Of a DNA stretch of 64,000 nt, positions 1 through 64,000 are shown piece by piece; positions within the stretch are counted from its first letter, which is position 1, and each line of letters begins with the position of its first letter. Location of the stretch: the NCBI GenBank assembly GCA_950295325.1, contig OX485803.1, forward strand, positions 23,748,001 to 23,812,000, written 5' to 3'. The notes below the pieces were generated by a model. That model ran no database searches and was not told where the DNA came from. It saw nothing but the letters and a program-made list of their open reading frames with translations. The DNA is from Polytrichum commune. Lineage: Eukaryota > Streptophyta > Polytrichopsida > Polytrichales > Polytrichaceae. The translations under genes were made by a program, and so were the position numbers.

Positions 1-480
1 TTCACGTATGCGTATGCCCTAGTACCTCCCTTAATGCCATGCGCATGCCATGTCTTTCAAATGGCGAGCATTAAGAGAATGAAAGCCCACCAATTAACGA
101 AGGAAAATCCGACGGTGTGTTTTAAAACCCTTCTATCGTGGGGCTTGATTACACTAGTGACCAAGGGTCGTGACCGCCATTGTCTAAATTCTCTCATTGG
201 TTGATAATCAAAGGCAGTCTTACTTCATTCACACTAGGTTACGAAAAATAAGATCGATCCAAGTCATATTAAGGATGAGAAAGTGACATGAAACCTTATA
301 GTCATGAAATGAATAATGTTTGGTATCACTCATGCCTTTCGATGAGCCCCCACAAACAAGTTGTCTCAATGAAAAAATGGATAGTGACCGTCCACTTCAC
401 ATTATGCCCTTTGACCGAGGCTTCAAAAAAGTGACGTAGATTTCCTTTTGTTGCAACTTTGGAACAAGGGCTTCAAAAGA
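1..480. other. AT-rich DNA, no gene seen
   Basis: I see no ORF of note, no splice-consistent exons and no RNA gene in this stretch. It leads into a repeat that recurs near 10.5 kb. Confidence 0.5.
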
Positions 481-499
481 ATCTTAAAACATTTAATCT

Positions 500-890
500 A
501 ACGCCCTAGGTCACTACATTATTGTTGTCTTTAGTGTCATATGGTATTTTATGTCACTATGTTAACTTATCTAACGATACTTCTCAAGATTAAGTTTACA
601 ACAATACTTTCATCCCAATTCAGTTTTAGTTCATCCTTTTTTGGTACGTTCATGTAATGAATTATTGTCATGGATGATTGAAATTTGGATGAAAACCACT
701 TTGTAAGGCATTTGGAATGCAACATTGTAAATCTAAAATGAACAATTTTATTTACAAGGAAAGACCAAAAAAATTAGGTTTACATTTAGCACTGGTGACA
801 AAGACAAAGAGGATTGCTGACACTAAATACAATATTTAGTGTAGTGTACAGTATTTAGTGTAGTATACAATATTTAGTGTAGTGTAGTGT
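500..890. repeat. Dispersed repeat, copy 1 (partner near 10.52-10.88 kb)
   Basis: This stretch aligns by eye, in the same orientation, with about 10520-10880. Shared blocks include the 'tttatgtcact' segment, the 'catcccaa' segment, 'aacattgtaaatct' and 'ggtttacattta', in the same order with many substitutions and small indels. It ends in a palindromic CACTAAAT...ATTTAGTG motif at 821-841, followed by two further 19-bp steps of the same motif to about 888. The same palindrome forms the ends of the short element at 60119-60336, so this is probably an old TIR-type DNA element of that family. No coding capacity is visible. Confidence 0.6.
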
Positions 891-1440
891 TCTTGCCTTG
901 TAATAGAAATGTTAACACTTATGGGGGCAACACTTATAGAGGGCAGACTGTAATATGCCTCAGTAGCAGGGGCAGAAAGATGTGAAGAATGGGTGGCAGC
1001 AATTCAAGGGCAAGGAGATCGATGTCACTACTTCATCAAGTGAGGGACTCGTTCTGTCATTTTGATGAGCAATTCTTGCATAAAACTGTGGGATGCAAAA
1101 GGAGATCGTACCACAATCTCCACAGATGCGTCGAAGGATTTGTTGTGTTCAATGTATGGTAATCAGTTTCTTCGAATATGAGATAGATTGTTTACCTCAA
1201 GTGATCTGCTTGGAAATCAAGCACGGGGGTAGCGGAGGACTCTTGAATTCTTGACCTTCATGGCTGGTTGCGTGTGATCGAGTTGCACCCTAAGTTAATC
1301 CAATATGTTCTAGTCGTATCTGTGATCATGTTGGAATGACGATGAAGGGAGAGAGACATCAATTGATCGTTCCCTGATTCCAGTCCGGCAGCACCGTTCT
1401 GTACATCGGTTCAAGGAGTCTGCATTACATGAGAGCTCTT
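890..1440. other. Unassigned intergenic DNA
   Basis: Mixed-composition sequence without a convincing ORF or recognisable repeat end. It precedes the tandem repeat tract that begins near 1440. Confidence 0.4.
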
Positions 1441-1449
1441 CCGGTATAG

Positions 1450-2750
1450 GTAGTGTCGACTTCTTGTATAAGGATCCCAAACCCTAACAACACCGTTTCT
1501 CTGGTTCTTACAACAATATAATCCAGAGATTTCTCAGCATACGAGGATATGTAGTCGAAGGATATGTTTGCAAAACCTCTGTTTCTCGTATATGAATCCT
1601 AGGCTCTACAAAGAGAATATCCTCGGTTCCTACAAGAAGATATTGCAAAAATTTCTCAGCATACGAGGATATTCGGAGATATGTTTCTAAAGCATCTGTT
1701 TCGCGTATCTGAATCCTAAGCTCTACAATGAGGATATCTCCGATTGTTGCAAGATATTCCAAAGACATGTCAGTATATGAATCCCAGGCCTTACATTGAG
1801 GCTTTCGGTTCCTCCAACAAGATATCGCAAAAATTTCTCAGCATCCGACGACAGTCGGAGATATGGTTTTAAAGCATTTGTTTCTCGTATATGAATCTTA
1901 AGCTCTACGATGGGGACTTTTCCGGTTCTTGCAACAATATAATTTAAAGAAGTATTAGCATATGAGGATAGTCGTAGATACACTTGCAAAATATAACCTG
2001 CCGTGAAGGAGATGGAGGTCAAGCGACAAGCGTCGACCTGGTGCTCCCAGCTTCGTCAGCGTCCTCCCCGCGGTTTTATAATGCGGATGTGGTCAATCTT
2101 TTTCCGAGCAACAGGTAGGTGGCAAGGCAGGCGAGTGAACGCACTTCCTTACCCGGTTCCTGCAACAACATATTTCAAAGATTTCTCAGCATGCGAGGAT
2201 AGTCGGAGATACGTTTGCAAAGTATCAATTTTTCGTAAATGAATCCTAAGCCCTAAAATGAGGATTTCACCAGTTCTTACAACAAGATATTTCAAAGGTA
2301 GATCAGCATATATGAGGGTAGTTGGAGATAAGTTTGCAAAGTATCTATTCATCGTATACGAATCCTAAGCTCTACAATGAGGATTTCTCCGGTGCTTACA
2401 ACAAGATATGTCAAAGATATATCAGCAAACGAGGATAATCGGAGTTCTCTTTCTAAAGCATCTGTTCTCGTACATGAATCCTAACCTCTACAATGAGGGC
2501 TTCTTCGTTTCTTACAACAATATAATTCAAATAAATACCATCATATTATGATAGTTGGAGATATGCTTGCGAAGAATAAGATACCGTGAAGGGATCGAGG
2601 CCGAGCGACAGGCATTGACCTGATCCTAGCTTCGTCAGCGTCCTCCCCGCGGTTTCATAATGTGGATGTGGTCATTCTTTCTCCGAGCAACAGGAAGGTC
2701 GCAAGGCAGGCGAGTGAGCGCATTCCTTCCTTCCTTACCCGGAGCCCCAG
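1450..2750. repeat. Degenerate tandem array (about 115-bp unit, with higher-order repeat)
   Basis: The unit begins with 'gaatcctaagctctacaatg' and continues through 'ttctcagcat' and 'tcggagatatg'. It recurs at about 1592, 1708, 1768, 1893, 2240, 2360 and 2478 with substitutions and partial deletions. A second, GC-richer block containing 'cgtcctccccgcggttt' occurs at about 2048-2075 and again at 2637-2656, so the tract also has a roughly 590-bp higher-order period. Short ORFs inside on both strands are repeats of repeat-derived peptides, not genes. Confidence 0.75.
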
Positions 2751-4664
2751 GATGATACACTCTCTGAGTCACTACCGCCGAGGTGTAGGACGTCGATGAA
2801 TTTACCGAAATTCTTGTGGCGGTTGACACTCGTGCTGGGACTGATGCGTTGTTTGGGGATGTTGAAAGGGTCAGCTTCTTCGATGGCCGGTGCCTCCAGC
2901 AGTTCTTGGTCAGCCACGGCCACTTTGTTCTGCTCCTCCACGCTTTTGGCTTTGGCTGTCCCGATGGAAGCGAGGCCCGAATAATATTCCCCTTCGGACT
3001 TGGGAATGAAGCTGATCTGGAACAGCTTCAGGTTCTTGGTGATCGGGTTAGTTTTCAATGGCCTGCTGTCTGCGGGCTTTTTCTCCGTAGGCTCGATGTC
3101 GAAGTTTTCGGTCTGTGAGCGCGTCACCACCATGGCCGGTGGTGCTTCCTTCTTCTTCACTGGGGGCGGCGGAGGTTTCTTTTTCACTGCGCGTTTCGGC
3201 TTCGCAGGTGACGGTGGACTTGGTGGAGTGGCAGGGGGAAGAGATGGCGGGGGTGTCGGAGGAGATGTGGGAGGAGGCGTGGGAGGACGAGGAGGTGGAG
3301 GAGGTGGAGGTGGTGGAGGAGGTGGAGGAGGTGGAGTCACTGCCTTCGCCACCTCCGGTTCCTACAAGTACAAGAGTTATGCATTTCTGGCCAATGAGCA
3401 TGGATAATGCAAAGAAAGGCTCTAATCCATCCTCAGGCATGTGGTTACGATGCCGCTAATTACATTTCCTTCGCCGTCATGGAAACAGGCAATCTAAAGA
3501 GGCAAAAGAAAGAACATCATGCAGACTTGCAATTCGTCCTCGGTCATGTGGTTAAGATGCCGCTAATTGCATATCCTTCGCGGTCATGGAAACAGGCAAT
3601 CTAAGGAGGCAGAAGAAAGAATACCATGCAGACTTGCAATCGATCCTCAGGCATGTGGTTACGATGCCGCTAATTGTATGTCCTTCGCCATCATGGAAAA
3701 GGCTATCGAAGGAGACAGAAGAAAGAACATCACGCAGACTCAACGAGATTTGAGGAACATGAAAGATCCAGTTCAATTTGTCTTCAACTGGCGTGTCTCC
3801 ATTTCTCGTGAATTATGTTGCCATTTTACAGACCCAACTGACCAGGATTGGAACTGAGAGATCTTTGGACAATCAAGCAGATATCCAATTTAGATGTAGG
3901 TTCCAAGTTGCACACTGGCATTGGACTCCTTATCCTGTGAATTATTACACTCCTGGCTTGGCTTCCAGACAATCCTCCAGACGAAGATTGAAACATTCGC
4001 CGTATCTCTTAGACCCTCTTTACACTACAGAGGTCGAATTCTTTACCGGCTTACAACGCTCTCGGTCATTTTTAAGAAGTTTTCAGTCATTATCAAGCAT
4101 TCTTTGCTTTTCATGAATTCTCCTGTATTAAGTATCATTCCCCCTTGATATTCCACTTTTTCCATGGCCCACTTAACACTTGCTCAAAGCTCAAACTATT
4201 GAAAGCTTGAGGATTGATGAAGCTCTCAATATTATGAGCTTTCAATGAAAGCTTGTCAAATCCAAGCATCAAACTCCCGAAAGAATCATTGCATGTTCAA
4301 TCCCTCACCTCGAGCTCTAATGCCCAGGGGCCTTAGATGCTTGAACACATTTTTTTGCTGAAAGTTCCAGAAGAAACACTCTTAACTTATTTATGGTAAT
4401 CGAGGTGCAAAGAAGGTTTGAATTTACCTCCTTCGAAACTTGAACCTTAACAGCCGGCGGTGGTGGAGGCGGGGGTTTTGGTGGCGGCGGGGGCTGCAAC
4501 TTCCGAGGAAGATCACTCTTGCCGTCATTCCCAATTGCCTTTCTTGACTTCGGCGGGCTGCGAGATCCTGATTTGCTACTATTATTCGGTCTCGTTTTCT
4601 CAGTCGACCGCTCATTGTCAGGTTTCTTGGGCGGTAGAGGTAACGAACCAACCCAATTCGACAT
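2735..4664 (-). CDS. Proline-rich hypothetical protein, two exons
   Basis: I do not recognise this protein. A minus-strand model joins exon 1 (4664-4428, ATG at 4664, ending GAG before GTAAAT) to exon 2 (3361-2735, after an AG at 3363-3362). The two exons match in phase 0 and give 287 residues. The N-terminal third is basic and Ser/Pro rich with two proline runs. Exon 2 opens with a long polyproline tract encoded by a GGT/GGA-type microsatellite read in antisense, followed by Lys/Pro segments, then a less biased C-terminal half with acidic patches and a Ser-rich end. There is no signal peptide or membrane segment. Both exons carrying proline runs in one frame supports the junction. Homology is unproven, and repeat-driven openness of the reading frame is the main alternative. 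The 1066-bp intron holds a separate tandem repeat (3420-3760). Confidence 0.45.
3283..3340. repeat. GGT/GGA trinucleotide microsatellite
   Basis: A purine-rich run of GGT, GGA and GAG triplets. It encodes the polyproline tract of the minus-strand gene and explains the Gly-, Glu- and Ser-rich ORFs in the other frames. Confidence 0.9.
3425..3760. repeat. Tandem repeat, three units of about 113 bp
   Basis: Three direct units each contain 'atgtggtta', then 'gatgccgctaatt', 'ccttcgc', 'tcatggaaa', and a purine-rich 'agaaagaa' end. They start at about 3436, 3546 and 3653. The units differ by scattered substitutions, so this is an old local duplication within the predicted intron of the proline-rich gene. 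Confidence 0.8.
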
Positions 4665-4689
4665 TGTGTGCTCTTTTCTCAAAGCTCCC

Positions 4690-6512
4690 TCAGATTCTCA
4701 GTGCTACACAACCTACGATTTTGGAATGGAAGCCTCATGACGACTACGAAATTTCTAGAGAGTTGTTAAAGTTCAGAACGGATTGGACGATGTCACCTAT
4801 ACAGAGTCTATACATTCTCGCTCTCTAGGATTGCATGTAGATATAAGTAGCTTCTCTCAGATGCCTGAATGGAGATATAGGTTTTACAGAAATAAATTAT
4901 GTCTGAAACTGTGTTTGGGGAGGATGGGAACTAATAAATGTAGATGTTACGGAGATTCTCCAGACTGCGAACCTACCTCTGGAATCCGTGCTTGCTTATA
5001 TCGATCTCTATGGTTGCAAATTTTAATATTTCCAGTCTGACAGCTTCTCGATAGCCCCCAAATTTCTTTGTTCAGCAGGTACGCCATTCTACCTTCCATA
5101 TTACTACTTCGTCGGAAGAGCAACATTAGCGGCAAGCCCGTCTTCTCACAAGTGCATAGGTGAATTCACAGAGCTTCTGGTCCCCTAAGAGTGCGAGAGT
5201 GACAGAAAACAAGAGGTACGACCTTAGTGACATAGTTTCAACTTCTCCAATGATTCCACATACAATAGTTTGGTCTCTGCACTAGGTTACTAAATGAGCA
5301 TCCGGTATATTTCACAAAAGCATCCGGGAACTAACGTGTGCTACACTGTCTATTCAACAATGTGCAAGTCAGAGGCTAATTCCATGCTTACATAAGTGAT
5401 GATAGAACATACCAACTCCACTTTCGTCGTAATGGAACGCAGAGAAGAAGAGTATGAAGACGAACATCAACTTAGAATTTCTTGGTGGCAACGCAGCGCG
5501 AATCCTAGGTGATAATCGTAACAATGCTGCTGTAAATTTGTGTAAGGACGAGGGGATTGCAGTGGTTGTGGAGAGCTGGGAAAGAGAAGGGGCGCCAGCT
5601 GAACGCCACGACCCTTTCTGTGCTTTGGCCAGGCCTCCACTGATCCGCAAGTATGTAACCCTTGGATCTTTTTGCTCCTCCATTTCCTGAATACACAAAA
5701 ATCTTGTGCAAGGCTGGTCAGGTGGAAATAGTCCCCACGAGACAGGCATTTGCCCCTGCTGTCTGTGCATTTAGAATCTAAATAACAAACTCCCATGATC
5801 ATCTGCAATATTCTCACAACAGCCATTGGCTCGAAACTTAGCCATTGCACACCGAGAACAGGGGCTGAATAGCATAAAGTTCCTACCGGCGAATTTCAAA
5901 CACAACTGGAAAATAAAGGGTGGATTATAATCCTAGGTGAAGCTAATGCAGTGAGATGTATGCCCACATGAAACTTTGAGCATCCCACATCAGTCCAACA
6001 GTAGTAAGACAAGGGGATTGATTAGCAGGTTTTAGATCATCTAAGTATACAACCCATAAATGTACAATACCCGAGATGCTTTCCATCTCCATGGATTCAT
6101 CTAAAGCCACAAGATTCAATGGTGCTCTGAATTACTTCCATGATTGAGCTGAGCCTTATAAAGACAACTTTCAGATTCCAAGAACTTAAAACTCTATATA
6201 TACATACCGTTGCTTCAGCTCAACTATGTCCTCGATGAACCTCCAGGCTACCATACAACAACTATACATGCCACTGTCATTACCTTCGGCAAGAACGAAG
6301 TCTTTTTCTTTGTATGAACAATGCTGTAAATGGATTATCTACATACATAAAGATACACTGGCAAAGTGACTGTCTCCTCCTCCAAACCCGAAAAAACTGC
6401 ACCATCATTCTGGGAATCCCTCCCATTTAGAGAAAACAGGCTTTAGTATCCTCATCCCCCGACGAAAAAGCATCAGCATCATTCTTCCCTGACTGCGGAT
6501 TCCCAACAGTGT
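4690..6512. other. Intergenic region between two minus-strand genes
   Basis: Several short ORFs lie here on both strands (for example 5369-5770 minus), but none shows family resemblance, balanced composition or matching splice signals. The stretch should hold the 3' untranslated region of the upstream minus-strand gene (stop at 6513) and the promoter of the proline-rich gene. I could not place either element precisely. Confidence 0.4.
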
Positions 6513-9176
6513 TCATTTATTGGGTTCTCTCAAGTGAACCTTATCAGAGTTATCCCCAAATGGATTTGAGCCATCCTGTTCTTTAGCACTCCAAATTTCG
6601 CTGGCAACTTCAACATGAGGTTTATGCCCATGATGGTCTTTCACTGTATACTTCTCCTTCTCCTCCTCTGTCAAGGGCTCCTCAGGATCACCTGACACAA
6701 GACATTGCCATTAAATAAAACGTTGGAACCCATGTACATTGAACGTGTAGTCTTGAAGAGTGAATGCGGCTGAGAAACTCACCAATGACATTTGACATTC
6801 TGAAAAGTCCTTGACTGGCATTCTCAACAAGAACTTCCTCCTCAGTACTCATGCCGTCTCCCTCCGACTCGGATTCCTGAAAACGGAAAGCTGACTCCGG
6901 CCTGGCATTGTCAAGTTCCTGACACCAAACGGTGAAGCAATGGCAATTTGCATCAGATTCTCCTGACCCAAACTCTTAGACGCTTAGAACATGGACATAA
7001 GGCCGTAGCACAAACATAGAATGAATCCAGGGTCGGAGGCCCTCTTTCATCCTCAGAAATAAAATCTTAAGGGCGTAGTATAAGTTTGATTCCAACACTC
7101 TTTCCTGAGCCTGATCGAAATTAGAAGAATGTCGGCATCTGTGGTTAAGAAAAGTTCCACGCAGGTTGGCTGCATGGAACAGAATGAATATGGGAGAACG
7201 TGTTCATATCTACAAAACCAAAGCCTGTGTCCAGTAAATTCTACAAATATCAATGCTACCAATCTCACACTGCTAGCCCTTTCAAGGTGATTTAGGGCCA
7301 GAGAGAGATTGTGTACAGAAGGAAGGCGTAGCTTTGTGTGTCATCTCCATGGTGCTCTGAATGTCAACTTTGATGCTCTCACTCATACAATGTGACCATG
7401 AATGCAGAAGAGAAATTTTGCACAAGTCAAGTTAATGAACTCCTCCGGTGGGGGTTTGATTGGAGGCACTAGACACGGAGGAGAAAACCATCTAGTATTG
7501 GTCATTGGTTCATTTAACCATGTGAATAACGGGGAGGATGTTCCTCACTCTGTGACCATGTGAATTCAGGAGACAAAACTCTGTTGAACACAATGTCAAG
7601 TTAATGGACTCTTCTGGTCGGGTGATTGCTAATTAAGGGGTTTCAATGTGAGATGGGGAGTAATTTAAGTGGCGCACAATAAGCGGAGGAAAAAACTATC
7701 TTCATATTGATTGTTGGTTCATCTAACCATGTGAACTACGGGGAGGAAACGCTACTTGCAGGTGAACTTGAACCAACACATGGATAATTGTCCATAGCAA
7801 GTAGGACTCCCAAGAAGGTTCATAAACGCACCACTTTGATGCTTGAGAGATGGAGGGCAGTTGTGTTCACACATTTGAAATAAGAGCCTACTTCAAGAAG
7901 ACTTTTCTTTGCGCTAGTGCAAAATGACAAGTTTGCACTTGGACCATGCAGTTAGGATAAACTTCACTTCTGTCATGCCTGTGAAGCCCAGGCTTGTATA
8001 TTTTTCGACTCCTACTTCATCGTTTAGGCAACGGAGAGGGGTACTAATGCTAATGATTCAAGTTTCGACACGTGACCCAACAAACAAAATGTATTGTAGT
8101 GACGTTAGTGACACAAACTCACCCCAAATTCACATGACCTCCCACGACAATTTCAAAAGGGCACATTGCTCTCTAGACTTCAAATTTGGGTAATGTTCCC
8201 TTTCCTGCACCGTACCTTAATTCTTAATAACCAAAGGATCCACTTCTTTTAGAGTCAGTCCCTTGGACCGACGCCATGCAAATCTTCTCCTGCAGTTATT
8301 AGGCCACCCTCACACTAGAGCTCGAGTTAAGAGCATGAACTTGCAATTTCCGGGGGTTTGATAACTCCCAGTATCATCCAAAGCTCAAACTAGTGAGAGC
8401 TTGAACAATCCTCAAGCTCTCAATATAGTTTGAGGAAGTGTACAATAGCCATGTTCAAAGTGAGATATCAAGAGGGAACTGATGTAAAACCAAGGAGCAT
8501 TTATGACATATCAAAGAATCCTTGGAAGTTCATTGACTCGGGCACAAAATGAGAGCTCGAACTCGTGACATTCTTAAGTTACGATTTGAAAAAACTTGTC
8601 AAAAATGACCCAGACCTTGTTGTAGTCAATCCGCATGGGATCCATAAGCCTAGTAGTTTCACAAGGGCTCCATCAAGAATCTATCTCAGCGATGTAACCC
8701 CGGTAAACAGTTGAAGATTTTCAAGTTGATGCGCTGAAAGTGTCATCTGGACTTGAGTGATAACATGCATACGACGCTCCTATTTTGAAGCTCTCAACCT
8801 CTCTAGTGTTAAGGGGCCTAAGTTTATCGAAGATTTCACAGAATCAACAACTTTCTGCCCTTCAAATGAAAGAGAGGAATTGACTGTAACTTACCTTGAC
8901 ATTCTCACAAGAAGCGCCGAATCTCCCAGCCCACAGAAGACGCACAGATGCAGGACAAGAAGTGGCGCCCAAATTCGCAAACCCAACACCAGGCCTTCTC
9001 AATTCACCAAACCCCGCCGAACCCAGCACCCGGAGGGGTTTAAGAACCTCGGTGCTCGTGGGTTTTGCTGAAAGGCCCGAGGAGGCGCCAGGATGGACAG
9101 AAGGAGACGACGACGCACTCGCACTACTACTGAGTACCCCCCTCAGCCTGCACAACCTCATAGCTTTGGTCCTCAT
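6513..9176 (-). CDS. Hypothetical 198-aa protein with mitochondrial-like presequence, three exons
   Basis: The model joins exon 1 (9176-8895, donor GTAAGT), exon 2 (6918-6783, acceptor GTGTCAG, donor GTGAGT) and exon 3 (6691-6513, acceptor TGTGTCAG, stop TGA). The junction phases are 0 and 1 and fit exactly, giving 597 coding bases. The first 94 residues are rich in Arg, Ser and Ala with almost no acidic residues near the start, as in a plant mitochondrial or plastid targeting peptide. Exons 2 and 3 encode a hydrophilic, acidic, Glu/Lys-rich C-terminus with no membrane segment. I do not recognise the family. A second ATG five codons downstream is an alternative start. Consistent strong splice sites and phases make a real host gene likely; organelle targeting is inferred from composition only. 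Confidence 0.65.
6919..8894 (-). other. Long intron with an imperfect internal direct repeat
   Basis: This is the predicted first intron of the 198-aa protein gene. It contains two related segments, about 7375-7545 and 7546-7745. Both carry 'gtgaccatg', 'gtcaagttaatg', 'tggttcat' and 'aaccatgtgaa.tacgggga' in the same order. ORFs here are short and unconvincing. An undetected small exon is possible, although the flanking phases already match. Confidence 0.45.
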
Positions 9177-9179
9177 AGT

Positions 9180-10004
9180 TTCGCCCTTCTTTCACAAAAC
9201 CGAAAACCCAAATCTCCTTTGCCTCAATTGAATGCCTCTTAAACCGATCTCCCCTCCCAGCTGCGTCTAAATCCTTAAACCATCTTCTGCTTCATTTAAA
9301 GCTTCAAATTCACCAAACCAAATCCCGCCCAGACGTGAGTACGGTACCGACAAACTCGCTATCTCATCCTCACATACTTGCGAGAATAGAAGAACTTGCG
9401 ATGATCTGTTGAGTACGACAACACTTGCTGGAAGCACCACAAGTGAGCTCAATGAATCTCTGCAGCCACCGGGAGGCAGAAGCATTCAAACCCGCAAGGA
9501 AAACCGACTCTTACCGTTAAGTAGCATGATCATTCGCAGCTCCCTCATAGATTGATCTCCTCGGGACGTCACGAGCCTCAAGAAACTCGATACAGAGCTC
9601 GAATTCCTGCCGAGTGGCGCCGAACGTTGCCAACCATGCCGGCCAGGCGCGGTCGACGACTGGACGATATTGTCCAGGAGACCGACGTCGTCGACCGAAA
9701 CTCGACGAAACGCTTGTTTTCGGGTGGACATCGTCCAGGAGACGGGTCGTCGTTGCCCCACAGGCGACGAAAAGTTCGTTTTCCTGGTGTAGAGATGCTT
9801 CTAGTCCTTGCCATTTAGGTTGCCATTCCCTGAGTTGCCTTTGCAAGGGTGTCCTTGTGGATCTTGTGCATTGTCATGCTGCTCTAGTGGCTAAGAAGAT
9901 TCCCACAAAATATAACATGGCGTCATCCGGATTGCAATAGTGGGAATAGGCCGTACAATGCAAAATGTTACACTTGGTTTATTCTTCCGTGTAGGTGGGC
10001 CTAA
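9180..10004. other. Intergenic DNA with a two-unit 60-bp tandem repeat at about 9680-9800
   Basis: This stretch contains the upstream region of the minus-strand 198-aa gene. At about 9680-9740 and 9740-9800 are two related units sharing 'gtccaggaga', 'cgacgaaa' and 'tcgttttc'. GC-rich ORFs run through both strands here, the longest being 109 aa on the minus strand (9846-9517). They follow the repeat and show no family motif. Confidence 0.4.
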
Positions 10005-10504
10005 GGGCCACTTCACACACGAGCCAAGAGCCGTGACCATGAAATTGTGAGAGCCCTAAAGAAAAGTGTCCAAAGGCCGTCCCGACACACCTCCAACATC
10101 ATGTAGTGTGGTCACGGATCCTCAAGTGTATTGTGAAGTCATATGTGACCGGGCCCTCAACCAAATGCTATTTCAATGACTTTCTATTCATGCGGGTCCT
10201 CACACATGATAATATAGAATAAACCAACGGTTGTGAGCGTTCAGAGTGCGATGGTCTCGTGGTTTTTTGTTAGGCGTACCTCCAAGAGACGGTTTTTGAG
10301 AATAATCCAAGTGACCGTGAAACATGATCCATTCGATGCCATGCAGGAATCCATGTAGACTTTACATCCATCTTGCATTCACTTACTCTGTTGGTCCCTC
10401 AAGCGTAGTGTGAAGCGAACTTGGACCGGCTCCGCCTTTTCCACCAATGAGAGTGCTTGAAGTGTAATGGTCGTAGGCTCTCAGTCTCGTGTGTGAAGTG
10501 GCCC
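10005..10504. mobile_element. Tourist-like MITE, copy 1 (500 bp, TAA target duplication)
   Basis: The element begins GGGCCACTTCACACACGAG and ends with its inverted form, CTCGTGTGTGAAGTGGCCC. It is flanked by TAA at 10002-10004 and at 10505-10507, the 3-bp duplication expected for PIF/Harbinger-type elements. It has no coding capacity. Its interior is similar, in inverse orientation, to the first unit of the composite element at 42331-43892, including a 'catcttgcattcac' block and a 'ccaatgagagtgcttga' block. Confidence 0.9.
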
Positions 10505-10519
10505 TAAGGTCTCTACTAC

Positions 10520-10880
10520 ACACAATATTGTATATAGTGGCTTATGGAATTTTATGTCACTGTGGTAACTTCTTCAATGACGCTTCTTATGAATAAATTC
10601 AGAAATAGTGTCATCCCAACTTACTTATAGTGCATTCACTTTTGGTGTATTCGGCATCCTAACATTTAATGAAATGTTATCATGAATGATTGAAAATTGA
10701 ATGCAAAATTAATCAAGAAGTGGCGATAATCACAACATTGTAAATCTATAATGCCCAATGAATTCTACAAGGAATGACAAATAATGTTGGGTTTACATTT
10801 ATAATTGGGGACGGCGGTTTACAACCAATATTGAGCAAGACATATATAATTGGTGACACTAAATGCGATATTTAGTTGTA
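10520..10880. repeat. Dispersed repeat, copy 2
   Basis: Direct-orientation relative of the repeat at about 500-890, ending in a degenerate CACTAAAT...TTTAG palindrome at about 10857-10875. Divergence between the two copies is high, so the insertion is old. Confidence 0.55.
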
Positions 10881-12905
10881 ACTTTTGTACATTGGAGATG
10901 AAGTTGTGCTCATTTGCATTATATTTTAATTGAAATAAAACAAAACAAATAAGTGTTACAGTTGTACATAACATTATTCATTTTAATAGTGATGCACTCT
11001 TGCTAAATCAAGAGGCGGAAGAGGGAATCATATATAAGGTATGTCGAGGCCATCATCATGTGGAAGCTTTTTGAAACAACAAAAACAAAATTGGTAGTTG
11101 GTGGCGTGCAAGGCCGTTGGGTGTCGGATTGTTGCAACTTGCTTGTAAAGTTGCAACTAATTCTAGATGTGGATTGCATCTCTACACTGTCTAGGATCAA
11201 TGTAATATTATGTATGGCACACGTCACCATCTAAGCATAAAGTTTTTCATGACACGACACTCGCATGAATGTTAACAATTGTTGTATACATGTTAGTATG
11301 CATTCATGACATGATAGTTGCATAAGTGTTGATGGCCACTATCATATGGTAGCTTGCGTTGGAAATGAAGCAACCATGGATGCAATCTTTATTAGATGAG
11401 CTTGCAAGGGCACACTTCCATGTGCCGCCCTTTTGGGCGGAAATAATTAGATGTCTCTGACATTGTTGATTGCTCGAGTGGAGGGGTCAACACATGAAAG
11501 AGTATTTTTTTTTTTGTAACTATGTTTTTGAGTAAATTTAAGCTTGTTCATGAACTTTGGGCATAGTGAAGTTTTATATGTGCACTTTCATTGGCGGACC
11601 CTATGATAGAAACAGTAGCAATAATCCTAGTTTGCGGCTTGCATCTCTTGTTGTAGCACGTGTTGGTTGCACGCACATTTTGTTATTTGTGAAAAAATAC
11701 ACAATTAGACGGAACGTTTGAACATATTGCTCCTCAAAATATGTGTAATCGAGGTTTTCATCATATTCTTGTACTCTCTTCCTCCAAAAAAATTGTTCTG
11801 CAATGTGCATGTCTTAAACATGCAAAAAATACTCTCATATGCATTTTAAATCTTGGACAAGTCTTTGTCCACATTTACTTAAATTATGGTTTTGTTATCA
11901 AACATGTAAATCAAAATGTGATTGTCATCTCAGTTGTCTTTCATTGACTATGCCATGAGTGGCTATATCAATATTTATTCTCAAACCAAACTATTTTTTT
12001 TGGCTAGGGAAACGAGGCCATTAGACTCTCCCTCCTCAAACTTAGCCCTCCCCTTACAAATGTGCCAAACATTAATTGTTACCTCAAGGTATATGATGCA
12101 AATATATTTATATACATATGCAAAACCTATCATCTTAAGTATCACACTATGTTACGCTAAATGTCATAATGTATTATTTTTTCATTAAAAATTTACTTAT
12201 GTTGGTGAAAGGTACCATATTGGCGATTAGCGGATGTGACACTTTAAGACCTCTAGGCATCTAGTTTAGGCCCTTTGCAAATAATGCACATGATACTAAA
12301 TACCACAATTGGTGTAGTAAAGTTCTAGAGATTTACATGTGTAATTTAAAAACATGTGGAGCATTCACTCAAACTATTAGAATTTTTTACATAGTATCAC
12401 TTCATCTCTCCCAATTTACTTGTGTGGTTAGTCACAACAACGACTTATGCTCCCATTTGAGTTGGAGGTGAATCGTACCACTCGTGGTTGCAATTGAGGT
12501 GTTGGACAAAGCACATGCATGTTGCAATGTTTGTGGTTGTTGTAGGGTTGACCACGTCCTTGGGTTGTTGGTTGACCCAAAATGACCATATTTGTATCCA
12601 TTTTCATAGTATTTGCATTTTGGTTGAGGAATTTTTGTTATTTTGTACTATTTGTCATTTTTTTATTTATAAGAATAGCATATTGAAGGAGACCAAAAAT
12701 GTATAATTAATATTTTTGTTCCACACACTAAATTTTATGGTTGAAAATATCTAACACGAGGGAAGATAGCATGTGAGCAATGAGCATCAACATTACCAAG
12801 TGGGGCTATTTTAAGAAATCAATGAAATATAGTCCGTCTATAAATTTTGAATGTGATGTATTTGAGAGAGCGTAAATTTTGAATTGGACCCTATTACAAT
12901 GAAAT
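10880..12905. other. AT-rich DNA, no gene seen
   Basis: Only short low-complexity ORFs (at most 88 aa) occur. Runs of T and A are common. I found no splice-consistent exon series and no RNA gene. Confidence 0.5.
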
Positions 12906-12908
12906 TTA

Positions 12909-13479
12909 GGGTGCACGAGGTCCATGGTCATAGGTGCTTAATTGAAATGACAAACACGCAATGGAAATATAAGGTACCTTATTGTGACAAACAACCATAT
13001 AGTTGTAGTATCAGTGTGCACTACATTTCTTATTGACAAACATATATTTTTTCTATATCTATAAACAATGTGAACATGCCCATCACCACTTACATGATAA
13101 CTTTCCCAGCTTGTATGTGTATTGTAGTAGACAATCTTTTTGATTGAATTTTTTTTCATAATGCAACAAGAATCTTTCCTCTTCTTTCAAGATGATCCAT
13201 CGTGCTCTTCTTTCCTTCCTCACCAATGTAAAATACAAATGAGAGAGAAAATAAAGAGAATAAAGATATGTAACAAGTGAGGTAGGGTTGCCCCTCTATT
13301 TCCACCAATAAAATATGCAATGGTCCCTCAACATGGTCCATTCTCACTTCACCTTGTGTTTGAGGGCCCACGACTAAACAAAGCAGCTTTCCCATTTCTC
13401 ATGGTATGGCCTTTGGATTAGAGTCAAGAGCCCTCATATTTATATGGTCACAACCCTTGGCTCATGTCTGAAGTGGCCC
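12909..13479. mobile_element. Degenerate MITE of the GGGCCAC family
   Basis: The right end at 13461-13479 (CTCATGTCTGAAGTGGCCC) clearly belongs to the Tourist-like family found at 10005 and 21356. The interior (13156-13480) matches, in inverse orientation, the third unit of the composite element near 43300-43500, for example 'tggtccattctcacttca'. The left end, about 12906-12935 (TTA then GGG...ACGAGG...GGTCAT), is only a weak match, so the exact start is uncertain. Confidence 0.5.
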
Positions 13480-13690
13480 TTGCTTGCTCTCATTGTGATA
13501 GGTATGAGTTATCACATGAGATGCAACACATGATTGAACTAGAAAAAAAAAAAATAATGACCGTACCAGGTATCGGCATGAATATGAGCCCGTTGGCCAA
13601 ATGCTAATCATGGCGATTCGTGATGCAACATGAGGTGTTATGCCTCCTTTGGGAGGTGGTCTCTGGTGGTGTACTATTTACCCCATTTTG
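13480..13690. repeat. Start of dispersed repeat shared with 46.9-48.0 kb
   Basis: The block around 13485-13545, with 'ctcattgtgataggtatgag' and 'atcacatgagatgcaa', resembles 46965-47020. It is part of a larger, interrupted repeat that continues at 14040-15200. Confidence 0.5.
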
Positions 13691-14040
13691 TTAGGGGGGG
13701 GGTGGAACAGTGGCTTGTTTATTGTCAAGTTTCCTTCTGTTAAGGACAAGGTAAGTTAGGTATTTAATGGCATGTGGGTGTATATTTTTCATGAGGGTCT
13801 TGATGTTGGATTTTGGGATTTTGAGGTTGGCTAATTTGCTTATGGAATGTTTGTGTATAGCTCCTCTTACTCCGGCTATGATAATACTGAGGGGGTTGGT
13901 TTTCCATCCATTGTTTTGTATGGTGTTAATTAGTGGGTCATATTTGATGTGTTTATGTGTGAGGGCTTGTTTGGTCAATCTATCATGGCAGTATGTGAAT
14001 TCGATGAATTGGGTTGTGTATGTGGAGAACTAGAAAATGA
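13691..14040 (-). pseudogene. Reverse-transcriptase C-terminal remnant
   Basis: A minus-strand open stretch reads through a C-terminal segment in the style of reverse-transcriptase ORFs: 'IEFTYCHDR', then 'KYDPLI', 'NGW', 'AGVRGAIH', 'NIKTLMK' and 'YLTYLVLN'. The KY-x2-L...GW and GVRG...S...L order is typical of the tail that follows the polymerase domain in non-LTR-type retroelements. The same motif order is found at about 19100-19330. No polymerase core precedes it here, so this is a truncated fragment. A G10 homopolymer (13695-13704) marks its downstream edge. Confidence 0.6.
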
Positions 14041-15300
14041 CATAAATGCTTCATGGTTGTAGCAATTCGACATCACTTCCAAACTCCAACACCATGACAG
14101 ATCAATGGTAGATATACTAGTGACAACACTATATATATGTGATTTGGTGTGGCCCATGCTTATCATCATCGACCCACGTAAACGATCTTACAAGCATTGG
14201 GTGGCTACTAGAGAAAGTGATATGGGATACATACACAACTTGATGCTACATGACAAAGCATGGAGAGCTCAAGAGAGAGCATCAACTCTCCCGAAGACCT
14301 CGTGGCCGCAGGAGAATATTTTTGAGATAATGGAATGCTTATTATATACAAGCGTACCTCTCATCCATTCAACATAAAAACTTGAACCCCTATAGGTTTC
14401 TCACCAATTTACCTCGAATGATTTCAAGTAGACTAATGTGGTGTCTTCAGAGCTATTTCCAATATCAAATCGATTGAAAAAACAACCTTCAGGTTGCATA
14501 CTATTTAGGGTTTTATGGTGGATGAATGAGAGCCACACTCGGATACGACATTTCCATCTTCTCCACAAGCCATGGAGGCCATGATGATCAACATTGCACA
14601 TCAATGTCAATGTATAGTGTAGCGAAACATAGCAATCATGTTTTAGAAAGTGAGTTACTACGAACATGTTAAGGATTTTAACATAACATTATTCAAATGA
14701 GTGACCAAGTTGGGTGGGACTAAGAATATGTCATGTAAGGTGCTACAACTCTACCTTATGGATGCTTGTTCGAGTAAATTCAACATGATGAACAAGTTAC
14801 TTGGATGAAGCATTGTCACAAATTATTATTTGAATGGAAAAATTTACAACAACTGGATAATGTTGTGCATGTGGGGTTAAATCGTGGTTGAATTATTTTA
14901 AACAACATTCCCCATTCTCTTTACTCTTCATACTTGCCATATATTCTTTTGAGAATATTCTTACTGCATGAAATCCATTAACACATCAAAACAACTAAAC
15001 ACATACCATAGATTTATTCACACAAATTTAAGAGTAATTACCACGGATACTCTTCACTCACTTTAATGGAATTGGTAAAGAATGTGTGTTGGCCATCGTT
15101 ACATGCCACCTAAATGCAAGAGGAGCATCAAATAGATCATGCAAAAAACTCACAAATTTAGTTTTGAAAATCTTTTGCCCTCTTGCATAAGGTTAGCTTG
15201 TAGTATAGATTTGGACCTATGACCTTCACATGACTAGGTGACCTTCAAGGTCCGAGAGGAGTTATCGGACATAACCATTTTGGTGCTCTCTCTTCTAGTC
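14040..15300. repeat. Dispersed non-coding repeat, copy 1
   Basis: This segment aligns with about 47050-48010 in the same orientation. Shared blocks include 'gtggcccatgct', 'atcttgcaagcattgggtgg'-like sequence (14190-14210), 'aacaacattcccc', 'atgccacct' and 'ttgccctcttgcat', in the same order. There is no ORF of substance. It is probably a non-autonomous transposon of unknown class. Confidence 0.6.
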
Positions 15301-16500
15301 TTTGCGACCATGAAGATTGATAGTGTAGATTAAGAGCATGGGAAGGAGAGGGTCGTGTTTTGTGGAAGACAACCTCTTCCCAAATCCTAGAATGCCATCT
15401 CATGTGCCAATTTGTTATGGATAATGAACTTAAGTTGCGACTTTGAGTTGAGTTAGAATTCTAATGGCAAACTCATGGGCTTCTATTGAACTTCAATTGC
15501 TAGAGTAAATCATACAAATATCCAACCTTTGTTGCATGTAGTTTCTCATGAGAAAAGATATTGAGAGGGTTGCATTATCAATGACTATATTGAATTCCAT
15601 GATTTGAAGTGGGTGACATATACCATGGGTACAATATCAATCCACACAATTACATGAAATGTACCAACATCAATGGTGACTATATCTGATTATATGAGTA
15701 ACATATATCCAAGATGTAACCATAGGATATGGAGTCCATGCCAACCAACAACCTTCCTTAACTCTTAACATTTAGTGGGGGGAGGAGCTATGTAGGAGGT
15801 TCATTTGGTCAAATGGTTAGCATGTTTTTGTCTCCGATATATTACCAATGGTGTTCAGTGGTCAACATGTCGTGAGAAGGTCATAAGAACAACATTGAGA
15901 ACTTGAGTGGTAGTATTGTTTTTGTTTACAAAATCCTTGTAATTTTGTAAACATAAAGAAAAAAAAACCAAATGGCTACTCATACGGTCACGAGAAGGCA
16001 TGTACATAACAATCTACATGAGTTAACAAGATATGTGTAACGCTAGCCCCCAAAAAATGAAAGTCGATCTTGAGACAATTGTGTTGCAATGACCATAAGA
16101 GTTGCTCTAATGACCCGATAAAAATGACCTGAATTGAAGCATGTGTGCAACCCAATCCATGAGAATTAATGCTATAATTATGTACATATGTATCAAATGG
16201 GTTGTGCAGTCCACGATGTTGAGAAGGGAAAAATATATCATATTTTAGAGTGAACACACTATGTTAACAAACACCAACTTCTAGAGAAAGTGACACATAA
16301 CACTTGTAAGAAGAAGAAGTCCGGTCTCCAAAGGGGGCCAAAGTGAATGTAGTGATTGTTCATAGAACATCCATGGCCATGTCCCTAGGGAAAGTGAATC
16401 CGGATGTAAAAGTACTTCACCCTTCTCAGGGAGTTTACACTATCTTAGTAGTCATTGATAATGCCCATTGGGCATGCAACCAATGCTAGTGGGTATTATC
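15300..16500. other. AT-rich DNA, no gene seen
   Basis: I see no convincing ORF (the longest is 89 aa, minus, 15988-16257), no RNA gene and no clear repeat ends. Confidence 0.45.
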
Positions 16501-16519
16501 AGGGGAGCTTATTTGTTTT

Positions 16520-16895
16520 TAGGGGGGGGGGGTATAAAGGTGTGTTTATGGGGTTGGGAAGACATCAAATCATTGGCTCCTTGTTGGTTGGGAGTTAATA
16601 TGAGTATCATATATGTGGTCCGAATTTGATTTTCATGGGGTTTGTTTGAGTGGTTATGGGTTGAGATGACTAAGTATTGCTATGTCAACATGTAGGAGAT
16701 GTGGTGTCAGCCAACGGCTTATCCTAAGCAATTAATAAGTGAGCTATCACTATGGTTTGTATCTCTACCAAAAAAATAAATAGGGGTGTGATATTCGCTT
16801 TGGTTGTTATGTTTAGCTGACCTACGGCGGGTCTTAGAGGCTTGCAAACCATTGCTTGTTTTAGCCTTTCTTTTATGAAGAAGAGTTGCGCATCT
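16520..16895 (-). pseudogene. Retroelement tail fragment
   Basis: Bases 16818-16895 match 19029-19107 (for example 'acctacggcgggtctt' versus 'acctatggcgggtctt'), a segment that in the second copy belongs to the 3' end of a decayed reverse-transcriptase ORF. The block is preceded by a G-homopolymer, as at 13695. No reading frame remains open. Confidence 0.45.
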
Positions 16896-19028
16896 TACAC
16901 TTACAAATCAACATGCAAGATAAACTTAAAACACGATCCTCGCCTCTAGACACATGAGAGACGAGCGGCTATTAGGAGAACTCACACGTGAACTCGAATA
17001 CACACGAAGGGAACGAGATCACCTCAAAGAACGCATGGACACAGTATTTCACACTTCTAGATCTGCTCCTTCACCAATCGTACCACTTGAAGAGTTACAA
17101 ATTACCCTCGATTACAAAACCACTCCCTACCAACAAGTTATAAGGTATGAGACACCTAGCAGTTTATAAGAAAATCAAGGCCACAATCAAGAGAAATTAG
17201 GGTAATCGCAAGAAGAGCGAGGAGTAACACCGAGGACATCACCCAAGGAGCGGGAAGGAGGACCAAAGGAGATATCCAGTTGAGCCAAGCTGCGAATGAA
17301 AGAGATGAGGTTACCAAACTAAGACGAACAACCAAAGAATTGGGTTTAAGAAGCCGCCACATAACAAACCTCGAGAAGCCATGGGAACACAAAGAGGACC
17401 GCGGGAACATACACGAAGACCCCCAAACTTAAGGACATACGAAGACCCTGGCCTTGGACTTAACAAATACCTTGGTCTTAGAAATTACTCAAGAACCCTT
17501 GCACTTAAAGAAATAGACTTTAGAAGTGATTCTAAATAGCTACATTAATCGTTATATGTTTGTGGAAAATAGATATTAGGAAGTGGTTAAATCTTAATCT
17601 TTAAAATGGTATATCACATTGACTAAATTTAGGTTACAATGCCATTGGAGTTGTATATTTAGTAAACATGTTGAATATAATTAATTGTGTTATTTTTAGA
17701 TACCAGAGACTATATAAAGAGGGAAACTAGGGGACCTTATTGCACTTCATTTGGCCCTGGTTACTTTACATGAAGTGTCAACTTCTTACCTCGGAGTGTT
17801 ACCTTGATACCTAGGAACATTACTTGGACCACTTGAAGACTTTATAAAAATTCACTTAAAATTCAAGGCTTGAAGACATTTACTTAGATTACTTGAAGCA
17901 CTTGAAGACTTTGTAAAAATTCAAACCTTGAAGACGTTTACTTGGATACTTGAAAATTACTTGGAATTGGAAAACGTGTAAAAGATTACTTAGGGATACT
18001 TGGATACCTAAGGCCCAAAAGGAGTTAGATTTGGATAAACTAAGACTCTTAGATCCATGAATCACTTAGGAGCTTTATAAGCATATACAATTTAGAATTG
18101 TGTTACTTGAACTACGCAATTCTAACTTGAGTAATTTAGACCAAAATAAAAGAGACACTCGGACCAAGTAAGGTACAAGAACACATAATCAAGAAGTTAC
18201 AAGTTCGAGATGACCACCAAGGTTGGCACTCAAATAAGATTAGATTGTGACACCATCAAATGAACCTGAACACCGAGAGGCAACTCATCGATGGAAAAGA
18301 GAGGTTACTATGAGAATAGAAATTCTAAAAGTGAAGGGAGATCATACCAAGCCGACAAGTAGGCCAAAAACCCCCACACTTGAAGATGGTTTAGAATTTC
18401 ACATCAAAGGAACACATCATATCAACGAAGAAGATATAGATTCGATTAAATTGAAGAAAATAAATTTCAAGCAATCATAAGAAAATCTTAAATTATTAAC
18501 CAGATGAAAGTTGGTAACTTAAATAGGAAGAATATTTGACTTAGACCCCATAGAGGATAACGGGAATAATCACTCTTGCAATTGATAATACAAGTTAAGA
18601 ATGATGTTTTGGATGTGCAAGAGGTCCTTATTATATTGAAGACACCTAACCTTGACATTAAAATCGTAGGAGAAAATAATTTTGAAAAACTTGAGCACCT
18701 AATCCATGTGGATTTTCAAGAAAGTTAAAAGGACTTCCACAATCATAAATTCAACATATTAGGATTTTAGAAGTAAAATCCATAGTGTTCGCATTGAGAC
18801 ATGGTTTAGGTCATGAAATTCTAATGACACTCTTGACCATATTAGAATACGAAGATCTCATAAATTAACAAGTGTAATAACATTTGGAGATTGATAAGGA
18901 TTCAAAACCATTTAGATATTAAGGAATTGACCTAATCTCCTAAGTCATAAGATTTGTGTAAACCGATTAGTAGCAGGTTACACCGTCTAAGGCTAAGGAA
19001 ACCTACAAACTGAAAGGTGACCGCAACA
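16896..19028. other. 2.1-kb segment between two retroelement-tail repeats
   Basis: Flanked by an imperfect 80-bp direct repeat (16818-16895 and 19029-19107). It has two short plus-strand ORFs of charged, Arg/Glu-rich peptides (16954-17169, coiled-coil-like; 18247-18480). Between them is a low-complexity zone rich in 'ttacttgga' and 'gaagac' steps at about 17790-18000. The peptides could be decayed gag-like remnants, but I cannot show this. Confidence 0.4.
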
Positions 19029-21270
19029 TAGTTGACCTATGGCGGGTCTTGGAGGTCTGCAACCAATTGCTTATTTTTTAGCATTCTTTTATGGATGAGT
19101 ATGGAGTTCACATATTTTGTGGCGATTATATTGATTTGTTTGAATGTGTTCTTGATTTTTGTGGATGAGATTTCAAAATTTCTTTCTAGTTGTTTCATCA
19201 AGGGTATGTGTGTGGTGGCCCTAGCCTCTAGTTATTATGTTGCTACTGAGCAGTTGGTATTTGGTGGTTTTCCTAGCACGAGTTTTGTCTACAAATATAT
19301 CATTACAAAATGTAAATTCTATGAATAGCATGGTCAGTTCCGGCGTAGGGATGACATGTGCTGCATGTTATGGTGGGTTTGAGCCTAGCATTGTAGTGGC
19401 ATCTTTGGGTGCCATATGTACATGGTAGTAACCATGGTAAAAACATGTTTACATATGGGAGTCCATTGTGGGTGTTTGTGTTCATGAGTATGTAATGTCT
19501 TGACGTTGCATTAGATATTCATTTTTTTCTTAATTCTCATATTGCTTTATTAGTGTCTTTTTGTTATTAGTGTGTGTATGTGTTGTTGTGTACATTTGAA
19601 TAGTATATGTAGCGAAGTAGTTGCATCTGGTGAGATGCATAGAGGACAAGTATTAGGTGAATAGGCTTCTCTACCAAATACAAGTTGTTTTCAGGCCTGA
19701 CCCATGTATTGTCATGTGCTGAATTTAATAAGCCATGTTCTTTGTTTGTATGTGATAGTGGATTTTTTTCCAAAAATGTTTGAGAGTTCTTTGTTTATGT
19801 TGTTATTTTCAAGTCATTTGTGCAATTGGTGTGTTTGGTCTCCTATGACTGTAACGTTGTGTCACTTGTCATATTTGAAGATGTGTTTTTCAAGGTGCCT
19901 AATTGGTCATTTATTAGGTGTTTATTGAATAGAGTACCACCAAACTTTTTGGGAGAGGTACCCACCATAGATTGCAAACATTGTCTTATTTGGATGGTTT
20001 GTTATGTAGGGTGGGGTGTTTGAGTTGTATGGTGTTACTAATATTATAATCGAGTCCATGTGGTTTTTGGTTGCGAGGCATGCCCGATGTAGGGTTTGTT
20101 GTGCGTTGTTTTCAATGTGTGGGTGAGCATACCCATTGCTGTGCCATTTGTATTGGAAGTTTGTTCCTAGTGACCCAACTATGTTGTCTCTAGGGAAGGG
20201 GGAGTAAAATTGCGTAAGTATAGTAGAATAAGTTACTAGTGATGAGAAGTATGAATTTCACACACATAGTATACGTTTCAAGAGACCACACATGGTTTTA
20301 CATAGGGTAGTTGTTTCCATTGTTTCTTAATTGATGGTAGTGAGAATGGGACGGTGTAAAAGTTATAGGTTATACCATCTCTTATGATTGTGTCTACAAT
20401 ATTTATCTTTTGTTTCATGGTGGTTGGGCATGCGGTTAGGAATTTACATTGCATTAGGAGTTTGTTGTGGTTGTGTATGTGTTTTCCATTGTAGGGATGG
20501 GACTAGGTCGATGCCAAGTTAGACGTATGGTTCATGTTGTTTAAGTTAAGTATGAGTATTGCATGTTGTTTGAAGTGAATGTTTGTGTTTTGTATGTGTG
20601 TTTTGAAGGCTTGTGGGTTTAGCTTATATTAGTTGGGCCATATTGTGACAACACATTTGGGTTTGCCAAGGTCCACTCCTGCCCATTCACAATATTATCG
20701 AGTTTGTTTAGTTGGGTTTGGAGGAATGCCAATTTATTAACAACATTTGCTAGGTCATTAGTGTATGCGGTGGAGTTGAGTTTGGTACATGAGGTTGGAA
20801 TGTATATCCGTTGTTGACTTTTTGTAACCACTTGAGAAGTGGTTATAGGAATATAACAAAGAGGTATGAACTTAGTGTGCCTTGCATGGTTCCTCTTTGG
20901 ATGGGAATGACTTGTCTATTGTTGAAGTGTTCTCCAATAATCATGACAATGGATTAGGAACATATATTGCCTTTTATTTGACATTTTTGAGGCTTATGTC
21001 ATATGTTTACTGGGTTAGTGTAGGTGTGGAGTGGAATTTGAGGATATTTTCCCACAATGATATATCTTTCTAAGTTGTGCCATGGGTATTGTTTGACCCT
21101 ACAAGTGCAGTGTCTTGGGTGGTCTAGTCGATAGTGGCATGTAGGGATTGTTGGTCTATTCTTGGTTGATTGTTGGTTGTGGATTTCCGTAGCAATATCT
21201 TCCAAGTTTGTAAGGATATTATTGTATTTGGTCTATGAGGCAGTCTAGTGGGAGGGGGGGGGGGACACTT
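19029..21270 (-). pseudogene. Decayed non-LTR-type reverse transcriptase
   Basis: Translating the minus strand across several frames gives a recognisable but broken reverse-transcriptase core. Around 20910-20840 a frame reads 'IPIQRGTMQGTLSSYLF', corresponding to the conserved RG-x-QG-x-LSP-x-LF motif. Around 20775-20755 it reads 'AYTNDLA', corresponding to YADD, followed by an 'LQTQLNKLD' segment. At about 20700-20650 comes a W-rich 'NGQEW' / 'EWAGVDLG' segment, and near 19330-19230 the tail motif 'IEFTFCNDIF...KY..L'. Stops and frameshifts are frequent and the active-site YADD is altered to Y-T-N-D, so the element is dead. The long G run at 21255-21264 lies upstream. Confidence 0.65.
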
Positions 21271-21355
21271 GCTACTGCATGACAAGTCGTAAAAGCCACT
21301 TAAATTAAAATACACATCAATTTCAACACCACATTCATTAATGTATGTGTGGTAA

Positions 21356-21703
21356 GGGCCACTTCACATAGGAGCGTAGGTTGCGACCATGTCATTATTA
21401 GGGCCCTCAATTATAAGGGCATCTCATCCAAAGGCCATATTGGTTGTTTAATTGACACGATTTGCCATGATTTGCCATGATTTTCGTCAAGCCTATCTTT
21501 TGGAAGTGGGCCTAATATAAATGCCTCACAAGACAATATTTATAGTCTGCCATGTAGACATTTCATCCATGTTAACGTCTTTGGGCCCATACACCTTCAC
21601 CTTCTAATATGAAGTGAACTTGGATGCTCTTGGCCTTTTCGACCAACGAGAGATCTTAGAATGGAGTGGTCACGGGCATTCAGCCTTGTGTGTGAAGTGG
21701 CCC
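21356..21703. mobile_element. Tourist-like MITE, copy 2 (348 bp), abutting the MULE
   Basis: It starts GGGCCACTTCACATAGGAG and ends GTGTGAAGTGGCCC, with TAA at 21353-21355 and at 21704-21706. Its right TAA and last base lie inside the 9-bp target duplication of the adjacent MULE (21703-21711), so the MULE inserted exactly at the edge of this older MITE. Confidence 0.85.
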
Positions 21704-21711
21704 TAAATTCA
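21703..21711. repeat. MULE target site duplication, left copy
   Basis: CTAAATTCA. The identical nonamer occurs at 36049-36057 at the other end of the element. Nine bases is the standard length for Mutator-like transposons. Confidence 0.9.
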
Positions 21712-22085
21712 CCCTAACATTACCCAACCCAATGGAGGTAATTGCGGCCCACTTACCGATGTGTGCCAGAGGCGTGCAGGTCAGAAGCTCCGAAGCAGCC
21801 GGGACCCGCCCTCGCCCGCAACCCGCCTTCCGCCGGCCCGCTCCTCACTGACGCCGGGATGCTGCCAGCTTGGCACTGCAGGCGCCACCCACCCCCCGAG
21901 GCCACGGTGGAGCGCCACGCTGTTAGCTCCCCGCGACCCCTCACCGTCGAGGCCCCATCATGCATCCCGCCAGCATGTTACGGGCACATGCCATGTGTTT
22001 CCATCATGGCCAGATGGAAACCATGCCCGGCATCACCCATCATCACCCATCATGGCCAGATGGACTTCATGGCCGGCATCTTCCC
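21712..22085 (+). repeat. MULE left terminal inverted repeat (uninterrupted)
   Basis: A GC-rich block, in contrast to its AT-rich surroundings. Apart from a few substitutions it is the reverse complement of 36048-36005 plus 32710-32385. It retains the single TAA target (complement of 'cggTAAgtgg', at about 21757-21759) where the right repeat was split, so it serves as the pre-insertion allele. ORFs on both strands of this block are mirrored in the right repeat and are not genes. Confidence 0.9.
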
Positions 22086-22485
22086 ACCTCGGCGAAGGGA
22101 TCTCCCTCTTCCATTTCGACGTCTAGGGGTTACGGTTTCTGTTGCGGCTAGGCAGCGATGGCTGCTCTTTGTTTGTAACCTGCACGATACTTTCGATGAC
22201 GCAGTGGAGTGCAACACTTCGATTGCGGCGCTGATGCAGGCGCGGGATTGCAGGCAGGCTTAGGATCAGGACCTCCCTTTCGAAGATGCTGGTTTAGGGT
22301 CAAGGTAAGTGACTGACCTCTTCATGTTTGGTTGCAAATGTCCAATCTTCTTTGGGTAATTGTTTCTTGCACACCTTGGATCATTCCCACGAACTATTAA
22401 GATGGCAACAATGATGCATTCTTTAGGGTATTTCTTGCAACTGTCTATTGAAGACATCACCTCCTTGCACTACAGTCTTCTCTTG

Positions 22486-22683
22486 AAACTTGGATTGTTG
22501 CGTGCACTTAAAACTTGGGTTGTTGCGTGCACTTTAAACTTGGATTGTTGCCTGCACTTAAAGCTTGGAGTGTTTGTTGCACTTAAAACTCGGATTGTTG
22601 CCTGCACCTAAAACTCGGATTGTTGCCTGCACCTAAAACTTGTATTGTTCCCTACCTTAAAACTTGGATTGTTGCTGCACTGC
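22486..22683 (+). repeat. 25-bp minisatellite, about eight units
   Basis: Units vary around 'aaacttggattgttgcgtgc' plus 'actta'. It lies about 0.8 kb inside the left MULE end. A different 24-bp array lies at a comparable depth from the right end. Confidence 0.85.
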
Positions 22684-23330
22684 AAGCTCTTCTGAAGGGC
22701 CTGAAACTTGATTCGCCAACAAGGTGGCTTCATTTTAAGGTATTTCATTGCAACACTCTATTCATGGTTCCTTCATTTTTTTTTACTGTAACATGATGAC
22801 TAGATGCCCTACAATTTTGTCTCATCTGTGTGGGTTTAGGGTATTCCTATCTCCTTCTTTGTGGGTTTAGGCTAATTCTTTGCAGGAGTCCATTCAATCT
22901 TCCCTCAACTTTTATTGTAACCTAATTACCTCCTTGCACTATAGTCTTGTCTTCTTCCTGCCTTAAAACTTGGATTGTTGCCGCACTGCAAGCTCTTCTG
23001 AAGGGCCTCAGTCTTGATTCGCCAACAGGGTGGCTTCATTTTAAGGTATTTCATTGCAACACTCTATTCATGGTTCCTTCCTTTTTTTTACTGTAACATG
23101 ATGACTAGATGCCCTACAATTTTGTCTCATCTGTGTGGGTTTAGGGTATTCTTATCTCCTTCTTTGTGGGTTTAGGCTAATTCTAGGCAGGAGTCCATTC
23201 AATCTTCCCCCAACTTTTATTGTAACCTAATTACCTCCTTGCACTATAGTTTTGTCTTCTTCCTGCCTTAAAACTTGGATTGTTGCCGCACTGTAAGCTC
23301 TTTTGAAGGGCCCGAGTCTTGTTCATGTTT
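22650..23330 (+). repeat. About 310-bp tandem duplication in MULE subterminal DNA
   Basis: Two nearly complete units and a third partial unit are very similar. The shared order is 'aaaacttggattgttg', 'ctgcaagctcttctgaaggg', 'gattcgccaac', the homopolymer T run, 'gatgactagatgccctacaa' and 'tgtgggttta'. A more diverged partial copy begins near 23740. Confidence 0.8.
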
Positions 23331-24519
23331 GGTTGAATTAAGGTGGAATGAACTCTAAAGTGGGCGTTCTTTGCTAAGTACTTGCAGGCAATACATTATG
23401 ATCTTCCCAATTGTAGCGTAATAAATCACATCCATTTCCCAGGGGCATTTGACGATTCCCTGACTGTGTGTGTGAGTGCGAGGTTACGTGTGACAATTCG
23501 TTGGTTACAACTCACAATTAGTGACTCTGAAACTATGAATATTGTTGAAAGAATTAGGGGTTGGACAATTGTGTCATGTCCTCCCTTGTATATTATGATT
23601 TGTATCTCAATGGATTTCACAAAATCAGTCACACCCTGTGCCTGCTTTGTAATAATATCTCTGAATTTTTACACTGGTTGCTAGTTTCCAAACGCAAAAG
23701 CTGACTTTGTGATTTGAAACAGCCTATTTAGTGCTCTTCTGTTGGGCCGTTGAACCATTGATTCGCCAAGGGGTGGCTTCATTTTAAGGTATTTCATTGC
23801 AGTAGTCTATTCATGCTCCCCTCCTTTTTTTACTATAACATAATGATTAGATGCTCTACAGTTTTGTCTCATTATTTGGATTACTCTTCTCAACCTTCCC
23901 TCCTATTTTATTGTAACATAATCTTGGCTTACACCAAAGTCCACTTCCTGGCTGGTTTACAACATTCAAAAACTAAAGCCTGATTGAATGTTTCATCATT
24001 TTCTGCAATAGTCTTTGATACCTTCCCTCCCCTTTCATTGTGGCATAATCCTTACTTGCCCTACAGTCCACTTCCTGCTTGGTTTAGGGTTAAATTGCTT
24101 AGAAATCTGAATATAGCTTCCACGACTTTTAATTCTTGACCTGTAACTCTTGACTTGTAATTTTTGTACTCTCTCAGGAAGGCGAGGGCTTCAACTCCAG
24201 CACTTCAGAAACGACCCCGGATTTTGGCCAACGCGCGTCGCCGTCACACGACCACAACGCACAAGGTCGTTACAACAGGTCACCGCCATCTCACAATCCT
24301 GCACGCTTGTAACATAGAGGCAAGTTCCGCTTGATTCACGGCCTTTTTTTCCCCGTTTTCCTCCTCACTCATGGGAGGCCACACACTGCTCTTATGTTTC
24401 GTGCTTTGTGTTTTTTGAGGTCCATGTGGCCTACTCACTTCAGCTCGTTCAATTCCTCTAGTTTCAGACATTAGGGTTTAGGGTGTGTAGGTGGAAAAGC
24501 TTGCAGAGAGTGTCTCAGT

Positions 24520-27500
24520 ATGGCGGTTGGTGCATGGCCTTCTCTGCAGGGCTTCGGCGACCTGCATCAGAGCACCTTGCGCCATATTCCAAGTGCCGCA
24601 AACCCTAATCCCTCCTTTTTCCTTTCTGGGCCTCTCAGTGCGTTGCTCTCGGCCATAGAATCACAGTGCCGTTTGCAGGATATGGACGACGAGGTGGTGT
24701 ACTACGTGAACATGGATTCCGTAGGGTGGGTGGAGCAGCATGTTAGGCGGCATGTCTACATCGAGCTCAAGTTGGAGTGTACTCGCAACCGCGTTCGGAA
24801 TGAACACAGGGCCAGGGATGATTGGCTCTGCCTCTATTGCAGAGGATCCTTTCCAAGTAAGCTGTGGCTGACAAATCACCGTTGTGGAGGTTGCCCCCAT
24901 GGACCAGTGAACTCTAGAGGGTTAAAGTGGCAACTCCCTGTGTATCCAAATTTGAAGACAGCAAAACAGGGGAAGGATCTTAAGATGGCTTTGCAACGTG
25001 GTGATGTGTGGGAAAACCTGCAAGACGAAGAGGTTGGTTTACTCTGAACCCAGAGCTCCTAGATGTCACGAAACCCCCCCCCGGAGCGCGCGTGCAGTCG
25101 CGTTGGTTTATGGAGGCGACGTTGGAGACCTTGGCGGCCCAACCTGCACCACGCGCAGATTCCACCCCTCAACAATCGCGGCCGCCCACACGGAGCAAAG
25201 CGGCAGCCCCTCCCAGGCAAGAATCTGCCCCTCGCGTGCCCCCTCCCCCAGCCTATGTGGACATTCCGGATGACACAAGCGATGAGGCTCCCGCGCCCCC
25301 TCCCCCTTCGCGGCCTCACAAGCATAGGTATGCTGAAATGGACGGCAGCCACTGCCCCTCCTTTTCGGCACGACAATGGGGACCCAAGCATCGAAACACG
25401 GTGCTGGTGGGGATCAACGCCCACCAAACCCTTCACGATGTGCACAACCCTCAGCTGGTGAGTTTCGGGTACCTCCACCCCACCCCATTCGGGTGACACC
25501 GATACAGAGTCGCAACCCGTTTGCAGAGAATGTTGCCATTGTTCCGCTTCCCGTGGAGGTGCCACGCGGAGAGCCTGCGCCGCCCCGCCCTGCTTCACCC
25601 TCTTCACATTCGCATGTCCAGCCCGATGCGCCACCACCTGCTTCACCCTCTTCGCAGCCGCATGGCCAGCCCGATGCGCCAACGGCACCCGTTACACCTG
25701 TTACGCCTGAGACCCCAAGAGAGGAGCAGGATTTGGCGGGAGGCATTCGAAAGGAGCGACAAACATTCTACCTTAGAGCCGCAAGTGCAGCACGCGGGAC
25801 CGTGACTATGGACGCCCCAAAACCAGCCTTGAGGCCCTCAATCCAACCCCCTCCCTTGTTTTATTTGATTTCGTGTGGATTGATGGAGTTTGATTTAGAG
25901 AGAGGCAAATATGAAGACTTTGAGGCTCAGATTCAGGAATGGAAATCCGCACGGAATTTCATGGACAGGTTGTTTGCCGCAAACGGGAAATTTGGGACTG
26001 CATCACATCAGGTAACGTAAAAATGTTATTTCAATGCCTCCGTAACCTCCTCGAAATTCTTCGAAGTTCTTTGAAATTTTGTATATTCTGCCCCATCACG
26101 TAACATGCTTAAATAGGTGTTGCTGAATCCGTAACATGCTGTCGCCGTAACAACACCTGTATTTGTTGGATGCAGGCCAAATCAAGAGTTACACCGCCAA
26201 TCCAACAGGCTGTGGTGGGGGTCGTGAACAAGATAGATGAAGCCGCCACCGCTGTGGACGTTGAGATCCAGGCTCTAATCACTTACGTGAAGCACATCTT
26301 CGTCATGCGTGATGTGGTGAATGAACGCAAGGAATGGGAGGACAACCGCGAAAAAAAGATTGGCGAAGCCATTGCCAAAGCGATGAAACAATGGGATGAC
26401 GAGCATTACCCGCGCTTGTTGCAAGCAACTTGGGGATGGCATCCTTTCTATTCATCTTTCCTTGTCAATCCTCTTTGCGTGAACTTCATTCCCACATACC
26501 CTTTGTCTCATTCACTTGTGGAAGGTTGGGATGTCAGTGAGGTCGTATTGCAACAAACCCAAGTGGAGCGTGTGTACCCGGTGCCTTGGTCCATCCTTCT
26601 GTTTCGATGTTACCTTAAGTTTCACAGCCTCTTGCCGCCTGTCCTGTTACACCCTCAGAATGGCCTCACTGGAGCCAACATCACGAAATGACTGAAGATA
26701 ACGCAAGAATCTGATGGAGAAGGCCCGCGTACGTGGCAACAGGCCACGTCTTACTTGAAAGAAGAAGGCTTCGTGTTGTATGCGGGGGCCTGGCCAGTGG
26801 ACTCGCAACAACAGTGGGTTGCTGGTGTAGAAGGTGCTTGGAGGGATTTGAGAAATCCCAGTCGTCAATGGTGGGCAGACTTGCGGCATTGGTGCAACAC
26901 AACTCAGTTTAGAGCTGTTCAAGACATGGCGAAACATGACAAGCAGATGTGGATGCAAGTATGGGTGATTCGGGATCCCCCCAGTGCACCTGCAAAATCA
27001 CTTGCACGTTACGAACGGTGGTTGCAATTTCGGGAGGACATGGACATTGGATATGTCCTTGCCAACCCAGGTAAGTATGGTTGAATTTCCCGTAACACGA
27101 TGCATTCCCCGTAACAAGTCCGTAACGGATGGGTCGACTATAACATGGCATGTGTGTATTGTTTCGCAGATGTTATGGTCCCTCCTCCGGAACCCACCGA
27201 GTTTTTGTACGACCTGAGGGCCGTTGCAGAAAATGTCAGCAGGGAACGTTGTGTGCAGTGGGATGTTCATCCTCCAAAAGCAGTCCAACGCGATGTGGAT
27301 GTTCCTGTTCGTGAGGTCGAGGTTACAAATGCCAGCAACTCCGAGGACGTTTGCAAATTAAACCACAGGTTGCGGAGGTTGCGCCTCCTCTAGTGGAACC
27401 TGAATCTGGAGTGCACGTTACGGACTCCCCCTCTACAAATCCAGCCGTGAATGTGGAACCTGCATGGCACATACCTATGACTCAAGAGAGGTCGTTGCAG

Positions 27501-27746
27501 GACTTGCCAAGTCAATTGGATTTGGACTGGCCAGACTCGGTGACACCTACTCCCCCGCCGACCCATGCCGCAACTCGCAATTTGGGGGAGGAACTTAAAG
27601 CAGTGGGGTCATCTCAGATTGTCGACACGGCCGTAGTATTGCCCGTTGACGCATTTGTGGAAGTATCTCAGATTGCACAAGAGGCTGCGACGGATGCCAG
27701 TGGCAGTTGCCCAGAGCGGGTGGAGGACCACTTACATGCAATGTAA
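24520..27746 (+). pseudogene. MULE accessory gene: C2HC zinc finger plus proline-rich protein, interrupted
   Basis: The gene runs towards the transposase gene, as mudrB does towards mudrA in MuDR, but I see no resemblance to MURB itself. The first segment (ATG 24520) has a zinc finger at residues 104-125: C104-x2-C107-x3-F111-x5-L117-x2-H120-x4-C125, the C2H2 spacing with a final Cys. A +1 shift near 25035 leads into a Pro/Ala/Arg-rich segment. Likely introns are 25458-25528, 26012-26175 (CAG/GTAACG to TGCAG) and 27071-27169 (GTAAGT to TTCGCAG); their phases match. Residues after 25800 are Trp- and charge-rich and look like a folded domain of unknown type. A TGA at 26689-26691 and a frame change near 27370 break the frame unless splicing avoids them. 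The function is unknown. Confidence 0.6.
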
Positions 27747-27749
27747 TCT

Positions 27750-28370
27750 AGACTACATGTTAGATACGCGTTACAAGTTTAATATCGCCCGTGCATTGAT
27801 GGACTTGCAGGGAAACCATATTTGGGTTTGTAATACTGATAGAGAGACCGCAAACAATAGACTCCATTCAGCCTGGAAACTGTTGTCGTGACTGTTCAGA
27901 CTCTGTAACCTATGGAAACATTTGTAATCTGTAACAAGTGAAACATTTTCATGATTTGTAATTTGGCATTGGTTTTGGTCTTGGTTTATGGCTATGCACT
28001 ACTAGATACGCGCTAGTTACATGCTAGTTAGGGTTAGCTTTGTACGTAACCATGCGCAAGTTAGACACATGTTACTGATTTACACAGTCCCGCCCAACAA
28101 CAAGTTTTTGGTTAACATGACTGGAGGACTGTTGGTGTTGGTACAAGTGCTATGTGCAATGGCAAGATTTGAAGACCCGCGGGACATATTGAACACTAGA
28201 AAGAATACCCACAAAAATAAGAAATCTATCATTCATTTCAAAACATCAAAAATGTATCATTCATTTCAAAACGTCAAAATTGTATCATCCATTTCAAAAC
28301 TTCAAAAATCTATCATGCATTTCATAACGTCATTAGCAATGTAACATGACAGAGTCCCTATAATGCAAAC
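27750..28370. other. Region between the convergent MULE genes
   Basis: AT-rich 3' flanking DNA of both genes. It contains a four-unit repeat at about 28222-28335 of roughly 30 bp ('tatcattcatttcaaaac' plus a variable part). No gene is visible. Confidence 0.6.
28222..28335. repeat. 30-bp tandem repeat, four units
   Basis: Units contain 'catttcaaaac.tcaaaa' followed by 'tatcat.c'. The array sits between the 3' ends of the two convergent MULE genes. Confidence 0.8.
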
Positions 28371-28374
28371 TAGG

Positions 28375-28705
28375 GAGCCCAACTTGGCCTATACACCTTC
28401 ACTGGTCGTTGGTATGCCAACAACGGTCCGTGTGGAGCAGGTGTGACGGCAGGTGGTGGGGTTATCAGCTGCCGGACCGCCTGAGCATGTCGTCGCCTCA
28501 GTCGGGAGCTCTGCGCTGGTAATAGTGGGCCAGACAACTGAAGCTTCCGGAACATGGAGTCAGCAGTGGAGGCGGGAAGATTGGTTGTGGGCATGCTCAT
28601 CGGCAACACGCTGAGGACTAGTTGGCGGAGTGTAGAATTCCTCGTCGCTGGAGATGTCGTGCTCTGGCCCAATGGCATGAGGGCATCTGCAAAACCATTT
28701 CCAAA
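28375..28705 (-). other. Possible extra 3' exon of the MULE transposase gene
   Basis: On the minus strand an acceptor-like 'ggttttgcag' is followed by two overlapping open frames. One encodes an acidic, Pro/Ser-rich peptide with an 'SSDEEF' patch; the other is a longer Pro/Ser-rich peptide. Either could be a terminal exon if the stop at 28912 is spliced out. This is speculative. Confidence 0.25.
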
Positions 28706-28911
28706 CAGTTGCACTTATGCGAGCTATGTGAAGGGGCTCCATTGGGAGAGTGAAACAACATAGAGACGCTGCAAGGAGGTCACGCCCTTTATATAGGTAA
28801 TGGTGGAAGTTACTCACGCACGTGGGAAAGGCTCACACATGCGATGAGAGCCATAACATGGGCCACTCCTTGGTTACAAGAACATGTTACAAACCGTGGT
28901 TGAAAATCTCT

Positions 28912-31708
28912 CTATCTATGCCGCTCCAGGAAGTCCTTCCTTCGCCTCAGAGACATGTTACAGCCATCATCGATGGGGCTGAAATGCAGCTCCACTTGCG
29001 ATGGCTCCACCAAGCCATGTTTCATTTGCACCAACAGGGTTTGTTGTTTTCCCCGGACGTTGTGGAAGTCGGCTAGAAGATGTTTTAGCAAGAAAGTATT
29101 GCCTCTGGCCGCATCCATGAATTCAGTTGCTAGGTTTCGGACACTGGTTTCCAGATCGTGCACACCTGGGGCGATGCGATCGCCATTAGTGCCATGGTGA
29201 CCCGTTGCGGGAGTGGAAGATGGTTCCGTATCCTGACAATCCTCTGGGAAATGTACGACTGGATCCAACATGTTGGCACGTCCTCCCTCACATGTGCCTG
29301 CAAGGGATCCACAATAACGTGTAATTGTTCCTTCAGCAAGTTCCGGATGGAGTATCATCAGGACTTTAATATGATGTTTACATATGTTCCCCTTCAGCGC
29401 CCACACGCAATCACAACAACCCCACTCACAATCTGGGCTGTAGACAGAGAACAATTTAGTTGGGTTGGTCTTCGATGTTACCAATGCTGGACCGTCGTCT
29501 GTAATGGGGAGGGTGACACAACTATCAGGAATTTCTCTGGCTTTGAGCATTGCATTTATAACAAATTACTCTTGTTTCAAGTTTGGGACGAACCCGTGTT
29601 GTTTCCACATTGCCTGGTACCAATAATGGGAGAGAATTTCCTCTGTCAACTCGTATATGACCCAATCCAAGCGACATCCATGCGTTCTACCTTTTGATGC
29701 ACGCAAGGTGGCTTTAAGGTTAGAGTGGTAGCTTTTAATTGCTGCATTTGTGTCCTGTTCTATATATGGCAAGTTATGATGTCCAACAACCCACATATGA
29801 GTCTTGTCTGCCCATTGTTTGTCAAAGTAAGCCCAGAAATTGCTCACAATGGGAAAGCTATCTCTAAGAGCATTCATTTGTCGAATGGCCCAAGGCCCCA
29901 TTGTATCTCCTGGGGGGCACTTTGTGTCATACATAATACGACCCAATCCCTTTAGCACTCCAGCCCGTATTGCATGGTCTTTGATTTTGGCTACCGCTTG
30001 CTTCAACCATGCACGACGAACATGCCACAAGCACAGGAATACTTTAACTCCAGGCCACACGGACTATAGCCCTCCAATCTCAGCTTGCGCACAATCTGTG
30101 ATGAACGCATTCGGGGCCCAATCATGTTGTAGGGACGCCAACTTTTGTGCGAGTGCCTTCATCAATGGCTCAAGATCAGGTTGCTTGGAACTAGAAGTAA
30201 TAATGTACGCCACGGGCACTCCATTCAGCCAGTTATCAAAGACCATCAAGGTGTACAATGGAAACTGCAACGGAGCAAAAAATTGGCATGTTACGTCAAT
30301 GGAGAAATATAACCCAAAAAAACCACAAGTGTTGCAACAAACAAGTTAGCAGTGTAATATGCTGACAATGAGTCCATAGTAACAACAAACCTTGTTCTCA
30401 TTAGTTGCAAATGTGGCGTCAATGGAGACGGTTTTTTTGTACCCGTGCTTCAGCATCATTTCCGCTTGCCAAGATGTTTGGATGCCAATTGTGAATAGAA
30501 TGTTGTTACGTGTAATAGCTCCCCGAACATGTACTTCTGACTCCTTGTAGTATAACACGAGAGCGGGATGTTCATGCATCCACATGCGCACAGATTTTGT
30601 GTCATTGTTGTTACGTTTGTATGTTTCTATTGCTAGGCGCCCTGTGACGTTACAGATGTCTTGCTCCGAAATGAAAAGGTCTTTGGTGAGCTTCTTCTCC
30701 CGCTCGCAGACTTCCATGAAGCATTTTCTATGTTTTCCCATTATTTGGGGATAGACAAACCCAAATGCAGATGACACATGATGAATTCCTGGACTTGCTC
30801 CGAGAGATGGCTGGAGAATCTGCTCTTATGGCCAATCTTTGTAGACCCATGGCAAAATATCCCATTTTGGTTCACATGTAACATCTGATGGTATGTTATT
30901 TCTGCAACTTCGGGCTCCAGGTACAATTGTTTGACAACAAATCCACACTGGCACTCCCTCCGTTGACATGATCCACGTATCCTCGCTGATGTGCGTGGCC
31001 CTGTGTGACCTTTTCCGTTTGGAACATATTTGCCCTTGACGTTAAGTTTTCGTTTCTTCTGGTACATGTCCTTCGTAACCACTAGTATGTGCGAGGCATT
31101 GTCATTTGGCCCATACTGACAATGAAACCTGGTAGTAGGGCATGGAGTCAGAAACATGTGATGGGAGTGCAATCCACATAAAACTTGGAACTTATCATTT
31201 TCAAATTTGTAACATGAGATCATGGACAATGGAATTCAGAATACATGTTTCAAACACACCTCATGACAGCGGAATAGTTGTTCCAACAGGGGAACGTAAG
31301 TTTCCCCTGTTGGTTCGAAGGAGTGCCCTGGCAAACAAACTTGCAGGGTCCATCTACGCGAGCCTCCTCACCTTTCACGAAATCAGGCACTCTTACCCAT
31401 GGTATGTAAGCTACCGAAATGCTCCCTTGAGTCCTGGGATCGTCCCTCCTCCCTTTCGCGCGGATCTGGGTTGCCCAAGTGAGATCCTTGTGCATGAAAG
31501 TGCCTTGCTCGGGTGTCTGAACTAAACCACGGAGCCACTCAAGCTCCACCTTGTGCACCTCCTGGTATGTGGACGCATACGAAGGCTCTAGGCGGTTTGG
31601 CATACGAGGTGGCCTTTGGGAGGCAACATGCTCATGTGCAAGAAGCTGTGCGTCGGTATGCAATGCAGTAGAAGACTCAACAACGGCGTCACAAACATAA
31701 TCACCCAT
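28912..31708 (-). pseudogene. MULE transposase (MULE DDE domain plus SWIM zinc finger), degenerate
   Basis: Translation from ATG 31708 gives an N-terminal segment to 31260, an intron of uncertain boundaries, then a Cys/His-bearing DNA-binding-like segment (about 31195-30780). The DDE part follows: 'SIDATF' (first Asp at 30418-30420), an intron 30390-30265 (GTTTGT to GTTGCAG, phase 0), 'FITDCAQAE' (second Asp at 30094-30096), a C-x2-H motif in 'FLCLWHVRRAW', and 'DTNAAIKSYH' at about 29748-29720, where the usual family Glu is Lys. A SWIM finger (C-x-C...C-x-H, 'CDC' and 'ICKHH') lies at about 29420-29365. Breaks are a one-base frameshift near 30780, an in-frame TAG at 30066-30064 and an in-frame TAA at 29568-29566. 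The frame is otherwise continuous from 30264 to the TGA at 28912. Confidence 0.85.
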
Positions 31709-32385
31709 TGAAGCCCTTTATCTGTAACCCAAACTTTCACACACTTGCTCCAAATCTGACTGAAATTCGTTTTTACCTCTTTATACCTCTATGGAAGACG
31801 CTGAATTGCGGCTCAAATGCGACCCCTCCAATAATTGAAGAACTGTGAAACCAGATCTGGAACTAAGAAACCAGATCTGTGAGCGCACGGCAGTGTTTGT
31901 GGAAAGAACGCAGGGGCTGGTCTTCATCCCTTACTTCTTCCCTACTCGCCCTAAACCCACCAGGAAGTGGAGGACACTATAGTGCACATACTGATTAGAT
32001 TTGTGTAGAATGCGGAGGGAGGGTTGAATGGACTGTTGCACCGAAAGATGAAATCCGAAACCAAAGAATGTTGCGATCCGAAACCACATAATGATGAAAT
32101 CCGAAACCAAAGAATGCTGCGATCCGAAACCAAAGAATGATCCAAAGTGTGGTTTAGGTTTTCAGGTTTTCAAAAGATTGTGGTGCAACATTCGTGTTGA
32201 GATCCTAACCCTACCCGCAATCCCTGCATCATTGTCGCAATCCCTATCCATGCTTCAATGTCGCAATCGAAGTGTTGTATTCCATTGCGGCAGAGATCCT
32301 CACTTGCAAGTTACAAAGAAAGAGCCGCCATATCGGTGGGAGGAGGTGTTTGAAATTCAAAATGTTCAAAATCAGGTGGGAAGAT
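31709..32385. other. MULE right subterminal region and transposase leader
   Basis: This stretch holds the promoter and leader side of the transposase gene. Weak homology to the left end is visible around 32215-32385, for example 'caacacttcgattgcg' in antisense. A 24-bp minisatellite lies at 32046-32141. Confidence 0.6.
32046..32141. repeat. 24-bp minisatellite near the right MULE end
   Basis: Five units of alternating 'gatgaaatccgaaaccaaag' and 'gttgcgatccgaaaccaaag' type. The core 'atccgaaacca' occurs five times. Its sequence is unrelated to the 25-bp array at the left end. Confidence 0.85.
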
Positions 32386-32710
32386 GCCGGCCATGAAGTC
32401 CATCTGGCCATGATGGGTGATGATGGGTGATGCCGGGCATGGTTTCCATCTGGCCATGATGGAAACACATGGCATGTGCCCGTAACATGCTGGCGGGATG
32501 CATGATGGGGCCTCGACGGTGAGGGGTCGCGGGGAGCTAACAGCGTGGCGCTCCACCGTGGCCTCGGGGGGTGGGTGGCGCCTGCAGTGCCAAGCTGGCA
32601 GCATCCCGGCGTCAGTGAGGAGCGGGCCGGTGGAAGGCGGGTTGCAGGCGAGGGCGGGTCCCGGCTGCTTCGGAGCTTCTGACCTGCACGCCTCTAGCAC
32701 ACATCGGTAA
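32385..32710 (-). repeat. MULE right terminal inverted repeat, inner part
   Basis: Reverse complement of about 21757-22085 with only a few mismatches (for example 'cctctagcac' against 'cctctggcac'). It is separated from its outer 44 bp (36005-36048) by the Harbinger insertion. Confidence 0.9.
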
Positions 32711-32789
32711 GAGCATCCCCACCAGACCGGGCACCGCCCTGGGCATAATTGCACCGGTGGCACCCCGGGCATAGTGTGGGTTTACCCGA

Positions 32790-32950
32790 CATATTGTTGG
32801 AGCCCACTAGTTCAAGTACATGCCCCTCTTCGAGGCCGGCCCCCGCCCGGTATTACCCCCTTGCCCGATTCCATTAGCCTTGCCCGATGTCTTGCCCGGA
32901 TACCGATTCCGTACCCGATGTGTTGCCCGATTCCCTACCCGATCCCTTTC
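32790..32950. repeat. Subterminal CCCGAT motif cluster of the nested Harbinger element
   Basis: 'tgcccgat' and 'tacccgat' variants occur about six times within 100 bp, close to the left terminal repeat. Related 'acccga' copies occur near the right end at about 35846 and 35861. Such clusters often bind element-encoded proteins. Confidence 0.6.
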
Positions 32951-32972
32951 GGTTCTCCGCCCCGGAAATATA

Positions 32973-33602
32973 CTAAAATCCCTCGTTAACTAATTCACTG
33001 ATTAACTAATTCATCTCCATTGCTCGTGTGCTTCCAAAGCCAATAGTGGACTTGCAATGCTTCTACCGTGGGTTACTAGCAGCTTAGGCAGAAAATACAC
33101 AATGAGTTTTCTCAAGAACTCTTGAAATAGGAGTTCAAAGACCTTGGGTGTTGCCTACTCAAGTTAGCAACTATCATCTTATCTAAATTCCCTACTAACT
33201 TTCGAAAACTAATAATTCCATTCACACCAAAGAGTTATTTAATAAGAAACTAGACAACCAATGATGCATGACATTTAGCATCACTAAGCTTTAATGTAGG
33301 TGGACCAACATCAACCATGTCCATTCTACACTAATAACCCTAATTCTCATTAAGTTCCCAATGATAAGTGCAGTTTTCCAAGTAGTACCCAAGTGAAAAA
33401 AAATGTATTTTAGATGTACATAACATAGATGAAAGGAATTTTAGCATTAACTTACCTTTATAATATGATACAACGGAGATTCTAAATGTCGCATTATCGA
33501 GCGTTGTACTCATATAAAAGAAGGAGTTTTGAGATTAAAAAGTTGGGTCTTGCAAAAAATGTGTCGTAATATTGAGGGTGTCATATTAACGAGGTTCGAC
33601 TG
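32973..33602. mobile_element. Pogo/Tc1-mariner-like TIR fragment
   Basis: The right end reads, on the minus strand, CAGTCGAACCTCGTTAAT and is bordered by TA (33603-33604). The left end, about 32971-33010, reads TA then a degenerate 'ccctcgttaactaattc'. This end style, a CAGT...CCTCGTTAA start beside TA, is familiar from pogo/Tigger-type elements. The interior shows no transposase. The left boundary is approximate. Confidence 0.5.
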
Positions 33603-33604
33603 TA

Positions 33605-34549
33605 GAACCCTGGTCTCTCCTTTCTTTTGTGTGCAGTGGTAGGATAAGGGCCGTACGTTGGGTTTGCACTACTAGGGTCCACATCCAAAAACTCTCCAGA
33701 ATGTAGCGATCCTTATTAGTGGAGAGCCAAGAATGTCGCGATCTCTGTACAGAGTGTACTCGGACCACATACTTTATACCTCCGAAGTGGTAATTTGTGG
33801 CGTCGCAATAATTTGGGACATAGTATAATAAATGATGATGCCCATGAGTTCGGGGCACGGTCTGGTAAAGGAAGGGAAAGGAAAGGAAAGAGTGTCCAAT
33901 ACATATAAGTGGGGATAACTGCATACACAAAAAACCTTAAAATAATATGAACTCAAATATTCGACACTGTTAGTTGATTCGACACCGAAGGCCACTCTGA
34001 AGACCCCGACGCAGTGATCAGGGAGAGTTTTAGGCATGATCGGTTGAGATCCTAATGTTTGCAAGTCCAACCGGTTACATCATGTTGACATCCTTAGGGT
34101 TCTCCTTCGCTAAACTGGGGTATATTCCTCTCTATACAGTCCTCCAGAAGATATGACTTTGTTAGATTTTTTCTTCTCGTCTCCAATTATTTCTTCAACT
34201 CGAGACAGTGGTTTCAGAAGCTTGAGCGAGTTGGCAAGTGTGTGAGCATGCACACAAATTGAAGCGTTACAATCTCAGCATAAGACAGGACTCTGCCAAT
34301 GATTACATGGTCCCATAACCGTCGTCAAAACCCCAAGTTGCAGGTATAAAGGAAAAAATTCATGGAGCTCCAGGGAGCTGGAGCATGGCGTGGTTTGTGT
34401 TTGTGTTTGAGTTTGAGTTTGTTGACGCCGCGTTTGAAGAGACGTTGCATAACATTGCACATTGGAATCCAATTAAGACAAATGAATTGCAGACATAAAT
34501 CAGGAATACAAATACATAATTATGAGCCTAACTCTAACAAATACATAAT
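33605..34549. other. Interior of nested Harbinger element without a gene
   Basis: Short ORFs only (up to 114 aa, minus, 33586-33930) with no DDE or other motif. In complete relatives this half would be expected to carry the transposase. Confidence 0.5.
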
Positions 34550-35785
34550 TCAGATTCTTGAGCCCTGCAACCATGTGGATGGAGGGGAGATTTGCCTAGG
34601 TACAAACTGTTCCCGAATTGCAGGGGTCCAAAACTGGCCAAAGAGTTCATGAGGATCAGCAGAGAGTCGTCGACGTTGTGATGGGGGAGGGTTAATTGCG
34701 AAGTCATTAGGTTGAGAATCTAGGATGGTGGTTGTATCCTCATCACGATCCGAAGCTGGTTGGCCGAAGTCATTCCCAAAAGCATTTAGATCAGCTACCC
34801 TTCTCCTATCTGCAAACAAGTCGGAGGAATCATCCTCACAATTATCATCAGCATCATCTTCTTCATTCAAATCTCCTCTAAACCCTAACCCTTGTGTTGG
34901 TACAGGTGCAGGTGCAACAGGCGTGTTGGAGTAGACTCCAAACCGAGGAGGAGCAGGCTCGTTGGAGGCAGCAACTTCGGCAGCAACCTGTGCCTTGAGC
35001 TTTGCAAGCTCTTGGGTCCTGCGGAGGTGGAGCCACTGTCTAGCAAGGTCACAGGTAATGTTCTTATCCTCTACTGTAAACAAGCTAAAAGCATTTTGCT
35101 GAGCAATTTGCTCAGCTTTCTTCAATGTAGCTGCAGCAAAGTCAGTTGTAGCTTTTGCATTAGCGCGCAAAGCTAGCTCCTTCCCCTTACTTTGTGCATG
35201 CTCGTTTTTTGCCGACTTAGGACCCTGTGGTATTGTCTGTGCAGGTGGCGATTCAGTGGAGGGAGCCTGGCCATTCGGAGAAAGCAGATCGCGACGATCA
35301 ACAGGTAGCCCCTCTCTTGAAGGCGGATCAAACCCTCCACCCTTTCGCTTGCCCATAAATATTGCCGCAAACCTAGGATAGCTCTTTAACAACAACCAGC
35401 AATGGTTTAGAACAAATGCCTTCCCACATTTTTGCTTGTACAAGCTCATAGCATCTAATACAAAATCATCCTCACTCTTCCCACTCTCATTCAAATCTCT
35501 CACTGACTGATAGCAACCACTGAACTTGGCAACAGATTGTTTGATGTCAGACCATTTTGTCTCTAGAGACCTAGCAGGACGATCAGCTCCTCCCTCGGGT
35601 TTGTGTCTAGCATAGTGCGTTGCTACATTGATCCAAAATTGTGCATTCTTTTGCCCTATCCCTCTCCTGGCATGGGTGGAAGTATGCATAAAACTTCGGC
35701 AACATTGTTCTTCCTCCTCCGAGCAAAAGTTCCTGCCCTTCTTGGTCTTCCCACCCGTTGCAGGCACACCCCCCCTTCCTGACAT
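34550..35785 (-). CDS. Harbinger ORF1-type Myb/SANT-like protein with NAM-associated C-terminal region, intact
   Basis: A single uninterrupted exon of 411 codons with ATG at 35785, about 200 bp inside the right terminal repeat. Residues about 18-100 form a Myb/trihelix-like module with an acidic 'SEEEE' start, spaced Trp residues ('FWINVA', 'KWSDIKQ') and a 'CWLLLKSYPRF' end. A basic Gly/Pro linker follows, then an alpha-helical Ala/Lys-rich segment near residues 195-280 with the 'GPKSAK' signature seen in plant proteins annotated as NAM-associated or GST-T3-like. The tail is acidic, then Pro/Arg-rich. In PIF/Harbinger elements this class of protein helps bring the transposase to DNA and to the nucleus. 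Its open frame contrasts with the decayed genes around it. Confidence 0.8.
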   Translation of the reverse strand: MSGRGGVPATGGKTKKGRNFCSEEEEQCCRSFMHTSTHARRGIGQKNAQFWINVATHYARHKPEGGADRPARSLETKWSDIKQSVAKFSGCYQSVRDLNESGKSEDDFVLDAMSLYKQKCGKAFVLNHCWLLLKSYPRFAAIFMGKRKGGGFDPPSREGLPVDRRDLLSPNGQAPSTESPPAQTIPQGPKSAKNEHAQSKGKELALRANAKATTDFAAATLKKAEQIAQQNAFSLFTVEDKNITCDLARQWLHLRRTQELAKLKAQVAAEVAASNEPAPPRFGVYSNTPVAPAPVPTQGLGFRGDLNEEDDADDNCEDDSSDLFADRRRVADLNAFGNDFGQPASDRDEDTTTILDSQPNDFAINPPPSQRRRLSADPHELFGQFWTPAIREQFVPRQISPPSTWLQGSRI

Positions 35786-36004
35786 GGTGGAATAAGTCCA
35801 AAGTTGGGCTAACTGCCGGATGGCGTTGGCGGATAGAACACGGTACCCGAGGCCAATATACCCGAAGAGCTCCTCCCAAATGCCCGGTCCAGCACCCTTT
35901 ATGGCGTTAGCGTCGACTGGTGGACGTTAGAACTTGGCGTCATGGGCACCGGATTTCCAGGAGTGCCGTTCAACTGACTTATACCTCTGCTGGTGGGGAC
36001 GCTC

Positions 36005-36048
36005 TAAGTGGGCCGCAATTACCTCCATTGGGTTGGGTAATGTTAGGG
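36005..36048 (-). repeat. MULE right terminal inverted repeat, outer 44 bp
   Basis: It pairs with 21712-21755 and ends GGGTAATGTTAGGG. The first three bases (TAA, 36005-36007) double as the right target duplication of the nested Harbinger element. Confidence 0.9.
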
Positions 36049-36057
36049 CTAAATTCA
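36049..36057. repeat. MULE target site duplication, right copy
   Basis: CTAAATTCA, identical to 21703-21711. Confidence 0.9.
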
Positions 36058-36424
36058 CTATGCAAATGCTAAGTTGGATCTTACCTAGGCTATGGGTTGT
36101 GTAGTAAGGACCAAATAATAATGACATGCATTGAAGCATTTTTGGGACATGAATTCCAACCCCCCCATGACGCATGTTTGCATTTACCAATTGATGGGAA
36201 ATGCCACTAGGCGTGGCAAGCAGCGTTTTTAGGCAGTGGGGTTGGAGGAGCGCACTAAGTTTGGAAAGAAGGAGGATGTAGAAAAGAAAGAGCGCAGGGC
36301 GTGGACAGATACCAGCGCCTCTTTCTCTCAAGAACTCAGAGGCAGCAGAGGGACTGGGAAGGCAGGGAAAGGAAGGCAGGCAGACAGGGGAAGACCTAAG
36401 GGAGGTTAAAGCGACCAGTGCAAG

Positions 36425-36487
36425 GGTTTCCTCCTCGTCTTCTCACTCTCTCTCTTTCTCTCCCCTTCCTCTCCTCTGTCCTCTCGT
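36425..36487 (+). promoter_or_regulatory. Pyrimidine-rich 5' leader of SAHH copy 1
   Basis: An almost pure C/T stretch just before the start codon, duplicated exactly at copy 2 (49034-49096). CT-rich leaders are common in highly expressed plant housekeeping genes. No clear TATA box is seen in the shared upstream part. Confidence 0.5.
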
Positions 36488-36507
36488 GCCCCGGAAACCC
36501 TTGCGCC

Positions 36508-38597
<2,090 letters not shown>

Positions 38598-38774
38598 AAT
38601 GATACGATGCAATTGATGGTGCATTATAGGCTGCGGATACATTTATGGTTGTTTTTCTGAGAGCATCAAAGTGGATTGGATCCTTGCAAAGGGTTAATTC
38701 CAGGATGACATTTTATTTTGGGCAGACATTTCATAAGTTGTTCTATATGAATTTTGGATGACTATTCAATTACT

Positions 38775-41700
38775 CGGGTTGTCTTGGGAGTCTTCCGCGC
38801 GTTGCAGTGTAATGTGGTTGTCTGCCGTCGGGTCTGTCTGCACTTTTGTTGCAGTTCCGAACGAATTCTTATACGCTTTAGAATATTATGGTTGTTGTTG
38901 TTTACTTCGGGTCTGGACAGTGATTTTCACTTGTATCAGCAATATTTTGGATTCTTGCAATAATGAACCTTGCCCAGGTCATTGAGACTTTCTGGGCCGC
39001 AACAACCCGTCTGTTGCATTCACCTGACAACTGCCATGGGCATGGCTAAAGACTGACACATCCCCTGGAGAAAGCAACAATCTATAACGTAATTCAATAT
39101 TGCGTCAGGGCCCCATCTTGTTGAGAAGGTCAGAATAGACCCCCTTTAACGGGTGTCATATTTGACATTGTAACATGGGTTTGAGTGTTAATACAGGAAT
39201 CATCATGATTGGAATGGTTGCCACTGTTCTACAATTTCAATCCCATATGCAGAACAACGTCCGAGAAGCATGAGGGAAATGGCAGTTGCATTACAGTGCA
39301 TCACCGAATCTTCGAGATGTGGTAAATATGCTGTTTTGCTAACTAGTATGGGTGAAATATGCTGGCCCACATTTTGTAATAGTTCTTACTTTGAATTCAT
39401 CGGAATGTTACGATAGATTAAATCGCACTAATTTTCACACCAGATTATTATGGCACTGCAGATAGAGTGGAGAATTGGAAACTAGTGTGGCTCACACTAA
39501 TTAGATAAAAGTGTGGTAGCTTGTGAATTACAGAACAGCTATGATGTAAAACAAGTTTGAGAAACGTGGGCCTGAGAAAGTGGAAATAATTGAGCATGCG
39601 CCTTTGGCATGTCAGAGTGAACATAAATATCCAGATGAACTTGTGTTTCAGTAACCAGACTATTCTCTGGTAATCATGAAGAGATGCTTTAAACCGTCCT
39701 TCAGATTTCGAAGCTCAATAGTTTAGTAGAACCACCAAAGGCTGTATAAGTTGTGATTGAGAGAGGATGAGAGCTTCGGCTTTGGCATATACAAGGGACA
39801 CTGTCTTCTTCATAGCTGCAAGCTCATATCTAAACTCCAAAACCAATTTACGACCAAAACCAATTTATGAAGCAAGATTGGCGACATGTTCTATTGCAAG
39901 ATTTGTGAAATATTATTAGTTGGCTCCTTTATAGAGAAGATGAAATTCACTCCCATCAAAGTTGCATATTTGAAGGGGTGCAAGGCTTTAGAGGGAGAGA
40001 GAGCACCTCATATGGGTGACAATAAGAACGGCTAGAAACTTATTTGGCTAAAACTACCTAAAACTCCTAAAACTCATAGTGAAAACATTTCCAAGAATAT
40101 GAAACAAATCAATCCAATTCAACAACTTATTAAAGAGAATCGGCGCCTCTTGTGATAGATTTCATTGAATAGGTGGTGGCATTGTCTAGTCATGATTGTT
40201 CACATGAACTTTTAGTTGTCCACGTGTCCATAAATGAGATGATTAGAACATAGATGTGTACACTAATGTTGTTGGACATCAATGACGACATGGACAAAAA
40301 TGTCCACCTTGTTCTTTTATGGGTTAAACTAGTGAGATGGATATAAAGGTGTTGATGTTGATAACCGTGAGTGAATATGGGCCTACTCATCTAATAGGTT
40401 GTTTCCAAGCTCTCTCAATTGGTTGGAAATATAGCACCTTCCCTTCACTTATGCCATGCCCACACTCGGGCTAGTCGTTGCTCTTGGCTATATCAGTACT
40501 CCCTCTTAATAGGAAAAGTTTATTTCTTTCCAAATTTTATTGTTGCTACAATTATTATCCCAGTTGTTGAGGGAGGGCCAATACCGGGAGTGGGAAATTA
40601 GCGAAGGTGATACTAAGTTTTTGTACGCTTTGAAATTAGTGCCACCCAAAGATCTAGAAAGCATTGTTCATCTTTGCACTATTCACTAAAAACACCATTC
40701 ATATTATTTGAAAGTACATGCACTACTCATCATGGCAATGTTCATTGCCAAGCACGTGTTTGCATATAATTATTTTTATTGCTCTACAAGCACCTTTGAG
40801 CACACACTAATTGTCTTGAAATGTATGGTAAATGAGCATGTATTCATGAATTAAGTATTATTTAGTAAAAAGTGAAACCCTCACTAATTTTGAGACTTGG
40901 CAAAATAATGTGTGTTTTATAATTAGTAGCACACATACTACTTGGGATACTCAATGTAGTAAGGATTTTCGTCCTACTTACATCAACTACACTACATGTA
41001 ATCTATTGCAGTTACGCCCGTTCACTTCACTACATACAAGACACAAACTCATATCAAGATGGAAACTCTCCCTCTTGCATTGGGCCAATCACTAGTGCTA
41101 CTGCGGGCAAACTAACACCATGCCCATACTAGGGCTAGTCGTAGGTCTTGGATAGTAGGAGGAGTCCCTCTCCATAAGGAAAGTGTATCTATTTTCCAAA
41201 ACGAATTCCTTCCAGGTCAAGATTTTCATCCTACTCATAGTAACCTCACTGGATGTGGTTTCGCCAACGCATACAAGACAATCACTCTTGTCAAGATGGA
41301 AACCCTCGCATTGGTACGGGCCACTCATTGGTCCAATTAACCCACTTCCCCTATGATCTGAAACATGCGATTAGCACAAGATGGTTACCGAATCCAAACC
41401 GAGGATGCAGCCACTCTCACATGAATACCTTATTTATTATTATCAATATGCTCATTGAATGGTCATATAGGTCCGTCGAATCACGTCCACTATACAACCT
41501 AGAATGGTTATAAAATTGGCGACATGCACTCCAATCTCTTTGGAGCACATGCCTTTTGCGTATCCATTCTTGGAGTCACACCTAAACATATTCCAATTAA
41601 ATATAGGTGTTTGATTAAGGGAGACAATTGAATTAGACACATCTACCTTATTCTAAACCACTGCTCGGGAAGAATCGGCGGTTACTTACAGATGAACCGG

Positions 41701-42327
41701 TTGAGTTTGAGAAATAACCGGTTGAAGTTGGAGACTTCAGAAAGGTTACCAATCATTTTAGAGGAATCTATGGAATATACCTCAATGAATGAAACGGAAA
41801 CCGGAAGATTGTCAACATGTAACCGGTTGGATTTAGAATCACTAGGATCTTGACCGACTGTGCCCAAAAACTTCCCGGGCAGTGTTCTAAACAGATCGAC
41901 TTACCTAGTTTTGGGTAAAGTATTTTTTAAAGCATCTGACCGACTGACAGATGAAGAGCATGATGCACATCAGTGGAAGCCCGGGGGCTTTTATAAGAAA
42001 CCCAACACACATCTTTTAAGGTCACACAAGGTCACTTCCTGTCGTTGCCTGTTCCAGTTATAACTTGCCTAACATATTATTTTATTATTCCATGGCTGCC
42101 CCTGACCGTCGTTGGGCAGTGAGCACTGAGATCTGCCCTGCTTCCTCCTTCTCACGTCCCCCCATGACGATAATAAGCCTGGGCAACGCCCACCGTTGGA
42201 TGGGGACTTGGATGGCAGGATCACACCTGCCAAGGCTTTTGGGCTTTTCCCAAGTGCCCAACGCTTGACATGGAATAATTGCAACACAACAAGCGCACAC
42301 TATTATTGTTATTTATACTCTCAGAGC
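38775..42327. other. Intergenic DNA downstream of SAHH copy 1
   Basis: No gene is seen. From about 38860 to 39690 there is weak similarity to 51640-52040 downstream of copy 2. At 41110-41330 a block resembles 40440-40510 (both with 'ctagggctagtcg' or 'cgggctagtcg'). At about 41696-41830 the palindrome AACCGGTT occurs three times. The remaining ORFs are short. Confidence 0.5.
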
Positions 42328-42330
42328 TTA

Positions 42331-43892
42331 GGGCCACTTTACACACGAGACTGAGAGCCCGTGACCTTTACACTTCAAGCACTCTCATTGGTGGAAGAGG
42401 CGGAGCTAGTCCAAGTTCGCAGCTTCACACTATGCTTGAGGGACCAATTGAGTATGTGAATGCAAGATGGATGTGAAGTCTACATGGATTCCTACATGGC
42501 ATCAAATGGATCATGTTTCATGGTCACTTGGATTATTTTTCAAAACCACCTCTTGAAGGTACGCCTGACACAAAACCGGGAGATTATGGCACTCCAAACG
42601 CTCACAACCGTTGGTTTAATCTATTTGATCTTGTGTGAGGACCCGCATGCATAGAAATCCATTGAAATAGCTTATGGTCGAGGGTCTGGTCACATATGGC
42701 TTCACACTACACTTGAAGATCCGTGACCATATTACATGATTTTGGGGGTGTCTTGGTACAACCCTTGGGCACTTTCTTTTGGGCTCTCACAATTTCATGG
42801 TCATGGCTCTTGGCTCGTGTGTGAAGTGGCCCTTCACACACGAGGTTGAGAGCATGTGACCATTGCACTTCAAGCACTCTCATTGGTGGATAAGGCGGAG
42901 CCGGTCCAAGTTCCCTTCACACTACACTTGAGGGACCAACGGAGTAGGTGAATGCAAGATGGATGTAAAATCTACATGGATTCCTACATGGCATTGAATG
43001 GATCGTGTTTCATGGTCACTTGGACTAATTTCCAAAACCGCCTCTTGAAGGTAGGCCTAACACAAAAATGGGAGACCATGGCACCCTGAATGCTCACAAC
43101 CGTTGGTTTAATCTATTTTACCTTGTGTGAGGACCCGCATGAATAGAAATTCATTGAAATAGCATATGGTTGAGGGCCCGGTCACATATGGCTTCACACT
43201 GCACTTGAGGATCTCTGACCATACTACATGATTTTGGGGGTGTCTTGGTGCATCCTTTGGACACTTTTCTTTTGGGATCTCATAATTTCATGGTCAGGGC
43301 TCTTGGCTCAAGAGCCCTAACCTTGTAATGGTGAGGATCCTTGACTCTCATCCAAAGGTTGTACCATGGGTGTTGGGAAAGCCATTTTATGTAGTCTTGA
43401 GCCCTCAAGCATAGTGTGAAGTGAGAATGAACCATGTTGCAGGACCATTGCATATATTTGTTGGCGGAAAAAAGAGGGGAGAAATGTTTTAATATAATAT
43501 GTCTCAAACTTTATCAATTTAAGAGGATTATTTTGGTGGTGTTTGTCTATCTTGGAATCTGTCTTGAAATCTATTATGGAATTTGCCATGCAATTCATCC
43601 TTAAATTTGTCTTGTTGGAAAAAATATTTAAAAAGTCATGGTCTCCCGGAATTTGCGTCAGTCCCACCTCTTGGAGATGGGTCTGACGCAAATTCTGGTA
43701 AACCTTGCACCCTTATCCACAACCTGCCATGTAGGACTCCATGTAGACTTTTCATCCACGAACTTTTCTTTAGGCCTTTAGGCCTTCACCTCCTAATGTG
43801 CAGTGAACTTGGACAGTCTCCACCTTTTCGACCAATGAGAGCTCTTACATTGCCATGGTGAGGGGCCTTCAGCCTTGTGTGTGAAGTGGCCC
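42331..43892. mobile_element. Composite Tourist-like MITE (three units, 1.56 kb, TTA duplication)
   Basis: The outer ends are GGGCCACTTTACACACGAG (42331) and GTGTGAAGTGGCCC (ending 43892), flanked by TTA at 42328-42330 and 43893-43895. Unit 1 is a full 502-bp MITE (42331-42832). It is joined directly to unit 2 (from 42833, lacking the first bases of its terminal repeat, to about 43314), which is very similar to unit 1 in the same orientation. Unit 3 (about 43310-43892) resembles the copies at 12909-13479 and 21356-21703. The single outer TTA pair suggests that the whole array moved or was assembled as one unit. Confidence 0.75.
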
Positions 43893-43895
43893 TTA

Positions 43896-45880
43896 GTATG
43901 GTCCCATTCGGACTGTGTTTGCTCACTATTATTCCTAAGCTGGGGACTGTTTATCCTTAGAACAGCAGCCTCACGCACGCCCATGTGAGAATTTAATGTG
44001 TGCACCCCATGACTGGGCCAACTCTTTTTGGAAGTTTCGAGCATAATTGCGGACAATAATTGTAAGGTTGGTTTCATATTAGGGTCCCATATCAAACAAA
44101 CTCCAAAACTCGACCAATTAGGATTGGTCGAGAGCCAAGCACTTATTAGGTGTGGGGTCCAACATATAAACAAAACAAAACAAAGTGGCTCTATTGTGGC
44201 CTCGTTTTACCTCCAAATTGATTTGGGGGGGGGGGTTGTTAAGGTAAATTTGTTCCTATAGATAGTACATTGTTCATATATGAATTCCAATCCTACAACC
44301 TATGTTTTTACAACTTACTCCAAATCGGTCTCAATGTAAACATGCTGGGCCAAAGTAGCACATGGTTCAATAAGCATGATTGGAATATGATCAAAATCAA
44401 TCATAATTATGATCCACCTTCATGTATATAAATCCCCTTACATGATTTGGTGGTCAAGACACGGAGATTTGTGAATGCGAGTCAATGAGACCTCCGTCCA
44501 GTCCCCCCGACCATGTCATTGCTATAAAACTTTAACTTACCCACTCGGTGTGATGATTCTAGATCAATTGGATGCCTAATTGATCCCTAAAGGCCAAATC
44601 AAAATCGCCTAAAATTGTTCAGTGCTATTCCAATGTCTTGCTAAAGAAAATCGGCACCTCTCATGGTATATCAAACCTGATGGATGGAAAATTTGTAAAG
44701 TTAGGATTGTTCACCCAAATTTCCAACCATCCAGACGCATTAAATAATACATAGACATGCATATTGATATTGTTTGGTAATAGTGACTACTTGGACAAAA
44801 ACGCTCGCCTAGCCTTTTTGGGGTTGTTATCGTAGGGATTTGGATACTTGTCTTTGAGAATAATAAAAAAGATGTATAGGGATGTAATGTGTCATAAAAT
44901 GGCAGTGTTGTTGATAATGCTAACAAATGCACAAACATGTGTAAGTCACACCAATTTTTGAAATGCATGGTTATTATTATCATTTCTTGTTCTATATTCT
45001 ATTTAAGAAACAAATCTCAAGACCTTCCTTGACGTATATGACCCTGTTGTGAATACTTCAAACTATCCATGTAAATTTGGCCCGTGGATAATATTAGGAA
45101 TTGTCTTGTCTGGTTAGCAATTGCAAATTATAAAAGTTGTCATATTCTAGCTTTAGATTAGCAAATGAAATGTATAAATTTCAAGAGGTGAGGATGCAAA
45201 ATATCTTTGAATGGTAAAACAAAGCCTCCGATTTGTGTTAAGTATTGAACCTAAAGTGGTCTCTTTATTTTGAGCACACAATCTGATCTCATCGTAACCC
45301 GTCTTTTTGGTGTCCGCTCTTAATCCCAATGTACAATATGAATGGGTCACAAACACAACGTTACAAAGTTCTTTGGCTATGTTTTGTGGGACCATGTATC
45401 ACATGAGCATAATTATCTTTCAATTCTAGGATTCCACGTTTATGGGGAGCACTAGTATTATAATTGTAAATTTTTTCACAAACAACTATAGATAAGCAAA
45501 GCTTATTGATCATCTCTCTTTAAAAATAAACCATCATGGAGTTGCTTAGTCATGATATGAAGGTCTTCTTTCCAAGTACATGTATTCCTATCAACGTGTT
45601 GAGTTCCATTCCGTGATTGCAATGCCATCCTTGTTTCGTGCCCACACATGAAATGCGGAATGATTAACCTCTTTGAAGCAAGATTAACCTTGGGAGGTTC
45701 TCATGTCTTGGAATAACTCTCAAGGAGCCCTTGTGTTGAGCTCCAAGATTCACGGATATCCTCCACTCATGCCTTTCCTCTACTAAATTATAGGCTACCA
45801 TGAAATAATGAAAGAGGAGCAGATGCTGATCAATTATTGTTTATGAATATTTCAAATTCTTCTATAGTTTTGAGTTGGTG
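43896..45880. other. AT-rich DNA, no gene seen
   Basis: There is a G12 run at 44224-44235 and short ORFs without motifs. I found no RNA gene or splice-consistent exons. Confidence 0.45.
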
Positions 45881-45890
45881 AATACCAACA

Positions 45891-46033
45891 TAACATTATT
45901 CAAATCCATAACAATGTTATGTGGGATTGACATTATTTCATAGAATATTCCTCATATTAGAAAAGAATATGAATAATATTATTTGGAATATTGTCATTCC
46001 CACAAAGCATTGTTATGGATTTGAATAATGTTA
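45891..46033. repeat. Foldback (hairpin) sequence, 143 bp
   Basis: The arms 45891-45955 and 46033-45966 are inverted copies. The outer 26 bases pair perfectly (TAACATTATTCAAATCC... against ...GGATTTGAATAATGTTA) and the inner part pairs with a few mismatches around a short AT-rich loop. It is probably a small foldback MITE. The end motif 'ataacattattcaaat' recurs at about 14682. Confidence 0.8.
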
Positions 46034-46039
46034 TCAACG

Positions 46040-46900
46040 ATGGTATCATCCCTTCCAAATAAATAGATTCTATATAACTAATTGCATACAAGAGTATTGT
46101 TTGCGCAGTCAATACTTGCACATTGCCAAACAAAACATTCCAAGGACGAAACTATTTAATGTATGTGAGGGATGTCCTAATCATACTAATCTTGAGAGAC
46201 CATGTGGTTGGAAACATTCGCTACTTTATATGTATTTATGATACAATGAAATCGATGCACATGCAACTAGTACGTGGTTTACTATAGAGGATGTAGCGAA
46301 CATCTAATACTTGTTTTTATCATGGGACACATCACTAGAACTACATGTATACGATTTCATATGATTTCATTATGTCTAAAAATCATGCATAATTGTGGAC
46401 CTACGTAAGGAGGTGTTGAATGAGATGCAACTGATTTCCTCCAACTGTAGAGAGCTAACAAACCTTCAAAAGTCTTGGTCAAGATCGTTTCCCACACAAG
46501 ATCCGATCAAGTTATTGGCTTAACCCTCAATTTCCCAAGGTGATCCGGGAGGTCACCTCTAGTGGAAATTGATTTTTTTTTTAATTTATTTTCAAAATAA
46601 ATAAATAAATAAATATCAAATCAGCGAAAGTCAAAATCAATTAGAGCATAAAGAGGCAATGAAATCCCCGATCTCAAACCTTAACTTCTCCCCACACTTG
46701 TACCGGACGAAGATGCTTGTTTTCAAGAAAATATAAGCGCTTGCTTCCCCATGGAGGACGTACATGTAAGTGGACCTTAAAGCCCCTTGGACAATTAAGA
46801 GTTAACCCAATAAACTAAAACGACATAGTGCAAGCATTTGAGAAGGAATTTCAACACAATCATGATGCTTAAACATTGCTAATGAATATTGTAAAATTAT
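46040..46900. other. AT-rich DNA, no gene seen
   Basis: It contains a short AAAT repeat near 46595-46615. No gene is visible. Confidence 0.45.
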
Positions 46901-46949
46901 AGCAATGGTGGACGAGTCCATTTTGGAAACGTTAGTTACATCCACGGAA

Positions 46950-48010
46950 CATGGGCACACTTGTTCTCATCATGAGTCATGATAGGTACGAGTTACCACA
47001 CGATATGCAATGACTAGAAAATGAGATGTAGACATAATGGGTGAAGTCACCGGATGTGATTTCCTAACAAACGTTATGGGTAAGTGATAGATACACTAGC
47101 GACCACGTTTGATTTAGGGTGGCCCATGCTAAACATTACCAACCCATGCAAATGATCTTGCAAGCATTGGGTGGCAACATAGAAGGTCAAATGGCGACAA
47201 TTCACGGAGGCTGCTTTAGAGTACGTGGGTGTTTTTTGGGTTATTTTTTTCAATCAAGCACCTATATTTGATTGATGTGTGGTTTGGTGAGGATCAAACA
47301 ATAAACACCACAATGACAAATGTTTAAAAAATGTTACATTGCTATTCCATACTCAACAATGGACACGTTTGAAATGGGAGGATATGTGAATTAAGTCAAA
47401 GAGTCAACAAACATGCACTTCTAATAATTAGACGTGAAAAAAGGAGGTTTGACTCTCAATCTATTATTGCTACTAATGCTTCGATGTAGACTAGCTATTG
47501 TCCCACAAGTTTCATTGATAGATATATTTGGTAGTAGTTGGAGAACATGAAAATGGTATTGCATAACACCCAAATACCTTGATCAGCATGCCACATCAAT
47601 ATCAATGCCACACAAAATCAAATTGTTCAGTGTAGCTAAGTGGAGCAATTCTATTTTGGAAAAAGGAGAGTTACTACAAGCATGTTAATGGGTTTCATGT
47701 TGGGTTCGTGATTTTTGAACAACATTCCCAATTCTATGTACTCTTTGTATATGTTGGGCATTGTTTCAAAATGCTCTTCCACGTGAACTTATTAGCATGT
47801 CAAACAAACAAACAAACTTGTGCCATACTCATTTAGAGCCAATTTAAAGAGTAATCACCTTAGATACATTTTCTCTCTAGTTCGAGACAATGTGTGCCCA
47901 ATTATTGCATGCCACCTCAACATGACAAGTGGGCCCATGAATAGATCATGTCCATAATGCACAAACTTAAATCCTAAAGGTTGTTGCCCTCTTGCATGCA
48001 ATAGACAGTG
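46950..48010. repeat. Dispersed non-coding repeat, copy 2
   Basis: Direct-orientation relative of 13485-13545 plus 14040-15200. Shared blocks in the same order include 'gataggtacgagtta', 'cttgcaagcattgggtgg', 'aacaacattcccaattct', 'atgccacct' and 'tgttgccctcttgcatg'. In copy 1 the reverse-transcriptase tail fragment (13691-14040) lies between the first two blocks, suggesting an insertion into that copy. Confidence 0.6.
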
Positions 48011-48801
48011 CTTATGATAATAGATACTGGACTGAAGGTGAGCTTGACATGAATTGGGATTTTCATGAGCCAATTTGGTGGGCAAGTCGTGAACGCCATG
48101 CAAATTAATTTCGAGCTTCAATTTCTATACCATATTATATTCATATGTGTATTTTAGTAAGTTCACTATGTGATAGAATCCACTACAACTAATGACTAGC
48201 AAGGAACATGCATTAAAACCTGTTGGACATGTATTCCAACACCACAACATGATGTGTACTATTCTACATGGGTAACTTCAAATATAATATATGATTGTGT
48301 AATTTACATCCATAATAATAAACTACGACAAAAAAAAAGTTGTTAATATTTCAAAGTTTTACTTATTTGTTTGGAATTACGAATTTATGAATTACATCAC
48401 ATGCGAGAGAAGACTACACTAATTACCCCAAATTAGTGTGTGCTACTATTCCGAGTGATGCAATGCAACATGGTCCTAGTCGGGACTTCAATTTTTACTA
48501 ACACAAATTCAATAGGTAGTTTGGATACTATGGAACATAGACGACTTTGCTTGGTAAAGTACTACACTCCCAATAAAACATTCATAGCACTACGTAACTC
48601 CGAATAGTACGTTACATTATTTGTAAATGGCGTGCCATGACGACATCAAGACATCCATTCACTCAAGCTCTATTACAAATCATAATTCAATGTGCTTGGT
48701 GCCCATCAAGTGAAAGGGATGGATGAAATGTTCTATGCGAGGATAGAAAATCACACAAGAGAGTTGGTGGAAATGCTCTCCACTTGGATGAGCGACCAGT
48801 T
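48010..48801. other. AT-rich DNA upstream of SAHH copy 2
   Basis: No gene is visible. Bases 48480-48610 resemble the interior of the short element at 60119-60336 (shared 'actaacacaaattc', 'ggatactatggaacat' and 'gtaactccg' type blocks), so a degraded relative probably lies here. Confidence 0.45.
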
Positions 48802-49033
48802 ATGGGAAATGCCACTAGGCGTGGCTAGCGGCGTTTTTAGGCAGGGGGGTTGGAGGAGCGCGCTAAGTTTGGAAAGAAGGAGGACGTAGAAAAGAAAGAG
48901 CGCAGGGCGTGGACAGATACCAGCGCCCCTTTTCTCTCAAGAACTCAGAGGCAGCAGAGGGACTGGGAAGGCAGGGAAAGGAAGGCAGGCAGACAGGGGA
49001 AGACCTAAGGGAGGTTAAAGCGACCAGTGCAAG

Positions 49034-49096
49034 GGTTTCCTCCTCGTCTTCTCACTCTCTCTCTTTCTCTCCCCTTCCTCTCCTCTGTCCTCTCGT
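49034..49096 (+). promoter_or_regulatory. Pyrimidine-rich 5' leader of SAHH copy 2
   Basis: Identical C/T-rich leader to the one before copy 1. Confidence 0.5.
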
Positions 49097-49116
49097 GCCC
49101 CGGAAACCCTTGCGCC

Positions 49117-51183
<2,067 letters not shown>

Positions 51184-51360
51184 AATGATACGATGCAATT
51201 GATGGTGCATTATAGGCTGCGGATACATTTATGGTTGTTTTTCTGAGAGCATCAAAGTGGATTGGATCCTTGCAAAGGGTTAATTCCAGGATGACATTTT
51301 ATTTTGGGCAGACATTTCATAAGTTGTTCTATATGAATTTTGGATGACTATTCAATTACT

Positions 51361-52160
51361 TGTGTGCATCTTGGGAGTTGCCCTGTTTATGTTCGTTCGT
51401 GTGCGGTTTTTTTTTTTTCTTGCTCAATGCCAATCCAGTGATAAAATTGGAGGCAATATTGGAGCCAAATAGTGCAAGGCAATATCGGGATGTTCTGGCA
51501 TTTATTAGGACGAAGTTTAGTCAGCTACATTGTATCTTGCGCGTTGTGACATGGTTTAATGGGAATGTGTTCGTCGAATATGCACATATGGGAAAAATGG
51601 AACTGAATAGATTCTATGGTAATAATATATGAAATGCCTTGCACTTTTTCAGATTTGTAGTATTTATTCTCGTGGATGATGCTTTCCAGTTGTTACAGCA
51701 TTTCGGAGTGTTGCAATAATGCGCTGCCTGGTCACGTGAAAATCGGAAGGTGTCCATGAAATGTTGACTTAGTTTTAGCTGAATCAAGTCAGTTGTGGAA
51801 AGATGACAAAAGAAATGTTGTAATTGGCATTTTTCAGTATATTACAATTATTCTATTTGGATATTGGACATGTAATGTGCATTTGTCGTCATGTTAAATG
51901 GAAAGCTTTTCAGAATTGCTGGACTGTGGAAGGAAAATTAATCATGTCTGTTCTGGCTCAGTCATGGCAGTTTGGAAATGAATATCTAGATGGACTTTGT
52001 TGCAGCAAGCAGCGTGGTCTTTGATGATCATAAAAAGGTGCTTGGAACAGATGTCTAGCTTTCTGATTTACTTTCTTTGTTGTGTAGGGTACTGTGCAAT
52101 TGTACATCGAAGAGTACGGTATGTAAACCTTGTCACAGTTCTTAACCGGTCGCCTCTACT
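51361..52160. other. Downstream flank of SAHH copy 2
   Basis: No gene is seen. Weak similarity to 38860-39690 persists, for example 'ttgcaataatg', 'gcctggtca' and 'gaatatctagatgg' against 'aaatatccagatga'. Short ORFs here are not supported. Confidence 0.5.
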
Positions 52161-52169
52161 TTAGGGGCA

Positions 52170-52290
52170 CCTCATTACGGCCCAATTCTAGGGCCCATTT
52201 CCAAACCCTAGGCATCAACCAATCAGAGCGCTTAGATTGTCCAAATGGGCCCTAATATGGGCCCAAGGGCTTTATATTGAGAGTCGGCCC
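52170..52290. promoter_or_regulatory. Left subterminal GGCCC motif cluster of Harbinger element
   Basis: Five or more GGCCC/GGGCC motifs in about 110 bp, mirrored by a larger cluster at 57835-58115. They are probable binding sites for the element's own proteins. They also coincide with the TGGGCC site-II promoter motif of plants, which may help drive the adjacent Myb-like gene. Confidence 0.55.
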
Positions 52291-52404
52291 ACTTCTCAAA
52301 AAATAAAATTGGGTCGAGGGTTTATGGAGACCCACTTCACCCAACTTCTGTCGTTCTCCGCTTGGCTGTGGTTTCTTCCGTGTGTAGTTTCTTCGCTAAT
52401 TGCC

Positions 52405-54520
52405 ATGGAGGGCACAAGTTCTGAAAATGCGTACTACCCAACGCAAGAGAGTTCTCAACAAAGCCAGAAAAGAATTGAGAGAGAGGACGATGAGGATGTC
52501 AGGGTACTTGAGGAACCTGTTAAGCAGAAAACAGCATCGAAGAGATCAAAAGGAAAGATGTTGAAGACGGAGGACGACGACGAGGAAGACAGAGGGGCAA
52601 GGTGGAAGGATGACGAGATCGAAATGCTAATTGCATTGCGTGGAGAAATGGACGATGATTTCAAGAAAAACAGCGAAAAACAAGGTCAGATACTCACCTG
52701 TAATGTTGGGGTTTCTTCCTTTCCTTTCCTTTCCTGCTGGAGGAATGAAGAGAACTGCTTTGAAATCCACATCGTCTTCTGCTTTGAAATGAGTCCAACC
52801 CAAAGGTTCTTCACCAAAAGCCTGTGGCTCAAAGAGAAGCCAAGTTGAGAATGAATTTCAGAGAACCGTCCTTGATGATCTAGTGTTCTATGCAATCTCG
52901 CATAAACTTCAACCAACTTACGTAGATGGGGCATATGAATTTTCTTTTCTCAAGCGAGTCCATAAAGAATTTTCTGAGAAATATACAACACAGTCAGTTT
53001 TTCAGTTACTTCTGATCTCATCCCAGTGCATTTCGACCTTGAATGAGCAAATACCAACCTCTCAATGTACTTGAAACCCACAAAAAGTCACAAACCTTTG
53101 TGGGAGATTGATAAAAACTTTTATACTCCGCTGTCACTTTGGTATCTTTAAGCCAAACAGCCTTCGCATCATTCACAAGCTCCCATGCCCATTCTGTATG
53201 TTTGATCATCTTAGGTTTTTCTTCTGCAAACAACTCAAATTCAGATGTGACAAGTTTTGTAATGTTCGTTACATAAACTCTTAAAAAGTGAGATTTGTTT
53301 CTCAGCTTTATGTTGGCATACATTTCACACTGAGGATTCCTACTGTGCACAAGCTATGTATTGTCTGATTGATGAACATTCAATCTCCCGGAAAGCTCTG
53401 AAAACGCCCCAAAGGTGAACTTCTAGTCAATAATTTGAAATCTTAGTGAACATAAAGGTGAACTTGTAGCGCCATAGGATATAATTCGAGAATGTCAAAC
53501 TTCTAGATGTGTTACTTTAAGTTGGATATGGCAGATATTACAACACAATAAGCATATGAAGTGCGTGCATATGCTTATACGATATCCTCTGGTTCTGGGG
53601 GGGGAAAATGATTCTGACCCTCTCGTAAATGTTCTTCAACTTTTCCCTTGTTCAAGTCCACTTGCTAAGTTTCCGATGCCCACTTGACATGGCAGATTTG
53701 TTTGTTTACATAGATACTATTTCTTTGACAATTAGAAATACATACGTTAGTCACTGTTCTGTCAGCTTGTAGTACATGAAATCTATCTTGAGTTCAATTA
53801 CACATGCATCTCACATAAAAAGTTTCTTTGACTCGGACAGACCAATTAAGATGTGAAGTTTGTTACGAGATATGGTTCATTACTTTATATAATCCAGTCA
53901 AACAACTACCTGGGGGACAGAGATTAAATAACAAGAAGCTGTGGTTCTCACTTGCCTGCACATTTTCTGAAACATCCTCTTTCAAAATGTTGCCATCGTC
54001 TCCCTCAGATGGTTTCTCAATTTCTCAATTTCTGCAATTGCTTGTTGCAGGGGTTGATATGTGGCACAAGCTCCATGTTCGTCTTCTCTTCCAAATTCCT
54101 ACTTTGAAAAAATCGACTGTGGCAGTAAAGAAGAAGTTTAACAGCTTGTTCAAGGCCTATAAGGAAAACAAACTAGCAAACAATGTATCTGGTGAAAGTC
54201 GTCACGAGTGCAAGTATTACAACCAATTTGAGTCTTGGTTTTCCCAAACAGGTTCTGTTCAGAAACATGTGAGCGCTTCTGCTAATGATTTGGACTTGCA
54301 TGTGGAAGACTTTGTGTATGAGATGGATTTGGATGACTCATTAAGTAGCACCAAAAAGAAGACTTCAACCACGAGGGCTTCTGGTAGAACAAAGTTCCAT
54401 GATGAACTGCTAGCACTTTTGGGGAAAATGGTGGAGACAAGTGAGGGGTTGCTGAAAAGCTTCAACCGTGCCACTGATGTTCTAAACAATCAGATGGACA
54501 GGGTGATTGACAAGCTTTGA
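52405..54520 (+). CDS. Harbinger Myb/trihelix-like protein, two exons
   Basis: Exon 1 is 52405-52684 and exon 2 is 54051-54520. The junction is in phase 1 (GT at 52685, TTGCAG at 54050) and restores a continuous trihelix-type domain that neither exon has alone: 'ARWKDDEIEMLIALR' in exon 1, 'MWHKLHVRL', 'KKFNSLFKAYKENK' and 'CKYYNQFESWF' in exon 2. The total is 249 aa. The N-terminus is acidic and Ser/Gln rich with a basic 'KRSKGK' stretch that may be a nuclear signal. The C-terminus is helical with leucine spacing suitable for oligomerisation. Its expected role is to bind subterminal sites and assist the transposase. The 1366-bp intron is long and may hold later insertions. The ATG at 52405 is preferred over an in-frame ATG at 52237 inside the terminal region. 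Confidence 0.75.
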
Positions 54521-54529
54521 AGTAATGGG

Positions 54530-56119
54530 TAGATGATTTGGCTTTGAGTGTTTGTTCATGTACTGTTCATCTTGGACATGAGAAGCAATATTTTCCACTG
54601 TGAGAACGTTTGACAAAATTGAAAGGCATGTCCACTTTTAGTACGTACAACCTGGTTCTCGTGATAGGTTTTCTGATCTTTTCTATGTCATTGTCCTGAA
54701 GGTGTGTATTAGTTTTTCTGGTTCATTCCACCTTTAAGTTTTTTATCATTCAGCGGGGGTGGTTTGAAACTTATTCCTCCACTGTTTTTGAAAGCGATTG
54801 TGGCTTGTTTCAAAAGAGATGAAGAAGTAGAAAGTGACAGATTAATCAAGTGTGCCTTGATTTTGACCTCAAAATCCATTTGCTGCATGATTTTTCCGGT
54901 GAACAATCTCATGTTTGGCGGAACCCGGGGGTAGAAATTCTGATGTCCTAAAGTTTTTTGACCCTCGAATGTCCGAGGAGCAAACTTTTGGTCATCACAT
55001 GGCTTTTTGTTTGTGCATTTGGTAAAAAAGATTCTTGCATTTCGATAAGGCAAAGTGGTTGTGTTTGTATGTTTTGTGAGAGGTCAAATCTTGAGAAGGA
55101 CATGTTTAAGTGGACTCATAGTTTTTGGACTTTTCTTGAGAATTCTACCAACAAAATGAGTTATAATTTTGCAATAAATTAAGGCTTTTTAAGAAGGAAG
55201 ATTTTTAACCTATGAAGGCCCAATCAACCATTTTATGATTGCTGCCCAACTTTGGTAGTTACCTTGAACCAAATAAATCACTTTTTTTTTAGTTTTTCTG
55301 AAAGGCATTTAGTTCATTGAGTTGTCTTCTCAAAACGAAGGTGAACTCTTGATATGAATAATTTTTTACCATAGGTGATTATTCAAGGTCAAACACCCTA
55401 AGAAATGCTCACCACATTTTTTGTGGGAGCCAATCAATGACCTTCCCTTGCAATAAAAAATCTCATGGGTGATGCAAGTGAGCAAAGGGCTAGTATTAGA
55501 GTATAAAATGCTACAACCTCATTTGGGTACATAGGTATTTACAAATTTACATGGATAGGTCAAAGTTAACTTAAAAATAGAAAAAGGTCTTAGTGGCACT
55601 CTAGTGTAGAGGTACTACACAGATTGTAGTATAAAAGGCTACGGCCTCATTTGAGTTTATAGGTATTTACAAATTCACATGGATAGGTCATGGTTAACTT
55701 GAAAATAGAAAAAGGTCTTACTGGCACTCTAATGTAGAGGTACTACACAATTAGTAGTGTAAAAGGCTACGGCCTTATTTGACTACATAGGTATTTACAA
55801 ATTTACATGGATAGGCAAAGTTAACTTAAAAATATAAAAAGGTCTTACTGGCACTCTAGTGTAGAGGTACTAAATAATTAGTAGAGAGTAGTAGATTATA
55901 ACTGATGTTAATCTTAGATGGAAAAACCAATAGTATAGTATAAGTTAATACATAGTTCGTAATAAAGCATGTACTTTTTTGCATCAGTATTGATATATTC
56001 TATGTTTGATTTTTTGTTATTCAATATTCTATCTCTCTTACATATGTGATAGCACAATAGCTACAAGGCGTGAGAGAGTGTTGGTGTCCCTTGTGTATGT
56101 TTTGGCGTTGAAATAAATA
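54530..56119. other. Harbinger interior between its two genes, with a 130-bp triplication
   Basis: No gene is visible. Three direct units of about 130 bp start at about 55498, 55628 and 55755, each with 'taaaa.gctac..cct.attt', 'taggtatttacaaatt', 'acatggatagg' and 'aaaaaggtctta.tggcactct'. Confidence 0.7.
55498..55885 (+). repeat. Three-unit tandem repeat, about 130 bp each
   Basis: The units are highly similar, with isolated substitutions. They are located between the Myb-like gene and the transposase of the Harbinger element. Confidence 0.9.
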
Positions 56120-57489
56120 TTGTTGTCATTTCATTTGGTGGCCCTAACAAGCATAAATCAAAGTCTGATGATTATGTTGTTCTTAATCGTCGAGGCAAAT
56201 GTACGTCCAAGATCTAGGAGTTTGTGGCGTTATGAGAAGGTGAAAGGTTTTGTGCAACGCCACTTTATTAGCGGTCAAGCATCTTCTTTTTCTCCACAAA
56301 TGATAAAAGAGAGGTTAAAGTTGAGTTATGATATGTTCGTGTATTTGTGTGAGGTGTTGCGTCCGATGCTATAGAGAGGTGGAACTCGCATGGAATTAGG
56401 CATAGACGTAGAAACAGAAGTTGCTGTTACTTTATCATGATTGTCGACAGGAAATACCTTGAGGATGTGTGGAGAAATGTATGGCTTAGCGGAGTCAACT
56501 ACCTCTATAATTGTTAGGAAGTGTTGTGAAGCAATTAAGGTTCTTGTTAAACCTTTAGTATTTCCAAAACTTACTAAGGAACGGATTCAAATCATAGCAT
56601 CCGAATTTGGAAAAATGAGAGGCATACCTTACATCATTGGTGCTGTAGATGGTAGTCATGTACCAATTATTGCCCTCAAGATAGATCCCGCATCATATTA
56701 TTGTCGAAAAGGTTTCTACTCGGCTTTGTTGCAAGGTGTCGTGGATTCAAAATGCTTGTTTTGGAACTTTGACTTTGGTTGGGCAGGAAGTAATCACGAT
56801 TGGTCAGTGTTCCAAAGAACCGAAATATGCAAAAAATTCTTACAAGGAAAATTCAAGTCACACAAGCTTATAGGTGATGCAACGTATCCTATGAGGCCTT
56901 GTTTTATTCTTCCATTTAAAGGTTCAAAGAGTGGGCTCTCTAGAGAGAAACAATATTGGAATTTCATACAATCGAGTACCAGGATGGCGGTAGAGCGAGC
57001 ATTTGGAATATTGAAAGGAAGATGGCGAATTCTATTAAAACGCATTGATCTTACATTAGATAATGTACCGGATGTAGTCACAACTTGCATATGTTTGCAT
57101 AATCTTTGCCTCATTCACACTGATGGCTTTGACATGCAATGGGCCAAACAAGCAGGAGAAGAAATGGAGCGGACACGCCTTGGGGTTTTTGGTAAATTAT
57201 ACAACAATGATATGTTTCACATTGCTGAGACATCAATCAAGCAAATGCAGTCATTGCAAAACCGAAAGTTTCTATTCAACAAATTGTCGAGGATGGGAGC
57301 GATTATGGTTTGAGTGGCGATGAATTGGAAGATTCATCAAGAACCAAGAAACAGAAGGAAAAGAAGATAAAGAAGATGTTACTTGAAACAACCCAATTTC
57401 ACGAGTATATGGCTCAAAATTTTTATGATGCTAAGGTGCAAAAGGACGGTGATGTTACATTGCCTACCTCAGAAGAGAACTCAGAGTAG
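56120..57489 (+). pseudogene. Harbinger DDE transposase (DDE_Tnp_4 type), two stops and a frameshift
   Basis: The first usable frame starts near 56120; the true start may lie further upstream. The nuclease core is complete: first Asp in 'GAVDGSH' (56648-56650), second Asp in 'SNHDWSVF' (56798-56800) and the Glu in 'MAVERAFG' (56993-56995), followed by 'LKGRWRIL' and 'CICLHNLC'. The frame is broken by TAG at 56372-56374 and TGA at 56438-56440, which are 64 bp apart. A one-base shift near 57290 separates the core from an acidic and Lys-rich tail that stays open to TAG 57487. Apart from these three lesions the protein reads cleanly, so decay is recent. In an intact relative it would cut and paste the element at TWA sites. 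Confidence 0.88.
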
Positions 57490-57834
57490 TTTATTCCTAT
57501 GCATTTCATGTGTACCTTTTTATTCCCTCAACAATATAGTTTTTTGATTTGCTGTATAAATCATGGGAAATAAACAAGTCATTGAAGCAACAATTTCTAC
57601 ACATTTCTCTTTTGTTTTATTTTTTGGTTCTTTTTTTCCTCTTTTTGAAATTATTTTTTAATCTAGAAGAAAATTTACAAAAAATTTATACATAAAAAAT
57701 CTTGGCACGAAACTTGTGCGCACATTAAAAATCATGAGTTTTATTCTTTGTGTATGTATGAGACACATTATCTTGGTGATTTTTTATTTGTTTTAAACAT
57801 ATGACAATGTGTAAGTGGCATAGTAAGGAATTGG
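57490..57834. other. Harbinger 3' flanking DNA
   Basis: T-rich DNA after the transposase with likely polyadenylation context ('aaataaacaag' near 57570). No gene is visible. Confidence 0.5.
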
Positions 57835-58115
57835 GCCTTGGATTATGCTTTCGAATATAAAGTTATTTAGCTCAAGCAAGGGCATAATTCATTTAAGCCC
57901 AAGTGGGCCGTGGATTGGGCCTTACAATATAAAGTCCCTAGGCCCATTTGGAAGGCCCACTTTAAAGTAGAATTTCCAATTTGGGCTCTATAAGTGGGCC
58001 TATGGACTTTATATTGCAAGGCCCACTCAACGGCCCACTTTGTAAAGTAGGGCTAAAGTTAAGGCCCACTTCAAGTCCAAGTGGGCTCAACTCCAAATGG
58101 GCCCTAATATAAAGT
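57835..58115. promoter_or_regulatory. Right subterminal GGCCC/GGGCC motif array
   Basis: About a dozen GGGCC or GGCCC motifs in both orientations, interleaved with 'tttatatt' and 'ctttaaag' blocks. Internal palindromic halves make the tract foldback-prone. It mirrors the smaller cluster at 52170-52290. Confidence 0.65.
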
Positions 58116-58123
58116 GCCCCTAA

Positions 58124-60118
58124 GTATATGGCTAGCTTTGTAGTTTAGAATGGACCAAAAGAAATGACACATGCTATAACAAGATTGGATAATGCTGCAA
58201 TATAGACATCATTTAAGATGAACAATTGAACAACACTGAAATGACATAATATTTAATGTACATGTCAGAAAAGTGATTCTCCATTGTGGACTCGAAAATC
58301 TTTTGCGTTTCTACTGTGATTTTAAACCTGGGAGTCATAATCTTTGCAACTAATAACTGGATCAGATAATTCCCAAGCCGAACCTATAACACTAATGACT
58401 GTGGTGCTAGAAGTTATCCACACTAAGGCCACATAAGCTAGAAGGCTTGGAAGTGATGACATATATTGGGATGGGAAATAATTGGGGTGTGAATCTAGGG
58501 AAGTGTGACAAAAAATGAGAAATCTGGCATCCTTGAGTAGTCAACCCTCAAGATGTTTGCACATGGATTACTGACCCTTAATGGAGATATCACTGTGGGC
58601 ATCCTTGTTGCAAGTGCTCTGAAGCAGTAAGTAACCAATTGAAGTTTCATAAGTTGAATTGCAATGCACAAGTTATAAGAGGTCAAATTGTATTGACAAC
58701 TCTCATGGTCAACACACTATCAAAATCATCAATGAGCCATGATTAAGAAAACACCCTTTATATTTCCAAAGTCACATGGTTACACACGCTTCAAAACACG
58801 AATCTTATGATGAGTGACCAAGATTTTCTTAGTTAAGGAGAGCCACCTTTAAATCTTGCTTTGCCTCTACAAAACTAGTCTAGGCCTACCCAGATCTACC
58901 CCAAACCATTAGATTCAAGGTTCACAAAAGCCACTAATTGCTATGTCGACAACATAACAACATTGGCACCCCCATCAGGCAACAAGGTCAACATAGGTCC
59001 CTTCAAACAATGATAATGGTTGTAAATTATATCACCATCCTCAATCCAACTAGATACAACCCATGTGCTCCCTCGTATGCTCCCCAATACACTATCGGCT
59101 GATCAAATCCAAAAATTGAAGGGCCTTCCTCCATCACAATCACTAAACTTTGTGTTGGCACACATGGGGGCACGCACAATGAATTGAGGCATTGTCATGT
59201 TGTCCTCCACAACCGTCCCAAGCCTAATTGCGAGGAAACAACATCATGAGGGACAACCACTAGAACATCCCCAACCATGCACCCCTCTCGTGCCAATGAA
59301 GTTGGTGTACCCATGCCATCTTCAACCGCATCACCCTCGCTAGTTATTGTTGGATTGGATACCTCCAAATGAATTACCCCATCCACTCTGGGCGTCTCCC
59401 AAAAGTGTAGAGAAAAATACGGACACAAGACTACAACCCACAAGATGCTCATCTGACTAGGTACAAAGGGAACCACTTGAATAGAAATCCTACAATGGTC
59501 ACTCATTTAAAACCTTGCCCATCATAGTTTCGCCTACAAGCCAACAAAAGTCTCGCCCACACCATATCACGCCACACCCCCCTTCACCTCTCTCTCGTGA
59601 GCACTAACAAAATGCCAAGATTTTGTGTTAGGGAAGGGGCCCATCCCATGCCAAAGCTCATAATTAGGAATAACACTTTCTTGCATTTCTAGCATCATGG
59701 GCTTGCAAGGTTTCGAGCTCAACCCTTCTTATAGGACAAAGTTACAACCACCCCTTTGAAACATGCAATCTCAACATGAGCACCTCACACCCTCCCACAT
59801 ATTTATATGGGCCTCCCATCATTCCCACCCTCATGCTAATACAACCCTACCCCTCCTCTTCCAAGAGCCTAAAAAACTTTGCCAATCACAAACCCAAATA
59901 ATCATCCCACCACACATATCATATTAAGAAACTACAATTTTAGCTACATAGCCCTCCTATCTACAGATAGGCAATATTTCTAGGAGTAGACTCAAATGGG
60001 GGTAATCCCATTCGACAAACTCTAGAAAGAATGGATCATTAATCTTGTTGGCGGTAAAATTGTCAAAGTTCATTTTATTTTATTTTATTTCTAAAAAATT
60101 ATAGGACTCCCCAAACTG
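58124..60118. other. Intergenic DNA, no gene seen
   Basis: Short ORFs only (for example 59195-59506, minus, 103 aa) without motifs or balanced composition. C-rich stretches at 59520-59920 and AT-rich parts alternate. It is probably old transposon debris. Confidence 0.45.
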
Positions 60119-60336
60119 CACTAAATATGATATCTAGTGTCACTTACTATTTGGAATTACACAATGCTATAACTATAAAGTGAACATCTCATTTTTTACC
60201 AACAAAAGTCGAATCGGTTGTTTAGACATTATAGAATATTAAATTCTTTACTTGGTGAAAAAAATACACTAATAGTAAAAATATATAGGAGTGTGTAACT
60301 CCGCGTAGTGAGTGACACTAAATATCATATTTAGTG
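60119..60336. mobile_element. Short TIR element with palindromic ends (218 bp)
   Basis: Both ends carry an inverted repeat of about 31 bp, CACTAAATATGATAT..TAGTGTCACT.ACTA, and the outer part of each arm (CACTAAAT...ATTTAGTG) is itself a palindrome. The ends are related to the palindromes at 821-841 and 10857-10875. The target duplication is unclear. There is no coding capacity. Confidence 0.75.
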
Positions 60337-60392
60337 TACTTCATGACCTTACTCTAGATGGGAGTGAAGGGGTGAAAAATGGAAGAAGGCGG

Positions 60393-60442
60393 GTGACGAG
60401 CGCTCGATGGATGAAAAACCATCGAGCGCCTTTCTTCGTCAC
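60393..60442. other. Strong hairpin
   Basis: GCGCTCGATGG (60400-60410) and CCATCGAGCGC (60419-60429) pair perfectly over an 8-base loop. An outer GTGACGA (60393-60399) pairs with TCGTCAC (60436-60442) after a small bulge. It lies in the presumed leader or promoter area of the downstream plus-strand gene. Confidence 0.75.
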
Positions 60443-61890
60443 ATTCTCAGGCATGGGTCAGGGTTGGGAACGGAGAGGGCTTCAAGCAACTTCACGAAGG
60501 AATCAATTGGCAGAGCTTGGTTCCACCGTTGCATGGTGCTCCTTCACAAATCGCTTCGTTACTTCCACACCCTTCGTTTGAGACCTTTCTTGCGAAATTT
60601 GGTGCACTAGGCAGCGTCTTCTTCTTCTTCTTCTTCTTCTTCTTCTTGTCCGACGCTGGAGATGTGAGACGAAGCCGTATAATCGTGGACTCCGGCACGC
60701 AGGTAGAATTGCTTGGTTATTTTTTCCTGATTTAAAGAGGTGAGAGAATGATCCAATGTGTTTTTGTGAAATAGGATAGTTGCTAACTTGCCAACAGGAG
60801 GTAAGAGGTAGTTATGTATCTTTATAGCTTTTATGTAGAGGTCATTTGGGAAGTCGATTCAATTCGAATTCTGGTGAGCATAGAGAAATTGCGCATCCTT
60901 TCCCGGTGGACTCTTTGGAATGCAATAGGTCTTTTTAAGAGAACGGCTTCTTCACAATGCTGTCAAATTGGAAGCAGGGGAAGAATGTTGATATGGTTAA
61001 GTGTGACTTCCTCGTGAAGGACAGGATCATGCACTTATGGTAAACCCGCGTTCTAATTCAAAGACCAGAGATGCTAATCAGAATATTGTGAGCTTGTGAG
61101 AAATCCTGTTTTTTCGATTTGATTCTACTTCTGATTGCGGGCAGTTAGAAAGCGTGACGACAGACATAACTATGTCTGCGGTCGCCCGTGACCTATTGTC
61201 AGAGGAGGCGGAGGAAGAAATACTGTGTATGAACTTGGCTTTGTGGACTTCTAAGGGCACACTTTGATGTGCCGGCAAAGTCAGCGAAAACTACTAGATG
61301 ACCAAAATTTGTACACGCTTCCAACTTCCACATGGAAGTGTGCGCTAATTTCCATAAACTTGTTGGTGTGGACCCAAGATTGTTGTATTTTACACCAATA
61401 TTTTTCAGGATGGCATATTCTTGATATTAAAATCTTATTCAAAGATTTCGAGTTTTTTGGAATTATTTTCATTTTTCTAGCATCCCAAGATATAAAGTTC
61501 AATCAAACCACTCATGCAACATTCAAAATAAGTAAGTGCAAGGACGGCCACATTCCCAACTTGCATGGTGGACAGCAAGGCATGTCCACTCTCTCATATG
61601 TTGACCCTTACTCCACATGGAAGTGCTTGACCAACAAGATGCTTGAAGATAATGGCTTCGCCGATGTTGGCAAACTCTATTTTGCTTCTATTTTGCTTCG
61701 CCGGAATGGCTGGCACATGGAAGTGCTTTAAGTCCAGAGGATGTACTCAGAGACCAGGGGTCAGGGATGAGCCTGGGAAGATAATACTGTGTGAATGTTC
61801 TTTCTGCAGAGACATATCATCACAGTGTCAAATCATCTATAGGATTTAACCATGTTGGCACTTCTCATTGTGTCAATGATTTTTGCAGGA
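60443..61890 (+). other. Likely leader and leader intron of the RRM-like gene
   Basis: A CT/CTT-rich stretch (60616-60647 is a TTC microsatellite) precedes a splice acceptor, 'ttttgcag', at 61881-61888 just before the coding exon. The many short ORFs here, including 61264-61731, have no recognisable motif and carry a recurrent 'cacatggaagtg' element (about 61328, 61616 and 61715). I infer 5' untranslated exon and intron sequence but cannot place the donor. Confidence 0.4.
60616..60647. repeat. TTC trinucleotide microsatellite
   Basis: About ten uninterrupted CTT/TTC steps. Confidence 0.95.
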
Positions 61891-61912
61891 GAGGGTACAA
61901 CACGGTGGCAAA

Positions 61913-63780
61913 ATGGGGACAGAGGCTGTGAAACCTGTGGCAGAATCGTGGTGGGACTGGATTAGTTCGAATCACAGTAATTTCCCTGGAGATGATGCAC
62001 TGGAATCCGAGAAACAAAAATACTTTAAAAGTCTTGTGGAACGGTGTGTGCTGGTGGAGTCTTTGTCACCCACTGTGACGGCACCGATCTTGACAGCTGC
62101 AATTGGTCAATTTGGAAATGTGCATGCTGTCAAGTTTCTGAAGTCTCCTCTCACTTTGAAGCAACCTGCTGTGTAAGCAATCTGAACCAATGTCATTGTG
62201 AGCAAAAATGTCATACTGTGAGGTCTTTAACTTTCTCCTGCATGTTGCGCTGGAAGATAGACACCATGACACAGGCAATGCAGATGTTACTAGTTCAACA
62301 AAGAACGTCAAGCAAACACATTTGGAATTTGTCATGCCAACTCATCTGAGTCATACAATGTGCATGCGAGTCATGTGTGTGAAACATAGTATGATTCACA
62401 TGTTGCAACATCCAGCCATGTTTGATGTTTGTACTTTTGAGAGTATCTTTTGCAAACAGTATTCTCATCACATTGGTTGCTGCCGGCAATCACTGCCCAG
62501 TATGAGTTTGTTTTGTTCACTTGCACATTTTTTCAAAAAGTTCTCTTGGTTCTCCTACACATTGGAGAAGTTCTTTGATTGAGCCTTGGATTTTTTATGC
62601 ATAGGGTTGTCAATTCTTCAAGCTTTCTTGTTAGCTTATATTTTATTTTGGATCCTGCTGAAGTATTTAGAATAATGGAGCAAATGCACCACTTTCAGGT
62701 CTGCAGTATTGGAGATGCAGAGTCGAGAGCAGGCCTCATTGGTGGAGTATGTTTGAGTGTTGTTTGAGAGTATTTTTTGCAAAGAGTCTTCTTATTACAT
62801 TGGTTGCTTTCAGCAATTGCTCTAATGTAATGCCTAGTATGAGTTCTCAAAGTTCATCTGCACTGTTGTCATAAAAGATCGAAGGTATCCTACACATGGG
62901 GAGAAGTTGTTTGATTGAGCCTTGACTGTTAATGCATAGGATTGGCAGGTTTTCAAACTTTCTTTTCTGATGTTTTTATTTTGGAATTTCTGCTGAAGTA
63001 TCTAGAACATTGGAACAAATGCACCACTTCAGGTCTGCAATATTGGAGATGGACAGTCGAGAGCAGGCCTCCACGGTTGAGTCTCAATTGCGAGATTATC
63101 TTTTCATGATCGGTGGCATGCCCAGGCCTGCCCGTGCTCGACGAGCAGAACCAGTCATGCTGGTGGACCATCCTTGCAACAGGAAAAGAAAGTGTGAGGT
63201 GAAACTTATCAGCAGGAGTGATCCTAATAAGGGCTCGCTATTTTTGAAGCGCTCGAAAGTTGAACAACAAGCAGCTGAAGCTTGTGTCCTTTATGAGGTG
63301 AGCACCAATTTCAACTTTCTTAGATATGGATAATGTTTACAATTCTGCTGAGACTGACAGCAGTTTGCCATCTTTTTGGGTGAGTGATACTTGTCTTCAA
63401 TGTGAGTTCTCTCCTTAAAGGGCATGGAAACAGACAGGAATGCAACTTGTCAGAGGTTTATCATCTCTGGTGCTTCAATTATGTGGATAATGTAGTTTAT
63501 GAGAGTACATGTTAATTGACCACCTATAGTTGACTTGTGCATTGGTCTGTAGTAGCAAATGCGTTCATGTAATTTGGTGGCTGCACCACCTACTCTTTCT
63601 GGGAGATATTGATCACATTTATGTCCTCATGGAATCCAGCAACAGAGAAAGGCTGAACAGGATCTGGCCAAGAAGCATGAGGAGAACTACGCGGATCTAA
63701 AAAGGAAGTATGCGTCCATCAAGGACAACAAAGACTTGGAACTTCTTCGGCGAGCGTATAACCTGGCTCGAGATATCTGA
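61913..63780 (+). CDS. RRM-like protein resembling plant AIPP1/EDM3-type RNA-binding proteins, three exons
   Basis: Exons: 61913-62172 (donor GTAAGC), 63033-63297 (acceptor CACTTCAG, donor GTGAGC) and 63640-63780 (acceptor ATCCAG, stop TGA). Phases are 2 and 0 and match, giving 221 aa. After a Trp-rich N-terminus ('WWDWI', residues 13-17) comes an RRM-like beta-alpha-beta segment ('CVLVESLSPTVT', then 'GQFGNVHAVKFL', residues 45-76), a beta strand, and a 'GGMPRPARARRAEP' motif (114-127). The C-terminus is basic and coiled-coil (about 160-221). From memory this order matches the small plant RRM proteins that act with ASI1/EDM2 in processing transcripts containing heterochromatic introns, but I could not run a search. 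An upstream coding exon is possible because the frame is open before the ATG. The RRM lacks a clear RNP1, as in divergent members. Intron 1 carries a duplicated pseudo-exon. Confidence 0.75.
62438..62765 (+). repeat. Tandem duplication around exon 2, upstream copy with pseudo-exon
   Basis: About 328 bp that recurs directly at 62766-63095. It contains a copy of the start of exon 2 (62699-62756) with the same acceptor context ('actttcag') and the same reading phase, but it reaches TGA at 62754-62756 after 18 codons. Confidence 0.85.
62766..63095 (+). repeat. Tandem duplication around exon 2, downstream (functional) copy
   Basis: Direct repeat of 62438-62765; it includes the real exon 2 acceptor at 63031-63032. 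Shared blocks are 'gagagtat.ttttgcaaa.agt', 'cctagtatgagtt'-like, 'tttgattgagcctt', 'ctgctgaagtat' and 'gtctgca.tattggagatg'. Confidence 0.85.
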
Positions 63781-64000
63781 AATGTGGGATCATTGCACTA
63801 TGCAGTAGAGGACATGAACCACTATGCTCATGGCCAACTTTTGGTCTGTCCACTTGTCTCACAAGGTTGCAGCATGACCGAAAATTTTGTAGGAAGGTCA
63901 GTCCAACATATCCTCATGTACAAAATTATGCAACCTATAGCATCAGTCTTTATGGGTTGACTGCAGGTGTGCTAAAGCACACAGGTGGAGGTTTGGAAGG
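63781..64000. other. 3' flank of the RRM-like gene
   Basis: Downstream sequence, probably 3' untranslated region. No further gene is visible before the window ends. Confidence 0.4.

Follow-up and report, generated by a model that had tools for sequence, protein, structure and literature searches.

The MULE in the window (the whole 64,000-nucleotide stretch of Polytrichum commune DNA analysed here) carries an accessory gene that faces its transposase gene from the opposite strand. This gene is probably a long-standing second gene of its MULE family that encodes a helper protein of about 940–1030 aa, and not passive cargo. That it is element-encoded and selected for element function we regard as very likely. 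The initial annotation had raised the possibility that the element itself encodes an undescribed partner, and this reading is supported: the gene is present in most copies of the element, is under purifying selection and has neither a Pfam match over cut-off nor a significant PDB match. MULEs are highly mutagenic plant transposons, and the roles of their second proteins are poorly known. A plastid-type rbcL on contig C8 marks the genome as that of a plant; the gene looks moss-like, and the seven large contigs would correspond to n=7.

The element and its two convergent genes

The window copy is decayed. It spans 21712–36048 and measures about 11.0 kb once the 3.3 kb of Harbinger-like sequence inserted into the right TIR are subtracted. 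The interval proposed at first, 24520–31708, does hold both genes, but its limits are their two start codons and the true element is larger. A perfect 9-bp TSD, CTAAATTCA, flanks the element at 21703–21711 and 36049–36057, and the TIRs start with CCCTAACATTACCC at 21712 and 36048. The left TIR (21712–22089, plus strand, beginning CCCTAACATTACCCAACCC) has the same terminus in other copies; it forms a 338-bp inverted match with 32374–32711 at 99.1% identity, and its outer part a 51-bp match with 36005–36055 at 96% identity. The right TIR, on the minus strand, consists of an inner part (32374–32710) and an outer part (36008–36048) separated by the Harbinger-like insertion (32711–36004, 3294 bp), which has the ends GAGCATCCCCACCAG...CTGGTGGGGACGCTC and a duplicated TAA at 32708–32710 and 36005–36007. 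Subterminal repeats, made up of 25-bp and 305-bp units plus weaker ones, occupy 22503–24086.

Long TIRs, a MULE character, were found in the window copy, in the L017 element (263 bp, identical) and in a second lineage (80 bp). TSDs in MULEs range from 8 to 11 bp (PMC6446971), and TSDs of 9–10 bp were present in seven of ten elements examined (window, C1, C5, L027, L028, L017 and L019). None was found for the C3 copy, which is rearranged, for L042, whose left end was not captured, or for L043, for which no end was found.

The minus-strand transposase gene starts with the ATG at 31708. Its first exon (31265–31708, inner limit approximate) is followed by an exon with the first presumed catalytic Asp, in SIDATF (30388–31121, limits approximate; PF21056 is weak there, E 0.0012, under cut-off), and by one that holds what we take to be the second catalytic Asp, the Glu position and a SWIM-like finger (28912–30267). 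The MULE transposase domain PF10551 exceeds the cut-off at 30019–30270 of the window (G000:C1:23778019-23778270), with one stop inside the match, and in the transposase exon of L003 (E 9.8e-9); it is weak (E 0.0017) in one broken transposase piece scanned on its own. A probable C-terminal exon at 28370–28714 (limits approximate), which ends in KVYRPSWAP and has similar endings in L003, L004 and L018, is an addition to the initial gene model. The window transposase is defective, with stops and with a Lys where relatives carry the Glu of the presumed DDE triad.

The accessory gene lies on the plus strand at 24520–27746 in three exons; the convergent arrangement described initially, a MULE transposase against a gene with a C2HC finger, was confirmed. 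Exon 1 (24520–26011) opens with the ATG at 24520 and encodes the finger (CX2CX12HX4C, 24823–24894), an LPVYPN motif, a Pro/Ala-rich linker and the ending GKF....HQ before the donor CAG/GTAACG. Intron 1 (26012–26175, 164 nt, phase 0) separates it from exon 2 (26176–27070, 895 nt), which encodes WGWHPFY, PVPWS, the Trp-rich part and DIGYVL, and intron 2 (27071–27169, 99 nt, phase 1) is followed by exon 3 (27170 to about 27746; DVMVPPPE...EVSQIAQEA). The predicted protein has the three parts first read from the sequence: a single C2HC finger at the N-terminal end, then the Pro/Ala-rich linker, which is probably flexible, and finally a Trp-rich domain with the motif WGWHP. Their motifs are found at 24823–24894 and in exons 1 and 2. 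In the window copy the reading frame changes in exon 1 and again in exon 3, and exon 2 contains one TGA; intact genes occur in other copies.

Splice-site patterns were checked on 20 loci, i.e. 19 relatives and the window. The exon 1 end HQ with CAG/GTA was present in all 20, the exon 2 acceptor CAG/G in 15, the exon 2 donor CCAG/GT in 19 and the exon 3 acceptor CAG/AT in 18, which bears out several introns with matching phases (0 and 1). Exon 2 could be delimited on both sides in 14 of these loci; it measured 892 or 895 nt in 12 and had a frame-changing indel in the other two.

Intact copies could be recovered: predicted splicing gives whole accessory proteins of 942–1028 aa in five copies. 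Three young copies (L001, L002 and L003, at C1, C3 and C5) are 98.7–99.7% identical over their main blocks, and those at C1 and C5 have both termini and 9-bp TSDs. L002 and L003 yield intact 943-aa accessory proteins by predicted splicing, while exon 1 of L001 is split over two frames. The DDE exon is open in all three; in L002, the second transposase exon cannot be read as one long open frame.

Profile searches of the finger and the Trp-rich region gave no assignment to a known family. No Pfam profile matched the accessory exons of the window, L003, L004, L026, L028, L029 or L032 over cut-off; the best match below it was DUF4187 in L029 (E 0.003), and zf-C2H2_4 also stayed below it (E 0.0055 in L026, 0.42 in the window). 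The finger thus falls short of the Pfam gathering score for a C2H2-type zinc finger, while its CX2CX12HX4C spacing fits the pattern. A PDB profile search with a 13-row alignment (A1) returned nothing significant, only two matches with E 0.31 and 0.69. AlphaFold models made without an alignment were unusable (mean pLDDT 38.9 for window exon 2, with the TGA read as Trp, and 44.4 for the finger region). No earlier description of the protein was found in the open-access papers searched.

Pairing with the transposase and purifying selection

In order to count pairs, 87 of 113 transposase rows were compared with 162 accessory places hand-picked from genome search matches; the other 26 rows are second fragments of loci already included, and among the 87 a double entry persists for at least one locus (C7:40.488 Mb). 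A convergent accessory homologue lies within 15 kb of 48 of the 56 close transposase rows and of 21 of the 31 more distant ones, a distribution unlike that of cargo. This makes 69 of 87 rows with the two-gene layout of MuDR, and no row has solely a non-convergent accessory. For 18 rows (eight close, ten distant) an accessory within 15 kb is missing. Seven of the eight close ones have a convergent accessory 16–40 kb away, perhaps as a result of nested insertions, and the eighth has none among the 162 listed places. Retention of the gene in other copies of the element, on which the initial reading depended, is therefore the rule.

Could the two genes stand together by chance, an old element having inserted beside an unrelated repeat family? 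A first co-location count, which compared 66 of 85 accessory rows with the PF10551 matches listed and was replaced by the 87-row count, leaves some room for this, as 26 of the 66 accessory places had no PF10551 within 15 kb among those matches. At least 40 did, 39 of them convergent and one not, which adjoins a nested young element. However, random placement, repeated 200 times, paired 0.245 of the 87 rows on average and never more than three, against 69 observed, and the two genes lie together inside elements that are bounded by both TIRs and by TSDs. We consequently reject the nested unrelated repeat, whose probability we consider negligible. Two related loci have the accessory gene and no transposase; they are also compatible with passive deletion derivatives.

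Within the element family, selection on the accessory gene is purifying. Median dN/dS is 0.15 in the finger part, the best conserved segment, 0.32 at the end of exon 1, 0.27 in exon 2 (the Trp-rich domain) and 0.44 in exon 3, compared with 0.11–0.12 in two transposase exons. Chance open reading frames are rejected, since a wrong-frame control in two regions gave medians of 1.37 and 1.49. Accessory and transposase distances are concordant over 18 loci (Mantel r 0.83, 0 of 2000 permutations).

A second lineage and standalone homologues

An accessory homologue that is 18–19% identical, in the same convergent layout, is carried by a second MULE lineage, which has TSDs and whose TIRs are unrelated. 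One element is a recombinant that joins halves from two lineages. Two single-copy homologues, L026 and L029, stand alone, without a transposase in the sequence fetched around them; they are 27% and 17% identical to exon 2 of the window copy, respectively, and the best matches that they have elsewhere in the genome reach 29% and 27%.

These two loci, together with the known capacity of MULEs for gene capture (PMC6446971), are what could be cited for a host gene fragment transduplicated by the element, its reading frames being passive cargo. A Pack-MULE of this kind has a close host gene match and no selection; here the two standalone homologues found are distant, dN/dS is 0.15–0.44 inside the element, splice sites are conserved and the gene is common to two MULE lineages. 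Passive cargo is rejected on these grounds, and we consider it very improbable. The low identity of L026 and L029 and the purifying selection contradict a recent capture; an ancient one that predates the split of the lineages is still compatible with the data.

Tentatively, and with appreciable doubt, we propose an old and hitherto undescribed MULE partner family, defined by one C2HC finger and the WGW[H/S]P Trp-rich domain and common to at least two lineages with unrelated TIRs. Recombination between the convergent halves of the element may bring it together with other transposases, and it would have left at least two standalone descendants (L026 and L029) possibly taken over by the host.

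Possible role beside known MULE partners

The resemblance to maize MuDR noted initially holds for the layout, in which the second gene, like mudrB, is opposite in strand to the transposase gene, and is limited to it. MURB has about 200 aa, much smaller than the accessory proteins of 942–1028 aa; the two are set apart by size, not by sequence comparison, and this difference argues against the accessory protein being MURB. We also know of no finger and Trp-rich architecture in MURB. MURB is reported to be crucial for insertion (PMC9168764), and mudrB is described as encoding a protein of unknown function that is apparently required for integration (PMC6446971).

By description alone, two other systems are comparable. 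Type II Abermu elements of barley and other plants have an extra opposite-strand gene, ORFR, between the transposase gene and the 3' TIR; it is dissimilar to MURB, its function is given as not clear, and its Ka/Ks is below 1, with both Ka and Ks above those of ORF1 (PMC9168764). The authors of that study consider that ORFR may be unimportant for transposition, and in contrast to the elements here, transposase-only Abermu occur in 17 plants (PMC9168764). The Arabidopsis VANDALs encode additional proteins, VANB and VANC; the function of vanB is described as unknown (PMC6446971), and the targets of VANC are tandem repeats in non-coding sequence (PMC5735166). The word zinc is absent from the main text of PMC5735166, whereas the accessory protein carries a C2HC finger. 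A further difference is that VANDALs are without long TIRs, which the present elements have. In yeast Mutyl, mutB is oriented like its transposase gene and is not convergent (PMC6446971).

We read the accessory genes as an undescribed convergent MULE partner family that, by analogy, may work in the manner of MURB or VANC. Dozens of copies keep the gene, and in several it is intact, which points to a partner that the element needs for movement or for continued activity. The protein would act in trans as a helper: the finger may contact element DNA or a conserved partner, and the Trp-rich domain may bind either the transposase or some factor of the host. We judge it most likely that the role is MURB-like and lies in transposition itself, in integration or complex assembly; taken as a specific claim, such a role is plausible at slightly less than an even chance.

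A VANC-like anti-silencing factor, which would bind the non-coding repeats of its own element and remove silent chromatin marks so that the transposase is expressed, comes next and is distinctly less probable. Two observations favour it: tandem-repeat arrays occur in non-coding parts of all seven elements scanned and differ between lineages, and in 141 of 153 pairs the uncorrected synonymous difference is larger for accessory exon 2 than for the transposase exon. Nevertheless, the finger is the best conserved part, while a self-specific binding part is expected to vary; a few of the arrays fall in coding parts; and the long TIRs of MULEs frequently hold repeats anyway. When the k-mers of one copy were counted in search of a VANC-like motif, only words of the repeat unit came up, and no motif common to accessory protein groups and element groups was established. 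Purifying selection does not tell a transposition helper from an anti-silencing factor.

For the preferred reading, a helper encoded by the element, the family offers favourable material. What a MULE needs beyond its transposase is directly testable here, with the partner in dozens of copies, several intact, and three young copies that are nearly identical; the natural recombination of the two halves of the element is useful for testing the requirement for the partner. If L026 and L029 are host genes, they would represent a domesticated MULE partner, and to our knowledge none has been described before. An old partner family, if true, would fill the role of MURB or VANC by a second and independent route.

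Architecture of the element and its second gene

A single MULE occupies positions 21712-36048 of the window and carries a Harbinger-like insertion (32711-36004, with a duplicated TAA and its own inverted ends, GAGCATCCCCACCAG) within its right terminal inverted repeat (TIR). The TIRs start with CCCTAACATTACCCAACCC and the element is flanked by a perfect 9-bp duplication, CTAAATTCA; minus the insertion and one TAA, it is 11,040 bp long. The span of 24520-31708 in the initial annotation does not mark the element limits, as the TIRs lie at 21712 and 36048, and instead extends between two start codons, of the second, accessory gene at one end and of the transposase gene at the other. The convergent layout described there was confirmed, with the transposase gene on the minus strand and the second gene on the plus strand, both within the element. 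The insertion also includes a 458-amino-acid open frame (34553-35926, minus strand) with a weak NAM-associated match that is below the cut-off (E 3.4e-5).

The transposase gene comprises at least three minus-strand exons (about 31708-31265, 31121-30388 and 30267-28912) and a probable C-terminal exon near 28714-28370, and a PF10551 match above the cut-off was found at this place. The Asp residues that we presume to be catalytic are kept and Lys replaces the presumed Glu, labels that we take from the MULE pattern (Asp, Asp, Glu). Because stops interrupt this gene, the window copy is taken to be dead. Three young copies (L001, L002 and L003) each have an open DDE exon, and the second transposase exon of L002 is without one long open frame. 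The inner parts of the window TIRs (21752-22089 and 32374-32711, 338 bp) are 99.1% identical despite both genes being broken, as if a dead copy had recently been mobilized in trans or conversion had acted on the TIRs.

Exon 1 of the accessory gene (24520-26011, plus strand) encodes a CX2CX12HX4C finger (24823-24894), an LPVYPN motif and a Pro/Ala-rich linker, and ends with GKF....HQ. Exon 2 (26176-27070, plus) includes WGWHPFY, PVPWS and many Trp residues, while conservation is lower in exon 3 (27170-27746, plus). The C2HC finger, linker and Trp-rich part recognized initially were all located in exons 1 and 2. The several introns also stood, since splice-site patterns recurred over 20 loci (the window and 19 relatives): for exon 1 the donor was matched at all 20, for exon 2 the acceptor at 15 and the donor at 19, and for exon 3 the acceptor at 18. 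Both exon 2 ends were located in 14 of the 20 loci; the exon measures 892 or 895 nt in 12 of these 14, and a frame-changing indel is present in two. Recovery of intact copies had been proposed as a check; the accessory gene has all three exons open at five loci. Spliced in silico, they gave stop-free predicted proteins of 943 (L002), 943 (L003), 1028 (L004), 978 (L006) and 942 (L018) amino acids. L002 and L003 are near-identical to each other; exon 1 is open in both and split over two frames in L001.

Recurrence, selection and exchange

The suggestion that the second gene is element-encoded was borne out by its recurrence in other copies, all counts coming from one genome. At least 85 matches genome-wide were obtained with the 130-amino-acid C-terminal part of window exon 2, and at least 89 with the finger exon. 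Hand-chosen transposase matches were divided into close (≥65% identity to a young copy, n = 56) and distant (n = 31). Among the matches listed, a convergent accessory gene lies within 15 kb of 48/56 close and 21/31 distant ones and 16-40 kb off in seven of the eight remaining close ones, and none of the 87 had only a non-convergent accessory gene within 15 kb. Random placement (200 placements) gave a mean of 0.245 and a maximum of 3/87. The young copies, on contigs C1, C3 and C5, share 98.7-99.7% identity over their main blocks. Both termini and 9-bp target site duplications (TSDs) are present in the C1 and C5 copies, and the C3 copy is rearranged. An older relative harbours the C5 copy in its accessory gene.

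Selection was estimated by the simple Nei-Gojobori method (NG86) on 20 loci, using only those of the 190 non-independent pairs with dS of 0.1-1.2. Within the accessory gene, median dN/dS was 0.15 in the finger part (n = 50 pairs), 0.32 at the end of exon 1 (n = 103), 0.27 in exon 2 (n = 86) and 0.44 in exon 3 (n = 61). Two transposase exons had values of 0.11 (n = 178) and 0.12 (n = 173), and a wrong-frame control of two regions gave 1.37 and 1.49. Accessory and transposase distances correlate (r 0.83, 18 loci, 0/2000 permutations), and in 141/153 pairs accessory exon 2 exceeds the transposase exon in uncorrected synonymous difference.

Two elements with TIRs at both ends and TSDs of 9 and 10 bp, L017 (C4) and L019 (C3), are 97.0% identical over the transposase half and right TIR (4883 nt) and 98.4% over the left TIR ends (253 nt), whereas their accessory genes align at 66% only. 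L017, whose accessory frame is broken in exon 1, groups with L003, L020 and L025 in the accessory tree and with L019 in the transposase tree. The trees, each of 17 loci, have 9/14 splits in common, and all six strongly supported conflicts are over the place of L017. This makes L017 a natural recombinant, its transposase half close to that of L019 and its accessory half distant from it; the two halves are therefore exchangeable.

Wider family and putative role

Searching with the L026, L028 and L029 proteins revealed more accessory homologues. A second MULE lineage (L027 and L028; about 12.0-12.1 kb, 9-bp TSDs) has 80-bp TIRs (GGCGGACGCTAAAGTACC) that bear no relation to those of the first lineage. 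Its transposase pieces share 31-47% identity with L003, and its convergent accessory homologue has 18-19% identity to window exon 2. L030 and L032 form another group with transposase present. A 13-row accessory alignment has 17 invariant columns, including W, W and P of WGW[H/S]P, which reads WHWSP in L029. Two related loci, L042 and L043, which match each other at 92-97% identity over aligned blocks, have a partly broken accessory gene and no transposase found at either locus; inverted repeats and a single terminus are present in L042, and a search for an element end in L043 found none. Two single-copy homologues with long open exons stand alone, L026 (C3:22.246 Mb; L026:3293-5893, minus) and L029 (C2:66.469 Mb; L029:5129-8108, minus), their best other matches among those listed being 29% and 27% identical. 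At E 1e-3 no transposase match was detected in 14.5 kb of sequence spanning L026 or in 8.5 kb spanning L029 (about 5 kb of it downstream). Both are candidates for domesticated or ancestral genes.

Additional ORFs named for MULEs in earlier work are mudrB, mutB, vanB, vanC and Abermu ORFR (PMC6446971, PMC9168764, PMC5735166, PMC10398659). Compared by its description there, Abermu ORFR is nearest in layout to the accessory gene and, like it, evolves faster than the transposase (PMC9168764). No earlier description of this accessory protein was found in the open-access literature searched, and no recognized enzyme domain was found in it. A VANC-like anti-silencing function appears less likely than not but is our second choice; the tandem repeats in non-coding parts of the element (25, 305, 28 and 23 bp; 22503-24086, 28213-28324 and 32039-32153) fit it without proving it. 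Our tentative preference, not quite an even chance, is for a MURB-like helper in the transposition reaction. Its conserved single finger, flexible linker and large Trp-rich domain suggest an adaptor that may contact DNA or chromatin, and because of the convergent arrangement and its maintenance alongside the transposase, the accessory protein would be a helper acting in trans.
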